From Phycisphaerae bacterium (lineage in GTDB: Bacteria > Chloroflexota > Anaerolineae > 4572-78 > J111): a stretch of 64,000 nucleotides of DNA. The stretch spans positions 42,653-106,652 of the forward strand of contig JANQQF010000077.1 in assembly GCA_028285035.1 (NCBI GenBank), in the 5' to 3' direction. The first letter of the stretch is position 1, and every line of letters starts with the position of its first letter. This document shows, in pieces, positions 1 to 64,000 of the stretch. The notes under the pieces are model-generated. The model was given only the letters and a program-made list of their open reading frames with translations, ran no database searches and had not been told where the DNA came from. The position numbers and the translations under genes are program-made.

Positions 1-1
1 G

Positions 2-283
2 CTATTTGAGATGGTTGAAGGAGCTTATCCAGATATCGAAGTCGTCAGGTTGGTTACAGCGATCAAAGAGGCAGCCAATGAGATTATGGGGGAACACTTA
101 ACCCTCGACTCAGGCTTGGTGATGCTGGCCCACGCCCTGAAGTTACCCAAAGATGGCGCATTAACTCTCTTTGCCATTGGTCGGACTGTCGGCTGGATTG
201 GGCAAGCCTTAGAAGCGTACACCGATCCGCAAATGATCCGACCTCGGGCAAAGTATGTAGGGGAGATGCCGAAAAATTTCTGA
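2..283 (+). CDS. gltA: Citrate synthase, C-terminal fragment (5' end outside window)
   Basis: The reading frame is open from the left edge and ends at a TGA, so only about 93 C-terminal residues are visible. The end of the protein carries the C-terminal signature of citrate synthases: an aromatic/Gly segment (FAIGRTVGWIGQALEAY) followed by MIRPRAKYVG. Citrate synthase condenses acetyl-CoA with oxaloacetate in the TCA cycle in the cytoplasm. The catalytic His and Asp residues lie upstream and are not seen. A 2-methylcitrate synthase of the same family cannot be excluded. A repeat element with a hairpin follows the stop codon. Confidence 0.85.
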   Translation, partial: LFEMVEGAYPDIEVVRLVTAIKEAANEIMGEHLTLDSGLVMLAHALKLPKDGALTLFAIGRTVGWIGQALEAYTDPQMIRPRAKYVGEMPKNF

Positions 284-292
284 GGCTAAATT

Positions 293-398
293 AGGACTTG
301 CGCAGAATATGTGCGCAATGTGGGTTGAGCCTGTCGAAACCAGGCATTCTATCACGTAAAACGTTATATTCGGCAGGCTCAATCAACGTTTTACGTAA
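293..398 (-). repeat. MITE-like dispersed repeat, copy 1 (one end degenerate)
   Basis: This starts with AGGACTTGCGCAGAAT and matches, in reverse complement, most of the repeat at 50914-51026. The shared blocks are the terminal AGGACTT.CGCAGAAT, the internal GGTTGAGCCTGTCGAAACCAG, and the arm CGTAAAACGTTATATTC..CAGGCTCAAT.AACGTTTTACG. The far end lacks a clear terminal repeat and runs up against the stop codon of the next gene. It encodes no protein. A non-autonomous mobile element is inferred from the two copies with inverted termini. Confidence 0.7.
354..396. terminator. Hairpin between convergent genes, inside the repeat
   Basis: ACGTAAAACGTT (354-365) is perfectly complementary to AACGTTTTACGT (385-396). 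It lies between the ends of the citrate synthase gene and the convergent BatE-like gene. It may serve as a bidirectional terminator but lacks a long U-tract on either side. Confidence 0.4.
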
Positions 399-403
399 AT
401 AAA

Positions 404-1201
404 TTATTCTGCGACCAACTCAATGGCGTTCGTAGGGACCCAGCCACGCAAGTCACCGGGGAGGGCGATTTGTCGCCAGCCGAGCCGACGATCCAGAATT
501 TGGATTTCCGCGCCAGCGTGGAGGGCAAATTGAACAGAGGCCTCTTCAGGGATATCGGGGTTGTCAATGACATCTACTTCGGGCACAATCACCACCGCAG
601 AAGGGTTTTGCGACTCGCTATACAGATTACTCACAATGAGCAATCCGCTAAAGAGCATCAGGCCAACACAACCAAGCATCAACCATTGCCACAGCGTCTT
701 ACGATCAGGGAGCATAATATATAGGCAGATAAAGATGCACAAAAGCAGCCAAAAGACGAGAAGTAGCACGGCAATCTCGCTAAAGGTCACCCACTGCCCA
801 ATCACACCACCTAAGCTCAATTCATCAGCCACAATTTGATCAATGGTTTGGGTTCGAGCCAAGTCAAGGTTGGCAGCAACATCAGCATCCCGGGGTGACA
901 ACTGCTGGGCGCGGCGATAATTGACGATCGCTCGGCCTAAATCTCCTTGGCGAAAGTATGCGTTACCCAGATTATAATAGAGATTGCTGTGCTGTACCCC
1001 ATCATCAACCAAAGCCTCATAGCTGGCGGTCGCTTCAATATACTGCCCAGCTTCATACTGTTGATTAGCCTGAATCATCAACTGGGCCACGTTGTCAGCA
1101 TTCTGAGCCAATCCCAGTTGCGTGGTTAGCAGGCCAAACAAAATTATGATAAACAAAATGATAGAGAAACGAGTCACTTGGCTATATCTGGTGATAATCA
1201 T
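404..1201 (-). CDS. batE: BatE-like TPR and SH3-domain membrane protein
   Basis: A 265-residue envelope protein. It has an N-terminal signal/membrane segment (about 12-31), two or three TPR-like helical repeats (about 36-115, e.g. YYNLGNAYFRQGDLGRAIVN), two membrane helices (about 141-163 and 172-192) and a C-terminal SH3-like domain (about 205-263, ending GWRQIALPGDLRGWVPTNAIE). This is the usual architecture of BatE proteins, the last gene of Bat (aerotolerance) operons. Its ATG overlaps the BatD stop codon (TAATG), which indicates translational coupling. The TPR part probably binds partner proteins. The family's exact role is not established. Confidence 0.8.
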   Translation of the reverse strand: MIITRYSQVTRFSIILFIIILFGLLTTQLGLAQNADNVAQLMIQANQQYEAGQYIEATASYEALVDDGVQHSNLYYNLGNAYFRQGDLGRAIVNYRRAQQLSPRDADVAANLDLARTQTIDQIVADELSLGGVIGQWVTFSEIAVLLLVFWLLLCIFICLYIMLPDRKTLWQWLMLGCVGLMLFSGLLIVSNLYSESQNPSAVVIVPEVDVIDNPDIPEEASVQFALHAGAEIQILDRRLGWRQIALPGDLRGWVPTNAIELVAE

Positions 1202-2943
1202 TACCGTTTCCCCAAAAATTTCTCAAGATCATCGATGAGTTGTTGGGTATCAGCCATAAGAGATTGGGCCACATCTTGCTCAATCGGCGCATACCGGCTG
1301 GTTTCGATATCGATTAAGGTTGCCCGTATACGTTTAATCAAAATCGGATCCAGTTTCTCTTCTTTTAACATTTTCACCAGATTATTGGTGGTTAGTCCAG
1401 TTGTTGGACGATTAAGCCGATCAGAAAGGTAGCCCAACAATGCTTTACGAGAGGCCGCGTATTGATCAAGCCCCAACTGTTCACGCTCCTGTAATATCCG
1501 ATCCGCAATACGTTTAGCCCGTAATCCACGCGCATAGCCTACGTCAGTGGACAGGCGTTTGCGTTGAGTTTGGAATACCCAAACAGTCGCCACAATGAAG
1601 AGGGGTAAAATCCAACAAATCCAGTAGAGGGGATTGGCTAAGGAGAAGAATCGCGAGCCAGTCAGTGAGGCGGCGGGGACAGGTTTGATATCAAGAATAT
1701 CAACCACAACCTCTGCTCCTGGTTCAACAATCGGATCGACAGTATCATCGCCGGGTAAAACTCTGACCTGAATTGGATCAGTTGTACTCGTTTGATACTC
1801 ACCTACATCAGGATCATAATAGCTAAAAATAAATGAAGGGATTGTAAATTCACCTGCTTGTCCCGGCACCATCAGCCGCTCAAAACGGCGTACCCCATAC
1901 AAGCCATCCTCGCGTGGGTCCAGTGACGTATCGGTTTCGCTATCGAAAAAACGCCAAAAGGCAAGCTGGGGTAATTCTGGTTCGGTCAGTGCTTCGATAT
2001 TTCCCTTCCCTGAGATTTCGATTCGTAATTCGATTGGCTCATTCACTACAGTTTCAATCGTGTCTACTGACGCACGTAATTCAAATTGGCCCACCGCACC
2101 ATTGAAACTAGGTGGTTGACCATCGGTCGGGAGTGAGCGGACGTTAATCGCAATCGGATCGGTTTCAAGGACAATATCTGGGTTGAGCAGTAAGCCAGGA
2201 ATTATCCAGCGGGCCGGCTGGATAACGGTTTCATTTAACCCAGACGGAAACAAAGCTGTCCGTAATTCGGTAACTGCATACACCCGATTAGCGGCTTGAG
2301 AGGCATACTCTTGCCGGGTCAGAGATTGGCTCCAAAAATCAGTAAAAGCTGGTGGTTCATAGTTTACCCGCGCTCGCAGGTTCCCGATTGAGTCGACCGC
2401 TTCATAAAATCGAACTGTATAAAGAATTTGTTGGCCTAAATAGGGATTTGGGGTATCGACCACTGCTTCCACAAATAAATCCTGCCCCGTGAGTTGGCCA
2501 GGGGTGACCGCAGCAGGCGACTCAGGCGTGGGAGCTGCCGGTACAGTAGCCCCCGCTGAAACGCTAATTTGAATCGGGTCGGTTTCAAATAGCTGCCCAT
2601 CAATTGTAAATGAGAAAGGGGGGATGATTAACTCACCCTCACGCGTGGGTTGCAGCGTGTAGTTGTAAATACCTTGTACGCTTTGGCTCCCCTGAATAAT
2701 AACCACTTGTTGGCTACGAGAGCGTCCAACAATATTAAAATCTTGGAGGCCTGATAAATCTGGTTCTGGTAGCGAGGTAAATTCACCACGAATGGCAATG
2801 GTCAGATTAACCGCCTCATCTGTTGAAATCGTCGTACGATCAACGTCAACGGTGAGAGGTGATTGCGCCGCTACATCAACAGGCACAAAAAGAAGTATCA
2901 AAAATATGATCAAAAGAATACTGTTATGATATCTGAATGTCAT
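1201..2943 (-). CDS. batD: BatD-like oxygen tolerance protein
   Basis: A 580-residue protein with a signal peptide (about 1-26), a series of beta-rich extracytoplasmic domains (for example LTVDVDRTTISTDEAVNLTI at the start and repeated DPIQIsV strands ending each domain), one membrane helix (about 440-465) and a basic, helical cytoplasmic tail. This is the standard BatD layout (PF13584). It is the first gene of the batD-batE pair and is separated from the rest of the Bat operon by a 320-bp gap. It should act in the envelope with the VWA proteins encoded upstream. The BatD function in aerotolerance is known only genetically and varies between species. Confidence 0.85.
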   Translation of the reverse strand: MTFRYHNSILLIIFLILLFVPVDVAAQSPLTVDVDRTTISTDEAVNLTIAIRGEFTSLPEPDLSGLQDFNIVGRSRSQQVVIIQGSQSVQGIYNYTLQPTREGELIIPPFSFTIDGQLFETDPIQISVSAGATVPAAPTPESPAAVTPGQLTGQDLFVEAVVDTPNPYLGQQILYTVRFYEAVDSIGNLRARVNYEPPAFTDFWSQSLTRQEYASQAANRVYAVTELRTALFPSGLNETVIQPARWIIPGLLLNPDIVLETDPIAINVRSLPTDGQPPSFNGAVGQFELRASVDTIETVVNEPIELRIEISGKGNIEALTEPELPQLAFWRFFDSETDTSLDPREDGLYGVRRFERLMVPGQAGEFTIPSFIFSYYDPDVGEYQTSTTDPIQVRVLPGDDTVDPIVEPGAEVVVDILDIKPVPAASLTGSRFFSLANPLYWICWILPLFIVATVWVFQTQRKRLSTDVGYARGLRAKRIADRILQEREQLGLDQYAASRKALLGYLSDRLNRPTTGLTTNNLVKMLKEEKLDPILIKRIRATLIDIETSRYAPIEQDVAQSLMADTQQLIDDLEKFLGKR

Positions 2944-3264
2944 TGGTTATTAAACGAAAAAAGACCAAACTGGTCTCAAAATGTTCTCAATCGTCAAAGC
3001 CAATTATGCCTTGAGTTATATTGTCAAGCAAAATGATTAGTTGTACTCTGGGTAGTTATCTCTCACATTGACAGATAACGTCCTGTATTACAACCCGCTG
3101 TTACTTTGCTACTAGAAAATTATACGACCCTGACTCCAAATTGTTGCACCCTTGAAAACTCTCTCTTCTTGTAACAATGCTCTGCGTTGCCACGCTTTGG
3201 ACCTTGGTTTCGGTCCCAACACAGAGCGTTGGAACCAAAAGGTAATTGTTGCATCCGTGAAAAT
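2944..3264. other. 320-bp gap inside the Bat cluster with direct and palindromic repeats
   Basis: There is no convincing gene. A 22-bp imperfect direct repeat sits at 3138-3159 and 3243-3264 (core TTGTTGCA.CC.TGAAAA). Between its copies lies an imperfect palindromic stretch (about 3172-3240) containing GCTCTGCGTTG and CAGAGCGTTGG. The rest is AT-rich and may hold the batD promoter, but no clean -35/-10 pair was identified. Confidence 0.5.
3138..3264. repeat. Direct repeats bracketing a degenerate palindrome
   Basis: The two 22-bp copies (starts 105 bp apart) agree at most positions. The second copy ends exactly at the stop codon of the TPR lipoprotein gene. The enclosed palindrome resembles the GC-rich 'crucial-stem' repeats common in bacterial intergenic DNA. 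I have no second copy in this window to prove it is a dispersed family. Confidence 0.4.
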
Positions 3265-4020
3265 TTACCAATCTTGATCGGGGAAAGTATCAGGACGACC
3301 ATACTGTTGTTGCAAGCGTTCCTGCAAAGTTTGACTATCTTGACCTAAAGCATCAAGCAACTGTCTTGCCTCTTCAGGAGAAAGTTCGCCCTGACTAGGT
3401 GGCTGTTCCTGCTCTTCCTCATCGCCCTGTCCGGATTGATCTTCTTGCTCTTCTTCACCTTCGCCACCCTCATCTTGTGGTTCTTCATTCTGATTTTGCT
3501 GGCCTTGCTGATCTTGCTGATCTTGCTGTTGATCTCCCCCTTGGTCGGATTGTTGCTGCTGTTGTTGCTGCTGTTGTTGCTGTTGCTGCTGTTGTTCTTG
3601 TTGTAGATTCTGCAGCGCTAACTCAAGATTATGTTTTGCATCAGTATCTTCGGGATCGAGCAAAAGAGCCTGTCGATAGGCTTCGATCGCCCCAATCCAA
3701 TCTTCCACTTTGAAATAGGAGTTCCCTAAATTATAAAACGCATTTTGGGCGAGGTCATCATCCGCAGCACGTAAGGCTTCTTGGAGTTGCAGGGTGGCCG
3801 AGTCCATATCGCCATCACGATGAAAGGCATTTCCTGAATTGTAATAAGGTTCGGGCAGGGTCGCATCCTCTTGCTTGGCCGATGTATAATTTTCTATCGC
3901 CGCGCTATACTGCGCCTCATTATATAAATCGTTGCCTTGATTATTATAACTTGCCGCAGATGTGCCACATCCAACTAAAAAAATCAGGCTTATAATAAGC
4001 AATCCGTGGTAATGCCTCAT
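3265..4020 (-). CDS. BatC-like TPR lipoprotein with poly-Gln tract
   Basis: A 251-residue protein. The N-terminus is a lipoprotein signal (LIFLVGC, lipobox Cys about residue 18), so the protein is probably membrane-anchored outside the cytoplasm. About three TPR-like units follow (e.g. PYYNSGNAFHRDGDMDSA, AFYNLGNSYFKVEDW). Next is a run of about 17 glutamines, then a Gln/Glu/Asp/Gly-rich tail and a short C-terminal helix. I chose the inner ATG because AAGGAG stands 7-8 bases before it; an in-frame ATG lies 24 bases upstream. It sits directly after the two VWA genes, where Bat operons commonly encode BatC. The poly-Gln tract is unusual in bacteria. Confidence 0.8.
   Translation of the reverse strand: MRHYHGLLIISLIFLVGCGTSAASYNNQGNDLYNEAQYSAAIENYTSAKQEDATLPEPYYNSGNAFHRDGDMDSATLQLQEALRAADDDLAQNAFYNLGNSYFKVEDWIGAIEAYRQALLLDPEDTDAKHNLELALQNLQQEQQQQQQQQQQQQQQQSDQGGDQQQDQQDQQGQQNQNEEPQDEGGEGEEEQEDQSGQGDEEEQEQPPSQGELSPEEARQLLDALGQDSQTLQERLQQQYGRPDTFPDQDW
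3551..3597. repeat. CAG/CAA microsatellite encoding poly-Gln
   Basis: About sixteen consecutive TTG/CTG triplets on the plus strand (CAA/CAG on the coding strand), with no interrupting codon. The mixture of two codons limits slippage compared with a pure repeat. The tract lies just after the TPR domain of the BatC-like lipoprotein. Confidence 0.85.
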
Positions 4021-4051
4021 TGTCCTGCTCCTTAACTTATGCATTCACCCT

Positions 4052-5071
4052 TTACGAGGTTACCTTTTTCTCTAAGATGCGATCTGGGATCAACTCCATT
4101 ACAAACAAAGCGATAATCGCGGGGAAGAGGAACCATTGAAAGCGTTCAACCCGGCGGGTTTCAAATCGACCTTCCAATTCACTGGTTTGTAAGTCATCAA
4201 TTGCGCCAACCAATAGGCCAACTTCACGACCGTCTGGGGTAGCCCGGAAATAGCGACCGTTTGAAACTAATGCGATTTCTTGCAACAAGGTCTCATCAAG
4301 GGTTGTCAACACAACCTCGCCTTGGCGATCCCGTTTGTAGCCTAAGAGTTCACCTAAATGGTCATATTGAGGAATAGGTTCTCCATTGGGTGAACCAAAT
4401 CCAATGGTATAGATAATGATATTTTGAGCAACTGCTTCATTGACAACGGCTGCGGTATCTCCTTCGTGATTTTCACCATCTGTCAAAATCACAATTACCT
4501 TTTGACTAGAACGTTCCTGATTGAACCCAGTTATTGCCACCTGGATCGCCTCGGCGATCGCTGTCCCAGGCCGGGAGATAATGCCTGGATGAGCCGACTC
4601 CAAAAACATTCGGGCCGTAGCAAAATCTGAGGTCAGAGGAAATTGCACGAAAGCTGCACCGGAAAACAGGACCAAACCAATTTCGTTGCCATCAAGACGA
4701 TCCATCAATTCGGAAATCTCAAGTTTGGCCCGTGCCAAGCGATTGGGTTTGAAATCTTCGGCCAGCATACTCTCAGAAATGTCGAGCACCACCATAATCT
4801 CGACCCCTTGGCGCTCGATATAGTCGACTTGTGCCCCCCAGCGGGGACGGGCCAAGGCAACAACCACCAAGACCAAGGCCAAGAAGAGCAAACGTATCTG
4901 CCAGCGACGACCTCGCCAATTCACCGACTCACTCAGGCGAGCGATGAGTTCCGCCGCCCCCAGCCGATCAATCATCAACTGCTTACGCTGGCGCAAGAGG
5001 AACAACAGCACGCCTAGAAAGAAAAGCGGAATGAAACAAAGTAAATAAAAGGGTTGGGCAAAAATATTCAT
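4052..5071 (-). CDS. batB: BatB-like VWA-domain membrane protein
   Basis: A 339-residue protein with two N-terminal membrane helices (about 5-26 and 58-75), a von Willebrand factor A domain and a C-terminal helix (about 312-332). The MIDAS metal site is visible as DISES (97-101), with the later Thr and Asp in ILTDGENHEG. The VWA domain should face the extracytoplasmic side and bind partners through a divalent metal. It directly abuts the BatA gene (TAG followed immediately by ATG). BatA and BatB are paralogues; I call this BatB from gene order only. Confidence 0.85.
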   Translation of the reverse strand: MNIFAQPFYLLCFIPLFFLGVLLFLLRQRKQLMIDRLGAAELIARLSESVNWRGRRWQIRLLFLALVLVVVALARPRWGAQVDYIERQGVEIMVVLDISESMLAEDFKPNRLARAKLEISELMDRLDGNEIGLVLFSGAAFVQFPLTSDFATARMFLESAHPGIISRPGTAIAEAIQVAITGFNQERSSQKVIVILTDGENHEGDTAAVVNEAVAQNIIIYTIGFGSPNGEPIPQYDHLGELLGYKRDRQGEVVLTTLDETLLQEIALVSNGRYFRATPDGREVGLLVGAIDDLQTSELEGRFETRRVERFQWFLFPAIIALFVMELIPDRILEKKVTS

Positions 5072-6064
5072 CTAAGGTATCGTTCGGAATAAGGTTTGAC
5101 GCAATAAAACTTCGGCCCCAAGTAACAGGGCGGCTGGCAGAATAAACCAAATCGCCAACTCTTCATAACGAGTAAAGGTTCGCACCTCAATGGTAGAGCG
5201 TTCAAGCTCATTGATGGTGTCATAAATCTCTTGCAGACCTCGCGTATCCTCAGCCCGAAAGTAAAGTCCACCGGTTAGATCGGCGATCTCACGGAGTGTT
5301 TCTTCATCGATTTCAGAGTCGCGATACTCAATCCGGCCATCAGGAAAAGGCAGCGGAGCGGGGCCAGGCCGGGCCGCTCCAATCGTATAAACTTTGATAT
5401 CCAACGCCTTCGATATTTCAGCCGCAGTCATCGGATCAACCTGCCCTGAGTTATTGGCACCATCCGTAAGCAGAATGATCACGCGACTATCGGCCTGTGA
5501 ATCACGAAGCATATTGGCTCCATTGGCCAAGCCAAGCCCAATAGCCGTCCCACTCTCCAAGCCAATATCCCACGAAACCTGAGTCTCATTTAATACCTGT
5601 TCTAAAACGCCATAATCCACCGTGGGGGGCACTTGGCTAAAGGCCTCTGTCGCAAAAATGACCAAACCAATCCGGTCATATTGTCGGCTTTCAATAAAAT
5701 CTAAAATTACTTGACGCGCAGCACCCAGCCGATTCGGCTCAAAATCTAGGGCCGCCATACTCCCTGAAATATCGAGAACGATGGAAATATCAACCCCTTC
5801 CCCACTGATGACCTCACGGGCCGTGCCAGACTGGGGTCGGGCAAAGGCAATAATCAGTAGGGTCAAAGCGAGATATCGTAGCACTGGCAAGAGAAAGCGC
5901 AGCCGTTGACGAAGCGACACATTTTCTTGGTGGGTCAATCGTAAATCAGAATATTGCAAGGTAGCGGGCTTCTGTCGCTCTCGCCAGAACAACCATATTC
6001 CCGTTAAAATCAAGGGCAGCATAAGAAAAATGAGCAGCCAGGGTGAAGCAAATCGTAATATCAT
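5072..6064 (-). CDS. batA: BatA-like VWA-domain membrane protein
   Basis: A 330-residue paralogue of the following gene: N-terminal helices (about 6-27 and 57-75), a VWA domain with intact MIDAS DISGS (98-102) and LLTDGANNSG, and a C-terminal membrane helix (about 305-325). The start overlaps the stop of the upstream BatD-like gene by four bases (ATGA). BatA/BatB pairs are thought to form envelope complexes assembled by MoxR ATPases. That link is family knowledge, not shown by the sequence. Confidence 0.85.
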   Translation of the reverse strand: MILRFASPWLLIFLMLPLILTGIWLFWRERQKPATLQYSDLRLTHQENVSLRQRLRFLLPVLRYLALTLLIIAFARPQSGTAREVISGEGVDISIVLDISGSMAALDFEPNRLGAARQVILDFIESRQYDRIGLVIFATEAFSQVPPTVDYGVLEQVLNETQVSWDIGLESGTAIGLGLANGANMLRDSQADSRVIILLTDGANNSGQVDPMTAAEISKALDIKVYTIGAARPGPAPLPFPDGRIEYRDSEIDEETLREIADLTGGLYFRAEDTRGLQEIYDTINELERSTIEVRTFTRYEELAIWFILPAALLLGAEVLLRQTLFRTIP

Positions 6065-7197
6065 CCTAAATCTCTATCCTTATCCGGTGCATCAGATGTG
6101 ATTTCGACGGCGTAAGCCCCCTCACCATGTGAGACCTCATTTTGCAATATAGCCCCATTTTCTGACGGTGTACCATTTTCAGACAATGATATTTCATCTT
6201 CTTTTGTTCGCGATTTAACGGCCGTCGTAGTTTCATCAATAACCTCTCGGGCGTTTTTAATCAGGTTGTAAATACTATTGTCATGCGGGCGATACCGAGC
6301 AAATTTCACAAAGTCACTCTCATTGACAATGTTGATCAATTGTCGAATTTCGTTTGCTGGCACATCAGTTTTGGCAAATGCAGATTTTAGTTCTGTTGTC
6401 GTTTGCTCCACAGCGGATACATCGTAACGACCTTCGATATATCGCCGCAGACAAATCGAAACCAAAGCATAATGTTCTTTTATCTGATTTCGAGCAGGCA
6501 GACGCAGCCCCTCAATTCGCTCCAACTCAGCGTAAGCCACAACCTCTGGGGGACGTAAATCAGTAACCCCAACCGGGACAGCCTCGGTAACGGTTTGTTG
6601 TTTTCGCCAGTAGAACCACCAAAAGAGCAGGGCAGCAAGTAACCCAATCACGATCGCTGTGAGAATACCCGCTGCAAGAATGTACGGCCATAGCGCTGCT
6701 TCTGGTAACTGCGCCTGAGCTTTCAAATCACGCAGTTCTAAATCATCTTCGGTTAGAATTGAGACGATATTGATTGGAATAATCGGTGTCGCTAATTCTT
6801 CAATTGATCCATCGGGTTTACGGTGTGTGACGATGATCAGCGGGGTTTCATACTGGCCTGGCTGAAAAAGAGCAACAACAATATCTTTCCCCGTCGTGGC
6901 TGTCCCGTCACCATTATCGACAACTTGCGGGGCGGTTTGATCAACCACGGTAAAAACATCCCACGGTTCTTCAACCTGAGGTAAAACTACCCGGGAGTCA
7001 GCGGGGTGTCTAATTTCCAAATGCAGGATAATCTGATCCCCAACGGTAAATTGGCTTTCAGGCCCACCATTACGAATAAAAAATTCGACCTCAGCCTCAA
7101 ATGGCTGTTGCGCAAAAAGTGGGGAAGAGGAGAACAGGAAGACAACAAGTCCAGTCAAAAATGTTAAGCGGAAAAGGTGACGCGATTTAAGTTTCAT
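6061..7197 (-). CDS. BatD-like / DUF4381-like membrane protein
   Basis: A 378-residue protein with a signal peptide (about 1-29), one beta-rich extracytoplasmic domain (about 33-148), a membrane helix (about 170-193, ending FWWFYWRK) and a cytoplasmic helical region. The latter (about 215-310) contains EHYALVSICLRRYIEGRYDV, typical of the short regulatory subunits in MoxR-VWA operons. A low-complexity polar tail follows. It lies between DUF58 and BatA and overlaps BatA by four bases. A second, longer BatD occurs downstream, so the cluster carries two BatD-type proteins. Confidence 0.7.
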   Translation of the reverse strand: MKLKSRHLFRLTFLTGLVVFLFSSSPLFAQQPFEAEVEFFIRNGGPESQFTVGDQIILHLEIRHPADSRVVLPQVEEPWDVFTVVDQTAPQVVDNGDGTATTGKDIVVALFQPGQYETPLIIVTHRKPDGSIEELATPIIPINIVSILTEDDLELRDLKAQAQLPEAALWPYILAAGILTAIVIGLLAALLFWWFYWRKQQTVTEAVPVGVTDLRPPEVVAYAELERIEGLRLPARNQIKEHYALVSICLRRYIEGRYDVSAVEQTTTELKSAFAKTDVPANEIRQLINIVNESDFVKFARYRPHDNSIYNLIKNAREVIDETTTAVKSRTKEDEISLSENGTPSENGAILQNEVSHGEGAYAVEITSDAPDKDRDLG

Positions 7198-7203
7198 TAA
7201 AAA

Positions 7204-8091
7204 TCACCGTCGCAATCGGCGAGAACGTTTTTCAAAAAATGAGGTCAAAGGGCCAACGTAATCGGCATCAGTTGTTAAATTAATTCGATCAACCTGTGAT
7301 TTACGAAAAACTCTTTCACGCGCTTCGTGTAACTCTTGGGCCTGTTTTTCGAAGCCCTCACGCCAAGCCCGATTACTCGTATCAACCCATTGAATTTCGC
7401 CGGTCTCAGCATCTTCCAAGGCCAACATCCCAACATTAGGCCACTCCCACTCACGGGGGTCGCTCAGAGTCACAGCAATCATATCGTGACGACGGTTACT
7501 GGCCTGTAATGTAGAACGATAGCTTTCGGGAGCGGTTAGAAAGTCAGAGATCAGGAATACAATGCTTCGTCGTTTGAGGACGTGATGAGTCATATCCAAG
7601 GCTAATTTCAAATCGGTGCCCTTGTGGGTAGGTTCAAACGCGAGTAATTCACGAATCACCCGTAAAACGTGACGGCGTCCCTTACGTGGGGTGATAAATA
7701 GCTCAATTTGGTCCGTAAAAACAATCAGGCCAACTTTATCATTGTTCGTAATCGCTGAGAAGGCCAAGACCGCAGCCAATTCGGCGGCAATCTCTCGTTT
7801 AAAGCGTTGAGCGGTTCCAAATTGTCCCGAAGCACTGGCGTCAACCATCAGCATCACGGTCAACTCTCGCTCTTCAATATACCGTTTTACAAAGAGGTCA
7901 CCAGTACGTGCGGTCACGTTCCAATCGATGGTCCGTACTTCGTCACCGGGACGATAGGGGCGGACTTCATCAAACTCCATCCCACGCCCCTTAAAAACCG
8001 CGTGATATTCACCGGCAAAGCTATCATTGACAAGCCGCCGGGTTCGAATCTCGATACGACGAACCTTTTTAATCAATTCAGAGGTTAGCAT
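7204..8091 (-). CDS. DUF58 domain protein
   Basis: A 295-residue soluble protein of the DUF58 family. Residues 34-75 hold the family signature (GRGMEFDEVRPYRPGDEVRTIDWN in pieces, then FVKRYIEERE). A VWA-like fold with DASAS (84-88) follows, and the C-terminal half ends in a basic tail. DUF58 proteins accompany MoxR ATPases almost everywhere and are thought to be their partner or substrate. The gene begins 2 bp after the moxR stop, so the two are clearly in one operon. Confidence 0.9.
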   Translation of the reverse strand: MLTSELIKKVRRIEIRTRRLVNDSFAGEYHAVFKGRGMEFDEVRPYRPGDEVRTIDWNVTARTGDLFVKRYIEERELTVMLMVDASASGQFGTAQRFKREIAAELAAVLAFSAITNNDKVGLIVFTDQIELFITPRKGRRHVLRVIRELLAFEPTHKGTDLKLALDMTHHVLKRRSIVFLISDFLTAPESYRSTLQASNRRHDMIAVTLSDPREWEWPNVGMLALEDAETGEIQWVDTSNRAWREGFEKQAQELHEARERVFRKSQVDRINLTTDADYVGPLTSFFEKRSRRLRR

Positions 8092-8093
8092 AT

Positions 8094-9086
8094 TTAGGGG
8101 ACTTCGACCTGATCTAAAATTTGTTGCACAATGTCAGCGCTTGTAACCTCTTCCGCCTCAGCCTCATAGCTAATAATCACCCGGTGTCGCAACACATCAG
8201 GGGCAATCTCTTTGATATCCTCTGGGGTGACAAAGCCTCGGCCTTGCAAGAAAGCGTGGGCACGTGCTGCCATCACCAGATAAATACTGGCGCGTGGTGA
8301 GGCCCCAAAATCAATCAACGGCTCAAGCGAGGTTAACCCATTTTCACCTGGATTTCGCGTGGCAAAAATTAGATCCAAAATGTAATCTTTGATTTTTTCA
8401 TCAACATAAATCTGGCGCACAACCTGACGGGCATAAATCAAGTCTTCAGGCGTAATTACAGGCCGAACTTCGGGTAAGGCTTCACCCGTCATACGATCAA
8501 TAATGACTCGTTCTTCGCTGCGGGTGGGATAATCTACAATGACTTTGAGCATAAAACGATCAACCTGAGCCTCAGGTAAAGGATAAGTTCCCTCTTGCTC
8601 AATTGGGTTTTGGGTGGCCAATACCAAGAAAGGGTCTTCTAGCCGATAGGTTGTGTCTCCAATAGTAACCTGTCGTTCCTGCATTGCTTCCAGCAAGGCG
8701 CTCTGCACTTTGGCTGGGGCACGATTGATCTCATCGGCCAAAATGAAGTTAGAGAAAAGCGGGCCTTGATGCGCGGTAAAATCCTGGGTTTTCGGGTTAT
8801 ATATTTCAGTTCCGATTAAGTCAGCCGGTAACAAATCCGGGGTAAACTGTATCCGCTGGAATTGAGCTTGTACAGCCTGAGCCAGCGTTTTAACAGCTAA
8901 CGTCTTGGCTAGACCAGGAACCCCTTCTAGCAGAACGTGACCATCGGCGAGTAACCCAATTAATAGCCGTTCAATCAGCGTATTTTGACCAACGATGACC
9001 TGATTGACTTCGGCAATCAATCCTTGTAAAAAACGAGCTTCCGCTTCAACCGCTGCATTTAGCTCTTGAATATTCGACATTTCCAT
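8094..9086 (-). CDS. moxR: MoxR-family AAA+ ATPase (cluster 1)
   Basis: A 330-residue AAA+ ATPase. Walker A is GVPGLAKT (55-62), Walker B ILADEINR (DE at 118-119), and LATQNPIEQEGTYPLPEAQ is the MoxR sensor-1 signature. MoxR ATPases are chaperones that activate or assemble VWA-domain proteins in the cytoplasm. It is the first gene of the eight-gene Bat operon. The start chosen is the outer ATG; a second ATG lies two codons inside. Confidence 0.93.
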   Translation of the reverse strand: MEMSNIQELNAAVEAEARFLQGLIAEVNQVIVGQNTLIERLLIGLLADGHVLLEGVPGLAKTLAVKTLAQAVQAQFQRIQFTPDLLPADLIGTEIYNPKTQDFTAHQGPLFSNFILADEINRAPAKVQSALLEAMQERQVTIGDTTYRLEDPFLVLATQNPIEQEGTYPLPEAQVDRFMLKVIVDYPTRSEERVIIDRMTGEALPEVRPVITPEDLIYARQVVRQIYVDEKIKDYILDLIFATRNPGENGLTSLEPLIDFGASPRASIYLVMAARAHAFLQGRGFVTPEDIKEIAPDVLRHRVIISYEAEAEEVTSADIVQQILDQVEVP

Positions 9087-9362
9087 TATAATTCTTGGAG
9101 ACTCCTTAGAAATTAGATATTAGTGAGTCGTGGTACATTATTGAGACCAAAGAGTTTATCTCAATTCTCAAAAAAATTTTTCGGACTCCTGGTCATTATC
9201 AACCCAAAATGCCTCCCCATTTTAACTAAAGCCTGTCAATTTTTCAAGCAATATGGAGGTTTTCTCATTAAACTCTCATCTTTTGTAAGAGAAGGGCGGT
9301 TGCCCATCGCTTTTCCCTGAGGTAGAATATTTTGCACTATTATTTTTGCTTGGAGCAGTCAT

Positions 9363-9941
9363 TTGGATCAATCGTCCGATTATCAAACAAAATCTTCTAA
9401 ATCCGCTTTACCCACTATTTTGGGATTAGCCTTTATCATATTTGGATTGGACCAAATCACCAAGTTTTGGGTCTTGCAAAATATACCCTACGGTCATTCC
9501 TGGAAATTCTGGCCAGATTTTGCCGAAATCATTCAATTTACCTACATCCGGAATACAGGGGCGGCCTTCGGACTTTTCCCACAGATGGGCACGGTTCTGT
9601 TAATCATTGCGATCATTGTTGTGCTTGGCATTGTCTTTTTTCATCGCCTACTCCCGGTAGAAACAATTTGGGTACGTCTTAGTTTGGGCTTACAGTTGGG
9701 CGGGGCCTCAGGCAATCTTCTAGACCGCATTATACACGGCTTTGTGGTCGATTTTATCGACATCAGTATCTTTCCCATTTTTAACATTGCCGATGCCTCA
9801 ATCGTGTGTGGCGTCGCTATTTTAGCTTATTTATTGTGGAATGAAGATCAACCTGCTAAGGATTCAGAAATCACCTCTGAACCAGAAACACCTTCTCAAG
9901 AACCATCGCTTTCTGAAAATCAACCACACTCCATGTCATGA
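9363..9941 (+). CDS. lspA: Lipoprotein signal peptidase (signal peptidase II)
   Basis: A 192-residue, four-helix membrane aspartyl protease that cleaves prolipoproteins before the lipidated Cys. The conserved motifs are present: ITKFWVLQ near the first helix, NTGAAFGLF, GGASGNLLDR, VVDFIDI and FNIADASI. The catalytic Asp pair is in VVDFI and NIAD. The start is a TTG seven bases after a GGAG. A polar, Gln/Glu/Ser-rich tail of about 30 residues extends the usual length. It is followed 16 bp later by rluD, a common neighbour. Confidence 0.95.
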   Translation: MDQSSDYQTKSSKSALPTILGLAFIIFGLDQITKFWVLQNIPYGHSWKFWPDFAEIIQFTYIRNTGAAFGLFPQMGTVLLIIAIIVVLGIVFFHRLLPVETIWVRLSLGLQLGGASGNLLDRIIHGFVVDFIDISIFPIFNIADASIVCGVAILAYLLWNEDQPAKDSEITSEPETPSQEPSLSENQPHSMS

Positions 9942-9957
9942 TATTTTAGGATTATTT

Positions 9958-10908
9958 ATGCCAACTGAGGAAATTATTCACATTCAGGTGGAAAAAGCAG
10001 CCAAACGCTTAGATCAATATCTGGCCCAAGCTTTACCTGAACTCTCTCGTTCAAAAATTCAGAAGCTTATCCGTCAGGAAAAAATACTCCTTAGTCGCAG
10101 CACTGATAAAACCGCCCAACCTGTACGGGCAAAAGAGAGTCTTGTCTTAGGCGACGTCATCACGCTTTATTTACCCTCAGAAGAAGCAGATGAGCTTGAG
10201 GCCGAAGATGTTCCTCTGGATATCATCTATGAAGATCAAGATATCGTCGTTCTTAACAAACTCGCTGGGCTTGTAGTTCATCCAGCTCAAGGTCACACCA
10301 CCGGAACGTTGGTCAATGCCTTGCTCGCTCGGTATCCTGATCTGGCTGATATGCGGGATGCAGATGAAGACTCAGCCAACCGCCCTGGTATTGTCCATCG
10401 GCTCGACCGGGATACCTCAGGGTTGATTTTGATTGCCCGCACCCCGGAGGCTCTTGAAAACTTACGGGAACAATTTAAGGCTCGAACCGTCCAAAAAACA
10501 TACCTGGCCCTTGTTTATGGCCAACCAGAAGCTGAGGAAGGTATCATCGACGTTCCGTTGGGCCGAGATTTGCGGCATCGCCAGAAAATGGCCCCACGGG
10601 CTGATGGTAAATCAGCTCGAACACATTACCAAGTGATTGAATATTATGGAGATTATAGTTTGTTGGAAATCGGGCTAGAAACAGGGCGAACCCATCAAAT
10701 TCGAGTACACTTAGCTTGGTTAAAATGCCCTGTGGTGGGCGACACAATTTATGGACGCAAAAAAAATAAACTAGGTCTCAAACGACAATTCTTGCACGCC
10801 TGGAAGCTGAGTTTTCAACATCCAACACAACCTCAAGTTCTTGATTTACTCGCACCTATCCCCTCAAATCTCGAACACATTTTGAAGCAATTACGCCAAC
10901 AAGCGTAG
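9958..10908 (+). CDS. rluD: Large-subunit rRNA pseudouridine synthase, RluD family
   Basis: A 316-residue enzyme with an N-terminal S4 RNA-binding domain (about 16-80) and an RluA/RluD catalytic domain. The catalytic Asp is D150 in HRLDRDTSGL (147-156). Other family motifs are VVHPAQGH and LETGRTHQIRVH. It probably converts uridines of 23S rRNA helix 69 or a similar site to pseudouridine. The ATG chosen has AGGA upstream at good spacing; an in-frame ATG inside lspA would add 39 residues unrelated to the family. Likely cotranscribed with lspA. Confidence 0.92.
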   Translation: MPTEEIIHIQVEKAAKRLDQYLAQALPELSRSKIQKLIRQEKILLSRSTDKTAQPVRAKESLVLGDVITLYLPSEEADELEAEDVPLDIIYEDQDIVVLNKLAGLVVHPAQGHTTGTLVNALLARYPDLADMRDADEDSANRPGIVHRLDRDTSGLILIARTPEALENLREQFKARTVQKTYLALVYGQPEAEEGIIDVPLGRDLRHRQKMAPRADGKSARTHYQVIEYYGDYSLLEIGLETGRTHQIRVHLAWLKCPVVGDTIYGRKKNKLGLKRQFLHAWKLSFQHPTQPQVLDLLAPIPSNLEHILKQLRQQA

Positions 10909-11061
10909 TGTTCTGTAAAGAAGAATTCCGAAATCTGGGATACATATAACAGAGCACTTAAGCAGTGTAAAATCAACGCACGGTTCAAAACCAGGAATTT
11001 ATCGAAACGGTTTACTAGATCAGCAAACGTCAAAAATCTATTTACATTGCAGTAGTCAACG

Positions 11062-11763
11062 TTACAGTCTCTCAGCTTCAAAATATGTTAAAACTTCTTG
11101 TAACGATCCCTGTTTATCCGCCTCAACCTCTACATTTGGCACATCCGTAATCCACCAGGTTCTTATCCCCAAACTATTTGCAGGTTTAATATCGTTTCGG
11201 ACATCATCACCAATCATCCAGGTTGCACTCGGTTCACCATTCACTTTCGCCATAATCTCCTCATAATATCGAGGGTTTGGTTTGGCAAAACAGGAATTTT
11301 CCATGTGAGTCACGAGTAAGTAAGGGAAATCGGCAACCCCCGCCCACTGTAAGCGCTGATGAATAGCCGTTGCAGGGTAAAAAGGGTTTGTTGCAACGAT
11401 AACTTGATAGCCTCGTAAAAAGAGTAACTTAACAAGTTGAGCAGCTTCGGGACGATAGGTGGTAACCTGTTGCAAAGATGGATATTTTTCTTGATACATT
11501 TTATCTAATAAGGTCAATACGGCATCGAGAGGATGCCCAAGTCGATCCGCAAAATCTTGCATAAATATAGCGTGGTTAGTGGCCGTTGGATCGTCGTTCG
11601 CTTGCATTGTTTTGGCTGCACCGGACATCAGTTTCCGAATATCACGACCCTGCAACAGATCGGCCAAGGTTTCAGTCAACATATCAAAGTATGGGGGCAG
11701 AAACGCATCCATTTTGTTGCCAAGTAGCGTCTCATCGAGATCAAGCAAAATTGTTTTTGTCAT
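11062..11763 (-). CDS. HAD-superfamily hydrolase
   Basis: A 233-residue haloacid dehalogenase-type phosphatase. Motif I is DLDET (D8 nucleophile, D10), motif II ATN, motif III the Lys of AKPNPRYYEE, and motif IV IGDDVRNDI. A helical cap lies between motif I and II. The substrate cannot be predicted; the closest known types are YjjG/phosphoglycolate-phosphatase-like proteins. It stands alone, convergent with rluD across a 153-bp region with no clear terminator. Confidence 0.85.
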   Translation of the reverse strand: MTKTILLDLDETLLGNKMDAFLPPYFDMLTETLADLLQGRDIRKLMSGAAKTMQANDDPTATNHAIFMQDFADRLGHPLDAVLTLLDKMYQEKYPSLQQVTTYRPEAAQLVKLLFLRGYQVIVATNPFYPATAIHQRLQWAGVADFPYLLVTHMENSCFAKPNPRYYEEIMAKVNGEPSATWMIGDDVRNDIKPANSLGIRTWWITDVPNVEVEADKQGSLQEVLTYFEAERL

Positions 11764-11933
11764 AAGGTTTTGGGAAATTGTAGATCAAAGGTAAGGAGAT
11801 TAGCATATCTTACTCAAATCTCAAATCCTTCAACTTCTAGTCTCTAATTTAGGTCCGTTGAACAAATGCACAAAAATTATATCAGCCAATCACTGATTTG
11901 GCGAAGGTACAATTCTATGGCTCATCGTAATTC

Positions 11934-11963
11934 TTGGAAAAGCTTTGGTCAACATGTTATAAT
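11934..11963 (+). promoter_or_regulatory. Sigma-70-type promoter for the small membrane protein and Clp genes
   Basis: TTGGAA (11934-11939) and TATAAT (11958-11963) are separated by 18 bp and lie about 40 bp before the small membrane protein gene. This is one of the better vegetative promoter matches in the window. Confidence 0.55.
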
Positions 11964-12003
11964 GTCATTAAATGTTGGTTTGCATGATTCATAGGTGAAT
12001 ATT

Positions 12004-12213
12004 ATGTCATTCTTAGTTGTTTGTGCTGCACTGTTTATTGTCATACTCGGTCTAGCCCTAGTCAACGGATGGTATTCGCTCATTGCCATTTGGCTAGGGA
12101 GCGTATGTCTAACGATTATGGTCGGTTGGCTTGCGTTTATTTACATCCGGCCACGCTACCCTGACTGGTGGGAGCGACACATTGTGGGAACTGACTTGCT
12201 CACAAAACTGTAG
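12004..12213 (+). CDS. Small membrane protein, function unknown
   Basis: A 69-residue protein consisting mostly of two hydrophobic helices (about 2-21 and 24-46), then IYIRPRYPDWWERHIVG and a short tail. The ATG has AGGTG at good spacing; a GTG three codons upstream is the alternative. I do not recognise the family. It precedes the Clp ATPase gene by 46 bp and is probably cotranscribed. Confidence 0.6.
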   Translation: MSFLVVCAALFIVILGLALVNGWYSLIAIWLGSVCLTIMVGWLAFIYIRPRYPDWWERHIVGTDLLTKL

Positions 12214-12259
12214 ACCAACATCACTTCTGCCAAACCTCATATTCTACAGGAGTTTGACC

Positions 12260-14461
12260 TTGCCTTCGAAACAACAAATTGTATCTCCAAAAAAAATCTC
12301 CCAAGAATTAACCGCCGCCTTTAAACAAGCTCACAAATTAATGAAACGTAATAAGCAACGTATTATGTCTGCCGAAATCTTGTTGTTGGCTTTTGTCACA
12401 ACATCAAGCGCAGAAGCTTATCAGATTTTGCAAGACTTCAGCCGCGAGCGTGGTTTCAACTGGGATGATTTTGTCCGAGATGTGGATCGCGATGCGGGTG
12501 ACCGTAGACGGGTTGCGATGGACGATGAGTTGTACGTTCAGGTTGATGATAATGACTATGCCTTGATTGGAGACAATGTTGTTACGATCTTGGACGAAGG
12601 CATTATGTATGCTGAGGATCAAGGTGAAACAGCCTGTACCTCGGCCTATGCTCTGGCCGTAATGGCCAATATTGATATGGGGACTCACTGGCTCCTCAAT
12701 CGACGTGGCATCACCGAACGGGCTGTAAAAGATGAGTTATCACGCCCTAACGCCGTCGCACAATACAACACAAAACGAAGCAAAAACAAAAAAGCCACAA
12801 TCTATCACCGGGTTGATTTACAAGACAAATTAATCAATCTGCTCTCAATCGCCTCTCACCGTCATGTAATTTTGGTGGGCGCTGCTGGCGTGGGTAAACG
12901 CTCGTTAGTCTTATCTTTGGCTCAACTAATCGCTGAGGGTAAGGGACCCGCTCGAATTAAATCCGTCATCGAAATCGATGAACGAGCCTTATTAGATGAT
13001 CCAGCGAAAGAGGTCGATGCTGCACTCAATCGGGCGCGTGGGGGTATCTTGTTCATCCCCGACATTGCTCGCTTCTTCGGGGGTATCCGGGCAGAATTTC
13101 GCGAGGATGCTGGAAATGCCTTGCAAAAAGGATTTCTCTCCAGCAATGTGGTCATTATTGGCACAGCTACCCAAGAGCGTTTTAATCAGAAGTTACACAA
13201 CGTCCGGGTTATCAACGAACACAGCCAGGTGCTACAAGTCCCACCCACGAATGAAGATGAGACCGTGGAAATTCTAAAAACGCTTCATCCCAAATTTGAA
13301 AGCGACTATAACTTAACGATTACTAAGGAAAGCCTGCCCGAAGTCGTTCGTCTGGCCAAACGCTTTCAGGCCTCGGAGCCGTTACCTGGATCAGCAGTGC
13401 ACTTGCTTCACCAAACCTGTGCTTTGATAAAAACGATCAGTCAACGTGGTGACGAGTCGGAAGTGGACCAAGATAATCAGCTTGACCCTGATGACGTTCT
13501 GGTTGCCACCAGCATGATCACAGGTATTCCTGTCGCTAATATGGGGGCAGATGAACGTGATCGCTATTTGAACATGGTTGATCATTTGCACAAGCGCATT
13601 GTCGGCCAAAAAGAAGCGGTCTTAGCACTAAGTCGAGCGGTAAAAATGGCTCGGGTTGGATTAAAAGATCCGAAACGCCCTATCGGTTCATTTATGTTTC
13701 TTGGTCCAACCGGGGTTGGGAAAAGTGAATTAGCCAAGGCCCTGGCTGAATTTATGTTTGGCACAGAAGACTCGCTTATCACTCTGGATATGAGTGAGTA
13801 TATGGAAGACTCATCCGTTAATCGACTTATTGGATCTCCCCCTGGTTATGTTGGGCACGAAGCAGGTGGGCAGTTAACCGATGCGGTAAAACAACAGCCT
13901 TACAGCGTTGTTTTATTTGATGAGGTAGAAAAAGCCAGTGTAAAAGTCTTTGATGTCTTACTACAGGTCTTGGATGCAGGACGTTTAACGAGTGGGCAAG
14001 GTGAAACGGTATCGTTTAGTGAATGTGTCATTCTCATGACCAGTAATATTGGAAGCCGCTTTTTGGCTGATCCTGAGTTAAGTGAAATCGAAGCACGTGA
14101 GGAAGCAGAAGCCGCTCTAAAAGAGCATTTCCGCCCAGAATTCCTCAACCGACTTGATGATATTATTTACTTCCATCTATTAACCCAAGATAATCTGCGG
14201 GATATTTTAGGGTTATTGATGAAAAAGGAAGAAAAGCTGATGGCCAGCCGGGATCTCACCTTAGAGGTCACACCAGCGGCTAAAACCTGGCTGCTAGAGC
14301 AAAATGAGCACCCTGAATGGGGCGCACGTCCCTTACGTCGTATCCTTCAAAAACATATTCGCGAGCCAATGGCTGATTTTCTTCTCCGTGAAGATCCAAA
14401 AGCAGGCACAACGGTGAAGGTTCGGGTAAAAGCTGGTGAATTATTATTTGAAACCAGCTAG
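12260..14461 (+). CDS. ClpA/ClpC-like Hsp100 ATPase with degenerate first ATPase domain
   Basis: A 733-residue protein (TTG start, GGAG seven bases upstream). It has a Clp N-domain (about 1-160), AAA+ domain 1 and AAA+ domain 2, with no coiled-coil M domain between them. Domain 2 is intact: Walker A GPTGVGKS (482-489), Walker B VVLFDE (550-555), the SPPGYVG pore loop and Arg finger EFLNRLDD. Domain 1 is altered: Walker A reads GAAGVGKR (207-214, Arg for Thr/Ser) and Walker B ILFIPD (263-268) instead of ILFIDE. The ClpP-docking loop (IGF/IGL type) expected between MTSNIGS and FRPEF is absent. It is therefore probably a stand-alone unfoldase rather than a ClpP partner. Confidence 0.85.
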   Translation: MPSKQQIVSPKKISQELTAAFKQAHKLMKRNKQRIMSAEILLLAFVTTSSAEAYQILQDFSRERGFNWDDFVRDVDRDAGDRRRVAMDDELYVQVDDNDYALIGDNVVTILDEGIMYAEDQGETACTSAYALAVMANIDMGTHWLLNRRGITERAVKDELSRPNAVAQYNTKRSKNKKATIYHRVDLQDKLINLLSIASHRHVILVGAAGVGKRSLVLSLAQLIAEGKGPARIKSVIEIDERALLDDPAKEVDAALNRARGGILFIPDIARFFGGIRAEFREDAGNALQKGFLSSNVVIIGTATQERFNQKLHNVRVINEHSQVLQVPPTNEDETVEILKTLHPKFESDYNLTITKESLPEVVRLAKRFQASEPLPGSAVHLLHQTCALIKTISQRGDESEVDQDNQLDPDDVLVATSMITGIPVANMGADERDRYLNMVDHLHKRIVGQKEAVLALSRAVKMARVGLKDPKRPIGSFMFLGPTGVGKSELAKALAEFMFGTEDSLITLDMSEYMEDSSVNRLIGSPPGYVGHEAGGQLTDAVKQQPYSVVLFDEVEKASVKVFDVLLQVLDAGRLTSGQGETVSFSECVILMTSNIGSRFLADPELSEIEAREEAEAALKEHFRPEFLNRLDDIIYFHLLTQDNLRDILGLLMKKEEKLMASRDLTLEVTPAAKTWLLEQNEHPEWGARPLRRILQKHIREPMADFLLREDPKAGTTVKVRVKAGELLFETS

Positions 14462-14495
14462 CCATCAACAAATAAAAATCTAAGAACCAATTGAG

Positions 14496-14536
14496 GAGTA
14501 TGCCTGCCGTTATTTACTAAAGGCTACTCTTTTTTG
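14496..14536 (+). terminator. Rho-independent terminator after the Clp gene
   Basis: GAGTATGCCT (14496-14505) pairs with AGGCTACTC (14521-14529), with one bulge. The downstream arm runs into TTTTTTG. Confidence 0.65.
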
Positions 14537-14566
14537 TTTGATATTTTGCCTGGAGTGTTTATTTTT

Positions 14567-15790
14567 ATGTCACCCCAAATCAAAAATCTGCTTTTTTGGC
14601 TTGGTGCCATCTTAACCATCGTCCTTATCACAATCTTTTATCAGCCTGCCGCAGCAAAAACAGGGTCACTTTTGATATGGATGAATAATCGCATTTATGT
14701 CATGGATATCGATACCCTTGTGTTGGATCGAATTGGCGCTGTTGGCCCCGATGAGGTTATCGCGCCCTCGCCAGGATGTTTCGGCCAATCTGATCTACCG
14801 TGCTGGGTCATTGCCGGCCAGCAATTATTTCAGGTCAAAGCCGAACGAAACCAATCTAATCAAGAGGCATACTTATCCGTTGGGCAAGATTTTCAATGGT
14901 CGGGAACTGAGATTAGTTGGTCGCCAGACGGAAGACATGTTGCTTACACGGTTCTAAATAAAGAAACGAATCAGGCTGAAATGCGAATTTATGATGCCCA
15001 AAGTCAGCAAGTCAAAGTTGCTATTCCCGAGGTTGATCCAACAATCGAGCCTGTGTGGACTACAGCTTGTCAGGGTGGTTTCGGGGTCTCTGGGTGTTTA
15101 TTAGCATACAAGGTGCGCTCAAGTGCACCTGTTCGTCTTGTTACATTAACGTTAGCAACGAACGAGACCGTTGTATCAGAAATTGACACAGATCGCATCT
15201 TTGAATTGCTATGGACAGCCGATAATAAATTACTCTATAGCCAGCCACAACGTCACTTTCATTCGGTAGAGGACGAAAATCCAATCTTTTCGATTCCGTC
15301 GGGCGGGCAACTCGCCAATGTATCACCAAATAGTAAGTACACGATTTACTACCAGCCATTTACGTTATCAGATTGCGCTGAGGATGATGATTGTTTGAAT
15401 TTAGGGACTTGGTTGATTGAAAATCATCTTGAGGAGGCAGAACCTTCACTTATCTCAAACTTCAATTTAGCCCAAACTCAAGTCGATGCTCTAAATTTTA
15501 TCCCAAGCTGGACCCATGATGGAAATTCGGCAGTATTTTTCCAAAATGGACAGCTCATTCATTATGATACGGTCAAAAAAGAGGCTACAATTTGGTATAA
15601 ACCGGTCCGTGGGAAGTTAAGATCAGCGCCAATTTTCTCACCAAATGAAGAGGCTGTGGCATTTGTTGATAATCAGGGACAAGGTTTTTCAGAATATCGT
15701 TTAGTTGTCATCAACCCCAGATTACAACCCATTGAGCATATTGTTGAAACAGAAACCGAATTTCGAATTTTAGCGTGGCTTCCACAGTAA
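14567..15790 (+). CDS. Membrane-anchored beta-propeller (PD40/TolB-like) protein
   Basis: A 407-residue protein with an N-terminal membrane anchor or signal (about 6-28). An exported domain follows with repeated TolB/PD40-type strands such as WSPDGRHVAYTV, SPNSKYTIYY, WTHDGNSAVFFQ and FSPNEEAVAFVD. Such propellers usually bind proteins or ligands and have no fixed enzymatic role. Cysteines in the first 80 exported residues may form disulphides. The ATG was preferred over an upstream TTG because the helix begins directly after it. It stands alone, between a terminator and a convergent gene. Confidence 0.7.
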   Translation: MSPQIKNLLFWLGAILTIVLITIFYQPAAAKTGSLLIWMNNRIYVMDIDTLVLDRIGAVGPDEVIAPSPGCFGQSDLPCWVIAGQQLFQVKAERNQSNQEAYLSVGQDFQWSGTEISWSPDGRHVAYTVLNKETNQAEMRIYDAQSQQVKVAIPEVDPTIEPVWTTACQGGFGVSGCLLAYKVRSSAPVRLVTLTLATNETVVSEIDTDRIFELLWTADNKLLYSQPQRHFHSVEDENPIFSIPSGGQLANVSPNSKYTIYYQPFTLSDCAEDDDCLNLGTWLIENHLEEAEPSLISNFNLAQTQVDALNFIPSWTHDGNSAVFFQNGQLIHYDTVKKEATIWYKPVRGKLRSAPIFSPNEEAVAFVDNQGQGFSEYRLVVINPRLQPIEHIVETETEFRILAWLPQ

Positions 15791-15801
15791 AGCGCAGCAA
15801 C

Positions 15802-15824
15802 AAAAAAGAGGCCTTCCGGCCTCT
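15802..15824 (-). terminator. Rho-independent terminator for ftrB
   Basis: AGAGGCC (15807-15813) and GGCCTCT (15818-15824) form a seven-base-pair stem with loop TTCC. On the minus strand it is followed by a run of six Ts. It lies between two convergent genes. Confidence 0.75.
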
Positions 15825-16237
15825 CACTTAATCAGATTTAAGTCGCTATCTAGCTCTTGATCCTTATACTCTCGCCCTTTATCAGGTGTGGGGTCCTCGA
15901 CTACCCCATAAATCTGACGCCCTTCATGATCCTCAGGCAAATATTCTGTAATGGGTAATCCATCTTCATTAACAAAGAGTAGACAGTGGCAATACTTCCA
16001 CTTTTTCATCTCATTACAGGCACAGAACCACCGTCGGGTTTTAATTTCCTCCTGCTTATCAGGATAGAAATTGCAAGGGCAAAGGGGTCGTCCGATGGTA
16101 TCAAGGTGATGGGCTAAGCCGAGAATTACCCCTTCTGTTACTGATCGATCTGGGTGAAATGAAGTGCCACTTTTCTCAGCATACTTTTCAGCATACTTCC
16201 ACATTTTTTGCATATTTTTATCAGTGGGTTGTTCCAT
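15824..16237 (-). CDS. ftrB: Ferredoxin-thioredoxin reductase, catalytic (beta) chain
   Basis: A 137-residue protein with the six Cys residues of FTR catalytic chains in the right pattern: CPC (53-55), CAC (72-74) and CHC (83-85), within RPLCPCNFYP and EMKKWKYCHCLLF. These bind a 4Fe-4S cluster and form the active-site disulphide that passes electrons from ferredoxin to a thioredoxin. The ATG follows GGGGAG closely. No variable (alpha) chain gene is nearby, as is usual in non-phototrophs. The acidic tail of about 45 residues is longer than in plastid forms. Confidence 0.88.
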   Translation of the reverse strand: MEQPTDKNMQKMWKYAEKYAEKSGTSFHPDRSVTEGVILGLAHHLDTIGRPLCPCNFYPDKQEEIKTRRWFCACNEMKKWKYCHCLLFVNEDGLPITEYLPEDHEGRQIYGVVEDPTPDKGREYKDQELDSDLNLIK

Positions 16238-16283
16238 TATTCTCCCCAATTAATAAAATCGTCGATTACGCCATCAACTATAC

Positions 16284-16577
16284 TTAGAGTTCGCCCTTTT
16301 GGAACAACTGTAAAGCTTCAGTCTCGTTCCAGGTTTCATCAAGCTCGCTAGCAATTGTTTCAGCAACTTCTCGGGCAGAACCTTCTCGCTCGCGTTCTTT
16401 ACCCCACTTAAACATAGAGGTATAGGCTGCAGCACTTGATTGACCCGCTTCGCTCGTTGCACGTTCAACAGCTTCCTGAAAACGGGCTGGCAGATTCTCT
16501 CTGACTGTACCATTTACGTCAGTCGCTTTTACACCCAATGGAATGTGTTCCCAATAAAGAATTTGATATCTTGCCAT
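16284..16577 (-). CDS. PF13769-type small protein ('virulence factor' family)
   Basis: A 97-residue soluble protein beginning MARYQILYWEHIPLGVKA. It contains LPARFQEAVERAT and a C-terminal helix. I recognise the pattern of the small family annotated as 'virulence factor' (PF13769), found in Chloroflexota, cyanobacteria and firmicutes; its molecular role is unknown. It lies 46 bp upstream of ftrB on the same strand, so the two may be cotranscribed. Confidence 0.65.
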   Translation of the reverse strand: MARYQILYWEHIPLGVKATDVNGTVRENLPARFQEAVERATSEAGQSSAAAYTSMFKWGKEREREGSAREVAETIASELDETWNETEALQLFQKGEL

Positions 16578-16756
16578 TTCCCTGTGTCAATCCCTTCGTG
16601 AAATCTATAGATACTTAAATTAAATTTATGGTTTTTTTGTATTAAAATCACTTCTAGTTTACACTTTCCGATTCAAAATTGCAACTAAATTTAGGGAGTA
16701 TTTCCTTACAACAGGAACATAATCCTATACAATATACCGAATATTTCTATAGAACT

Positions 16757-16795
16757 GAGCCTATCAAAGAACATGTACTTTGACAGGCTTATTTT
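16757..16795. repeat. Hairpin related to the MITE core
   Basis: GAGCCTATCAAAG (16757-16769) pairs with CTTTGACAGGCTT (16778-16790), followed by ATTTT. GAGCCT.TC.AA also occurs in both MITE-like copies at 293 and 50914, so this may be a relic of the same family. It could equally be a simple hairpin in the promoter region of the TauE-like gene. Confidence 0.35.
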
Positions 16796-16845
16796 GGTCA
16801 TTTACAATGCGCTCTTTAGCTTAATCTAAATATAGAGGCGAAATA

Positions 16846-17625
16846 TTGACCTGGTATCTTTATATTGCGATCGTTATTGCAGGATTTATAGCGGGCTTCA
16901 TTAATACGCTGGCTGGCAGTGGTTCTCTCATCACCTTACCACTTCTAATCTTTTTGGGGTTACCCGCGACTGTCGCAAATGGGACAAATCGGGTCGGGGT
17001 TTTATTTCAGAGTCTCGTTTCTGGGGCCAGCTTTTATCAAAAAGGTGTTCTAGATTTACGTGGGGGGATCATTCTAGCTATTCCCGCGATTCTAGGCTCA
17101 ATCATTGGGGCACGTATTGCTGTTGATCTTAACGAAGAAGTGATGCGACGCACTATTGGTGTCCTTATGTTAGTTATGCTAGTGATTATTTTAGTTAAAC
17201 CTAGCCAATGGCTAAAGGGAAAATCTGAAACCTTACACAAAAATCCGAATTGGTGGCAAATGATTATCTTTTTTGGGGTCGGTATCTACGGCGGCTTTAT
17301 TCAAGCGGGTGTAGGCATATTTTTATTAGCTAGTCTAGTTTTGGGTGTCGGCTACAATTTAGTTCAAGCCAATGCCATAAAAAGTATAATCATTCTTTGT
17401 TTTACCGTATCCGCGTTACTCGTTTTTATTTACAACGATCAAGTCAATCTTACGGCCGGAATACTTCTGGCCATTGGGAACAGTCTGGGGGGATGGATTG
17501 CAGCTCAGGTTGCAGTTGAGCGAGGCGCAGAGTTTGTCCGATGGTTGTTAATTATTATCGTTATCGTGGCCTCAATGCAGCTTCTTGGCGTTTTTCAGCT
17601 TATCCAACAATTTTTTGCCATATAG
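16846..17625 (+). CDS. TauE/SafE-family (DUF81) membrane permease
   Basis: A 259-residue protein with about eight membrane helices. The typical TauE/SafE opening is IAGFINTLAGSGSLITLPLL, with a second repeat GIYGGFIQAGVGIFLLASLV. The family includes exporters of sulfite, sulfoacetate and related anions; the substrate here is unknown. The TTG start has GAGG seven bases upstream. No sulphur-metabolism gene is adjacent. Confidence 0.85.
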   Translation: MTWYLYIAIVIAGFIAGFINTLAGSGSLITLPLLIFLGLPATVANGTNRVGVLFQSLVSGASFYQKGVLDLRGGIILAIPAILGSIIGARIAVDLNEEVMRRTIGVLMLVMLVIILVKPSQWLKGKSETLHKNPNWWQMIIFFGVGIYGGFIQAGVGIFLLASLVLGVGYNLVQANAIKSIIILCFTVSALLVFIYNDQVNLTAGILLAIGNSLGGWIAAQVAVERGAEFVRWLLIIIVIVASMQLLGVFQLIQQFFAI

Positions 17626-17691
17626 TTCGTTGTCATATAAGCTTTACTGGCAAATAATATTTGTCTAAAATTCCGTTATTGACAATTCCCT

Positions 17692-18516
17692 ATGACATCA
17701 CAACACAACTTCACAGAATGGATCATTAGACTTGGTGTTGAAGTTCGTTATCTTCACCATCAATTACCATCACTCGATTCATCAACAATTACTGAACGTA
17801 CCGCTCAATACCGCAGGTTTTTACAACATATTTACAATCAAGCCAAAAAATCTCAAATCGATCTCATTCCTTATTATCAAGCTCTCGTCGAAATTGAGAC
17901 CACCCTGCGCCTTATAGAAGATGGTCCCCCAGAACAGGAACGGCCTAAAGACAAAATAGCCTTATTTATTGATGCGGCCAATCTGTCTCGTACAATTGAA
18001 CGCCAAACCCCTAAATCGGTTGATATTGACTATAAAAAACTTTTGGAATATTTCTCCCGAGAAGCCTTTATCCTACGTGCTTATTACTATACTGGTATAA
18101 ACAATGAAAACGAGTTGCATGACAATCGATTTTATCATTCGCTCAAACAAAAAGGATATCATCTTGTCACCAAACGGATCAAAACATTTCAGGATGGCAA
18201 ACGAAAAGGCAATCTAGATATCGAAATTGCCTTAGATATGTTGGAGCTAGCTTCAACCGTCGATCGAGTTGTTTTATTCTCAGGTGATGGAGATTTTGTT
18301 CCTGTGCTTAAACGTATAGGCAAAATGGGAGTTCGCACAGAGGTAGTTTCCTATGCGGGGGGAAGTAACAGCTCATTGGCGGCTGATCTCCGCGATACAG
18401 CCGATGTTTTTACAGATTTGGCTCAGATTATGGACCACATCATAATGACCAAGCCAACAAATAATAATCACAAAGCAAGAACAAACAACGATAAAAAAAG
18501 TGACTTGAAATCTTAA
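17692..18516 (+). CDS. NYN/LabA-like PIN-fold nuclease domain protein
   Basis: A 274-residue protein with an N-terminal helical region (about 1-85) and a NYN domain (about 86-250). The acidic residues of the PIN-like active site are visible in FIDAAN (D94), KGNLDIEIALDM (D176, D182) and SGDGDF (D199, D201). NYN proteins are Mg-dependent RNases, or inactive relatives such as LabA. The tail is Asn/Lys-rich and disordered. The stop codon lies inside the terminator hairpin. Confidence 0.85.
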   Translation: MTSQHNFTEWIIRLGVEVRYLHHQLPSLDSSTITERTAQYRRFLQHIYNQAKKSQIDLIPYYQALVEIETTLRLIEDGPPEQERPKDKIALFIDAANLSRTIERQTPKSVDIDYKKLLEYFSREAFILRAYYYTGINNENELHDNRFYHSLKQKGYHLVTKRIKTFQDGKRKGNLDIEIALDMLELASTVDRVVLFSGDGDFVPVLKRIGKMGVRTEVVSYAGGSNSSLAADLRDTADVFTDLAQIMDHIIMTKPTNNNHKARTNNDKKSDLKS

Positions 18517-18531
18517 TTCCAAGTCACTTTT
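18496..18531. terminator. Bidirectional terminator between NYN gene and tRNA-Arg
   Basis: A twelve-base-pair stem AAAAGTGACTTG / CAAGTCACTTTT. A-rich and T-rich flanks on both sides allow use by the plus-strand NYN gene and the minus-strand tRNA. Confidence 0.8.
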
Positions 18532-18547
18532 AATGACACATATCGAG

Positions 18548-18621
18548 CGCCCTCGGTAGGACTCGAACCTACAACCTGCGGCTTAGAAGGCCGATGCTCT
18601 ATCCGTTTGAGCTACGAGGGC
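18548..18621 (-). tRNA. tRNA-Arg (anticodon TCT)
   Basis: A complete cloverleaf of 74 bases. The acceptor stem is GCCCTCG/CGAGGGC with discriminator G, the D-arm is AGCTC..GAGC, the anticodon loop CTTCTAA (anticodon TCT) and the T-loop GGTTCGAGTCC. CCA is not encoded. It reads AGA codons as arginine. It lies just downstream of the two response regulator genes on the same strand. Confidence 0.95.
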
Positions 18622-18633
18622 ATATTTTAGAAA

Positions 18634-19020
18634 TCATCCCTCATCTTCGCCTAAAACACGTCTAATGCTTTTTATCAAATCTTTCGGGCCAAACGGTTTA
18701 GTAATATAATCAGCAACTTTTGCAACCTGCAACCCCAACACTTTGTCAATGCTTTGTGCCCGGGCTGTCACAACGATAACAGGAATATCTGCCAAGTCCT
18801 TATCGGCCTTCATTTGGCGATAAACTTCCCAACCATCCATATCTGGCATCATCAAATCAAGCAACACCAAGTCTGGTTTTTCTGTTTTAATCGCTTCTAA
18901 TCCCTTTGAACCGCCGACTGCACCTATGACCTCAAATCCTTCCCGTTCTAGAACAAGTCGGGTCAAATCAATCATTTCAGCTTCATCTTCGATGCAAAGA
19001 ATACGTCGCGTTTGGCTCAT
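18634..19020 (-). CDS. Single-domain response regulator (receiver only)
   Basis: A 128-residue CheY-like receiver with phosphoacceptor D55 in LVLLDLMMPD, acidic pocket ED at 11-12, conserved Thr in VVTARA and Lys in YITKPFG. There is no output domain, so it signals through protein contacts. It lies 20 bp after a close paralogue and downstream of the second MoxR cluster. A cognate kinase is not adjacent. Confidence 0.9.
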   Translation of the reverse strand: MSQTRRILCIEDEAEMIDLTRLVLEREGFEVIGAVGGSKGLEAIKTEKPDLVLLDLMMPDMDGWEVYRQMKADKDLADIPVIVVTARAQSIDKVLGLQVAKVADYITKPFGPKDLIKSIRRVLGEDEG

Positions 19021-19040
19021 ACCGAACTTTAATCTCCTGA

Positions 19041-19418
19041 TTAATTCTTTATCACCTTAGCTAAGCTTTGTCGCAAATCATTTGGAACAAAAGGCTTGGT
19101 CACATAATCACTAACGCCTGCTCGTTCACGAGCAATGATTTCCTCAAAAGAGCTATTACGCGCTGTAACGATAATCACTGGAATATCTTTAAGGACTGAG
19201 TCCTGTTGCATTTCTTGAAAAACTTCCCATCCGTCCATCTCTGGCATCATAATGTCCAAAAGTACGGCATCTGGAGGCTCTTCTCGCATTGCAGCTAACC
19301 CTTCACGTCCACTTGTTGCCCCTCGAACTTGATAGTTTTGTGGCTTCAGAATTAAACTTATCAGTTCAACAACACCAGGTTCGTCATCTATGCACAGAAC
19401 GTTAGTTTTCTCATTCAT
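19041..19418 (-). CDS. Single-domain response regulator (receiver only)
   Basis: A 125-residue receiver paralogous to the next gene: DD at 11-12, D55 in AVLLDIMMPE, VTAR, and Lys in YVTKPFV. No output domain. The start overlaps the end of a possible 41-codon reading frame (19411-19536). The pair may modulate the adjacent Bat-like complex or act elsewhere; only proximity supports the former. Confidence 0.9.
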   Translation of the reverse strand: MNEKTNVLCIDDEPGVVELISLILKPQNYQVRGATSGREGLAAMREEPPDAVLLDIMMPEMDGWEVFQEMQQDSVLKDIPVIIVTARNSSFEEIIARERAGVSDYVTKPFVPNDLRQSLAKVIKN

Positions 19419-19536
19419 CTTGATCGGGGCCCAATTCTTCTAGTACTAATTTAGGTTGATAAAGAAGGTTATGATTATGTAGTTTAGCATAAGCACAATG
19501 CTTTGTCCAGCCAAGTAATTTATCGCACTCAATCAT
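19411..19536 (-). CDS. Possible 41-residue protein coupled to the response regulator
   Basis: ATG to TGA frame of 41 codons, beginning MIECDKLLGW and ending LVLEELGPDQDE. It overlaps the receiver start by eight bases (ATGAATGA context), an arrangement typical of translational coupling. It fills the otherwise empty space between moxR and the receiver. The ribosome site is weak and I do not recognise the sequence, so it could be chance. Confidence 0.35.
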   Translation of the reverse strand: MIECDKLLGWTKHCAYAKLHNHNLLYQPKLVLEELGPDQDE

Positions 19537-19572
19537 AATAAGTCTCTAAAGTTAGAGATTTATTTCGTAATC

Positions 19573-20601
19573 CTATCGAACATGTTGAATTACTTGACGT
19601 AACAACTCATCTGGTGAAATAGCTTCAGCTTGCCCTTCAAAATTAAGAATTAATCGGTGACGTAAGGCAGGTAACATCATCGCTTGCAAATCCTGAATAT
19701 CAACATTATGTCGATTGTCAATTAAGGCAAAAATCTTTGCAGCAACAATCATCGCTTGCATCCCCCGCGGGCTAGCCCCGTATCGAACATAACGTTTGAT
19801 TGCATCGGGGGCCTTTGGATTATCAGGGTGTGTTGCTTCCAATAGACTTACGGCATAGGCCGTTAATTCTTTGGCAATCGGTACCTGCCGAGCAAGATTC
19901 TGCATCGCTACAATGGTTGCCCCATCAGTGACACCCATGGGCTGCATATCATGCGAACCAGTCGTTCGATTCGCGATTTCAAGTAACTCATCATGCGTAG
20001 GAAAGGGAACCTGAATTTGGAAAAAGAAGCGGTCTAATTGAGCTTCAGGTAAGGGGTATGTTCCTTCATTTTCAATCGGGTTTTGTGTTGCTAGAACAAA
20101 GAATGGCTGCTCCAGCGCATACGTCTGACGTGCGACCGTTACTTTTCGCTCTTGCATCGCCTCAAGTAGGGCAGACTGTGTCTTTGGCGTAGCCCGATTG
20201 ATCTCATCAGCAAGCACGATATTCGAAAAAATTGGACCTGCTTCAAAATGAAAATAGGTTCGATTCATCTCATCACTAGAAATAACTCGTGCCCCGACAA
20301 TGTCAGCGGGCATCAAATCTGGTGTAAACTGAATGCGGCTAAATGAGCAGTCAATCACTTGAGACAGGGTTGAGATTAGGAGGGTCTTTCCTAAGCCTGG
20401 TGCCCCTTCTAAAAGCACATTGCCTCCACCAATCAATGTAATCAATAATTGACGGACCAAATCTTTTTGCCCAACGATAATTTTTCCCACCTCTTCCTCA
20501 ATACCATAAACAATATTGCGAAAGTCATCGACGGACAGATAAGACTCTACATATTCGGTTGTCGGGTGATAACTTGTTTCGGGGTATGTTGTTGCGTCCA
20601 T
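19573..20601 (-). CDS. MoxR-family AAA+ ATPase (cluster 2)
   Basis: A 342-residue MoxR ATPase, clearly paralogous to the one at 8094-9086. Walker A is GAPGLGKT, Walker B VLADEINR, and the sensor signature is LATQNPIENEGTYPLPEAQ. It has about 20 additional N-terminal residues. Here moxR is the last gene of its cluster rather than the first. It probably assembles or activates the two large VWA proteins encoded immediately upstream. Confidence 0.92.
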   Translation of the reverse strand: MDATTYPETSYHPTTEYVESYLSVDDFRNIVYGIEEEVGKIIVGQKDLVRQLLITLIGGGNVLLEGAPGLGKTLLISTLSQVIDCSFSRIQFTPDLMPADIVGARVISSDEMNRTYFHFEAGPIFSNIVLADEINRATPKTQSALLEAMQERKVTVARQTYALEQPFFVLATQNPIENEGTYPLPEAQLDRFFFQIQVPFPTHDELLEIANRTTGSHDMQPMGVTDGATIVAMQNLARQVPIAKELTAYAVSLLEATHPDNPKAPDAIKRYVRYGASPRGMQAMIVAAKIFALIDNRHNVDIQDLQAMMLPALRHRLILNFEGQAEAISPDELLRQVIQHVR

Positions 20602-20648
20602 GTTTTATATCTCCTTCAATCAATTCCTATTGAATTTCATTTGTCTTT

Positions 20649-23306
20649 CTATTGAATGCGCAGGCCACCTAAACGTCGTAAGAATACTTCAAGTGGCCAT
20701 AAAATCAGCGCGGCTAATAAAAACCAGGGCCATAAAGCTGTACCCGTTTCAACTTCAATCCTTAATGTTTCCTCTAAGCAATCCTCAGATGCGTCATCAC
20801 AAACTATAGGGGGTAACGTTTCACCAAAAGAAAACGTTCGCCCACCTGTAGCTGTTGCGATACTTTGTAACAAGGTAATCCCTTGGGCGTCATCCGATAA
20901 TGCATATTCAGCGGGATAGGGAACCACAAAACCTGTTGTAGCCCTTTCCTCGGTATCCCCTAATCTTGTCTGAGCCACCATCAATTGATAGGCTCCCGGC
21001 TCATCAAGTTGAATCTGTTGCTGATATTGGCCTGGCGCGATCTGCCGCAAGGTAATCGGCACATTCTGCTCACCAGGGGTAATCAAAGTAGCCTGTGTAG
21101 GGGCTAAATCAACAGTTTCCCCTAGGGCCGTGACACCATCCGCACGCAGAGTAACAACACCACCTGTTGCAACATCCGCTCTCAGCTGTAACAGCCCTAA
21201 GTTTGGCGCGGGAATAGTATATCCTGTAACTTGTCCCCAAAATCGCGACGACTCAGGCCATTCATTCCAACTTGCAGCCCATTCCACTCCAGTATCTGAA
21301 CTCCAGGCAGCAACTCGGCCTAAGCCATAGCCCCAAACCGTCAGTAGGGCATCCTCAGGACCTGTATGCAAGACAACCTCAGCTTGGGGTTTAGGGGTCA
21401 TTGCAACATAACCAGAGAGTTGAGGCAATTCAGTTGCTAGAACCCGTTGCGGGTCTACATTGCCTGCGGTTAAACCCCGCAATATTGGATGTGGGGCTAA
21501 TACAGCGGGGATAAACTCGCCCTCTTGTACAGCATCACTCCGCAAAATGTCACTCTCTGAAATGGTTAATTCTGGTAACTGTTCTGGGTTTTCAGCAAGA
21601 TAATAGCGTCCCCCCCCTTGTTCAGCCAAATATTCAAGCAATTCAGTGTCGAGATCGCTACCAATCCCTATTGTAGATATTGTAATTCCCACCTCTTTAG
21701 CCGAATTGATCACAGGATCATAGGACTCATTACCATCACCATCAAAAGATTTACCATCACTAAACAATACGGTTAGCTTTGGTCCATCAAAGTCAACTTC
21801 TTCGACAAAGTTTGGAATACCAACCTCAAGGGCTTGCAAAATCCGCGTACCTCCACCTGGACGAGTAGTTGCAATTTGAGTTTGTATGCCTAACAATGTC
21901 GCACCATCACTAACAGGCTGGAAAGGCACAACCCATTGAAATCGATTATCAAAAATGAGAACACCAATTAGATCATCGGGTCCCAAAATCTCTGTCGCCC
22001 GAATTGCCGCTTCTTGAGCCATTGGCAGTTTCTGGCCCTCGTCCATACTACCTGAGTGATCGATAACCAATAACAGCGCAACAGGAGGACGCTCATCCCG
22101 AGGGGGAGGATCCATATCAAGAGGGAGGACTTCAACCAGCGGGGTATCATCATAGGCCCCCAAACTATAGCTGTGACGCCCCCCTGTCACGACAAGACCG
22201 CGCCCTAGACTTCGTACAAATTCTTGAATAGCAAGCATTTGTTCAAGTTGTAAAGAACGAGCTGACACGTCGACTAATACCATTCCTGCATATGGTTCTA
22301 AATCTGAGAGACGAGTCGGTAGATTTTGCGCTTGTATTCGATTTGTAATAAAACCGGCTTGCTCCAACTCGGCAGCAAATTCAGTAGCCAAGACTGGTTC
22401 ATCTGCGACAACTAAAACTGTCGGTGGTGGGTAAACCTGAGTAAAGGCTGAAGCAATATTATTGCGGGCCTCTTGATCTTGCTCAGGCTGTACCGGTTTA
22501 ATAATCGCATCAAATGTATTGGAGCCAAGCATTGTGGCATCCGCAGTAAACGTAAATTGATTACCACCCACATCAAGCGCCGTTACATCTTCCGCCAAAA
22601 TCGTTGAATTTTGTATAAGTTGCAAATTCACTTCAGTTGATGCTGTACTATGAATCACAATTTCAACATCAAAGGTTTCGCCTTCACGCAAGATAGGAGG
22701 CACATCTATACTAACCACACGCACTTCACTGAGCGGGAGCGATTCTGCCCCAATCAATACATCAACCGGAATGTCCTGCCGAGTTAATTGATCTAATGTG
22801 CGTTCAAGGTCACCATCAGACGTATCAACACCATCCGATAATAGAAGGAGGCGTCCTGACTCATTATTTAGTAACTCAGCTCCAAGATTTAGGGCATCTG
22901 AAATATTAGATACTTCTGGATTCAAGGCCAATACTGATTGATCAGCCGTCTCCGCCACACCAGTCAAAGTAGCCTGATCTGCAAAATAAAGAATATCATT
23001 ATTAGGAAACTGGGTAGTCAAACGTACAGCTTCTTCACGGAAGCGAGTTCGATCTATTTCCGAAAGGCTATCAGACTGATCCACCAGCAAAACCGCAGGG
23101 TCACTAAATGTTTCAACGGCAGCAGTGTCTGAGGCAGGTGATGTCGGATGGGCAAGTGCGACAACAATCAACACCACGATAATTAGGCGAACCAAGAAAG
23201 GGGCAAATGGTTTAAAGCGTCGACGCCAACCAGCAACCACTAAAATTAACCACAAAATGGGCAAAATGATGAGAAAGGCTGGACTTTGGAAGACTATTTC
23301 CGCCAT
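20649..23306 (-). CDS. Large membrane protein with two VWA-like domains and a GATase-like domain
   Basis: An 885-residue protein. Two N-terminal helices (about 8-26, 36-54) come first, then a VWA-like domain with MIDAS-type DQSDS (about 76-80). A beta-sandwich region follows, then a class-I-glutamine-amidotransferase-like segment (about 300-400, GRGLVVTGGRHSYSLGAYDD). A second VWA domain carries DHSGS (about 425) and LFSDG, and the protein ends with a large beta-rich region and a C-terminal helix. No catalytic Cys is evident in the GATase-like part, so it is probably structural. An AAGGAGG site precedes the ATG. It overlaps the upstream VWA gene by 13 bases. Confidence 0.82.
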   Translation of the reverse strand: MAEIVFQSPAFLIILPILWLILVVAGWRRRFKPFAPFLVRLIIVVLIVVALAHPTSPASDTAAVETFSDPAVLLVDQSDSLSEIDRTRFREEAVRLTTQFPNNDILYFADQATLTGVAETADQSVLALNPEVSNISDALNLGAELLNNESGRLLLLSDGVDTSDGDLERTLDQLTRQDIPVDVLIGAESLPLSEVRVVSIDVPPILREGETFDVEIVIHSTASTEVNLQLIQNSTILAEDVTALDVGGNQFTFTADATMLGSNTFDAIIKPVQPEQDQEARNNIASAFTQVYPPPTVLVVADEPVLATEFAAELEQAGFITNRIQAQNLPTRLSDLEPYAGMVLVDVSARSLQLEQMLAIQEFVRSLGRGLVVTGGRHSYSLGAYDDTPLVEVLPLDMDPPPRDERPPVALLLVIDHSGSMDEGQKLPMAQEAAIRATEILGPDDLIGVLIFDNRFQWVVPFQPVSDGATLLGIQTQIATTRPGGGTRILQALEVGIPNFVEEVDFDGPKLTVLFSDGKSFDGDGNESYDPVINSAKEVGITISTIGIGSDLDTELLEYLAEQGGGRYYLAENPEQLPELTISESDILRSDAVQEGEFIPAVLAPHPILRGLTAGNVDPQRVLATELPQLSGYVAMTPKPQAEVVLHTGPEDALLTVWGYGLGRVAAWSSDTGVEWAASWNEWPESSRFWGQVTGYTIPAPNLGLLQLRADVATGGVVTLRADGVTALGETVDLAPTQATLITPGEQNVPITLRQIAPGQYQQQIQLDEPGAYQLMVAQTRLGDTEERATTGFVVPYPAEYALSDDAQGITLLQSIATATGGRTFSFGETLPPIVCDDASEDCLEETLRIEVETGTALWPWFLLAALILWPLEVFLRRLGGLRIQ

Positions 23307-25213
23307 GCGAGACCTCCTTCAACTACCACAATAATCAAAGCAGCAATGGCCAACCAGGACCAATACTCTTCAAAGTCCGTCTCAATGGGAGCTTCTCCCG
23401 CGCCAATATCAACGGTCTGAACTAGGTTCGAATCAAATCGAGTGGTTAAATTGGATTCTAAGGCCGATCCAGCGTGGACTGCAAACCCACCTCTGACTTT
23501 ATCTTGTTGGTCATAAATTTGGTAAACACCAGGTAATTTAGTTCGAGTAAAAGACATTTCATTCACATTCGAGGTAACTGGACTAGGTGATAAGCGTTGA
23601 CCACTGGGTAATTCAACGGCTGTATTCTGGCTAATATCAACGGGTTGTCCGACCGAGATAACCGGAGGAACATCAGCAAAAAGTAGATTGGACAATGTAT
23701 TCCCTGTTAGCAATGGAAGGGCTAATCGCGCTGGCAAATTGCTTTGGGCCAAGTCAAATGTCCAAACGACAATACGACTATCATCAACGGTGCCGTGAAA
23801 AATGAGCGGAAACTCCCGTTGAGACTCACCAAAGACCGGCGTTCCACTAGCCACCAAATCAACGTCAGCCCAAATGGGTGGAGCAATCGAAATAAGCTGT
23901 TTAAAGTGAACACCCGACCAATCGATCCCTGCGGCCAACTCGGAACCACTGCTTGGATTGGGGCGAAGATTTCGCATGTATTCTTGGCCGCTCAGCAGAG
24001 GGTGCTCCAACGTTGGGTTAAGCACTAACAGGTTACCCGCAGGCCACGCCATTAAAGAAGGGGGTAAGCTATCAAATACAACAAGGTCAAAATTAAGTAG
24101 GTCTATTGTCTCAAGCTCTGACATATCTGCTACGGTCACTACAACCCCGGATTGGGCTTCAAACGCACGCACTAAGGCATCTTGAGCCGCAGATAACTCT
24201 TCGTCTAAAACTCTGGTAAACAGCAAGACCTGATGGCTTGTTGTGGTGGTAAGTAACAATTCGGCTTGATTATCCAGAGGCAAGCCATCAGCTTCCAAAA
24301 TTTCAACTTTGATGCGCCCCGCACTCGCTGGTACGGTCCAAATGCGGGTTACTTCTCCTTGAGCCTCTAAAGAAATCGGGCTTTCATCAATCACCCGTGT
24401 CTCACTTGCCAATTGCAAGGTCCGCTCGACGGTGGTATCAGCATAATTGATAACCCGAGCAAAAACACGATATTGACCATCTGGCAATTGCGTGGCCGAA
24501 ACATTAACCAAGGCTTGATTGGCTGTATTTTCTACCCCAAAGCTCAACCATTCCAAAGGAGCCATTACCGGTGGCAATTCTGCCGCGTCGTTACGATAAT
24601 TGCCATCCGTTAAAATCGTAATTTGATTGGGCCGATCATCAGCCAAGAGACCGTTGGCCAAGGTAATCGCTGTAGACAAATCAGCCCCAACCCCACCCGG
24701 CACAAAATTATCGAGGGTAAGTACGGCTTCATCTCGTTGAATGCCTTCACCACTCAAGAGAATAGTCGCGTCATCGGCGAGGTCGATAATGACAAAGCTA
24801 TCATCATCAGTTAATGAGCGTAATCGTTCTTGCACGGTCTGACGCGCCACATCAAAGCGACGAGTCGTCCCTAAAAGTGCACCATCACTACCAAATGCAG
24901 ACTGATCTTCAGCCAACATGCTGGTCGTTGTATCTAAAATAAAGATGTAGTGTTGCGGTTGGGGCAAGAAGAAAGAAGAGACCGGCTGGCTGAGGCTAAA
25001 GGTCAGGAATGCCGCCGCAAGCAACTGCAAAATCAAGAGCAGGGTCAATGGAATACTACGCGGCAAACCACCTTCACGCTGTTGTTGTAATCCCAGCCAC
25101 AAACGAAGACTAGAGATTGACAAGTGTTCTCGACGATTGCGGAGTAAATGTAATATAAGAATAATGGGTATGGTTAACAAGCCAAATAAGGCTGCAGGTA
25201 CGAGTAAGCTCAT
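23294..25213 (-). CDS. BatA-N/VWA-domain membrane protein
   Basis: A 639-residue protein. It starts with the aerotolerance N-terminal helix pair (PF07584-like, LHLLRNRREHLSISSLRLW), has a VWA domain with MIDAS DTTTS (about 87-91), then an extended beta-rich region and a C-terminal membrane helix (about 616-634). I chose the inner ATG because it overlaps the DUF58 stop (ATGA) and begins directly before the helix; an upstream in-frame start would add 18 unrelated residues. It probably partners with the 885-residue protein. Confidence 0.85.
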   Translation of the reverse strand: MSLLVPAALFGLLTIPIILILHLLRNRREHLSISSLRLWLGLQQQREGGLPRSIPLTLLLILQLLAAAFLTFSLSQPVSSFFLPQPQHYIFILDTTTSMLAEDQSAFGSDGALLGTTRRFDVARQTVQERLRSLTDDDSFVIIDLADDATILLSGEGIQRDEAVLTLDNFVPGGVGADLSTAITLANGLLADDRPNQITILTDGNYRNDAAELPPVMAPLEWLSFGVENTANQALVNVSATQLPDGQYRVFARVINYADTTVERTLQLASETRVIDESPISLEAQGEVTRIWTVPASAGRIKVEILEADGLPLDNQAELLLTTTTSHQVLLFTRVLDEELSAAQDALVRAFEAQSGVVVTVADMSELETIDLLNFDLVVFDSLPPSLMAWPAGNLLVLNPTLEHPLLSGQEYMRNLRPNPSSGSELAAGIDWSGVHFKQLISIAPPIWADVDLVASGTPVFGESQREFPLIFHGTVDDSRIVVWTFDLAQSNLPARLALPLLTGNTLSNLLFADVPPVISVGQPVDISQNTAVELPSGQRLSPSPVTSNVNEMSFTRTKLPGVYQIYDQQDKVRGGFAVHAGSALESNLTTRFDSNLVQTVDIGAGEAPIETDFEEYWSWLAIAALIIVVVEGGLAWRK

Positions 25214-26217
25214 TTTAGCACCTGCCGTAAACGAAGATAGGGAACTATTTTTTGTTCCAAAGGCCATTCGGCGAGAACCTGGCTATAAATAGCCCCCCGT
25301 CTGCTACAAACTGACTGCAACTCAGTACACCAGCGACGTACACGCAAACGGTATTCAGCCAAGGTCGCCTGATTTATTCGAAAAGGAAGATTTTGCTTCG
25401 TCTCAATATCTTCAAAATCAAATTCTCCTGTCAGATCTGGCTGCACTTCCATCGTTGAAAGAAGATGGAGTACCATTACTTGCCATCGAGGGGGAGACAT
25501 ATGACGCAATCCTTCAGACAGATCCTCGAGACCTTTGTTAAAATCCCCTTCGTCAGAAACTGTATCAAGCATATCTGACAGCAAGAGCAACACCCCACCT
25601 CGTGGATAAGCTCGAGCATAACGCAAGAGTACTGTAGACAAATCCGTTTCTTGCGCCGAGCCATCGTGGGGCATTGGGCTCATGTTGGTTAAGTAATTCA
25701 GGCTGCGAGTCACTTGACGTTTGCCGTGGCTCGGGCCAAATTGCTCGCCCAACGTCTGAGCAAATGGGGTGATCGTGACTCGGACTCCATCAGCCAAGCC
25801 AAGATAGCCTAAGGCACCAGTTAAACGACGGGCCATATCCCACTTACTAGTAGGTGACCAATCTGCTTTATCATTTTTCAAATGATGGTCACTGAGGGTC
25901 CATCCCATTGAGGGGCTAGCATCAAGAAGGATATGGAGATCAATTTGTTGGGTGGTTTCACCTAATTTGACGAGCAACTCTTTGTGACGCCCATAGGCAT
26001 TCCAATCAACATAACGAAAATCATCACCACTTGTATAGGGACGATGATCTCTAAAATCTGTAGCCAAGCGTAAATTCCGGCTACGTTGTTCACCAATCAT
26101 CCCACCACGTAGATCTGGAGCTGTTCGAAATGCTAGTCGTTCCAATCGCAACAGGAAAGACTCATCAAAGAGGGCTGGAGACGATTTTTGAGAAGATTGT
26201 TTGAAAAATTTGAACAT
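25210..26217 (-). CDS. DUF58 domain protein (cluster 2)
   Basis: A 335-residue DUF58 protein. The family signature is split over about residues 40-80 (LATDFRDHRPYTSGDDFRYVDW and related) and is followed by a VWA-like site DASPS. It is paralogous to the DUF58 protein of cluster 1. It is followed with a four-base overlap by the VWA gene and preceded by DUF2905 at 4 bp. Confidence 0.9.
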   Translation of the reverse strand: MFKFFKQSSQKSSPALFDESFLLRLERLAFRTAPDLRGGMIGEQRSRNLRLATDFRDHRPYTSGDDFRYVDWNAYGRHKELLVKLGETTQQIDLHILLDASPSMGWTLSDHHLKNDKADWSPTSKWDMARRLTGALGYLGLADGVRVTITPFAQTLGEQFGPSHGKRQVTRSLNYLTNMSPMPHDGSAQETDLSTVLLRYARAYPRGGVLLLLSDMLDTVSDEGDFNKGLEDLSEGLRHMSPPRWQVMVLHLLSTMEVQPDLTGEFDFEDIETKQNLPFRINQATLAEYRLRVRRWCTELQSVCSRRGAIYSQVLAEWPLEQKIVPYLRLRQVLK

Positions 26218-26221
26218 GGTT

Positions 26222-26446
26222 TTATCGCAAAACTCTGCTAATAATTGATAGAATAATACTCAATACAATACTCAAAATAATCATTGATGTAATTGGTGCG
26301 TAAAATTGCACATTTTCGCCTTCAATTCGAACATCACCAGGTAATTGACCAAACCAACCCAGCTTATCGGCAAAAAACCAGACACCCAGACCAATGACAA
26401 CTAAAATTATTCCGATAATAACGATTACTTTTCCCAGATTTTCCAT
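26222..26446 (-). CDS. DUF2905 small membrane protein
   Basis: A 74-residue protein with two hydrophobic helices (about 5-25 and 51-72) around the conserved loop WFGQLPGDVRIEG and FYAPITS, the hallmark of DUF2905 (PF11146). Function unknown. It heads the DUF58-VWA-VWA-MoxR cluster, 4 bp before DUF58. The divergent SRPBCC gene lies 56 bp away. Confidence 0.88.
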   Translation of the reverse strand: MENLGKVIVIIGIILVVIGLGVWFFADKLGWFGQLPGDVRIEGENVQFYAPITSMIILSIVLSIILSIISRVLR

Positions 26447-26502
26447 CAGACTCTGTCAATGTTAAAATACAGACTTACTTTCACAAAATTTAGGAGCATG
26501 CA

Positions 26503-26955
26503 TTGCATAGCGCAACCGATACAGTTCAAGTTAAAGCAACAGCAGAACAAACTTGGGCTGTTTTATCTGACCTCAAGCGTTTACCAGAATGGTACGTTCC
26601 CGCCCAAGGCATCAAAATTTTAACCGAAGGCCCTGTTCGCGAAGGCTGGCAATTCAGCCTTGCGGTTCGAACAATGGTTGGCATCGTTTTGGATGCTCTC
26701 GGTACGGTTAAAGAGTTTGACCCCGCAACCAAAACCATTGTTTGGCGTGGTCAAGCTAGAGGCATTGCTGGTGATAGTCGCTGGCAAATTACTGAAACAC
26801 CCGACGGCCACGCTCAAATCAATCACACCTTTGAAGGCCAAGGTTGGTTGATGTTCCTCTCGCAAAATTTGGGTCGAAATAAACTGACCGTTCATAAACG
26901 TTTAACCAATCTAAAACAGTTAGCAGAACACGAAGCCGCAGAATTAGCTTCATAA
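26503..26955 (+). CDS. SRPBCC/START-like ligand-binding protein
   Basis: A 150-residue protein of the polyketide cyclase/START fold. It opens with TVQVKATAEQTWAVLSDLKRLPEW, contains the central strands GIVLDALGTVKEFDPATKTIVWRG in part, and ends with a long C-terminal helix. Such proteins have a hydrophobic cavity and various roles. The TTG start has AGGAG six bases upstream. It is the only plus-strand gene inside the second cluster. Confidence 0.8.
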   Translation: MHSATDTVQVKATAEQTWAVLSDLKRLPEWYVPAQGIKILTEGPVREGWQFSLAVRTMVGIVLDALGTVKEFDPATKTIVWRGQARGIAGDSRWQITETPDGHAQINHTFEGQGWLMFLSQNLGRNKLTVHKRLTNLKQLAEHEAAELAS

Positions 26956-26957
26956 TC

Positions 26958-26992
26958 ACCAAAATAATGTGGAGATCTCACATTATTTTGGT
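26958..26992. terminator. Perfect inverted repeat between convergent genes
   Basis: ACCAAAATAATGTG (26958-26971) is exactly complementary to CACATTATTTTGGT (26979-26992) with a seven-base loop. Being AT-rich on both arms and between two convergent genes, it probably acts as a bidirectional terminator. Confidence 0.75.
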
Positions 26993-27004
26993 ACCCCTAT
27001 CAAC

Positions 27005-28297
27005 CTATTCGGGGGTAAAATAGCTTCGAATAACCTCACGCTTGCCCCAGGGATAGGTTAGTGGATCTGGACCTAAATCCCCGCTGGAGATTGTCGATTG
27101 CCGAGCAAATGGCGAATCCTCCGTCGTTTCATCACCCGCATCCACCTCAAGTTCCGCTTGTTGCAACACGCGATCTTCAATCGGCTCAACCTCGATTTCC
27201 AGTGGATCACCCTCGCCAGCCAAACGCTCTTCTTCAGGCGGTGGAGGCGGTGGAGGAGGCGGTGGATTCTCATTCTCCTCTGGTGGCGGTGGCTCCTCGG
27301 AATTTTCATCCTCAGGATTTTCCGGCTCTGGTGGCGGTGGTTCTTGCTCTGGCGGTGGCGGATTGATATCAAGGTTTTCTATGGCATCAGCCAAATCCTC
27401 CAGCGCTTTTTCCGCCGCAATAATATCTTCCTGCTGAATTGCATCATTACCTCTGGAAAGAATTTGAGGGATCTCCGGGTGCTGACTCCCAATTTGAATG
27501 GCGGCTGATAACATTGAAGCCCCAATTTCGGTTTGAGAATCTCTCGACAGTTGATCTAACCGATCAGCCAGTCGGCGCAACTCTTCTGCCGCTTTTGAAG
27601 TATCTTTTATATCCAGGGCATCGGCTGTGGGGCGGGTTGGTGCTTCATCACGGAATTCGTCCGCTAAGATTTCCAGAATCCCTCTAATGTCCTCCGGGTT
27701 TGAAGCGTCGGGCGGTGGCGGTGGATTATTTGGCGGCAAAATGTCATCGGCACTAGGCTCATTCCACGCCGGGGGTAAATCACTAACCGCTGCATCAGGA
27801 ATCGTTGGGTTGATATTGTTAAGAACAATAAATCCAGCTAACAACATACTCACCGCAATCAAGGTCCGTGTTTCCAACCAAAAACCTTCATTGAGTAATT
27901 GAATACGTGAGCGGATGGCCGTAATAATCTGGACGGTCTCTTGTATCAACTTTTGGGCTACAGGATTGCTATGGACAACGTCAGGCTTGTCATACTCTAC
28001 AGCGGTTTTCAGTCGTGCTTGTAACTCAAGACGCTGATCCAGACGTTGTACAATTTTTTGTAAACGAATTGGCCGAATCGCCCACAGCATACTTAAACCG
28101 GCAACCAGGAACATGCCACCGAACAGGTTTACAAAGCCAATTTCCCAGCCTTGCCAAAAATAGCCAATAAATAAGAATAGCGGAACCAGTAAAGTTAGCC
28201 ACACGGTTCTTACAAACCAATGAATAGCCCGGCGTTGCCAAAAGGCCATCCGTAATCGATGGAGTGAACGATGGAGGGGGCTTGACATTTGGCTCAT
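27005..28297 (-). CDS. Membrane protein with Pro/Glu-rich extracytoplasmic region
   Basis: A 430-residue protein with helices at about 27-47 and 53-72, a cytoplasmic helical segment and a third helix (about 140-160). The C-terminal region has two proline runs (about 191-200 and 310-360, PPPPEQEPPPPEPE type) flanking a helical segment of about 90 residues. The overall design recalls DUF4175-type proteins found near MoxR clusters, but this is only resemblance. It overlaps the upstream peptidase gene by four bases (ATGA). Confidence 0.6.
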   Translation of the reverse strand: MSQMSSPLHRSLHRLRMAFWQRRAIHWFVRTVWLTLLVPLFLFIGYFWQGWEIGFVNLFGGMFLVAGLSMLWAIRPIRLQKIVQRLDQRLELQARLKTAVEYDKPDVVHSNPVAQKLIQETVQIITAIRSRIQLLNEGFWLETRTLIAVSMLLAGFIVLNNINPTIPDAAVSDLPPAWNEPSADDILPPNNPPPPPDASNPEDIRGILEILADEFRDEAPTRPTADALDIKDTSKAAEELRRLADRLDQLSRDSQTEIGASMLSAAIQIGSQHPEIPQILSRGNDAIQQEDIIAAEKALEDLADAIENLDINPPPPEQEPPPPEPENPEDENSEEPPPPEENENPPPPPPPPPPEEERLAGEGDPLEIEVEPIEDRVLQQAELEVDAGDETTEDSPFARQSTISSGDLGPDPLTYPWGKREVIRSYFTPE

Positions 28298-29784
28298 CTA
28301 AACTCTACCTCCAAGGGGTCAATAATAACGCGGTTAAAAATACGGCGGAATGTATTGAAGATCAACAAAAGACCCGCTGCTCCAATCAGCAAATAAATGA
28401 TGAAGCGTTGACGCTGGGCCGATTCATTGAGAAGACGTTCCCCTCTGGATGCACCGGCTTCATTATCAAGTGATTGTAGCATTGCAGTGGCTTGTTGTAA
28501 TTGTCGTTCGGCCTCAAAAAATCTCAGGGAGGCAATCAAACTTTCTCCATTACTTAGCTGGGTCATTGCTGTTTGCCCTAACTCAGCACGATAGATGTAA
28601 TTTTGAATTTCGGGGATACGATCAACAAAATTGATTTCGCTGTAGGCCGTAATTGCTGCATTTCCTTTAGAAATGGCCAAAGGATAGTCACCTGCTTCTA
28701 AGGCCTCTCGCGCCTCATCAGTTAAAATACCAGCAGCTTGACCACGTTTAGCCGTTTCAAACAGGGCTGTTGCTTCAACCAATACATCATTTTGTTCTGT
28801 CGTCTCAAGTAACTTGACGACCTCTTCCAACTCTTCGACCGCATCGCTATAGGCTGCATTTTCAACCAAGGTGCGGGTTCTTGATAAATCGTAGGCATAA
28901 ATCGCATTCACCTGCCATCGTCCCGCAAGATATTCGGGCAAGTAGGATAGCCATTCTGCTTCAAGAGTGTCGGCAGGTTGGCCGTAAGCCACCTGAATTG
29001 CACTACGATAGCCTGGCTCTTCAGCCATAGCTTCAATAAATGTAATAAATCCGGCTAACTCATAACGATCAATTAAGAATGATACCACCGACCGAGCCTG
29101 AGGATAGGCAATTTGAGGTCGGCTGTAAACTTGTTCGGCCTGATCCAACTCTGCCCAGGTCAAAAGTTCATTTTGAGCCAACGCTTGTTCTAATGAGGCG
29201 GTATCAAAAATATCGGTTTCGCTTGGCTTTTCCAAATACTGAGCGATACCTTCTTGAAAACCAGTGGTTAATTTGCCATCTGATAGGAGTGAGGCAAAGA
29301 GATGAGTGATTTCGTGCCGCATATTGTTTACCAGGTCCTCATCGGTTAACAATTCGGTTCGTGGTAAAGCAACAGCGATCTCATCGCGTGAGTTGAGGGC
29401 GTGAGCAATAACTCCAGGCACCTGACGTGCTAAAGGGTTAACCTGGATATAGCTTTCTTCAGTCGGAAAGAGTCTAAGGTTGACCGGGGTTTCTAGCTCA
29501 ACCTCAAAAACAGCTACTAAATCATCATAGATTTCGTCTATGAAGGCAGCATAGTATTCGGCTTCTTCCACCCCACACCGACAGGTTACAGGTCGATTCG
29601 TAATGACGACCTCCTCAGCATAGACGATCGTAAACTTGTCAGTATGCAACTCATCCCAAGTGATGTAGTCACTTTGATCTGAAGGAGCTTGGGCGTATGT
29701 TGCTTGGGGCTGCCATAGCACAAAAAGCAACAATAGTAGCAATAAATATTTTAGATTATGAGTAAAGGGTTTGAGTGTTTTCAA
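28294..29784 (-). CDS. Membrane-anchored zinc peptidase (peptidase MA-like gluzincin)
   Basis: A 496-residue exported protein with a signal segment (about 11-31) and a zinc metallopeptidase domain. HEITH (157-161) supplies two zinc ligands and the catalytic Glu, and E178 in GFQEGIAQYLE is the likely third ligand, as in peptidase MA-like/gluzincin proteins. Helical repeats follow (about 300-450), and a membrane helix near the C-terminus (about 463-480) ends in a short cytoplasmic tail. It could process envelope proteins, perhaps those of the Bat-like cluster. It is the first gene of this minus-strand group. Confidence 0.75.
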   Translation of the reverse strand: MKTLKPFTHNLKYLLLLLLLFVLWQPQATYAQAPSDQSDYITWDELHTDKFTIVYAEEVVITNRPVTCRCGVEEAEYYAAFIDEIYDDLVAVFEVELETPVNLRLFPTEESYIQVNPLARQVPGVIAHALNSRDEIAVALPRTELLTDEDLVNNMRHEITHLFASLLSDGKLTTGFQEGIAQYLEKPSETDIFDTASLEQALAQNELLTWAELDQAEQVYSRPQIAYPQARSVVSFLIDRYELAGFITFIEAMAEEPGYRSAIQVAYGQPADTLEAEWLSYLPEYLAGRWQVNAIYAYDLSRTRTLVENAAYSDAVEELEEVVKLLETTEQNDVLVEATALFETAKRGQAAGILTDEAREALEAGDYPLAISKGNAAITAYSEINFVDRIPEIQNYIYRAELGQTAMTQLSNGESLIASLRFFEAERQLQQATAMLQSLDNEAGASRGERLLNESAQRQRFIIYLLIGAAGLLLIFNTFRRIFNRVIIDPLEVEFR

Positions 29785-30300
29785 TGGCGTTCACTGGTGG
29801 TAGTAATGTGGTAATGTTATGGTTGAAGTCCTATGAACTGCGGTCAATGAATACAATATTGTAGAGAGGGACACAACAATTCTCAAATTAAGTTTTTAAT
29901 GTTGTGCACAAGGCAGGTGCTTTGTGAAATTCTACATAGGACCATTTTAACTATATTTTGGGTAAAAGTCTACGGGCCATAATTACTATAGGGCCTATTT
30001 TACTATTTTTGATAAATTTTCTTTGAAATGTACCTTTGTTTACTAATGAGACAAGGACAAACGAATGTTAAACCAATTTGATTATTGGTACAAAAATCAA
30101 TAATCTATCTTGATAAACAGTGTGTTTGCCCGAATCGAAGGATACTATACCTCACAAATGTTAAAATGGCATAAAAAGAATTCCTTTTCGACTTTGCGGA
30201 ACCTTTGCCAAAAATAGCCGTCCCTACCATATAACCGGTAGCCTTTGGATCCAATACCACCAAAACAATTTCCAATCAAACTCACAATCAGGAGAGCGTT
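29785..30300. other. 516-bp AT-rich intergenic region between divergent genes
   Basis: No gene is supported. The most notable element is a perfect inverted repeat GATTATTG (30080-30087) / CAATAATC (30098-30105), a possible operator or small hairpin upstream of the FxLYD-repeat gene. GGAGAG at 30291 is the ribosome site of the next gene. Promoters for both divergent genes should lie here but I could not place them with confidence. Confidence 0.5.
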
Positions 30301-31914
30301 ATGCAAAATAAAACGGTTATTTATGTTGTTGTGGCTGTAGCTTTTCTTTGTATCTGTACTGGGACTCTCGGTGCCGCTGGGGCCGCAGTTTATTGGGCGC
30401 AATCACAAGCCGAATTAGTAGCAGAGGAGGCCTTCACCGAATTTGCCCCGGTCCTCTCTGACGAGCAATCAGAAGCGATTCCCGAGAATATTGCCATTGA
30501 TGAGGCCATTGAGCCAGCCACTGAAAGCGACGCAGTTGTTGAGTCGGCAGCAGAAGAAGATGAAGTTGCATCAGAAATAGAAGCTGCGCTAGAAGAAGCT
30601 GCAGAGGCTGGCATTGATGATATGCCCCTTGAGGTTATGACATATGGACTTGAAATGGGTACCACCGCCGAAGCAATGGGGGATGGTCTGCTTAATTTAG
30701 GATTATTGCTGATTGAGCCAGAGCTTGGTGACGAGCAATGGCGTACTGAGGTAGACACGTATGGGGCAGCTGTCCAACAGGCCCATCAGGCTCTGACCGA
30801 AATGAGTGTTCCAGCAGAGATGACCGATATTCACAATGCCCTCATCACCGCTACGGCTGATTGTGATGCTGCGGTTGGGCACATCGGTACCGGGCTGGAT
30901 AGCAATAGCGAAGCAGATTTGTTGACCGCAACCGATTTGCTCAATCAATGTGCGGAGAAAATGGCTGAACCAGGGGCGATGATGGAAGCCTATGCGGCCC
31001 AATTTGATACGTTTGGCTCCATTGAGGATGATTCATTTGGTGAATCTGGTCTCACATTTAATGAAGACGCCATTCAGCTTGAGGTGATTAATCAGAGTAG
31101 TTACGTTGATGATTATGGGAGTATGTACATTATTGGAGAAGTCCGTAATGCATCCGACCAAGCCGTACAGTATGTCGAAATCGTCGCCGATTTGTATGAT
31201 GGCTCAGACGCTCTCCTCGAAAGTACCTACAGTTATGCCTTCCGTGATATTATTCCCGCTGGCGAAAGCTCTCCCTTTAACATCTACTTTACCGATGAAA
31301 TCGACTTTGATCGGGTTGACATTGTCGCTCAAGGAGATCCAACAAATGATGTCCCATTTATTGGCCTGGACCTAGTTCATCACACTCAATATGATGAGGA
31401 CGAATTTGTTTATGTTATTGGTCAAATGCAAAACAACTCCACAGAAGCAGTCGAATTCGCAGAAGTAATGGCCACCTTCTACAATGAAAGTGGTGAAATT
31501 GTGAATACGGGCTACACCTTCTCGGAGCACGATATCATTCTTCCTGGCGAAATCTCACCATTTTCAATATTTATCGACAAAGTCGATGGCATTGCCAGCT
31601 ATGATCTGATGTTGCAGGGCGACTCAACTGACGCACAACCGCGGACCGACCTTGTTGTTCTAACCTACACTGATACAATTGATGACTTTGATTTTTTCAG
31701 CATTACCGGTGAAATCCAAAATCAAGGGGATACCCCAGCTGAATTTGTTCAGATTATTGCCACCTATTATGATGCAGAGGGTAATATTGCTGGCACTGAC
31801 TTTGGCTTTACTGATCTTGATGTGCTCAATCCTGGTGAAACTTCAACATTTGAAGTATTTACTACCAATCGAGAAGTCTATGCCTCATATGAGCTTTATG
31901 TGCAAGGCGATTAA
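30301..31914 (+). CDS. Exported protein with three FxLYD-like repeats
   Basis: A 537-residue protein with one N-terminal membrane segment (about 7-29), a long acidic Glu/Ala-rich stretch (about 35-105), and a helical domain (about 110-235, with paired Cys). Three beta-sandwich repeats of about 100 residues follow (about 255-345, 355-445, 448-537). Each repeat shows a pattern like VIGQMQNNSTEAVEFAEV.ATFYNESG and ends PGE.S.F.IF, as in FxLYD domains. It is probably surface-exposed; the ligand is unknown. Net charge is strongly negative. It is monocistronic, with a strong terminator. Confidence 0.7.
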   Translation: MQNKTVIYVVVAVAFLCICTGTLGAAGAAVYWAQSQAELVAEEAFTEFAPVLSDEQSEAIPENIAIDEAIEPATESDAVVESAAEEDEVASEIEAALEEAAEAGIDDMPLEVMTYGLEMGTTAEAMGDGLLNLGLLLIEPELGDEQWRTEVDTYGAAVQQAHQALTEMSVPAEMTDIHNALITATADCDAAVGHIGTGLDSNSEADLLTATDLLNQCAEKMAEPGAMMEAYAAQFDTFGSIEDDSFGESGLTFNEDAIQLEVINQSSYVDDYGSMYIIGEVRNASDQAVQYVEIVADLYDGSDALLESTYSYAFRDIIPAGESSPFNIYFTDEIDFDRVDIVAQGDPTNDVPFIGLDLVHHTQYDEDEFVYVIGQMQNNSTEAVEFAEVMATFYNESGEIVNTGYTFSEHDIILPGEISPFSIFIDKVDGIASYDLMLQGDSTDAQPRTDLVVLTYTDTIDDFDFFSITGEIQNQGDTPAEFVQIIATYYDAEGNIAGTDFGFTDLDVLNPGETSTFEVFTTNREVYASYELYVQGD

Positions 31915-31957
31915 ATTATCCCTAATTGATCGTGAGTGAACCCTAAATCTACAAGGG

Positions 31958-31999
31958 GAATGTAAAAGCACCGGCTCGATAAGCTGGTGCTTTTACATT
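31958..31999. terminator. Strong terminator after the FxLYD-repeat gene
   Basis: GAATGTAAAAGCACC (31958-31972) is exactly complementary to GGTGCTTTTACATTC (31985-31999), and the inner bases extend the stem further. It reads as a terminator in the plus direction through the T-rich right arm. Confidence 0.8.
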
Positions 32000-32051
32000 C
32001 TTTGGGATTGATAAAGCTTCAAAATTCAACTATCATTCAAGGAAACAGGTT

Positions 32052-32477
32052 ATGAAAGCAGGCAAAGATTACATCGGCGTTGGCGTGGGCGCGGTGGTTT
32101 TTAATGAGACGGGGGAAGTCTTTCTGGCCCAGCGTGGCCCAAAGGCAAAAAATGAGCGCGGCCATTGGGAATTTCCAGGTGGGGGTGTAGACTTTGGCGA
32201 AACACTGGCCGATGCTATTCAACGAGAATTTTTGGAAGAATACGGAATAGTCATAGAGGTCGATAGTCTGCTGGATGTGTCCGACCATATCCTCCCCGAC
32301 GAAGGTCAACATTGGGTCTCTCCCACCTTCATCGCTCGACATATCTCTGGCGAACCCCGCATCCTCGAGCCGGAAAAATGCACAGCCATCGGCTGGTTTG
32401 ACCTAGATGATCTGCCACAGCCTCTGTCACAGGTGTCACTTGATGATATTGCAGCCTATCGAAAGAAAGTGGGATAG
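32052..32477 (+). CDS. NUDIX hydrolase
   Basis: A 141-residue NUDIX pyrophosphohydrolase. The complete Nudix box is visible (residues about 43-65): GGGVDFGETLADAI then REFLEEYGI, with the metal-binding Glu residues in REFLEE. Substrates of the family are nucleoside diphosphates linked to other groups. AAGG precedes the ATG at long spacing. It is convergent with the next gene, 13 bp apart. Confidence 0.92.
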   Translation: MKAGKDYIGVGVGAVVFNETGEVFLAQRGPKAKNERGHWEFPGGGVDFGETLADAIQREFLEEYGIVIEVDSLLDVSDHILPDEGQHWVSPTFIARHISGEPRILEPEKCTAIGWFDLDDLPQPLSQVSLDDIAAYRKKVG

Positions 32478-32490
32478 ACACTATAATTTG

Positions 32491-32910
32491 TCACGCCTTT
32501 GCCGGACGCCACAATGGGCCAACTGCCAACACGAGAACGATGATGTTGAAGAACGCATTTGAGGTCGTTCCTGAGGCGATAGAGCCGGCGCTATCTAAAA
32601 CAAACCAAGCCAGCAGACCAGCCAGCACAGCCCGACGCACCCCTTCAGGTGCGGCATCATAAACCCAAGTTCGTAAACACCAAATCATAACACCCCAGCC
32701 AAACAGAAAGCCTCCAGTAAGCGCAGACAGAAATCGTGTGGTGGGGGATGTGTAAGTTTCCAAACCATCTAGCGGCCAACTGAGAAGATCAAGAGACCAT
32801 CGGGCAGGCTCCGATGTAGCCTCCATTGTCCCCAAAAAGAAAATTGGGCCAAATGATCCAACCACGATGGCTGTAATAATTAGCCAGAATTTGTGAAACT
32901 CTTGAGACAT
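32491..32910 (-). CDS. Four-helix membrane protein, function unknown
   Basis: A 139-residue membrane protein with helices at about 7-28, 58-80, 90-108 and 115-133. I do not recognise the family. The ATG with GGGAG seven bases upstream was chosen over a longer reading frame that would translate through the operator region. The upstream DNA carries two strong TGTAGC-type palindromes, so the gene is probably under a dedicated repressor. No regulator gene is adjacent. Confidence 0.65.
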   Translation of the reverse strand: MSQEFHKFWLIITAIVVGSFGPIFFLGTMEATSEPARWSLDLLSWPLDGLETYTSPTTRFLSALTGGFLFGWGVMIWCLRTWVYDAAPEGVRRAVLAGLLAWFVLDSAGSIASGTTSNAFFNIIVLVLAVGPLWRPAKA

Positions 32911-32924
32911 AATTGTGCTCCCAT

Positions 32925-32993
32925 TGTTGCATAAACTTATGTAGCGTTTGCTACATTTTCTAAAGTTTACCAGAAAATGTAGCAAGTGCAACA
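32925..32993 (-). promoter_or_regulatory. Paired palindromic operators upstream of the membrane protein gene
   Basis: Site 1 is TGTAGCGTTTGCTACA (32940-32955) and site 2 TGTAGCAAGTGCAACA (32978-32993). Both have the form TGTAGC-N4-GC(T/A)ACA and their centres are 38 bp apart. A half-site TGTTGC lies at 32925-32930. The inner arms of the two sites also form a 13-bp inverted repeat (32949-32961 / 32972-32984). The symmetry suggests a dimeric regulator such as a TetR- or MarR-type protein. Confidence 0.6.
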
Positions 32994-33202
32994 TTTCGTC
33001 TCCAATTTCAAGCACCAACGATTTCACTCAAAATCGACACAGTAGCCCTTAAAAGTGGATCTTCAATGTATTTTGTTGAGTCTTAGGGTATTTAAGGTGA
33101 AAGAGGGGATCTTTGGGGAATGATCATCACAGGCATCGTTTTGATGATGCGGCGGCTTTTTGAGGGAACGCGAGAGATTAACAATCGCCTATAAACTATT
33201 TA

Positions 33203-33568
33203 TCATCCACTATTCTGCCATTTTTTCCATAATCTTTTATAACCTCTGGACCCAGGTTGAGGGCCTGTAATCACCGCCTCAACAAACTCAATAGGTGGTT
33301 TGTATTGATGCTCAACGACATAATGATAAATGAGCCTCGGCGCAGCATATACAGCAGACTTTCCAAAAACACGTATCTCACCATTGCCAAATCCATACAC
33401 TTCAAGCCTTGATCTTTTTGTGCCACGTCATCTTTGATAATCCATCCATCTGAAGAGACATCGCAAAACTCATAAGTGTGGAAAAGGTTGTTTGTATTCT
33501 AACCAGCCTACATGCAATGATTTTACGTCAAGAAACTCATAGTCCAATAGGTTTGGAGTCAAATCGCC
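33203..33568 (-). pseudogene. Decayed DUF7919-like gene with frameshifts and a deletion
   Basis: Three pieces of one protein lie in different frames on the minus strand: GDLTPNLLDYEFLDVKSLHV (then GWLEYKQPFP) from 33568; HTYEFCDVSSDGWIIKDD from about 33490; and VYGFGNGEIRVFG, YAAPRLIYHYVVEHQYKPP and EFVEAVITGPQPGS to a stop at 33203. The pieces are in the right order for the small family with GWL..HPFP and YAAP.LIYHYV..H.Y.PP.EF motifs that I associate with DUF7919. Frame breaks lie near 33403 and 33490, where a middle part also seems lost. Confidence 0.6.
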
Positions 33569-33574
33569 ATTACT

Positions 33575-34180
33575 CTACTCTTCCAAAATAATGTCTAATC
33601 CATATAAGAGCGACATTGCTTCTGGTAAAGAAAACTTTGTATCTTTAAGCGTATTTGATTGCGGGGCAATGGCGTAATTGATGGCTCCTCTCAAGTCAGC
33701 TCCCGTTAAATTTGTGTGATGAAAGCGGCTGTCTAAAAAATCTGTCTGCCGACAATCAGCTTGCGTGAGATCCGCCTCTCCAAAATCAACTTCTTTGGCC
33801 CGACACTCAACAAATGAAACATCCTTGAGGTCCAAGCCAAAAAATGTTGAGTAATCGATCACACATTTTGTGAATGAAACTGTTTTCAAGAACCCGCGCT
33901 CGTTCCAATTCGCCTCGGTCCAATTTACCCCGATCATTTGGCAGGTCTCGAACTCGGTTGAGATAAAAACACAATTTTGCACCTGAGTCAGACTTAAATC
34001 TGTTCCAGCAAATCGACAGTCACGAAACGTGCAATTTTTGAAGGATGTCTCACGAAAAGTACAGTTGGTGAAGAGACAATCATTAAATTCCTTGGCGATA
34101 ATCTCCTCACCCAAGCAACTGACCTGTTTGAAGCGTCTGTCATTGTATTCGACTTCGGTTGGTGACGTTATATCGATCAT
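33575..34180 (-). CDS. Pentapeptide-repeat protein
   Basis: A 201-residue protein with pentapeptide repeats of the A(D/N)LXX type throughout about residues 30-175 (e.g. CLFTNCTFRETSFKNCTFRD, TDLSLTQ, ADLTQADCRQTDF). These fold into a right-handed quadrilateral beta-helix, as in Qnr/MfpA proteins that mimic DNA. The C-terminal SLPEAMSLLYGLDI is a conserved cap in one subfamily. Whether it protects gyrase is unknown. The start is uncertain: an upstream extension of 28 residues would overlap the DUF1801 gene. Confidence 0.8.
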   Translation of the reverse strand: MIDITSPTEVEYNDRRFKQVSCLGEEIIAKEFNDCLFTNCTFRETSFKNCTFRDCRFAGTDLSLTQVQNCVFISTEFETCQMIGVNWTEANWNERGFLKTVSFTKCVIDYSTFFGLDLKDVSFVECRAKEVDFGEADLTQADCRQTDFLDSRFHHTNLTGADLRGAINYAIAPQSNTLKDTKFSLPEAMSLLYGLDIILEE

Positions 34181-34202
34181 ATCTTCAATAAACCGAGTAT
34201 GA

Positions 34203-34580
34203 TTAGCACCCCATATCAGCACCTTTTTTCCACAGATCAACCGCTGTATCGATAAATTGATCAAGTTTAGTGTTTGCGATTACTTTGGATTTGGTTAAAC
34301 GAATACAGCCTTTCCCAACATTTAACCCAGCTAAAAGCTCGCCCGTTGGATCAATTTTCCGTACATCACCAACATATAAGCTTACATATTGCCTTTGGAC
34401 GTTGAGAAGAAAAATGGCATCATTTTCGTCACCATAACTCAACATACTATACTTTATACCTTCGCTCATTTCAGGGGCTTTAGATTTTATCAACGCTCTA
34501 AGTTCCTCCAACTTATCCAATCGCCAATCCTTATCCAACACATCCATATATTCAGCAGGCGTCTTTACATCGTAGTGCAT
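34203..34580 (-). CDS. DUF1801 (YdhG-like) protein
   Basis: A 125-residue protein with the DUF1801 layout: helical N-terminus (LDKLEELRALIKS), EGIKYSMLSYG, a strand segment FLLNVQRQYVSLYVGD and GCIRLTKSKV. The family adopts a YdhG-like fold of unknown function. The ATG has GAGGAG upstream. It is followed by the pentapeptide-repeat gene 22 bp later, probably in one transcript. Confidence 0.82.
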   Translation of the reverse strand: MHYDVKTPAEYMDVLDKDWRLDKLEELRALIKSKAPEMSEGIKYSMLSYGDENDAIFLLNVQRQYVSLYVGDVRKIDPTGELLAGLNVGKGCIRLTKSKVIANTKLDQFIDTAVDLWKKGADMGC

Positions 34581-34677
34581 ATTTTTACTCCTCTTATTTT
34601 TTCAATCTATCAAAGAGCCATGAACTAATGTTCTACAATATTCTTAAGCCTATGTCAAATCCTACAAAATCTATCGC

Positions 34678-35232
34678 TTATGTGTACCGAATTACATTGT
34701 GAAACGTCACGCGCTCATCATTTGAATTTCGATAGGAATGGGGTTGATCGGCGGGAAACCGCAGAATATCGCCTACAGGAACGGTTGACCATTCGTCGGA
34801 GAGGCACACATCCACGCTACCAGTAAGGGGGATCACGTGCTCAACAACGCCAGCTTCGTGAGGGGACGAAACGTGGATGCTATCGGGGGCCAAACTAACT
34901 ACCATCAATTCAAAACCCATCGCCGGGTCAAAGGGAATGAGCGTGTAAGCCTCGATCCCATCCTCATCAACAATCAAGGTCTCGGTTTCAGCCGAAAATT
35001 GTACCTCAGTTGACCGAGGTCGGCCATCTCCTAATAACGATGAAAATGAAATTTTGAACCCCGTGGCAATCTTCCACAAAGTGCCTACGGTTGGGTTAGA
35101 CTCCCCACGCTCAATCTGGCCGAGCATGGCCTTGCTCACACCTGTATTCGCCGCAGCCGTATCAAGACTCCATCCCAGCGTTTTACGGCGTTGTTTGATT
35201 TTAGATCCAATACTCGAAATAGAATTTTTCAT
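34678..35232 (-). CDS. XRE-family regulator with C-terminal cupin domain
   Basis: A 184-residue transcription factor with an XRE helix-turn-helix (about 5-62, SLDTAAANTGVSKAMLGQIE) and a cupin domain (about 105-180, HVIPLTGSVDVCL, then FPADQPHSYRN). Such proteins sense small ligands through the cupin. It is divergent from the BenE-type transporter gene, and two palindromic operators lie between them, so it probably represses both. The ATG was chosen because the HTH begins directly after it and an upstream extension would translate through the operators. Confidence 0.88.
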   Translation of the reverse strand: MKNSISSIGSKIKQRRKTLGWSLDTAAANTGVSKAMLGQIERGESNPTVGTLWKIATGFKISFSSLLGDGRPRSTEVQFSAETETLIVDEDGIEAYTLIPFDPAMGFELMVVSLAPDSIHVSSPHEAGVVEHVIPLTGSVDVCLSDEWSTVPVGDILRFPADQPHSYRNSNDERVTFHNVIRYT

Positions 35233-35238
35233 GGCCGT

Positions 35239-35267
35239 TTGTGCGTTATAACGCACGGGTGTATAAT
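35239..35267 (+). promoter_or_regulatory. Promoter of the benE-like gene overlapped by an operator
   Basis: TTGTGC (35239-35244) and TATAAT (35262-35267) are 17 bp apart on the plus strand. The -35 overlaps operator 1 and the region just after the -10 is operator 2, a layout expected for repression. Confidence 0.55.
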
Positions 35268-35283
35268 GTGCGCTATAACGCAC
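35241..35283. promoter_or_regulatory. Two 16-bp palindromic operators between XRE regulator and transporter
   Basis: GTGCGTTATAACGCAC (35241-35256) is a perfect palindrome. GTGCGCTATAACGCAC (35268-35283) differs at one position. Their centres are 27 bp apart, and they fill the space between the divergent starts at 35232 and 35309. They are the likely binding sites of the XRE-cupin protein. Confidence 0.75.
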
Positions 35284-35308
35284 AGAGTCACAATTAAGGA
35301 AGATATCA

Positions 35309-36472
35309 ATGTTTAAATCACTACAGTTAAGTCATATCACAGCCGGTTTTGTCGCCGTATTAGTCGGTTATACCGGTTCAATCGCTATTATATTCCAAGC
35401 CGCTACAGCCGCCAAGGCTACGCCGGCCCAAATTGACTCCTGGTTACTTGTGCTTGGTTTGGGAATGGGCTTATCCTGCATCGGCTTTTCACTGTGGTAT
35501 CGCGATCCCGTACTGACTGCCTGGTCAACGCCAGGCGCAGCCCTCTTGGTCAGTAACCTAGCTGGATTTACCATGTCCGAAGCAATCGGGGCATTTTTAA
35601 TTTCGGGGCTACTCATTTTTCTTACAGGAGTCAGCGGGCTATTCGACCGATTGGCCCGCATTATCCCCAACACCTTAACCTCAGCGCTCCTTGCCGGAAT
35701 TTTGCTAAGATTTGGCCTCGATGCTTTTGTTCAACTAGAAAATGAACCGATTTTAGTTGGCACAATGTTTGTGATGTATTTTCTCGGTTTGCGGCTGTTG
35801 CCCCGTTACACGATTCCCTTAACCTTTCTAGTGGGATGCCTTGTTGCCGCCGCAATGGGGTTGTTTGATATCGAAGGTATTGAGTTACGATTAGCTCAAC
35901 CCGTCTGGACGACACCTAGCTTCACCTGGGCGGCAACGTTCGGGGTAGCTCTCCCCCTCTATTTTATCACGATGGCCTCCCAAAATGTTCCCGGTATCGT
36001 CGTCCTCCGCTCCAGCGGTTATCAGACGCCTGTATCCCCTTTGATCTCGTGGACTGGCTTACTTACCTTGGTCAGTGCACCCTTTGGTGGATTTGCCTTC
36101 AATTTGGCTGCCATCACCGCTGCCATTTGTGCAGGCGAAGGCGCAGGCAAAGATCCTGAGACCCGTTACCTAGCCAGTATTTGGGCGGGTGTTTTCTATA
36201 TTTTCGCCGCCCTTTTTGGAGCCAACATTGCCACCTTGCTCACTGCTAGCCCGCCTGCCCTCATCCTCTCTATCGCCGGGATTGCCCTTCTCGGCACGAT
36301 TACCAACAGTCTAGCCAATGGTATTCAACACAATTCCGAGCGGCTCGCCGCTGGCACCACCTTTCTCATCGCTGCCTCGGATATCAGTTTCCTCGGTGTT
36401 GGTGCGGCACTGTGGGCACTTGTGGCTGGGTTTGTGATTTGGTTAGTTTTTAGGGATGAGGATGGGGCGTGA
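35309..36472 (+). CDS. benE: BenE-family benzoate/H+ symporter-like permease
   Basis: A 387-residue permease with about 12 membrane segments, beginning SHITAGFVAVLVGYTGSIAIIFQAA. It contains the family signatures WSTPGAALL, LPLYFITMASQNVPGIVVLR and AAICAGEGAG. BenE proteins import benzoate or similar aromatic acids with protons. AAGGAAG precedes the ATG. No aromatic degradation genes are nearby, so the real substrate is uncertain. It is probably controlled by the divergent XRE-cupin regulator. Confidence 0.9.
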   Translation: MFKSLQLSHITAGFVAVLVGYTGSIAIIFQAATAAKATPAQIDSWLLVLGLGMGLSCIGFSLWYRDPVLTAWSTPGAALLVSNLAGFTMSEAIGAFLISGLLIFLTGVSGLFDRLARIIPNTLTSALLAGILLRFGLDAFVQLENEPILVGTMFVMYFLGLRLLPRYTIPLTFLVGCLVAAAMGLFDIEGIELRLAQPVWTTPSFTWAATFGVALPLYFITMASQNVPGIVVLRSSGYQTPVSPLISWTGLLTLVSAPFGGFAFNLAAITAAICAGEGAGKDPETRYLASIWAGVFYIFAALFGANIATLLTASPPALILSIAGIALLGTITNSLANGIQHNSERLAAGTTFLIAASDISFLGVGAALWALVAGFVIWLVFRDEDGA

Positions 36473-36524
36473 GGAGCAGAACTTGTTCACAAGAACTACT
36501 GTGATACAGGGCATCGCCCTACAT

Positions 36525-36998
36525 TTACAAACTCACGTTGCGGGCGATCATTAGAACCTCATCAGCGGAATAAAGATTAGAAATCGTGGTTTCAACCTCA
36601 GCCCCCAATGTACTTTTATATAGCTGCTGGGCAAAATTATCCGCCCGAGTTGTCACGATAATATGCTTTACCGTCGAGCCATTCAAGGCCAACTGATCTT
36701 TCACCAACGGCAGTGACTCATTAATCAATTTACGACCAATCCCCTGCCCTTGAGCGTTTGGAGATACCGCTACCTGCTCCAGTTCAAGCACAGCCTCGGG
36801 GCGGAACCCACTCTTTTGCACCCAAATGATGTAGCCAACGATTTCGCCATCACGTTCAGCCACAAAGTTCAAAAAGCGGGGCGACGCATTGAAGTTACAT
36901 TGCAACCATTCATATGATTGTCTTTGCCGGACAAAGGCTAGCCGATGGACCTCAGCCGCCCCTTCTAAATCAGCCTTTTCCATAAATCGGATGTTCAT
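36525..36998 (-). CDS. GNAT-family N-acetyltransferase
   Basis: A 157-residue GNAT protein. The acetyl-CoA-binding motif A is visible as LEQVAVSPNAQGQGIGRKLI (about 72-91), with VGYIIWVQKS as the preceding strand and a C-terminal YKSTLGAEVE. The substrate is unknown. It is followed on the same strand by nothing close and preceded by aat 31 bp away, so the two may be cotranscribed. Confidence 0.88.
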   Translation of the reverse strand: MNIRFMEKADLEGAAEVHRLAFVRQRQSYEWLQCNFNASPRFLNFVAERDGEIVGYIIWVQKSGFRPEAVLELEQVAVSPNAQGQGIGRKLINESLPLVKDQLALNGSTVKHIIVTTRADNFAQQLYKSTLGAEVETTISNLYSADEVLMIARNVSL

Positions 36999-37029
36999 AA
37001 AAGACTCCTATTTATAAGTTACAATGATT

Positions 37030-37677
37030 CTAAAACTGCGCCCACACCCGTAACGCCTTATCCAACAACTTACGATACTTGGAACGAGAGATTTCGATAG
37101 CGCCGAAGCGTTCGAGGTGGGGGGTGGTAAATTGGGTGTCGAGGAGGCAGAAGTTACGCTGGCGAAGGCGGTTGACCAGAAAGACGAGGGCGATCTTGCT
37201 GCTGTCGGTGGCGTGGCTGAACATACTCTCGCCAGCAAAGAGGCCCCCGAGACTAACGCCATACAAGCCCCCCATCAGCCGCCCATCAATCCAGGTTTCC
37301 ACGCTGTGAGCAAAGCCTAGCTCATGTAATTCACAGTAAGCCCTAAGCAACTCATCATTGATCCAGGTGGACTCGCGACCGGGCGCAGGCAAGGCACAAT
37401 TAATCATCACCTGTCGAAAAGACGTATCAAATCGTATTTCAAATCCGCCCTTGCGAATACGACGGGTTAGGGAACGAGGGGTATGGAAGGTATCGAGGGG
37501 AATGATGGCTCGGGGATCAGGATCGTAAAAATGGATGACATCGTCATCATTCGCCATCGGGAAGATGCCTTGGCTGTAGGCATTTAGGAGGATATGCGGG
37601 GTTAACTTGAATTGCAATTGGTTTTTTCTACCTTTTGGAACAAAAATGAATAAGTTTAAACAATCGGGATCAGTCAA
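37030..37677 (-). CDS. aat: Leucyl/phenylalanyl-tRNA--protein transferase
   Basis: A 215-residue protein with the Aat motifs YSQGIFPMAN, YDPDPRAIIPLD, RESTWINDELLRAY, AHSVETW, GGLYGVSLGGLFAGESMFS and SKIAL. It attaches Leu or Phe to N-terminal Lys/Arg of proteins for N-degron degradation by ClpAP/ClpS. The N-terminus is uncertain: this start is a TTG with a distant GAGGAG, and the conserved part begins about residue 22. The last residues match the usual family end. Confidence 0.92.
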   Translation of the reverse strand: MTDPDCLNLFIFVPKGRKNQLQFKLTPHILLNAYSQGIFPMANDDDVIHFYDPDPRAIIPLDTFHTPRSLTRRIRKGGFEIRFDTSFRQVMINCALPAPGRESTWINDELLRAYCELHELGFAHSVETWIDGRLMGGLYGVSLGGLFAGESMFSHATDSSKIALVFLVNRLRQRNFCLLDTQFTTPHLERFGAIEISRSKYRKLLDKALRVWAQF

Positions 37678-37711
37678 TGTAATGGTTTAAACTTTCTCCT
37701 CAACCTTTCAT

Positions 37712-37765
37712 CGTGATGCGTGAAGTGTGGTACGTAAAAATTCTACACACACCTCACGCATCACG
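37712..37765. terminator. Inverted repeat between aat and the secreted-protein operon
   Basis: CGTGATGCGTGA (37712-37723) is exactly complementary to TCACGCATCACG (37754-37765). Inner arms GTGTG/CACAC extend the pairing. It lies after the end of the minus-strand operon from 39952 and just upstream of aat, and probably terminates that operon. It is rather GC-poor in its loop and could instead be a dispersed palindromic repeat. Confidence 0.5.
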
Positions 37766-37773
37766 CTCCACGC

Positions 37774-39297
37774 CTAATAGCCCATCCACCAATCTTTCCT
37801 TGAGCGGGGGTCCATAAAGGTGCCCCGATCACGAATGACCACCTGAATGGCTCCTGCTGGGGCGGTGCCCAACGCTTGATCATTACGAAGCGCGGGCAGT
37901 TGACCAGTCATATGCCAGCCCTCACTATCGACCTGAGCTTGATACAAGGCCAACAAGTTAGCATCAACACAAACATTTTCGATATGAACAGAATATCCAT
38001 CTGCAACAGTATCAGCCCGCAAGTAGTTCAGCGTAATCCGTTGTTCCTCGGCGTACAAGACCATAGCGATATAGCCACCCCCATAAATTTCAGGGGAGCG
38101 TGTCGGAATAAAAATTGACTCGCCTTCAGTGGTGTCCATTCCGATCATCGTAACAGATGGGCTACCAACCGGTGAGGTCGGGCAGCCGTGGGTCCCACAA
38201 CCCCAATCCCAGCCATTGACCTGATGGGTCGTGGCAAATGTTGGTAGACGATGCGGGTTAAACAAGCCATCCAACTGCGGCGCGTTCCCATCGGTTGATC
38301 CGGAAATATCAATGAGGGCCAAGGTCTCGCTATTCGTGACATAACCCCGTGCTCCCAAATTCAAGTCACCGTGCAAGGGACCAGGATGATCGGCGGGTGC
38401 ACCTTCAATCGGAATCAGTTCAAAGACGTTGCTTGAGGTCGTTGGACAAAGGCTATCACTGGTGGTACTGCCCGGTTTATAGAGCGCGGGTAACTTAAGT
38501 GTATAACCTTTCGTCAACACAAAAGTAAATGGTGCAATAGCTTGACTCCGTCGCCCCTCCGTATCATACGCTTCAACTGTCCAAGTATAAGTGTCCTCGA
38601 CAAGCGGTTGATTAGGAATGTAGGCTGATTGTGACAAGACCACGGTGGCAGTGGTGGTTTGACCCCAAACATTGGTGGCCACCCCACTACTGGTAATCAA
38701 AAGTGTATAGGTCACTGCCTCATTCATTGGCTGTGAGGCATCCAGCCAATCAAACGCTGGCAAGGGATTAATTAGGGTCAGGCCATCCGCAGGAGCCAGC
38801 AAAGGATTATCGGGGAAAACTACACCAGCATCCACCACAAATGTACCTGGAGTCGCAAAACTACTTTGTCCGATTGCATCTTCGGCACTTACAGTCCAAG
38901 TGTAAGCATCATTCGGTAGCGCAATTGTTGCCGTATAGATCGAATCAGTGACGACCACTGTTGCAGTTACCAATTGCCGCCAAATATTATAACTGCCGCC
39001 CCCGGTAATGATCAGGGTATAGGTTATATCATCTGTAGAACTGGTTGCATCTAGCCAGTCAAAGGTAGGCCACGGTGTGTCGACGGTGATGCCATTCGTT
39101 GGGGTAATCAGGGCATTGAGGGAGAGGGTAGGCGCAATTGAATTTTGAACATGAAGAGAGCCGACAGCTGGTTGAGGCACTGGAGGGACATTGGATGTCG
39201 CCATCACTGGTGGTAACGCATAAAATGTCGTCAACAATATCAGCGCTGACATCCCCAGGATAATGGATATCCGGGCAATAGGTGGTCGTAAGGTCAT
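37774..39297 (-). CDS. Secreted protein with two FN3/Ig-like domains and a conserved C-terminal domain
   Basis: A 507-residue protein with a signal peptide (about 1-33). Two similar domains follow (about 57-155 and 158-262), each with P.FDWLDA..... YTL.IT and YTWTVSAED/YTWTVEAYD as in beta-sandwich extracellular modules. The C-terminal domain of about 210 residues has four to five Cys, WDWGCGTHGCP, VDANLLALYQAQ and RGTFMDPRSRKDWW. I have the impression it is conserved in Chloroflexota but cannot assign a function. It starts with a four-base overlap with the ABM gene, so it is translated in one operon with it. Confidence 0.6.
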   Translation of the reverse strand: MTLRPPIARISIILGMSALILLTTFYALPPVMATSNVPPVPQPAVGSLHVQNSIAPTLSLNALITPTNGITVDTPWPTFDWLDATSSTDDITYTLIITGGGSYNIWRQLVTATVVVTDSIYTATIALPNDAYTWTVSAEDAIGQSSFATPGTFVVDAGVVFPDNPLLAPADGLTLINPLPAFDWLDASQPMNEAVTYTLLITSSGVATNVWGQTTTATVVLSQSAYIPNQPLVEDTYTWTVEAYDTEGRRSQAIAPFTFVLTKGYTLKLPALYKPGSTTSDSLCPTTSSNVFELIPIEGAPADHPGPLHGDLNLGARGYVTNSETLALIDISGSTDGNAPQLDGLFNPHRLPTFATTHQVNGWDWGCGTHGCPTSPVGSPSVTMIGMDTTEGESIFIPTRSPEIYGGGYIAMVLYAEEQRITLNYLRADTVADGYSVHIENVCVDANLLALYQAQVDSEGWHMTGQLPALRNDQALGTAPAGAIQVVIRDRGTFMDPRSRKDWWMGY

Positions 39298-39602
39298 AAT
39301 GCTTCCTCGAAAGTCTCAAAGGTCTCAACCCGATTGGGGCCACGAAATACCTCGCTGGTTAGGGTCCGTTTACCGGCATGTTTGGCAGTGAATTCGGGAT
39401 CATTGACCCACGCCTCATAATCCGCTTTGGATTGCCAGCGAGTCATTACAATGTACGGATCATCTAGATTTGAAGGGCGTAAAATATTGACATCGATAAA
39501 ACCTGGGCGATTTTCAACTTGACGAGGGCGATTGGCTACGCGTGTTTCAAATGTTTCGGCATATTCCGGATTTACGGGAAAACGATTCATCACCACAAAC
39601 AC
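39294..39602 (-). CDS. ABM-fold monooxygenase-like protein (HmoA/IsdG type)
   Basis: A 102-residue antibiotic-biosynthesis-monooxygenase fold protein, beginning MFVVMNRFPVNPEYAETFE with GTG as the start (GGGGG six bases upstream). A TTG two codons earlier would overlap the upstream stop codon. RPGFIDVNILRPS and YIVMTRWQSKADYEAWVNDPEF are typical. Members degrade haem or are small oxidases; no catalytic residue proves haem use here. It lies between the SUI1 and secreted-protein genes and is coupled to both. Confidence 0.82.
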   Translation of the reverse strand: MFVVMNRFPVNPEYAETFETRVANRPRQVENRPGFIDVNILRPSNLDDPYIVMTRWQSKADYEAWVNDPEFTAKHAGKRTLTSEVFRGPNRVETFETFEEAL

Positions 39603-39604
39603 AA

Positions 39605-39952
39605 TCAACCCCCAGCAAATTTAACTTTGTAGCCCAAGGCTTTAAGCTTCTCACCCACTTTTTCCCGGTGATCGCCCTGAACTTCAATGATCTGTTGATT
39701 GTTCTCTTGTTTAGTGGTGCCCCCAGAGCCGCATGCTGTTTTCAACGTCTTGGCTAATTTCGTCAAATCGGCTTCAGTTAAACTAAAGCCACTAATCACC
39801 GTGACCATCTTGCCCTTACGCCCTTTTTTATCACGCATAATCTTCAAGTTCTGTTGTTGTGGTGGGGCGGAGGTTCGAGGGGCAGAGGAGAAATTATTCT
39901 GTTTCCGTTGATCACCATCACGGGTGGAGAAAACCACTTTTTTGTTTGTCAT
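39605..39952 (-). CDS. yciH: SUI1/eIF1-like translation factor (YciH)
   Basis: A 115-residue protein with a basic N-terminus rich in Gln/Pro/Ser (about 1-35) and a SUI1 domain (about 36-115). The domain includes KGRKGKMVTVISGF, LKTACGSGGTTK and IIEVQGDHREKVGEKLKALGY. Bacterial SUI1 proteins resemble eIF1 and influence initiation fidelity; their role is poorly known. It is the first gene of a three-gene operon. Confidence 0.9.
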   Translation of the reverse strand: MTNKKVVFSTRDGDQRKQNNFSSAPRTSAPPQQQNLKIMRDKKGRKGKMVTVISGFSLTEADLTKLAKTLKTACGSGGTTKQENNQQIIEVQGDHREKVGEKLKALGYKVKFAGG

Positions 39953-40008
39953 TGTTCGTTCCTTTACAAATTAGCAATCATCGTAAATCCAAAATCACAA
40001 ATCATAAA

Positions 40009-40392
40009 TCAGTACGCCCCTAATTCCCGAAGCCGATCGTCACTAATCCCAAAATGATGGGCCAATTCGTGCAGCACAGTACGTTGGACTTGACCTTGCA
40101 CTTGTTCTGGAGAATGGCACACCCGTAGAATAGGAATGCGAAAAATTGTAATTTTGTCCGGCAAAACCATTCCATAGTTGCCTGTTCGCTTTGTTAATGG
40201 AATACCTTGATACAATCCCAGTAACAGTTGTCCAGACCGCATCCCCACCGCTCGCAATTCTCTAATCGTCGGTTGGTCAGCCACAACGACCTCAACATTT
40301 TGTAGTTTTTCCTTAAAAAACTCTGGGAGGCCGTCCAGGGCTTCCACAACTAATTGTTCAAACTGTTCTGGGGGTATGGTTGATGGTAACAT
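40009..40392 (-). CDS. Small zincin-like metallopeptidase (Zincin_1 type)
   Basis: A 127-residue protein with the zinc motif HELAHHFGISDDRL: H108, E109 and H112 form HExxH, with G115 and D118 in the metzincin-type extension. KITIFRIPILR upstream is also a family feature (PF06262-like). This small family is widespread and its substrate is not known. It lies 56 bp upstream of yciH on the same strand and may be cotranscribed. Confidence 0.85.
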   Translation of the reverse strand: MLPSTIPPEQFEQLVVEALDGLPEFFKEKLQNVEVVVADQPTIRELRAVGMRSGQLLLGLYQGIPLTKRTGNYGMVLPDKITIFRIPILRVCHSPEQVQGQVQRTVLHELAHHFGISDDRLRELGAY

Positions 40393-41070
40393 ATTTAAAC
40401 CTCGATTATTCTATCAAAAGGCTGATTTGCTGCAAATGAGTTATTGAGTTTCTGGCGTTTATTAAGTGAGTTGATGCAACTCTAAAAACTTCACAAACTT
40501 CATGAGCCCTATAAACCCGACAATAATTATGCCTACGTTATAAATTCCAACAAAATTCTTATAAAAATATTATATACTCCAACTAGCCTATTTGATATGA
40601 TGTAGGTGTAGTATATAAGGTTCTCCTTTCTCCTCCTCTTTGAGCAGTCTGGTGCTGGTCACACCAGACAAAAACGAACGAAGCCCGGTGCTGGTCACAC
40701 CGGGTTTTTCGTTTTTTATGGCAGGAGAGGCCTGACACCCAGACCATTGGGCTATGATATTTAACGGATGATGGCTCATCCGCGATTCGGCCTAAGGGTG
40801 TCGGTATTTTCTACGGACCCTCAGTTCAACCAGTTCAGAAGCTTGTACGCTATTGCTTAATCAGATTTTTGGATATACTGGTTGAAGCACAATTGTATAA
40901 TCAGCAATCTCTAGCTCAAATTGGCCCCAAAGTACGGCCATCCAGAGGCAACTTTTTAACATATATTAATGTCTAATAGATAACAATATACAAAGAAAAG
41001 TTGTCGAAAATTGAATCATATATTAGGCCAGCATCAACTACGACAACCTATTCTAAACCTGAGGTGCATT
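40393..41070. other. 678-bp region without a supported gene, containing two related hairpins
   Basis: A 192-base frame on the minus strand (40588-40779) is a by-product of the two hairpins and is not accepted as a gene. The two hairpins at 40647-40712 are the main feature. A TATAAT is present at 40896-40901 but has no good -35. The rest is AT-rich and probably carries the promoter of the small gene at 41071. Confidence 0.5.
40647..40712 (+). ncRNA. Two hairpins with one shared 15-base core, the second a terminator
   Basis: GGTGCTGGTCACACC occurs at 40651-40665 and again at 40687-40701, 36 bp apart. The outer stems differ but pair: GTCT/AGAC in the first, CCC/GGG in the second. The second is followed by TTTTTCGTTTTTT, so it is a terminator in the plus direction. 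No plus-strand gene lies upstream, so it may end a small RNA or be a leader attenuator for the downstream genes. Classification as ncRNA is an inference. Confidence 0.4.
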
Positions 41071-41262
41071 ATGGTCATGCAAAAAGATTTACCATCTGTA
41101 AACTCTGGCTATTCACATCATCCCCGCAAGGGTAAATCTGTTCGCCACTTTAATATCTTGATGTGTCGTGGCGTACGGATCGCACATTTCAAATCTGCGT
41201 TATATATCAGTAGCATCGTGGCAACCTTATTAGGGATTATCGCCTGGCTTGGTCAACTCTAA
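41071..41262 (+). CDS. Small basic protein with one membrane helix
   Basis: A 63-residue protein with a basic, polar N-terminal half (HHPRKGKSVRHFNILMCRG) and one C-terminal membrane helix (about 41-61). I do not recognise it. GAGGTG stands six bases before this ATG; an in-frame ATG 60 bases upstream is less likely. It lies 32 bp before the GAF protein gene and is probably cotranscribed. Confidence 0.5.
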   Translation: MVMQKDLPSVNSGYSHHPRKGKSVRHFNILMCRGVRIAHFKSALYISSIVATLLGIIAWLGQL

Positions 41263-41294
41263 GATGCGATTTCGCATCTGACCAGGAGCATTTT

Positions 41295-42341
41295 ATGGAA
41301 TCAATCATCTATAACCAAGATATCTTTGTGCCGGAGGTCGCCTTTTCGACATTACATGAAATTTTCACCGAGACCCCACGTGATCATCAGTTAAACTCTA
41401 TTTTCGACACCGCTCTATCTCAGACCATCGAATTACTCGATGTGGATATCGCCATCATCTATCAATTTTCAGACGTTGATGCCCGACATTTAAGTGCCTG
41501 TGCCGTGCAGGGGTTGGCTCGTTTTGAGATCAACGGTGATTTGACCGCTGCAGATGAAGATTATAGTAGTTATGAAAACTTTGTCGCTTGGGTAGAAGGC
41601 CAAATCTGGCCGTGGCGTGATTTCCCCGTTGAAGAAAACTTTCTGGTAAAAACAGCCCTTGGTATTCCAATCCGCAGTTCAACCGAATTATTAGGTTGGC
41701 TTTTTGTAGCCCGCAAAACCAAGCGTGTTTTTAGCGATTTGGAAAAAACACTTCACCTGGCTATTGCCAGCCGTCTAGCCCAAAATCTGGAACGATTGGC
41801 CCAATACAGACGCACTCTATGTCTCGAAATCATCACCGAAATTAGCCAGATGGCTGACGAACAAGATGACTCCCACATATTTCTCAACGATGTCGTCAGT
41901 CTGCTCCAACGCCGCTTTGACTTCTATTCGGTCAATGTATTTTTAGTCGAACCCGGTGGCAAGTGGGCCTCCTGTCGGGCCGCAGCAGGCAAAATGGCTG
42001 AGGAAACCCTCTTTCACCAACCCAAGCTTGCCATCAATTGGAGTTCAATGATTGGCTGGGCCATCGAGTCAGGTAAAAGCAGTGTGGCCTATATGCCCTG
42101 GCCCAAGAAAGCCTCAGCAGATGCTCGACAACAGGTTATCGAGTCGGAATTGCTTTTATGCCTCCAGCTGGCCAATCGGGTGATTGGCGTCCTCGACATC
42201 AACAGCACCGAACCCTTCGCCTTTCGCCACAGCACTGAGTTCGCCGCCTTTCAAAGCGTGGCCGACCACATCAGCCAAACCCTCAGCCGTCTCAGCAAGC
42301 GCGTCATCGAGACCAGCGCTGAGGTGCCTGTCGCTTTGTGA
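41295..42341 (+). CDS. Protein with two GAF domains, no output domain
   Basis: A 348-residue cytoplasmic protein with two GAF-type domains (about 20-175 and 180-335), each seen as a long helix followed by a mixed sheet (e.g. DVDIAIIYQF, CLQLANRVIGVLDINS). No histidine kinase, GGDEF or DNA-binding domain is attached. It presumably senses a ligand and binds another protein. AGGAGCATTTT precedes the ATG. A strong palindromic terminator follows. Confidence 0.7.
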   Translation: MESIIYNQDIFVPEVAFSTLHEIFTETPRDHQLNSIFDTALSQTIELLDVDIAIIYQFSDVDARHLSACAVQGLARFEINGDLTAADEDYSSYENFVAWVEGQIWPWRDFPVEENFLVKTALGIPIRSSTELLGWLFVARKTKRVFSDLEKTLHLAIASRLAQNLERLAQYRRTLCLEIITEISQMADEQDDSHIFLNDVVSLLQRRFDFYSVNVFLVEPGGKWASCRAAAGKMAEETLFHQPKLAINWSSMIGWAIESGKSSVAYMPWPKKASADARQQVIESELLLCLQLANRVIGVLDINSTEPFAFRHSTEFAAFQSVADHISQTLSRLSKRVIETSAEVPVAL

Positions 42342-42368
42342 TCATCTGAATCTTGTAAATAACTTTAC

Positions 42369-42411
42369 AATAGGAGTCCCAAAATGCATTTTGGGACTCC
42401 TATTTTTTTGA
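42369..42411 (+). terminator. Perfect 36-base palindrome with U-tract
   Basis: AATAGGAGTCCCAAAATG (42369-42386) is exactly complementary to CATTTTGGGACTCCTATT (42387-42404), with no spacer, followed by TTTTT. In RNA it forms a long stem that must open a few central bases for the loop. It is a strong terminator after the GAF gene. Confidence 0.8.
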
Positions 42412-42595
42412 CAAACCAATGCCTAGCCCTGGACTCGCGCCAGAAGCACGAGGGAATGGCATCTTCCCCCGAATTCTCCGAAACACATCCAACCTTATAA
42501 AATTCAGCGCAACCTAAATCAAACAACTGTCGTACATGGGGCAAACATCTAAAATCAGTTGATGACACATTATTGTCATATTTAGGGAGCACATC

Positions 42596-45004
42596 ATGAG
42601 CGTAATCTGGCAAAAGCTATGGTCTGATTTATGGGACAACAAAGCCCGAACGATTTTGGCCGTATTGAGTATCGCGGCAGGCACCTTTGCGGTTGGCGCG
42701 GTATTTGGAATGGCTGATCAACTCCTATCAGGAATGGATGCAGCCCACCAAGAGGTCAATCCATCACATATCAACATTTTCCTCAACGACCGAATCGATC
42801 GAGACACAGCAATCCGGCTGGAAAGTATTGAAGGAATCAAAGAGGTTGAAGTTCTCAATCAAGTCACCGTTCGCTACAAAACCAGTCCTGAGGCCGATTG
42901 GGAACCAGGATTTATTGCGATGCGTGATGATTATGAGGATATGACTTATGATTTATACCAACTCAAATCTGGGGTGTGGCCAAAGAAGGACAAGATCGGG
43001 ATCGATCGATCAGCTAGTGATTTTTTTGGCATCGGGATCGGTGACAAAGTTATTTTTGAACTGGATCAAACCGACCGTGCCCTTGAAGTGAGTGGCCGGA
43101 TTCGCCACCCCTTTGTGCCGCCCCCCTCATTTGGGGGTGAGGCCCGATTTTTTGTTGATGCCCAAGGCCTGGAGCGCTTTGGTATCCCTGAGGGAGAATA
43201 CAACCAGCTTTTGGTCCAAGTCGAGCCGTACAGTCAGGAATTTGCTGAGTTTGTGGCTTCCGAAATCAAAGATCGCTTGGCTAAAGAGGACATTGGGGTA
43301 AGTAATACCATCTACCAGGACCCAAATGAACACTGGGGACGCATCTTTGTCGAAGGGTTCAACTTCGTACTGCAAGTGCTGGCCATCGTCTCCCTCTTTG
43401 TCAGTGCCATTTTGGTCACCAATACCCTGACCGCCCTGATTACCCAACAAGTCAATCAAATTGGCATTATTAAAGCGGTAGGCGGCAGTGCCTGGACGAT
43501 TCTTCAGGTTTATTTGAGTGGCGTCCTGATTTATGGGTTGCTTGCCTTTGCTGTTTCGGTGATTCCAGGGACATTCGTCGCTTTTATACTCACCGAAATT
43601 TTCCTCAACCTCTTTAACATTGATTATGAAATCTTCCAAATTTCAATGCTCGCGATTGGTCTACAAATTGTCGCAGCCTTGGTTACGCCCCTAATCGCGG
43701 CCCTCTTGCCTATTCTAAAAGGCGTCGCCACCACTGTACGTGAAGCTGTGGCTAGTTATGGACTGGGGGGGAATTTCGGAACCAGCTTGTTTGACCGAGG
43801 TATTGACGCCATCGGTCAACGCTTTCTTCCTTCGGCCTATGCCATGTCTTTCAACAATATGTTCCGCCGTAAGGGGCGGCTCCTGCTTACCCAAATCGTG
43901 CTTATCACCGCTGGAACGATGTTCTTGGTGGTTATTAGTCTGGCTATTTCCACCAATTTGACGGTCAGCAACGATCTCGACCGCCGAGGCTATGATATTC
44001 GGATTGCCTTCGAGGATCGCCAACGGGTGGACCGAATGCAAAATATGGCCAGCCAATTTTCAGACGTGATCGATACCGAAGTTTGGTTAACCCAATCTGG
44101 GTCCCTTTTGAAAGAGGGACAACGCCTCCGTGAGGCCGGAATTGGGATTGTGCTCAACGGTATTCCAATCGGTAGCCCAATGTATGAGCCAATCATCGTC
44201 GAAGGCCGCTGGCTCCAGCCGGGTGATGATCGGGCCTTGGTCGTCTATCAAGATATAGTCGAAGATTACGGCATCAATGTTGGAGACACGGTTACCCTCA
44301 ATTTAGGCGAATTTGGCGACGATACTTGGGAAATTGTGGGCGTATTCCAAACCGTATTTGCCGATGGCTTCGGGGGTGATCCAATTTATGGCCCCATGCA
44401 TGCCGTCGCTGATGCTACCAACAAATTTAGTCGGGGCACCCGGATTTTAGTCCGTACCAATGATAGTGATCCTGATACTATTGCCACAGTCTCCGATCAA
44501 CTGAAGACGATGTATGAAAATCAGCAACGGGATGTTGATTTGACGGCCAGCGGCACCACGTTTGAGGATCGTGAGTTTGCCGATAGCCAATATGCCATTA
44601 ACATCAATATGCTGCTGGCCCTCTCCATCATTATGGCTGTCGTTGGGGGAATTGGCTTGATGGGTGCTCTCTCAATTAGTGTGGTCGAGCGCACCCGTGA
44701 GATCGGGGTGATGCGTGCCGTAGGAGCCAAGACCCGCTCGATTATGGGGATGTTAGTGATGGAAGGTGTCTTACAAGGTCTGGTCAGTTGGCTGATCGCT
44801 GTACCCCTTTCCCTGCTGATTGGCCGAGCCATGGCTAATATTATGGGCCAAATTATGCTTGACATCAACCTTGATTATGCCTACAGTTACAGTGCGGTTT
44901 TGGTCTGGCTGGGGGTCGTTTTGTTCATTTCCATTCTAGCCTCAATTTTACCTGCTCGCAGCGCCACGAAAATCAGTGTGCGTGAAAGTTTGGCATATGC
45001 GTAA
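42596..45004 (+). CDS. FtsX/MacB-type ABC transporter permease, large
   Basis: An 802-residue membrane protein with two FtsX-like halves. Its layout is an N-terminal helix (about 20-40), a periplasmic MacB-type domain (about 45-250), helices near 270-385, a second N-terminal-like helix (about 430-450), a second extracytoplasmic domain (about 460-665) and C-terminal helices with the FtsX motif VVERTREIGVMRAVGAKTRSI. The first half has the same motif in weaker form, QVNQIGIIKAVGGSA. Such permeases move lipoproteins or lipids, or transmit signals, with an ATPase. No ABC ATPase gene lies in this window. GGGAG precedes the ATG. Confidence 0.85.
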   Translation: MSVIWQKLWSDLWDNKARTILAVLSIAAGTFAVGAVFGMADQLLSGMDAAHQEVNPSHINIFLNDRIDRDTAIRLESIEGIKEVEVLNQVTVRYKTSPEADWEPGFIAMRDDYEDMTYDLYQLKSGVWPKKDKIGIDRSASDFFGIGIGDKVIFELDQTDRALEVSGRIRHPFVPPPSFGGEARFFVDAQGLERFGIPEGEYNQLLVQVEPYSQEFAEFVASEIKDRLAKEDIGVSNTIYQDPNEHWGRIFVEGFNFVLQVLAIVSLFVSAILVTNTLTALITQQVNQIGIIKAVGGSAWTILQVYLSGVLIYGLLAFAVSVIPGTFVAFILTEIFLNLFNIDYEIFQISMLAIGLQIVAALVTPLIAALLPILKGVATTVREAVASYGLGGNFGTSLFDRGIDAIGQRFLPSAYAMSFNNMFRRKGRLLLTQIVLITAGTMFLVVISLAISTNLTVSNDLDRRGYDIRIAFEDRQRVDRMQNMASQFSDVIDTEVWLTQSGSLLKEGQRLREAGIGIVLNGIPIGSPMYEPIIVEGRWLQPGDDRALVVYQDIVEDYGINVGDTVTLNLGEFGDDTWEIVGVFQTVFADGFGGDPIYGPMHAVADATNKFSRGTRILVRTNDSDPDTIATVSDQLKTMYENQQRDVDLTASGTTFEDREFADSQYAININMLLALSIIMAVVGGIGLMGALSISVVERTREIGVMRAVGAKTRSIMGMLVMEGVLQGLVSWLIAVPLSLLIGRAMANIMGQIMLDINLDYAYSYSAVLVWLGVVLFISILASILPARSATKISVRESLAYA

Positions 45005-45151
45005 ATGACAAGAATTTGCATTCATATTTTGAGTTGAAGTAATTGGTAAATAGTAATTAGAGATTTTAAGTTATATGCACAATTACCACTTACTAATTAC
45101 TGACATATCTTGTTCAAATTAAACAATGTTTGACCCTAATTGGAGAACGTA

Positions 45152-45622
45152 TTGAGTTCTGTTCGCCTCAGAGGTAGTGCACTGATTATTGAAAATGATG
45201 CAGTCCTACTCATCGAGTATGATGATGAGAATGGACTGCATTACAATATTCCTGGGGGCGGGGTTGAGGCGGGAGAGTCGATCAAAGAGGCCGTCATTCG
45301 GGAAGCGAAAGAAGAAGCCGATATCGTGGTTGAGGTGGGGCCGCTGATCCTGGTTTATGAATACGCGCCGCATCTTGCAGACAATGAATTTGGTCCACTA
45401 CATCAAGTTAATTTCATCTTTCATTGCTATCGCTCATCCAAAACCGTAGCCCAGATGCCTGAAACACCAGACCCACACCAAACAGCAGTTAAATGGGTTC
45501 CTCTGACCAAGTTGCTAGATGTTATGCTATACCCCGAAATCAGCCCCAAAATTATCGCATACACTACAGGCAAATTAACGCCACCCATCTTTTTGGAATA
45601 TTCAGACCTTACTCACCCCTAA
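45152..45622 (+). CDS. NUDIX hydrolase
   Basis: A 156-residue NUDIX protein with the box GGGVEAGESIKEAVIREAKE (about 35-54) then EADI. The box's last Gly is replaced (EEADI for EEXGU), a minor deviation; the catalytic REAKEE is kept. The TTG start has GGAG six bases upstream; a TTG four codons earlier is less likely. The end overlaps the convergent DUF1501 gene by 14 bases. Confidence 0.85.
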   Translation: MSSVRLRGSALIIENDAVLLIEYDDENGLHYNIPGGGVEAGESIKEAVIREAKEEADIVVEVGPLILVYEYAPHLADNEFGPLHQVNFIFHCYRSSKTVAQMPETPDPHQTAVKWVPLTKLLDVMLYPEISPKIIAYTTGKLTPPIFLEYSDLTHP

Positions 45623-46868
45623 CAACACCCTGAAATGTTGGGGAAAAGATGGGAAAAATTTGGTCCAGATGTGGATTATTGAGACGGCGCTGGATGACCT
45701 CAGCTAGAATGTCACGATAATCGATGGTCACGGCCAAGTCACCGGGACCAATGAGTTGTTCGGGAGCGAGACCCGGCCACTGAGTATAAACCTGTCCACC
45801 GTGGACATTACCGCCCAGCAGGACCATCGCCCCACCGTGGCCGTGATCAGTGCCTAAGCCACCATTTTCCTCCAAGCGACGGCCAAATTCGGACATCACC
45901 ACAATGGTGATTTTGTCAGTGTACTCAGTCAAATCGAGATAGAACGCCGCCAAGCCCTCGGCTAATCCCCTCATCAAATTGGCCATCAAACCCTCACTCC
46001 CCCCTTGAGCGATATGGGTATCCCAACCCCCAACATCCAGACAAGCGACCTCAAGCCCGACCTCCGCTTTGATCAGGGTGGCTACCTGTCGCAACCCCAA
46101 ACCAAATTCATTATCGGCATAAATGGCTCCGTGGGCTGGTTTGTAGCCTAGCGGATCAAGGGCATTGACCGCTTCCAAAGTGTCCATCGCTTCTTGGGCC
46201 GCCTGATCCAACGGGTCGCCCAGATTATAGAGGATGGCCAGGGCTGATTGCATCTCGGCCAAAGCTTGTGCATCGTTGCCTAAATGAAAATCGGCGATGG
46301 AGCGCAGAGCGGTGGCAGGCACGGGACCACGCAATGAGCGAGCCACCATCTCACCGATGCTCACGCCGCGCAAGGGGGAGAGATTGCCCGTGTCCAACGT
46401 CGCCAGATGTCGGCCCAACCAGCCAGAGGCAGGGCCAGTGGAAGCATCTACACCACGCTCCATCAGTTCCATTGCCTTGAAATGAGAGCGAGACTCATCT
46501 GCAGAACCAACCGCGTGGACTGCGGCGAGGTGCCCCGCCTGCCATATTGGCATCAATGAAGCCAACGCTGGGTGTAAGCCAAAAAAGCCATCCAAATCGA
46601 CAGTGCGGTAGGGTTTCTCGGTACGCAGGGCATCGGGGCGGGCAATAGACAAGGTGGGACGATATTGGTAGTAATGATTATCGCCGTGGGGCACAATCAT
46701 ATTCAGCGCGTCTGCAGCGCCACGAAGAAATACACAGACAAACACATCACCACGCGGGGCGGAATGAGGTGGGGCAAAGGCTAAACGAGGCATCCACTGT
46801 GGCCAAGCAACGGCAGCCGGCAGAGTCGACATCATTTTCATAAAATTACGACGGGTTAGGGTTTGCAT
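45609..46868 (-). CDS. DUF1501 exported protein
   Basis: A 419-residue protein of the DUF1501 family. The twin-arginine-like signal (TRRNFMKMMSTLPAAVAW) precedes the alkaline-phosphatase/sulfatase-like fold. Conserved segments are VFLRGAADALNMIVPHGDNHYY split over about 45-66, GLHPALASL, GWDTHIAQGG, VMSEFGRRLEENGGLGTDHG and GGAMVLLGG. DUF1501 genes are nearly always paired with DUF1800, as here. The ATG has AAGGA eight bases upstream. The function of the pair is unknown. It is probably transcribed from the ECF-type promoter at 49002. Confidence 0.9.
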   Translation of the reverse strand: MQTLTRRNFMKMMSTLPAAVAWPQWMPRLAFAPPHSAPRGDVFVCVFLRGAADALNMIVPHGDNHYYQYRPTLSIARPDALRTEKPYRTVDLDGFFGLHPALASLMPIWQAGHLAAVHAVGSADESRSHFKAMELMERGVDASTGPASGWLGRHLATLDTGNLSPLRGVSIGEMVARSLRGPVPATALRSIADFHLGNDAQALAEMQSALAILYNLGDPLDQAAQEAMDTLEAVNALDPLGYKPAHGAIYADNEFGLGLRQVATLIKAEVGLEVACLDVGGWDTHIAQGGSEGLMANLMRGLAEGLAAFYLDLTEYTDKITIVVMSEFGRRLEENGGLGTDHGHGGAMVLLGGNVHGGQVYTQWPGLAPEQLIGPGDLAVTIDYRDILAEVIQRRLNNPHLDQIFPIFSPTFQGVVRGE

Positions 46869-46888
46869 TTGGGGTATCCTTTCTATTT

Positions 46889-48379
46889 CTACCGCCACTG
46901 AAACGTGGGTGAGCCTAGTAGGGCGGCCAACACGATGCTATTATCGTCTGAAGCACTGAGAAGTTGTTTGGCAATGGTTTCTGGCAGTGGTTGCCCGAAC
47001 AAGGCAATGCTGAACTGATTGAGAAGATTGAGCCGAGAAGTATCACCACCCGAGAGGTTGACAAGTTGCTTAAGATCTAATTCGGTACCGGAAAGATTAT
47101 TTTGGGCCAGAGTGAGCGCAAATCGCCAGCGCGTGAACAAGCTGCTTTGCCAAAATTCAGATTGGTCGGGAAAGCCATCAGGGGTTGGCCATTGAAAAAG
47201 AGGTTGCCCCATCTGAGCCAACGCCTTGAGAATGGCTTCACTCCCATTTGTTTGGGCATTCAATTGCCGGAGGGTACTCACGATGTACTCAAAAGGTCGT
47301 TTCAGTTTTGGTTGTAGCGTCTGGGGAGCACGACGCTCATCTGTATTTGTAGGTAAAACTTCAGGGGCAAGCAAAATGGTTCGCAACGTGGCCGTGATAT
47401 CCCCTTGGGTTTGCAGAAAGGTTTGGGCCGCTCTGGCAATCAAGGCAGGGGGTGGATCATCGGCAATAAAACGACGAACCAATTTGGTAGCGATAAAGTG
47501 AGCGGTGTCTGGATGCGTCGCTAACATCTCAATCACTCGATCCAGACCGTGCTCTTTAGCCCCAGCCGGGATCGTTAGCCCAAAAACTTCTTTTGGCCCG
47601 TCATCGTGACGATTTTCGTTGAAGGTGATTTGGCCCCGATAAAATCGTTTCTTGATAGTCCAGCCAGTTAGACAGCGGGCTAACTCCTGCACGTCGGTTT
47701 GGGTGTAGCTGCTATCAACGCCCAAGGTATGGAGTTCTAACAGCTCACGGGCGTAATTTTCATTGGGATGCTTGACGTGATTTTCCTGATTATCGAGATA
47801 AAATAGCATCGCGGAGCTATGGGCTGAGGCGTAGAGTAAATCGTAAAAATTTCCCAACGCGTGCGGCCGAATAACCTCCCGGTCATCCACGGTTTTCAGC
47901 CAAGCACAATACCCTTTATTCTGATCGATATGAAAGTGATTGCTCCAAAAGTCGACCATCACTTCATATAGCTGCCGATGACTGTAAGTCGCTCGTAACA
48001 CCGTTGCCTGCTGGAGTTCACGTTTGGCGACATCATCTTCAACATCAAACAGATCAGGGGCATCAAGATACAATGTTTCCAAGCGACGTAAAGCGAGGCG
48101 TAGGGTGAGATCCATCTCTGGCAGAGTTTCTGGAGCCAACTGATTTTCGATAAAAGCCGCCAAGCCAGCTTTAGCAACCTGCTCACGTTCCTGAATACGC
48201 GGGCCAAATGTTACCCGATTGAGCAATCGCCATTCGGCAGAGGTCATTGCCAACGGCCATTTATTAACCTCGAAGGTTGGGTTTAACAAAGTGTTAGGAT
48301 CACAGGCTGTCAGCGCGGTTGTGGCAGTGACAATACTAGCCATTTTTATAAATTGACGACGATTGATTAATGTGCTCAT
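46889..48379 (-). CDS. DUF1800 exported protein
   Basis: A 496-residue DUF1800 protein. It has an N-terminal NRRQFIKMA signal of Tat type with a possible lipobox (TALTAC, Cys 26). Conserved motifs are LLNRVTFGPR, DFWSNHFHID, NENYARELLELHTLGVDSSY and ARCLTGW. The family is helical, exported and of unknown function, coupled with DUF1501. It lies 20 bp upstream of DUF1501. The upstream member of the operon is a membrane protein 23 bp away. Confidence 0.9.
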   Translation of the reverse strand: MSTLINRRQFIKMASIVTATTALTACDPNTLLNPTFEVNKWPLAMTSAEWRLLNRVTFGPRIQEREQVAKAGLAAFIENQLAPETLPEMDLTLRLALRRLETLYLDAPDLFDVEDDVAKRELQQATVLRATYSHRQLYEVMVDFWSNHFHIDQNKGYCAWLKTVDDREVIRPHALGNFYDLLYASAHSSAMLFYLDNQENHVKHPNENYARELLELHTLGVDSSYTQTDVQELARCLTGWTIKKRFYRGQITFNENRHDDGPKEVFGLTIPAGAKEHGLDRVIEMLATHPDTAHFIATKLVRRFIADDPPPALIARAAQTFLQTQGDITATLRTILLAPEVLPTNTDERRAPQTLQPKLKRPFEYIVSTLRQLNAQTNGSEAILKALAQMGQPLFQWPTPDGFPDQSEFWQSSLFTRWRFALTLAQNNLSGTELDLKQLVNLSGGDTSRLNLLNQFSIALFGQPLPETIAKQLLSASDDNSIVLAALLGSPTFQWR

Positions 48380-48402
48380 TACAGATTATTCCCTTCGCTC
48401 GA

Positions 48403-48954
48403 CTACTTGGTCATCGCTAACCGTTGGGACAATAGGGTTGGCGCATCAGTTGACGTGGATGCTTGGGTGGGGCGTGCTTCCCAGCCAAGCAGAGCGAAAA
48501 TCGCGGCCCCTAAGGTGATAATGAAGGTCAGAGGAATAAAGATAAACCAACCGATGAAGGGAAAAATCGCCGCAAGTTCCAGGGCAATCGCGCCGCGTAT
48601 CGTGGCCGCCATTGGCGAGACATCTCCCCCCAAGCGTTGAAAACGTTCCCCCATTAGCACAGCCAGACCAGCTGCACCGATGCTGGTTACAGTAACCAAG
48701 AGTAACAATGCAATCCCACCAATCGCTTTGAGTGGACCAAAGGGAAGACTAAAAAAAATAATGACAGGAATTGAGTAGCCAATCAAAAAAACTGATCCCA
48801 GCCAGAAACATCGCCAAGGGGTTTGAACTAAACGGTACTGGGCCCGTTTAACCGTATTTGGGAAAACCAAGTGCCAGGTCAAGAGCAGACCGGGCAGGGC
48901 AATTCCAATCGTGAGTAAGGTGCCAAATACTGCAAATACATCAGCCATAATCAT
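48403..48954 (-). CDS. Multispanning membrane protein (paralogue of 49111-49692)
   Basis: A 183-residue membrane protein with about four helices (about 5-27, 47-68, 75-98, 125-155) and a Ser/Thr-rich tail. It shares with the neighbouring gene the order and the motifs TPW..F(W/F)(L/I)G, LGLPGL/AAGLAVLMGER and FVGWFI(L/F). It follows GGAAAGG at seven bases and is the first gene of the DUF1800/DUF1501 operon. An ATG two codons inside is possible. I do not know the family. Confidence 0.65.
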   Translation of the reverse strand: MIMADVFAVFGTLLTIGIALPGLLLTWHLVFPNTVKRAQYRLVQTPWRCFWLGSVFLIGYSIPVIIFFSLPFGPLKAIGGIALLLLVTVTSIGAAGLAVLMGERFQRLGGDVSPMAATIRGAIALELAAIFPFIGWFIFIPLTFIITLGAAIFALLGWEARPTQASTSTDAPTLLSQRLAMTK

Positions 48955-49001
48955 AAGTCCTTTCCTTTCCATATCAATGTGTTCTAAAAGTGCTTTCTAC
49001 T

Positions 49002-49033
49002 TGATATACAGGGCTAAGAAAAAAAAGTTACAC
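49002..49033 (-). promoter_or_regulatory. ECF-type promoter for the membrane protein/DUF1800/DUF1501 operon
   Basis: Read on the minus strand: TGTAACTTTT, 16 bases after TAAC, then TGTATATCAAGTAG. The same two elements lie before the sigma factor gene at 50870-50903 with one base different spacing, so the sigma factor probably drives both. This is about 50 bp before the start of the first gene. Confidence 0.65.
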
Positions 49034-49110
49034 AATGGCTCGAATATATTAGAGATTGGGGATTGGAAGATAACTTGGGTCAATGTAACGACCCACACTC
49101 ACTCCAGTCT

Positions 49111-49692
49111 CTACATCCCTATTCCCTGACTCCATTCTTCCGTCACCTGTTTTCGATGTCGCCAGGCCAAGATTGCTGTGCCAAATGAAAGCATCAACAA
49201 AATTGGACTGAGAATGAACCAACCGACAAAAGGAAGGAGGACAGCAAATTCGATGATGAGGGCACCCCAAATCGTTTGTTGCCATTTCGACATTGGGTGT
49301 TCACGCATTGCCGCCAGTCGCTCACCAAGGAGAGTTACGAGACCAGGCAATCCCAAAGCCGTAACAATGATCAAAAAGCTCAACAAGATTAAGCCAATCA
49401 GTCCTAAAAACTCGACCTCTGTACTAAATAAAGCCAAACTGATTCCTCCAAAAAAGAGATAATTGACAAGACCGATAAAGAAGGCTTGCCAGGGGGTGCG
49501 AGCTATGGCGGCCCGCCCGCGTTGGGTTGTGCCTGGGAACATCGCAGCCACAAAAAGAATGAGAGCAAGTAGGCAAGCAATCGTAGCTGCGAGTACGACC
49601 AACAAAGCGACCCCATTGATCAGCCGGTTGATCGCTGTATTGCTTTGCCACAGAGGGCTGAGTAGTATCTGCATTAAAAGGTAATTCATCAT
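49111..49692 (-). CDS. Multispanning membrane protein (paralogue of 48403-48954)
   Basis: A 193-residue membrane protein with about four to five helices. It starts at an ATG sharing a base with the anti-sigma gene stop (TAATG), with GGAGG close upstream. It is similar to the next gene downstream in length, helix arrangement and in the motifs TPWQAFFIGLV, LGLPGLVTLLGER and FVGWFILSP. It is the third gene of the sigma operon, so it may be involved in sensing or be a target. A gap of 130 bp carrying the second ECF promoter follows. Confidence 0.7.
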   Translation of the reverse strand: MMNYLLMQILLSPLWQSNTAINRLINGVALLVVLAATIACLLALILFVAAMFPGTTQRGRAAIARTPWQAFFIGLVNYLFFGGISLALFSTEVEFLGLIGLILLSFLIIVTALGLPGLVTLLGERLAAMREHPMSKWQQTIWGALIIEFAVLLPFVGWFILSPILLMLSFGTAILAWRHRKQVTEEWSQGIGM

Positions 49693-50288
49693 TAAACCTC
49701 CATGTTTCGATGTTGTTGGCTTGGCCGTAACAGAAGCAAATTTCCAAATAGCCAAACCAGACTTAATCCGCCAAGTGTTAACAGGCCAACCAGAGAAAAG
49801 GCATCAAAGCCTGGAATATCAAACTGTGGGGGCCATTGGGTTTGGCCCAGCTGCTCTAGCTCGACAACGATTTCAGCCAGCCAGTCACTGAGGGAAAAGC
49901 CAATTTCATTAACAGTCAGCCAAAATTGTCCGACCACTTCATTCCCAATTGTCACTTGGAACATTGATTGCGCGAAGAGGAGTAAAATAAGCCCAATCAT
50001 TGCTTGACCGACTAAGAGTAAGCCTCCCAGTAATGTGTAGCGCGGTGTGACTGGGGCTGGTGACAGTTGATCCATCACATCCGATACGATATCCGGGACA
50101 GGGCTATCTTCTAAAGAGTCTAAATCAACAAACAGTTGTTGTACCTCAGTCAACAATTCCTGACAGGACTCACAACTTGTTAGATGGAGCGAAAACTCTG
50201 TCTGCTCAGTTGTAGATAGTTCGCCATCGAGATAACGGTGCACCATCTCTTCTTGACCTGAACAAAACATCTCACTATATTTACTCAT
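49692..50288 (-). CDS. Anti-sigma factor with zinc-finger (zf-HC2) domain
   Basis: A 198-residue protein. The N-terminal anti-sigma domain has the zinc motif HLTSCESC (H35, C39, C42). There are two membrane helices (about 87-109 and 167-187) with an extracytoplasmic loop between. Such proteins sequester an ECF sigma factor at the membrane until a signal releases it. It overlaps the sigma gene by four bases and the next membrane gene by one base. Confidence 0.88.
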   Translation of the reverse strand: MSKYSEMFCSGQEEMVHRYLDGELSTTEQTEFSLHLTSCESCQELLTEVQQLFVDLDSLEDSPVPDIVSDVMDQLSPAPVTPRYTLLGGLLLVGQAMIGLILLLFAQSMFQVTIGNEVVGQFWLTVNEIGFSLSDWLAEIVVELEQLGQTQWPPQFDIPGFDAFSLVGLLTLGGLSLVWLFGNLLLLRPSQQHRNMEV

Positions 50289-50854
50289 ACATCTCCTCGC
50301 TTTTCGAGAATTTTCCGCAGTTTTTTGCGGGTGCGAAATAGGCGAACTTTAACATTAGCCAATGACAACTCTAATTCCTTGGCAATTTCTTCATAGGATA
50401 GCCCCTGAAAATGGCGTAGTTCAATTAACAGGCGCTGCTCAGCGGGCAGTTCAAGCAAGGCTCGGCGAATGGCGACCTGTTTTTCAGCCTTTAGGAGTCG
50501 GACTTGCGGTTCCGCCGATTGATCCGGAATTTCAAAAACGGTTCGATTAGTATCGGCCTCCAAGGAGATGGTTGGCCGCCGTTGTTTGAGCCGATTGAGG
50601 GCAAGGTTAATTGAAATTCGACACAGCCACGGGGCTAAGGAACGATCTTTTTGAAAAGAAGCTAGAGCCTGATAGCCACGAAGAAAGGCATCTTGGGTTA
50701 TATCAGCAGCCTCGTCCTGATGACCCACAAGCCGATAGGCGGCATTGTAAACGGCCTGCTGATGACGTTCGACAATTAATCGATACGCCGCCTGCTGACC
50801 CGCTAACACCTGGGCCACAAGTTGTCCATCTGTTGGCTCTGATAAATCGGTCAC
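50285..50854 (-). CDS. ECF RNA polymerase sigma factor
   Basis: A 189-residue sigma-70 family protein with region 2 (about 20-90, DEAADITQDAFLRGYQAL and WLCRISINLALNR) and region 4 (about 125-180, LRHFQGLSYEEIAKELELSLANVKVRLFRTRK), and no regions 1 or 3. The start is GTG with AGGAGG upstream. It is followed by the anti-sigma factor with a four-base overlap. A promoter-like motif of the ECF type lies immediately upstream, suggesting autoregulation. Confidence 0.92.
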   Translation of the reverse strand: MTDLSEPTDGQLVAQVLAGQQAAYRLIVERHQQAVYNAAYRLVGHQDEAADITQDAFLRGYQALASFQKDRSLAPWLCRISINLALNRLKQRRPTISLEADTNRTVFEIPDQSAEPQVRLLKAEKQVAIRRALLELPAEQRLLIELRHFQGLSYEEIAKELELSLANVKVRLFRTRKKLRKILEKRGDV

Positions 50855-50869
50855 AAACCTCCTCCTACG

Positions 50870-50903
50870 TGATATACAACCTTATCACCGCAAAAGTTAC
50901 ACC
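50870..50903 (-). promoter_or_regulatory. ECF-type autoregulatory promoter before the sigma gene
   Basis: On the minus strand TGTAACTTTT lies 17 bases (counted after TAAC) before TGTATATCACGTAG, close to the canonical ECF form TGAAAC-N16-CGTA. The -10 is 15 bases upstream of the GTG, so the transcript would have a very short leader containing the AGGAGG. A MITE-like repeat lies 10 bp further upstream. Confidence 0.65.
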
Positions 50904-50913
50904 ATCTTCCTAA

Positions 50914-51026
50914 CAGGACTTAGGCAAAACGTTAATTGAGCCTGTCGAAAATAACGTTTTGCGATTTAAAAGGTCTGGTTTCGACAAGCTCAACCGACAT
51001 TTTCCATGTATTCTGCGTAAGTCCTG
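50914..51026 (+). repeat. MITE-like dispersed repeat, copy 2 (both ends intact)
   Basis: A 113-bp element with inverted termini CAGGACTTAGGCA and TGCGTAAGTCCTG (one mismatch). Two inner inverted repeats are present: CAAAACGTT/AACGTTTTG and GGTT..AACC. Its right half (reverse complement AGGACTTACGCAGAATACAT) matches the start of copy 1 at 293 almost exactly, so the copies are in opposite orientation. No reading frame. Probably a non-autonomous mobile element inserted directly upstream of the ECF promoter. Confidence 0.75.
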
Positions 51027-51159
51027 CCTAGTTATGATCAAGGAATTTGTCTCAGCCCTTTATCAATAGAGAGAGAAAGCCTATAGCTATTTCAGGCAAG
51101 AAGGATTATAATGAGGCTATCATCAAAAACTCTAATCTAACCTCTCACAGGATTAACTT

Positions 51160-51705
51160 ATGTCGCGTTTTGAACAGATTATTGATCCCCCAAACAACTC
51201 TGAATTGAACGATATTTATCAAGAAATGGTCGAAACTGGGGTTACTATCAACAGCAAAACTCCCATCAACTGGTTTACATCCCAATCAATTCGCCCTGAT
51301 ATCTTAGAAGCAACTTGGGAATTTAGTAAAGCAATTTTTTTGGAAGGACAACTTCCATTCACCTTAAAAGAGATGATTATACTAGCGATTTCTGTTCAAA
51401 ATAATTGCGAATATTGTGCGGTTACCCATACCCAGGTGCTGGAAAGTCTGGGGGTTTCTCAAGAGGTTATTGAAAGTTGCAGATTTAATCTAGACAGTAC
51501 GGCTATTCCGCCTGTCCAACAAGAAGTTCTTAGGTTCGCATTAAAGGCAGCTGTACAACCGTTAGCAATCACCAATGATGATTATGAGCTACTCAGAGAT
51601 TATGGCTTAAGTGATGAAGAAATTTTAGAAATTATCGCTGTCGCTGTATCAACAAATTTTATTAATAGCTGGGCCGACACCACTGCATTACTGCTAGACA
51701 AATAG
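51160..51705 (+). CDS. AhpD-like/carboxymuconolactone decarboxylase family protein
   Basis: A 181-residue helical protein with the AhpD-type redox motif CEYCAVTH (C83, C86, H90). This is the peroxidatic CxxC-xxx-H arrangement of AhpD and related alkylhydroperoxidases. The rest, e.g. FTLKEMIILAISVQNNCEYC and DEEILEIIAVAVS, fits the family. The electron donor is unknown. It is followed by a paralogue at 10 bp, clearly a tandem duplication. Confidence 0.88.
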   Translation: MSRFEQIIDPPNNSELNDIYQEMVETGVTINSKTPINWFTSQSIRPDILEATWEFSKAIFLEGQLPFTLKEMIILAISVQNNCEYCAVTHTQVLESLGVSQEVIESCRFNLDSTAIPPVQQEVLRFALKAAVQPLAITNDDYELLRDYGLSDEEILEIIAVAVSTNFINSWADTTALLLDK

Positions 51706-51715
51706 GAAAAACCAC

Positions 51716-52252
51716 ATGGATAAGTCAAGCACCTCAACCATTCTACAATCCACATCAATTGAAACTATTAAACAAAGTGTTTCTGATCAGCTAAAAACCG
51801 ATATGCTTGCTAATTGGGCCTTAGCCTCAGAAATTCGGCCCGATTTAGAGTTGGCTCGTCAAGCCCTATCGGCTAGGCTTTTTTATAGTGGTCAAATACC
51901 CCCTGCTCTAAAACAAATGATTGCGATGGCCTTGTCCAAACAAAATAATTGTGATTATTGCTCCATCCTTCACACCAAAGTTTTAGAAAAAATTGGTATA
52001 CCTGAAGATGTGATTGAGAACTCAGTTAGCCAAGTTGATATGTTACAGATTCCGCCAACCTATCGGAGCATTTTAAAGTTTACGCTTAAGGCATCAAAAG
52101 CACCGCTCGACATTACCGATGATGATTTTGAAGTATTACGCGAGCAAGGCCTAACCGATGAAGAAATTCTTGAAATCACAATGGTTGTTGCTTATCTCGA
52201 TTTGGTTAATACTTGGACGCAAGTCCCACCCATTCCACCTCGATCTGAGTAA
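51716..52252 (+). CDS. AhpD-like family protein, tandem paralogue
   Basis: A 178-residue protein with the same fold and motif CDYCSILH (C79, C82, H86). It shares with the preceding gene the segments IRPDLE/IRPDIL, LK(Q/E)M, EVL..GL(S/T)DEEILEI. The N-terminal 20 residues are Ser/Thr-rich and different. It lies 37 bp upstream of the histidine kinase gene and may be cotranscribed with it. Confidence 0.88.
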   Translation: MDKSSTSTILQSTSIETIKQSVSDQLKTDMLANWALASEIRPDLELARQALSARLFYSGQIPPALKQMIAMALSKQNNCDYCSILHTKVLEKIGIPEDVIENSVSQVDMLQIPPTYRSILKFTLKASKAPLDITDDDFEVLREQGLTDEEILEITMVVAYLDLVNTWTQVPPIPPRSE

Positions 52253-52289
52253 AAATCTGAGTTAGCCACTGAAGGTTTGACATATTCCT

Positions 52290-55200
52290 ATGACAGATAC
52301 GCCTGTTAATCTAAAGTCTCTATCCCCTGCAAATAACGCAGAAACCTGGCTCAGTCTGGGTGTTTTGCATGAAGCTGTAAAATCATTTTCTGAGCAATCC
52401 TGCCTTGAGACATTTTGGTCTTGCGTCTGTAAAAATGCCCGTTGGATTATTCCGGCTAAACGAACGTGCATTGTTCTATGGGAGCCAGATGCGCAATGTC
52501 AGGTTGTTGAAAGAATGGAACGTGGCAGATTGCTGGGGGCAATCGGTCAACAGGATGAGGCTGAGGTCAACCTACTCAAACTTGTTCGACACAGTCAAGG
52601 AATCCAATGGTTCAATTCACCTTGGGGCGCAGAAGACCATTCGCATTCTATGTGTCAATGGCTCCTACAAGACGATCCCACCGCAGTCTTAACAGTTCCC
52701 ATTCAAAAAAATAATGAGAACATTGGGGCAATTTTATTTGCCCTCCATAATTTGGGCGAAGCAGATCGGACCATGCTCAGTTCATTAGCCACAGGGTACG
52801 CCCTTTATGTGAGTATGACCTATGCTTTTCTCGAAACCAATGACACGTTAAAGCGCACGAACCAACAGCTAGAAATTGAGATTGAGGAACGCCAAGACAT
52901 TGAGACTGAACTACAACAGTACAAACTTCATCTTGAAGATCAAGTTGAGGAACGAACTCAAGCGCTCACGGAAACAAACAAGAAACTATCTTCTGAAGTT
53001 GAGGAGCGAGCACAAACTCAATCTGCCTTGTGGCTACAGGAAGCTCGTTTACGGGCATTGTATGATATTACAACCCGGTCTGAGTTCAGTATAGCAGAGC
53101 AATTCGAAGCGACTCTAGAGATCGGGACAAGTATGCTTGGCCTTGAATTTGGTCTTATTAGTCACATAGAAAATGGAACATATACAGTCCTTCACACTTA
53201 CGCTCCCGAAGTATCGATAGAGCCTAATGACGTATTTCCAATCGGCCACACCTATTGTGAAGAAACCATTCAAACCAAGTCCGTTGTCGCCATCAATCAT
53301 GCGGCCGCGTCTCCTTATGCAAAACATCCTTGTTATCAAAACTTCCAATTCGAGTCTTACATTGGCGTAGCTATCGAGGTTGACGGCGAACCATTCGGCA
53401 CTTTAAGCTTTTCAAGCTTATATCCCAAAAAAACAGCATTCAATCAATCTGACAAAGATTTTATCCAACTAATTGCACAATGGGTGGGAAGCACGATTGA
53501 ACGTGAGCGCGCCGCTGAAATGTTACAACTGACAAAATATTCGATTGATACCTCATCAGAGGCGATTTTATGGGTTGATCAAAATGGCAAGATATTATCG
53601 GGAAATCAGGGGGCAAGTAATAGTTTAGGGTATTCTATCCAAGATCTAGAGACAATGTTTGTCTTCGATATTGATGTATTTTTAACGCCTGAATATTGGC
53701 CAGATCACTGGGCTGAACTAAAAGAAGTAAAAACAATTCGAACGACATCACAGCATCAAACGAAAAACGGCCAGGTATTCCCAGTTGAAGTTGATTTAAC
53801 GTATATCGAGTTTAATGGCAAGGGCTACAACTTTGCTCACATACGTGACATTACAGAGCGTGAACAGGCAGAAGCAAATATTAAAAATGCAAATATCCAT
53901 CTACAACAGCGGGTCAATGAGTTAGCTGCACTTAACCGAGTGACAGAAACGGTTACGTCTGGCTTTAATTTAAATCAAGTTCTCAAGACAATTAATGAGG
54001 AGCTTACAAAGCTCCTCACGGCCGACACCTGTGGCATTGCCCTGCTTAATCCTGAAAAAACAGTTTTAACTGTTGTGGCAGAATACTCTGTGCTGCCTAA
54101 TATCCAGAGCTCTATTGGTATAACGATGCCGTTAGATGAAAATCCATTTTCAGCTGAAATTATCGATACACAGCAGGCAATGGTTGTTGAAATCCCTCCT
54201 ATTGTGGCTGACACTGAAGAGTATCAAAACATTTTAAGTAACCGGCATGTTTTCAGCATGATCATCGTGCCTCTCATCATTCGTGGTGAGGTGATTGGAA
54301 CAATCGGTTTAGCGAACAATACAAACTCTGCCAGAACCTTTTCAGACCAAGAATTACGACTTGTTGAAACATTTGCCGGGCAGGCCGCAGGTACTGTTGA
54401 TACCGCTAGGTTGTTAAGAGAAGAACAACGTCAACGGCAAATTGCAGAAAGCTTGCGCGAAATTTCTATTGTCTTAAATAGCAGCTTCAATCAAGAGGAA
54501 ATTCTTAGCCTCATCTTTGAACAATTAGGACAAGTATTAGATTATGATGAGGCTGGTATATTTTTACAAGATGGATCAAATTTGAAACTGGTGGCTGACA
54601 CTACCTCGCAGGCCATCGATATTGGTTTTAATGTCCCTCTATCAGGTCAAGATCCAGCCGTGCGTGTTTTCAATCGTAACCAGTTGCTCATCATCCCTGA
54701 TGTACACTTAGACTCTGGTTGGGAAATTTGGGAAGAGGGGGAATGGGTTCGGGCTTGGGTGGGGGCACCCCTTGTGGTCAAGGGTCAACCAATTGGGGTC
54801 CTCACCGCCGACAGCCGAGCCATAAATGCCTTTCAAGCCGAAGATGGCGATATCCTTGAGGCATTTGCCCACCAAGTGGCAACTGCCATTCAAAATGCCC
54901 AACTATTTCAACAAGAGCAACGGCAACGACAAATTGCGGAAAGTTTGCGTCAAGTTTCAACTGCGCTCAGCCAAGAACTTGATCGGGATAAAATTCTAAA
55001 CATTGTTTTCGATCAACTCCAACAGGTCATTGATTATGATAGTTCTGCTTTATTTTTACTAAATGGGCAGGAAATTGAACTTGTGGCTGGACGCAACTTG
55101 CACGACACTTTTATCGGCCGCCGTTTATCATATGATGATCCAAACCCTACTGCTGAAATTCTCAGAAAGAAAACATCAATTTTCGTATCAGATGTTCATC

Positions 55201-57047
55201 AAAATCCAGGCTGGGTTACTTGGCCGGGTGGGGAGCCTATTCGAGCGTGGATGGGGGCACCAATTGTTACCCAAGAGCAGTTGATTGGAGTCCTCACCCT
55301 CGATAACTACATTGTAAATGCATATGATGATGAAGATGTTCAGATTCTCCAGCTATTTGCTAATCAGGTGGCAATTGCCATTCAAAATGCCCAACTATTT
55401 CAACAAGAGCAACGGCAACGACAAATTGCGGAAAGTCTACGTCAAGTTTCAACTGCGCTCAGCCGTGAACTTGATCGGGATAAAATTCTAAACATTGTTT
55501 TCGATCAACTCCAACAGGTCATTGATTATGATAGTTCTGCTTTATTTTTATTAGATGGAGAAGAGTTGGAACTCTCTGCTGGGCGAAACCTCCACGGTGA
55601 TTTCATCGGTATCCGCTTGCCTATTGATGACATAAACCCCACAGTCGAAGTTATCAGAAACAAAGAACCAATTTTTGTCTCAGATGTCCGTGAAGATCCA
55701 AGATGGGATTTATGGTCGGATGAAGAACTGATTCGGGCCTGGATGGGAACACCAATTGTCACCCAAGAGCAATTGATTGGGGTTCTCACCCTTGATAGCT
55801 ATTCCGTGGATGCTTATGATGATGAGGATGTTCGGCTTCTCCAATTATTTGCCAACCAGGTGGGCATTGCCATCCAAAATGCGGAGCTTTATGCTGAGGC
55901 CCAACACGAAATTACAGAACGGAAGCACGCAGAGATCGCCTTAAGAGAAAGTGAAGCTCGTTTCCGGCATATTGTTGAAAACGCTGGTGATGCCTTCTTT
56001 ATCCACGATTTAGAAGGCAATCTTATTGAAGTGAATGAAGCAGCTTGTCGGCAATTGGGTTACAGTCGAAGTGAGCTTTTAGCCGTTAATCTGCAAGATA
56101 TCGTTTATCAGGATCCCGAAGCAAATCCCAATCAACCGCCAGCGACAGGCGTCCCGGTGACCCTGGAGGCTAACCATACCCATAAAGATGGCACAATCTT
56201 TCCCGTTGAGGTCCGCCTAGTCAAAGCCGAATTTGGGGGAAGAGACTTAATTTTAGCTCTGGCCCGCGATATCACCGCTCGTAAACGATATGAAGAAGCC
56301 ATTACCGAAGCTCGTGATAAGGCATTGGAGTCAAATCGGCTTAAGAGTGAGCTTTTGGCAAAAGTTAGTCACGAATTACGAACCCCACTGGGCGCAATTC
56401 TGGGGTATGCCGAATTAATTCAGGATGGGATTTTTGGTGAGATACAAGAACCTCAAGCCGAGGCTCTCTCAGAAATTATCGATAGTACAAATTACTTGAC
56501 TGTGTTGGTCAAAGAACTCCTTGATCAGGCCCAGCTTGAAACGGGTAAGGTACAAATTGAAACCGAACTATTTTTAGTACAGGATTTAGTTAAACAGGCT
56601 GATGCTCAAATGCGGGTGTTGGCTCAACCCAAGAACTTAGATTTAATTTTCAATATCGCAGATGATGTACCCCAGACATTAGTTGGCGATCAAAATCGAT
56701 TGCATCAAATTTTGATTAATTTGGTGGGCAATGCTATAAAGTTTACAGATGAAGGCAGGATTGAGGTCAAAATTTATTGTCCCGATGTTGACCATTGGTC
56801 CATCGCCGTCTCAGATACAGGGCAAGGTATTCCGCCCGAAGCCCAAACCTATATATTTGAGCCGTTCCGCCAAGTTGATGGGACAATTACCCGAGAAACT
56901 GTAGGAACGGGGTTAGGTTTGTCCATTGTAAAACAGTTCACGTCTCTGATGGGTGGGGAAATCTCATTGGAAAGTACCATCAACCAGGGAAGCACATTTA
57001 TTATCACCTTACCTATCATACCTACAATTCAGGAGACATCGTCATGA
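52290..57047 (+). CDS. Giant sensor histidine kinase with GAF and PAS domains
   Basis: A 1585-residue cytoplasmic kinase. In order: GAF-like (about 20-190), coiled coil (190-255), GAF (260-405), PAS (411-535), GAF (547-705), three GAF units repeated every 164 residues (711-1200), PAS (about 1221-1345), HisKA and HATPase. The phosphorylated His is H1361 in KVSHELRTP. The ATPase motifs are NRLHQILINLVGNAIKF, DTGQGIPP and GTGLGLSIVKQF. No membrane helix or receiver domain is present. The coupled receiver gene overlaps its stop by four bases. The signals sensed are unknown; redox or small cyclic nucleotides are possibilities. Confidence 0.92.
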   Translation: MTDTPVNLKSLSPANNAETWLSLGVLHEAVKSFSEQSCLETFWSCVCKNARWIIPAKRTCIVLWEPDAQCQVVERMERGRLLGAIGQQDEAEVNLLKLVRHSQGIQWFNSPWGAEDHSHSMCQWLLQDDPTAVLTVPIQKNNENIGAILFALHNLGEADRTMLSSLATGYALYVSMTYAFLETNDTLKRTNQQLEIEIEERQDIETELQQYKLHLEDQVEERTQALTETNKKLSSEVEERAQTQSALWLQEARLRALYDITTRSEFSIAEQFEATLEIGTSMLGLEFGLISHIENGTYTVLHTYAPEVSIEPNDVFPIGHTYCEETIQTKSVVAINHAAASPYAKHPCYQNFQFESYIGVAIEVDGEPFGTLSFSSLYPKKTAFNQSDKDFIQLIAQWVGSTIERERAAEMLQLTKYSIDTSSEAILWVDQNGKILSGNQGASNSLGYSIQDLETMFVFDIDVFLTPEYWPDHWAELKEVKTIRTTSQHQTKNGQVFPVEVDLTYIEFNGKGYNFAHIRDITEREQAEANIKNANIHLQQRVNELAALNRVTETVTSGFNLNQVLKTINEELTKLLTADTCGIALLNPEKTVLTVVAEYSVLPNIQSSIGITMPLDENPFSAEIIDTQQAMVVEIPPIVADTEEYQNILSNRHVFSMIIVPLIIRGEVIGTIGLANNTNSARTFSDQELRLVETFAGQAAGTVDTARLLREEQRQRQIAESLREISIVLNSSFNQEEILSLIFEQLGQVLDYDEAGIFLQDGSNLKLVADTTSQAIDIGFNVPLSGQDPAVRVFNRNQLLIIPDVHLDSGWEIWEEGEWVRAWVGAPLVVKGQPIGVLTADSRAINAFQAEDGDILEAFAHQVATAIQNAQLFQQEQRQRQIAESLRQVSTALSQELDRDKILNIVFDQLQQVIDYDSSALFLLNGQEIELVAGRNLHDTFIGRRLSYDDPNPTAEILRKKTSIFVSDVHQNPGWVTWPGGEPIRAWMGAPIVTQEQLIGVLTLDNYIVNAYDDEDVQILQLFANQVAIAIQNAQLFQQEQRQRQIAESLRQVSTALSRELDRDKILNIVFDQLQQVIDYDSSALFLLDGEELELSAGRNLHGDFIGIRLPIDDINPTVEVIRNKEPIFVSDVREDPRWDLWSDEELIRAWMGTPIVTQEQLIGVLTLDSYSVDAYDDEDVRLLQLFANQVGIAIQNAELYAEAQHEITERKHAEIALRESEARFRHIVENAGDAFFIHDLEGNLIEVNEAACRQLGYSRSELLAVNLQDIVYQDPEANPNQPPATGVPVTLEANHTHKDGTIFPVEVRLVKAEFGGRDLILALARDITARKRYEEAITEARDKALESNRLKSELLAKVSHELRTPLGAILGYAELIQDGIFGEIQEPQAEALSEIIDSTNYLTVLVKELLDQAQLETGKVQIETELFLVQDLVKQADAQMRVLAQPKNLDLIFNIADDVPQTLVGDQNRLHQILINLVGNAIKFTDEGRIEVKIYCPDVDHWSIAVSDTGQGIPPEAQTYIFEPFRQVDGTITRETVGTGLGLSIVKQFTSLMGGEISLESTINQGSTFIITLPIIPTIQETSS
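54422..55897 (+). repeat. Three tandem 492-bp GAF-coding units
   Basis: The linker GAACAACGTCAACGGCAAAT at 54422 recurs at 54914 and 55406 (GAGCAACGGCAACGACAAAT), exactly 492 bp apart each time. It codes for EQRQRQIAESLR. Units two and three are almost identical at DNA level over their first half (nearly all of about 150 bases), while unit one is more divergent. This indicates a recent duplication or gene conversion within the kinase gene. Confidence 0.85.
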
Positions 57048-57424
57048 ATCCCCCACTAGCCCTTATCATAGAAGATGATTCAAAGTTATCGAACATCTTT
57101 TCATTAACCTTACAATCGGCTGAATTTAATACCGAGGTCGCCCTAGATGGTCAAGTTGCGATGAAGCGCTTGGCAAATCTTATACCAGACATTATTTTGC
57201 TTGATTTACATTTACCTCATATTTCAGGCATAGATATTCTACGCCGAATTAAATCAGATGATCGCTTGGCGAAAACAAAAGTGATGGTTGCGACAGCAGA
57301 TGCTTTATTGGCCGAAGAATTGCAAGATGAAGCAGATTTAATCCTCCTCAAGCCAATCAGCACCAGCCAACTTCGGGATTTAGCAGTTCGCTTCCGCCCC
57401 CTCGATTTATCCTCGGATAATTAG
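57044..57424 (+). CDS. Single-domain response regulator coupled to the kinase
   Basis: A 126-residue receiver: acidic pocket EDD (10-12), phosphoacceptor D54 in IILLDLHLP, Thr in VATADA, Lys in LLKPIS. It overlaps the kinase gene by four bases (ATGA), so kinase and receiver are very likely partners. There is no output domain. Confidence 0.9.
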   Translation: MNPPLALIIEDDSKLSNIFSLTLQSAEFNTEVALDGQVAMKRLANLIPDIILLDLHLPHISGIDILRRIKSDDRLAKTKVMVATADALLAEELQDEADLILLKPISTSQLRDLAVRFRPLDLSSDN

Positions 57425-57448
57425 GGTACATCAACATCGGGTAACCGT

Positions 57449-57467
57449 CAGGCTTTTTGCCTGTTTT
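57449..57467 (+). terminator. Weak terminator after the receiver gene
   Basis: CAGGC (57449-57453) and GCCTG (57459-57463) form a short stem with loop TTTTT, followed by TTTT. Confidence 0.45.
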
Positions 57468-57529
57468 GGTCGAGCATTGGCCAATATTTTAGGGTATGAT
57501 GATATCATCTCTAAAAATTGGAGCAGCCA

Positions 57530-58801
57530 ATGTTTCGTATCAAAATAACCTTACCGTTAATAATTGCCACCTTTGTATTTATCCCCCTAATTAATGCCTG
57601 CACCCTCTCCTCTCCATCTTTCAGCAATAACGTCACAAACACACCTATTCCGGCAACAAACACACCAGCTAGTGCCGCAAAACAAATAACATCTACACTG
57701 ACACCCAATCCTACATCATCCCCTACAACAACCGCCACCCCACTACCTACCGAAACCCCAACCATCCCTCCAACGTCGACAGCTACCCTCATTCCAACAA
57801 ATACCCTATCTCCTGAGCCATTACCAACTGAGACACCAACACCACAAACAAAGGTTATTGCCGAAACTGACAGCCAACCTGTTATTGAGGAAGCAGTTCC
57901 ACCAGCTACAGAAACGGCAACTGTTCCCGAAACCCGAACTGTGCGGATTGGGCTTAATGGGCGGAACGATATTGGCTTACACGAACTGGATTATCAACTC
58001 ATCCGGGAGGCAAAGATTGAAACACTTAAAATGATGAGTTTGACTGAACCAGCCGTTTTCGCACGTATTCAGCAGGAGAATCCCGGTATCGAATTTATTG
58101 TTCGGCTTTATGACGATCGGCTCAACGAAAATGGACATCCAACACCTCAAGAATTTGTCGACAAAATGGCACCCATTATGCAACAGCTTCAGCCATTGAC
58201 AACCAAATTTGAAGTCGGCAACGAACCAAATCACTTTATGCGTTATGAAGGGTGGGGGCCGACAGACGAAGATGCGATGAGCTTCAACACTTGGTTTATT
58301 GAAACTTATCAATTGTTGAAGGCGCTCCATCCCTGGGCAGAGTTGGGCTTTCCCGCCTTGGGCACACCAGATGAAGTTCATCGAGATAAGGCTTGGTTAG
58401 AACTTAACCGAGAGGCTATAGAAATGGCTGATTGGTTGGGGATTCATTGCTACTGGCAAACAAATCCAGATGGGACAAACACCATGTTTGATGAGGATCA
58501 CGGTCTCTGCTTCAAATATTATCACGCACAATTTCCTAACAAACCCATTGAACTCACTGAATTTGATAACGACAATATTTTTTATGATTTGCCTCTCTCA
58601 TCAGCCGAAACAATCGCCCAAGAGCAAGTTGCCTACTACCAAGAATTATTCAAATACCCCTATCTCCGCTCTGCCAGCAGTTACATTATGTCATCCCCCG
58701 ACCCCACCTGGGACTACTTTGTCTGGCGTAGCGAGTCGGGGGAGTTTAAGCCCGTGGTTGAAGCCATCGCAAATATGCCCCGTTTGCCATTTGCCCAGTA
58801 G
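57530..58801 (+). CDS. Lipoprotein with glycoside-hydrolase-like (clan A type) domain
   Basis: A 423-residue exported lipoprotein. The signal ends in a lipobox (IPLINAC), and a Thr/Pro/Ser-rich linker of about 100 residues (about 24-125) follows. The (beta/alpha)8-like catalytic domain (about 130-423) has the probable acid/base E232 in FEVGNEPN and nucleophile E344 in IELTEFDND, spaced as in clan GH-A. The substrate is not predictable. The inner ATG was chosen for the GGAG ten bases upstream. Confidence 0.72.
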   Translation: MFRIKITLPLIIATFVFIPLINACTLSSPSFSNNVTNTPIPATNTPASAAKQITSTLTPNPTSSPTTTATPLPTETPTIPPTSTATLIPTNTLSPEPLPTETPTPQTKVIAETDSQPVIEEAVPPATETATVPETRTVRIGLNGRNDIGLHELDYQLIREAKIETLKMMSLTEPAVFARIQQENPGIEFIVRLYDDRLNENGHPTPQEFVDKMAPIMQQLQPLTTKFEVGNEPNHFMRYEGWGPTDEDAMSFNTWFIETYQLLKALHPWAELGFPALGTPDEVHRDKAWLELNREAIEMADWLGIHCYWQTNPDGTNTMFDEDHGLCFKYYHAQFPNKPIELTEFDNDNIFYDLPLSSAETIAQEQVAYYQELFKYPYLRSASSYIMSSPDPTWDYFVWRSESGEFKPVVEAIANMPRLPFAQ

Positions 58802-58887
58802 ATTGATTTAGGCTTTTCCAAGAATTATATGATCCCAAAATCTGTAAACAAGCGACAATAATGGCCCTACAATTAGCCGTCAGAAAA

Positions 58888-58980
58888 GCTTAAGGAATTC
58901 TGGAAACACCTATGTTACTATTTGCCGCAAGTTAACGAATTTGTTTTTGGGACCATTATTTTTCTAGAATTCCCTTAAGC
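58888..58980. repeat. 93-bp stem-loop element with about 20-bp inverted arms
   Basis: GCTTAAGGAATTCTGGAAA (58888-58906) matches the reverse complement of TTTCTAGAATTCCCTTAAGC (58961-58980) with one bulge and one mismatch. The inside 54 bp contains no gene. No target duplication was seen. It lies between the glycosidase-like and thermonuclease-like genes and may be a relic of a small mobile element or a terminator. Confidence 0.5.
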
Positions 58981-59043
58981 CTCAATTCCTCTTATAATAC
59001 GGGCGCAAAGCGCAAAATCTATTTTTTCAACGAAGGAGTTGAG

Positions 59044-60141
59044 GTGACTTACTATCTTATCAAAGGATCATTTCACGTTGTCGGCTACTCCCCTGATGGA
59101 GACTCAATCAAGTTTAAGGCCAATAATCCCAAACGCTGGGATAAAATTCAAACTGAATTTCGTGATAAATTTCAAGCCAATCTAGAGGGGGATAATGGGG
59201 CAGTTCAGCTACGCCTGCAAGGGGTCGATGCCCTGGAAACACACTACTCGCCAACCCGTTTACCGACTCCCTCTGATCTTCGCTCAAAGGAGACATTCAG
59301 ACATAAGAAACCAGATGGCGGTGACCACAAGCAGCCGATTGAGTTAGCAGATCAAGCCACAACATTTCTTTTAAATTATCTGGGAGTCAAGGATGTGGCG
59401 TGGCAAAGTTGGGGCAAAAATACCTGGATAAAGCGCGCTTGTATTGAATACAGAAAGCGTGATATCTGGGTAGACAAACGACAGGAAGACCAAATTCCTG
59501 GCTACATTATCACTCAAGATGTTGAGAAAAATGGTCGGCCCATTGCCTGGGTTTTTGCCGGCAAAACCCGCACTCGCGATGGTTCACGTATCACCAAAAG
59601 CCGCTTGGCTGATCGAGTCGAAAGAAGTGGCAATTATCATCTCCTTCGACAAGGTCTTGTCTACCCCTACTTTTTTATGACCCTACCTGGTCGCCTCAGG
59701 GACAAATTGGCTGAAGCCGCTCGACTGGCGCAGGAAGAGGCGGCTGAGCAACTCAAGACGCTCAGTCGTAGTCGTAAGAAGTCGGCAGATAAATTGCCAA
59801 ACTTATGGCTATACGATAAAACGATGAAGGGCATTACCCTGTCACATGTAGATTATCTGACCGAAAAGTATGAGATCTACCCTTATCTTTTTCGTAAGAT
59901 TCTTAAACATTGGTATCGTCAAAATATGGAGGTCTATTGGGATGCCTTACGCACTGGCACTGAATATGAGCCACCAGAGGATGAAAAGAAGCTCTCATTA
60001 TCAGGCTTTTTTGAGACTGGCAATCCCTACATCTTTGTGATCAGTGATCAAGATTTCGTCAGATTAGATGAAGTTGTTGAAATCAAACGTAATCGTTTAA
60101 AGATCAAAAAATACCCGTTCGATATTGTATTTTTGTCATAA
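59044..60141 (+). CDS. Thermonuclease (SNase)-like protein with C-terminal extension
   Basis: A 365-residue cytoplasmic protein without a signal peptide. The N-terminal part resembles staphylococcal nuclease: GYSPDGDSIKFK (about 14-25) corresponds to the calcium-binding DGDT segment, and VQLRLQGVDALETH (about 57-70) to the catalytic R-x-x-G-I-D-A-x-E region. A basic middle part (RTRDGSRITKSRLADRVER) and a 130-residue C-terminal region follow, with a LysM-like or helical segment TLSHVDYLTEKYEIYPYLFR. GTG start behind AAGGAG. Activity is inferred; the function of the extension is unknown. Confidence 0.65.
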   Translation: MTYYLIKGSFHVVGYSPDGDSIKFKANNPKRWDKIQTEFRDKFQANLEGDNGAVQLRLQGVDALETHYSPTRLPTPSDLRSKETFRHKKPDGGDHKQPIELADQATTFLLNYLGVKDVAWQSWGKNTWIKRACIEYRKRDIWVDKRQEDQIPGYIITQDVEKNGRPIAWVFAGKTRTRDGSRITKSRLADRVERSGNYHLLRQGLVYPYFFMTLPGRLRDKLAEAARLAQEEAAEQLKTLSRSRKKSADKLPNLWLYDKTMKGITLSHVDYLTEKYEIYPYLFRKILKHWYRQNMEVYWDALRTGTEYEPPEDEKKLSLSGFFETGNPYIFVISDQDFVRLDEVVEIKRNRLKIKKYPFDIVFLS

Positions 60142-60243
60142 TTCATAAAACTGTAATGATTGCAATGTAAGATTGTATAGAAATGCCTATAAACAAACTT
60201 AACAAATCAATTCGCATTGTGATTAGAAAGATCGGAGAGCAAA

Positions 60244-60792
60244 ATGTCAAAAAACCTTGAAATTGCAACCCTTGGGGGTGGATGTTTCTGGTGTGTAGAG
60301 GCTATTTATCAAGATGTGATCGGTGTAGAGCGGGTCGTCTCTGGCTATGCCGGTGGTGCAATCAAAAATCCAACCTATCAACAAATCTGCACTGGGACCA
60401 CTGGCCACGCTGAAGTTACCCAAATCACATTTGATCCTGAAGTGATCTCATTTGCAGATCTGCTGTATATCTTCTGGCGCACACATGACCCAACGACTCT
60501 TAATCGCCAAGGCGCTGATGTCGGCACTCAATATCGTTCTGTTATCTTTTATGATAGCGAGAAACAGAAAGAAACTGCTGAGCAATCGTTGAAGGAAACG
60601 GATGCCTCGAATTTGTGGCCCAATCCAATTGTTACGGAAATTTCACCAGCACCTGAATTCTACGAAGCGGAAGGCTATCATCAGAATTTTTACAAATCAA
60701 ATCCACGCCAGCCTTATTGTAGGGCGGTTATTGACCCAAAAATGAGCAAGTTCCGCAAATCATTTGCTGACAAGTTGAAAGTCACGGCATAA
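60244..60792 (+). CDS. msrA: Peptide methionine sulfoxide reductase MsrA
   Basis: A 182-residue enzyme with the MsrA active site GGGCFWC (C14 nucleophile), followed by SGYAGG, HAEVTQITFDP, TQYRSVIFY and FYEAEGYHQNFY. C17 and a C-terminal Cys (QPYCRAVI) may act in resolving the sulphenic acid. It reduces the S-form of methionine sulfoxide in proteins, using thioredoxin. GGAG precedes the ATG. A strong terminator follows. Confidence 0.95.
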   Translation: MSKNLEIATLGGGCFWCVEAIYQDVIGVERVVSGYAGGAIKNPTYQQICTGTTGHAEVTQITFDPEVISFADLLYIFWRTHDPTTLNRQGADVGTQYRSVIFYDSEKQKETAEQSLKETDASNLWPNPIVTEISPAPEFYEAEGYHQNFYKSNPRQPYCRAVIDPKMSKFRKSFADKLKVTA

Positions 60793-60797
60793 GCATC

Positions 60798-60840
60798 AAA
60801 AAGCCTGCAAACACTCATAAACGTTTGCAGGCTTTTTCTT
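60798..60840. terminator. Strong terminator after msrA
   Basis: AAAAAGCCTGCAAAC (60798-60812) is exactly complementary to GTTTGCAGGCTTTTT (60823-60837), with a ten-base loop and T-run. Confidence 0.9.
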
Positions 60841-60880
60841 TTCCCCCTCAAAAAGGATGACAAAAATCATAAATCTCTTG

Positions 60881-60908
60881 ATGACCTAACCAAAGTTAGG
60901 TCATTTTT
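60881..60908 (+). terminator. Second terminator-like hairpin upstream of DUF2339 gene
   Basis: ATGACCTAAC (60881-60890) pairs with GTTAGGTCAT (60895-60904), loop CAAA, followed by TTTT. It may be a second terminator for msrA or part of the leader of the DUF2339 gene. Confidence 0.7.
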
Positions 60909-61007
60909 CCTGACAAATCCGTTATGATGTTTCAAACACTCGCAAAATCTCTTGCAAGTGTCTAAGAAATATCAGAGTGTCTCAGAAGTATTGAAGGAGA
61001 AAGGATC

Positions 61008-63347
61008 ATGTCATTCCCTGAACAAAGTTTAATTTCGCGCCTCGAACGATTGGAAACGGCAGTCGCAGCAATCCAAGAGCACCTAAGTCTTGATCTCAAA
61101 GAATTGGTGCCACAAAAGCCACCTGTAGAAAAAAAGCCCCTTGAGGCCGTCCTGTCTGTTCCTCGGCCAAGTGCTACCAGCCAAGATTTGGTCATTCCTA
61201 AAGCACCAAAGCCTGTCATTCCGGCCAAACCCCAAGCTGAGAAGTCTCAACCAAAACCAAGCCAGCCAACAAAACCCAACTTTGTTGATACTCTTGTCAC
61301 CAATTTAACTGACACAGAATTTCTGCTTAACAAGCTGGGTATTGGCCTACTTCTGTTTGGGATTATTTTCTTGTTCAAATTCTCAATTGATCAGGGCTGG
61401 ATTACCCCACCCGTTCGATTAGCCATTGGTTATCTGATTGGCGCAACACTGATGGGCTTTAGCCTACGTCTGCATTCGACTCGAACACATTTTAGTCAGG
61501 TGCTCGCAGGCGGAGCCATCGGAGCGTTTTATATCACTACCTTTGCCGGATACTTCATCCTCGAAATATTGCCCTACAGCCTCTCCATCGGCCTCATGTC
61601 TACCACAACAATCGCTGCTTACAGCCTAGCCGTCTGGAAAAAACAGTCAGCTCTGGCATATATTGGGCTACTCGGCGGTTTAGCCACCCCATTTCTGTTG
61701 CCCACTGACGAAGCCAGCGTCGCGGGTTTACTGGCTTACAGCAGCCTCGTCATCAGCGGGGCAATGGCCATCTACTTCACAATGGGGTGGCGTTTCTTGC
61801 TACCCGTGGCGTCTCTGGGTGGCTGGTTGATCTATCTATTAGCTTATTTCGGTTCCATTGATACCACCGTCTTTAACCTCACAGTGAGCGAAAACCACTG
61901 GCCGTTGCAACTTGGGCTGATCTTCAACCTTGTTGCCTTTGGTCTATTGCCTGTCATTCGAGCTGTGCTTGATCTCTGGTTGAGCCCTGTCAATGATGAG
62001 GCAAAAGCGGGAGTTCCTTGGTACATTCATCTTTACGCCGTTGGCACTCCCTTGGCCTTTATACTCTTCACCTCATTCATTTGGTCTTTATCTGATACAA
62101 GTTGGGGTGCAATCTGGTTAGGACTCGCCCTACTCTATGGGTTTGGCGGTTTTGCGCTCGACCAAGCACCACACAAAGCATTGGGGCACGCCTTCTATCT
62201 CGTCAGTTCCATCCTGTTGACAGGATCACTCAGTTGGTTCTTCGATGGAGAGACACGGCTTCTAGTGCTAGCCATCGAAGCTATCGGGCTACAATTGTTG
62301 GCAACGCGATGGCGTTATCCCGCTGTCTCAGTCATCTCACACCTTCTCTTCTTTGGCCTTACCATTTCCGTGATCATCAGTTTGTTTGAAACCACGCCAG
62401 AAAACGCCTTTATGAATGCGCGAATGCTGGCCGATATCATCTTCCTCGCTGGGGCAGTGCTGGTCAGTCAACAGTTCAAATCTCCTACCTTGCAGATCAT
62501 TTATCGATTTATGGCACACGCGCTTGCAATGTTGGTCATTGGCCGTGAATTTACCGTGTTTAGCGACTCACAGCCCTACCATTTACTTGTGATCAGTTGG
62601 ACTCTTCTGGCGTGGGGTGTTTTCACCATCGGTCATTTTATCAAGAATTCTTGGCTCAAATATCAAAGCATTATCGCCCTGTTAGTCAGCCAACTGTATC
62701 TCATCATTCCTGACTTAATGCTTCAGGAATTAGTTTGGTCCCACTTTATGTTTTTCACGATCGGAATTCAGGCCTTGATTTTGGCTGGCTATACCTATTA
62801 TCAAAAGGACAATGTACTCGAAATCGGTAGTTATCTGTACAGCGCAAGTCTTGTGTTGTGGTTGATCTTCCGCTTGGATGCATACCCAGCTACGACAGCC
62901 TTCCTCAACTGGCCTTCAATCGTTCACCTTGGGACAATCATTGTTTTGGCTGTTATTGCTTGGCAATTTGCCAAATCGTGGGATCAAATCATTTATGCCG
63001 GAATGGCCCATCTCTTAATCCTGATCTGGGTGGTCGTACAAAGTCAGCCCCTCAGCTTCGGGGATGGTTTGATTAGTGTGATGTGGGGGGGGTATGCGAT
63101 TGCCCTGCTAGTAGGAGGGTTAGTCACCGATGAGCCAATGCTACGCCGCCTGGGCATTTTGACCATTTTCCTCGTCATCGCCAAGCTATTCTTATACGAC
63201 CTAGCCGAGCTTGATGCGATCTGGCGTATCCTCCTCTTCATCGGATTTGGCGGGGTTCTGCTCGTCGTCAGCTATTTTGTCCGCGCCTTGTGGCGAGGAC
63301 AAGATGTGAGTGATGATGTCCAAGAAGCGGTTGAAGTTACTATTTAG
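61008..63347 (+). CDS. DUF2339 large multispanning membrane protein
   Basis: A 779-residue protein with a cytoplasmic N-terminus: a coiled-coil (about 8-28) and a Pro/Lys-rich region (about 40-95). About twenty membrane helices follow. The DUF2339 opening is visible (NKLGIGLLLFGIIFLFKFSIDQGWI), then GYLIGATLMGFSLRL and AYIGLLGGLATPFLL. The family has no known function. AAGGAGAAAGG precedes the ATG. Confidence 0.9.
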   Translation: MSFPEQSLISRLERLETAVAAIQEHLSLDLKELVPQKPPVEKKPLEAVLSVPRPSATSQDLVIPKAPKPVIPAKPQAEKSQPKPSQPTKPNFVDTLVTNLTDTEFLLNKLGIGLLLFGIIFLFKFSIDQGWITPPVRLAIGYLIGATLMGFSLRLHSTRTHFSQVLAGGAIGAFYITTFAGYFILEILPYSLSIGLMSTTTIAAYSLAVWKKQSALAYIGLLGGLATPFLLPTDEASVAGLLAYSSLVISGAMAIYFTMGWRFLLPVASLGGWLIYLLAYFGSIDTTVFNLTVSENHWPLQLGLIFNLVAFGLLPVIRAVLDLWLSPVNDEAKAGVPWYIHLYAVGTPLAFILFTSFIWSLSDTSWGAIWLGLALLYGFGGFALDQAPHKALGHAFYLVSSILLTGSLSWFFDGETRLLVLAIEAIGLQLLATRWRYPAVSVISHLLFFGLTISVIISLFETTPENAFMNARMLADIIFLAGAVLVSQQFKSPTLQIIYRFMAHALAMLVIGREFTVFSDSQPYHLLVISWTLLAWGVFTIGHFIKNSWLKYQSIIALLVSQLYLIIPDLMLQELVWSHFMFFTIGIQALILAGYTYYQKDNVLEIGSYLYSASLVLWLIFRLDAYPATTAFLNWPSIVHLGTIIVLAVIAWQFAKSWDQIIYAGMAHLLILIWVVVQSQPLSFGDGLISVMWGGYAIALLVGGLVTDEPMLRRLGILTIFLVIAKLFLYDLAELDAIWRILLFIGFGGVLLVVSYFVRALWRGQDVSDDVQEAVEVTI

Positions 63348-63497
63348 CTGGGAGCATTATGATCTGACTAGGATTTAACCTGAGTGCCGAGGTAAATATA
63401 GGTTGGGTTTCACTATCTATTCATCATCACTGACAGAGAATGAAACCCAACAGCTGGGGCCTCTTGTCCACCTTTCCTAGCTCTACTCAGCCGGCTT

Positions 63498-63596
63498 GTA
63501 GAGCTACACCAATGGGGTGCATCCGATTTCGCCAATCAGGCATATGACATCGCCTGGAACAATGACGGCCATTTCATCTCCGTCACCTCCCCCTAA
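63498..63596 (+). pseudogene. WD40/beta-propeller-like fragment
   Basis: Translated in frame it reads VELHQWGASDFANQAYDIAW then NNDGHFISVTSP and a stop. This looks like the blade motif of a propeller (DIAWNNDGHFISVTS resembles the D.AWSPDG..IAS.S of WD40 repeats). It has no start codon, domain context or ribosome site, so it appears to be a relic of a deleted gene. The length is short and chance cannot be excluded. Confidence 0.35.
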
Positions 63597-63693
63597 AAGA
63601 GCCTCAGGAAGCCTTTGCCAGTGAATTTCCGTATTGAGGTTGGAATTAGGAGTATCATTAGTGAGACTATCAAGAAACATAGCTTTTCTATTC

Positions 63694-63734
63694 AAAAATC
63701 GCACCCATACACACTCACTTTGGGCGCGATTTTT
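63694..63734. terminator. Bidirectional terminator
   Basis: AAAAATCGC (63694-63702) is exactly complementary to GCGATTTTT (63726-63734), with CCC/GGG pairing inside. A-runs and T-runs lie on both sides. Confidence 0.7.
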
Positions 63735-63790
63735 AGGTGGAAGACTAGGACAGGAACTTGCAGATCAATGAAAAAGAGTATTGATTATTC

Positions 63791-64000
63791 TCAATTTGCA
63801 CTTGCCTCTTCAAACTTTTCGTCAATCCGCTTTAATAAACCCTCAAGCTCATCCCAAGACAGAATATTTGCCTCCTCTGGACCAACCTGTGTTATTTCTT
63901 CATCAGCAACAAAAGCTACAAACCAAGAAATCACATTACCATATCGTGCCCAAACCGTATAACTGTATCCTACCACCTGACCAGTACGCCCTCTTTCAGC
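63791..64000 (-). CDS. C-terminal fragment of an uncharacterised protein (5' end outside window)
   Basis: The minus-strand frame is open from the right edge and codes for the last 69 residues, ending DELEGLLKRIDEKFEEASAN. It includes YTVWARYGNVISWFVAFVAD. I do not recognise it. The mixed strand and helix content suggests a small soluble protein. It ends 57 bp from the bidirectional terminator. Confidence 0.5.
   Translation of the reverse strand, partial: AERGRTGQVVGYSYTVWARYGNVISWFVAFVADEEITQVGPEEANILSWDELEGLLKRIDEKFEEASAN

Follow-up and report, generated by a model that had tools for sequence, protein, structure and literature searches.

Genes and Promoter-like Elements at the Locus

The window, by which we mean the whole stretch of 64 kb that was analyzed, carries on its minus strand, in this order, a promoter-like element (P1), the genes of a sigma factor, an anti-sigma factor and a membrane protein (memA), a second element (P2), and the genes of another membrane protein (memB), a DUF1800 protein and a DUF1501 protein. 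The sigma factor (50285..50854, minus strand, 189 aa) matches Pfam Sigma70_r2 (residues 27-93) and Sigma70_r4_2 (127-179), and the combination of sigma-70 regions 2 and 4 with a length of about 190 aa assigns it to the ECF sigma factors. Its nearest named relatives come from Chloroflexota assemblies. Among NCBIfam models the SigW model NF007223 gives the top score, but this score (134.9 bits vs. 209) and that of TIGR02948 (115.3 vs. 243.1) are below the cut-offs.

The anti-sigma gene (49692..50288, minus strand, 198 aa) overlaps the sigma gene by 4 bases. Its product scores above the cut-off of Pfam zf-HC2 and shows the zinc finger Hx3Cx2C as H-LTS-C-ES-C, which would place it in class I of the zinc-finger anti-sigma factors, for which the available part of PMC7406223 gives the Hx3Cx2C domain as the criterion. 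Two hydrophobic stretches in the hydropathy profile (about residues 84-115 and 160-187) predict that it is anchored in the membrane. The sigma operon ends with memA (49111..49692, minus strand), which according to hydropathy encodes a multi-helix membrane protein. MemA and MemB are paralogues with 35% identity over 133 residues, and neither protein of the window gave a match to a Pfam family. A hairpin follows memA at 49095-49076; as the hairpin scan returned 3 hairpins vs. 7.4 in shuffled sequence, it is no evidence for a stop of transcription.

The second operon begins with memB (48403..48972, minus strand), the likely start of which lies near 48948 at a conserved MADV. It is followed by the DUF1800 gene (46889..48379, minus strand), whose product matches PF08811 with an E-value of 1.5e-129 and 433 bits against a curated cut-off of 26.1, and carries a twin-arginine motif and a lipobox cysteine. 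Within the memB-linked subtype of DUF1800 the residues R7, R8 and C26 are invariant in 47/47 aligned sequences, and the protein is therefore predicted to be a Tat-exported lipoprotein. The DUF1501 gene (45609..46898, minus strand, likely start near 46868) matches PF07394 (E 2.5e-36, 126 bits against a curated cut-off of 27) and its product starts with the twin-arginine-type sequence LTRRNFMK.

ECF promoters generally consist of an AAC -35 box and a spacer of 16-17 bases. P1 (50865..50901, minus strand; TGTAACTTTT-N13-TGTATATCACGTAG) is an ECF-type promoter element about 10 nt ahead of the GTG start of the sigma gene, and P2 (48997..49032, minus strand; TGTAACTTTT-N12-TGTATATCAAGTAG) is the same element ahead of memB-DUF1800-DUF1501. 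The pattern TGTAAC-N16/17-TGTATATCA matches exactly two places of the window, 49002-49032 and 50870-50901 of the minus strand, while none of 100 dinucleotide shuffles of the window contained one. The gap after TAAC is 16 bases in one copy and 17 in the other, and the trailing AGTAG and CGTAG of the two copies are found at 48997-49001 and 50865-50869. The initial annotation had described two such minus-strand copies with these spacings, found nowhere else in the window and standing in front of the operons sigma/anti-sigma/memA and memB/DUF1800/DUF1501. All of this was reproduced and so were the ends at 49002 and 50870, whereas the outer ends it gave (49033 and 50903) deviate by 1-2 bases. The sequences around P1 and P2 agree at only 16/50 positions in the 50 bp upstream and 16/40 in the 40 bp downstream. 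With flanks this dissimilar the two sites are not part of a recently copied block, and the promoter elements are what they have in common.

Upstream of P1, at a distance of 13 bp, lies a 113-bp element (50914-51026) with 16-nt inverted ends (CAGGACTTAGGCAAAA and TTCTGCGTAAGTCCTG) that are 88% complementary. It looks like the remnant of a small mobile element; no further copy of its ends was found within the window, and an inner 17-mer occurs once more at 323-339. Divergent from the sigma operon, the region 51160-57424 (plus strand) contains two adjacent carboxymuconolactone-decarboxylase-like genes, followed by genes of a 1585-aa multi-GAF/PAS histidine kinase and a response regulator.

Conservation of the Element in Related Genomes

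Genome-wide tests were done in Chloroflexota relatives of the window. An alignment of 62 sigma homologues led to 52 loci from genome contigs, mostly of Chloroflexota. Sigma, memB and DUF1800 occur together in 14/52 loci (L007, L008, L010, L012, L015, L018, L019, L022, L024, L039, L042, L044, L045 and L046). MemA was detected by tblastn in 13 of these 14 and in L042 only by a later profile search, and DUF1501 is present in 12; in the other two, L007 and L019, the contig breaks off inside DUF1800. The anti-sigma factor is frequently too divergent for detection by tblastn.

Almost every locus inspected has the sequence TG(C/T)AACTTTT-N12/13-TGTA directly ahead of sigma, and by inspection a second copy was recognized ahead of memB in L010, L012, L019, L044 and L045. 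In seven loci (L011, L012, L014, L016, L017, L023 and L025) the ATG of sigma lies only ~12-15 bases past the TGTA box, so close that these sigma transcripts are probably leaderless.

For quantification a two-box matrix was trained on 31 sigma-upstream sites of loci without visible memB or DUF1800, some of which stem from genomes with memB elsewhere. Applied to the window, this matrix ranks P1 and P2 as the top two sites (22.5 each; next best 16.5). The background was drawn from loci selected by protein (1.2 Mb in total) and comprised 6027 windows of 380 bp. At a score of 9, a cut that was chosen once the scores were known, 61/66 sigma genes (a count that includes the training sites) and 25/34 memB genes (a count that does not) were positive, compared to 1.7% of the background, so that the linkage seen in the window recurs in related genomes. 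The same cut gave no site upstream of anti-sigma (0/65), memA (0/62), DUF1800 (0/38) or DUF1501 (0/38). Raising it to 15 left 59/66 sigma and 20/34 memB genes, with 0.13% of the background. Six of the 34 memB genes (L140, L147, L149, L153, L199 and L201), all positive, had entered via motif matches; 19/28 are positive without them, and the six genomes were also found by protein alone.

Selection by the protein profile of memB alone, which matched in 14/400 genomes of the phylum at E <= 1e-25, gave 12/14 genomes with the element ahead of memB (G043, G162, G193, G292, G325, G338, G350, G355, G361, G382, G386 and G391; G001 and G035 have none). In the class, 23/298 genomes matched at E <= 1e-15, memA-type genes included. 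The distribution of the system is patchy. Taken from these alignments and scans, TG(C/T)AACTTTT-N12/13-TGTA is a conserved promoter-like element of the sigma operon, a second copy of which precedes memB-DUF1800-DUF1501 in most lineages sampled, also when this operon is distant.

The second promoter is less constant than the genes. No site was found for 9/34 memB genes, among them that of L097, the nearest sampled relative, where the gap between memA and memB is 50 bp and P2 is absent; co-regulation would need read-through there. The gap is also short in the other site-less loci L103, L104 and L105 (50-184 bp with L097), whereas L007, L008, L015, L024 and L039 have a gap of 241-976 bp and yet no good site. 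In a sigma tree of 50 rows the window groups with L002-L005 and is close to L007 and L103-L105, which are without second promoter. The two-promoter label changes 5 times on this tree when weak sites are included, and at least 3 changes are forced by well-supported branches. Together with L097 this indicates that the second promoter has been gained and lost while the association of the genes persists. In lineages without it, one long operon may serve the same end. As a side observation, the memA-memB gap of L007, L103, L104 and L105 is filled by short degenerate repeats, e.g., CGAAATTCGAAATTC or GGAGATTGGAGACTGGAGA.

Specificity and Limits of the Proposed Regulon

The strict pattern TGYAACTTTTN{11,14}TGTA has 74 matches in 396 genomes, and its reversed control has about 95 (hand count). 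The pattern is thus not over-abundant, and it is its placement that is special: 33/74 matches are accounted for by 25 directly before this sigma factor, 7 directly before memB and 1 directly before a second DUF1800-DUF1501 pair at another place of the same genome (G016). The other 41 matches are scattered; for 40 of them the surrounding sequence, up to 3 kb in either direction, was examined and contained none of the six cluster genes, and the remaining one (G004) lies at a contig end.

Sixteen genomes that were scanned earlier yielded 13 strict matches, including two in G007 (L063 and L066) that lie away from the cluster. In G007, a strict match outside the cluster (L128, 3807, plus strand) precedes the gene of a multi-helix membrane protein, which is possibly an extra member of the regulon, or the match is due to chance. 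The match in G016 (L124, 6714, minus strand) lies before a divergent DUF1800-DUF1501 pair of about 26% identity and without memB.

The 30 genomes with the system contain 52 matches to PF08811, of which we assigned 30 to the memB type. The upstream regions of all 22 others (L124 with one gene, L216-L235 with 21) were examined: L124 has a strong site (27.2), L221 a borderline one (9.2) and 20 have no upstream site. Control of all DUF1800/DUF1501 pairs by this sigma factor is therefore rejected, with only 1/22 other DUF1800 genes behind a strong site. Four remote clusters of a membrane protein gene with DUF1800 and DUF1501 (L119, L120, L121 and L123) do not have the element either; their membrane protein genes were counted as memA because of the better score there. 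The compact regulon under a membrane-tethered ECF system that the initial annotation predicted for the pair in general hence very likely exists, as an autoregulated one, for the memB-linked subtype of DUF1800/DUF1501 only. Of its further proposal, that the system controls export of the pair, control of expression is what the promoters predict, while export is a separate matter for which the Tat-type signals of the proteins speak.

Probable Control in trans and Alternative Explanations

In five genomes (G162, G181, G195, G246 and G256) sigma and memB-DUF1800-DUF1501 are located on different contigs, with both sigma and memB at least 3.8 kb from the nearest contig end. All five unlinked memB genes carry the element (G162 18.0, G181 23.7, G195 22.6, G246 17.7 and G256 20.3), the site of G162 being detected by the matrix only and missed by the regular expression. 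The operons also lie on separate contigs in G226 (22.3), G350 (25.6) and G386 (15.7), but a nearby contig end leaves linkage open in these three. Most relatives are metagenome bins, so that the unlinked contigs could partly reflect mixed bins. These operons provide what we consider the strongest evidence suggesting control in trans, and they argue against local duplication and against read-through as general explanations.

MemA and memB are paralogous and adjacent in the window, with P2 between them, and the motif might hence be a by-product of a tandem duplication with no regulatory meaning for DUF1800/DUF1501. We regard this origin as extremely improbable, as the element is kept before memB away from sigma in 5/5 genomes, the flanks of the two sites in the window are dissimilar, and no memA gene has the element (0/62). 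Somewhat less remote, but still improbable, is that P2 is little used and that transcription from P1 reads through into DUF1800/DUF1501 as part of one long operon. Both operons do lie on the same strand, and L097 and L103-L105 show the order from sigma to DUF1501 or adjacent memA and memB genes without a second site. Against this, most loci retain the site ahead of memB, as do genomes in which read-through is impossible, and even with read-through DUF1800/DUF1501 would be controlled by the same sigma factor.

The element could also be read by one or several other ECF sigma factors of the same cells instead of the neighboring one. ECF genes are numerous in these genomes (profile matches at 1e-30 in 379/396), and other ECF sigma factors may well read a similar element. 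As the sole explanation this is very unlikely, because the element stands before 61/66 genes of this sigma factor, the usual sign of autoregulation, and because a third of the strict matches in the 396 genomes (25/74) are found at this position.

Our preferred explanation, which we hold with considerable confidence from comparison of the sequences, is an autoregulated ECF sigma/membrane-bound zinc-finger anti-sigma system of Chloroflexota that would drive its own operon and the memB-DUF1800-DUF1501 operon. In such a system the anti-sigma factor would keep the sigma factor at the membrane until an envelope signal releases it. The freed sigma factor would then transcribe its own operon, leading to amplification and, through the anti-sigma factor, to a reset, and in addition the target operon, the products of which would be a membrane protein, a Tat-exported DUF1800 lipoprotein and a Tat-exported DUF1501 protein resembling the alkaline phosphatase superfamily.

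Relation to Known Systems

The system resembles SigW/RsiW of Bacillus in having a sigma factor with regions 2 and 4 and an overlapping gene for an anti-sigma factor with zinc finger and membrane helices. The autoregulatory promoter with AAC -35 box and a spacer of 16-17 bases also has its likely counterpart in the promoter-like element described here. It differs in that the sigma factor of the window falls under the SigW cut-off, has its own promoter sequence and has memB-DUF1800-DUF1501 as target, and in that there are two paralogous membrane proteins, one per operon.

DUF1800-DUF1501 pairs adjoin bacterial chitin synthase genes, with a predicted common operon cited in the accessible portion of PMC5122149. 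There, too, the two Pfam families are adjacent and DUF1501 carries a twin-arginine signal. However, these pairs belong to proteobacteria and that portion describes no sigma system, whereas here memB and an ECF promoter are present. Clusters with DUF1501 in Planctomycetes and Verrucomicrobia (PMC4452313, as far as its text was available) are similar in that the gene clusters with those of exported proteins, but the partners are others and the same text describes no such regulon. DUF1800 and DUF1501 are both listed in a type VI secretion table (PMC6653060, in excerpt). The regulation of DUF1800/DUF1501 is not treated in the accessible parts of PMC5122149 or PMC6653060, and among the matches listed for literature on DUF1800/DUF1501 with sigma factors and on ECF factors of Chloroflexi there was no report of the regulon.

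DUF1800 and DUF1501 frequently occur as a pair, and the value of the system lies in providing a regulator for a protein pair that has been unexplained. A conserved and nearly single-target regulon can serve as a handle: induction of the sigma factor should activate the pair, whose purpose should in turn become apparent from what induces the sigma factor. Because the two operons are unlinked in a number of genomes, the prediction can be tested in many Chloroflexota.

Possible Function of the Predicted Target Operon

The DUF1800 protein is modeled with confidence (pLDDT 91.3) as a mostly helical structure, to which no solved structure gave a clear match. For DUF1501 the model is poor (pLDDT 53.5). 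In Foldseek the top ranks for this poor model are taken by proteins of the alkaline phosphatase superfamily, led by 3lxq_B (E 1.6e-3, prob 0.99), with no hit at E <= 0.001. The Asp/His motifs of DUF1501 are conserved, D63 and WDTH in 12/12 rows and TDHGHG in 11/12, one row being cut by a contig end. The products of memB, DUF1800 and DUF1501 probably act together at the cell surface. Tentatively, and with doubt prevailing, this could be a surface phosphoryl- or sulfuryl-transfer activity of DUF1501, with DUF1800 as helical lipoprotein partner and MemB as partner in the membrane.

The duplicated membrane protein is encoded once in the sensor operon and once in the output operon, an arrangement that suggests a feedback loop. 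One could imagine a two-module circuit for envelope surveillance in which the Tat-exported lipoprotein DUF1800 and the phosphatase-like DUF1501 protein work with MemB, and the state of this machine is sensed by MemA together with the anti-sigma factor. We think this rather unlikely; if true, the DUF1800/DUF1501 pair would gain a defined regulator, an input and a feedback loop. In one sigma cluster without memB or DUF1800 (L014, 4325-9975), genes for predicted lipoproteins alternate with memA, and these lipoproteins may be the targets of the sigma factor there.
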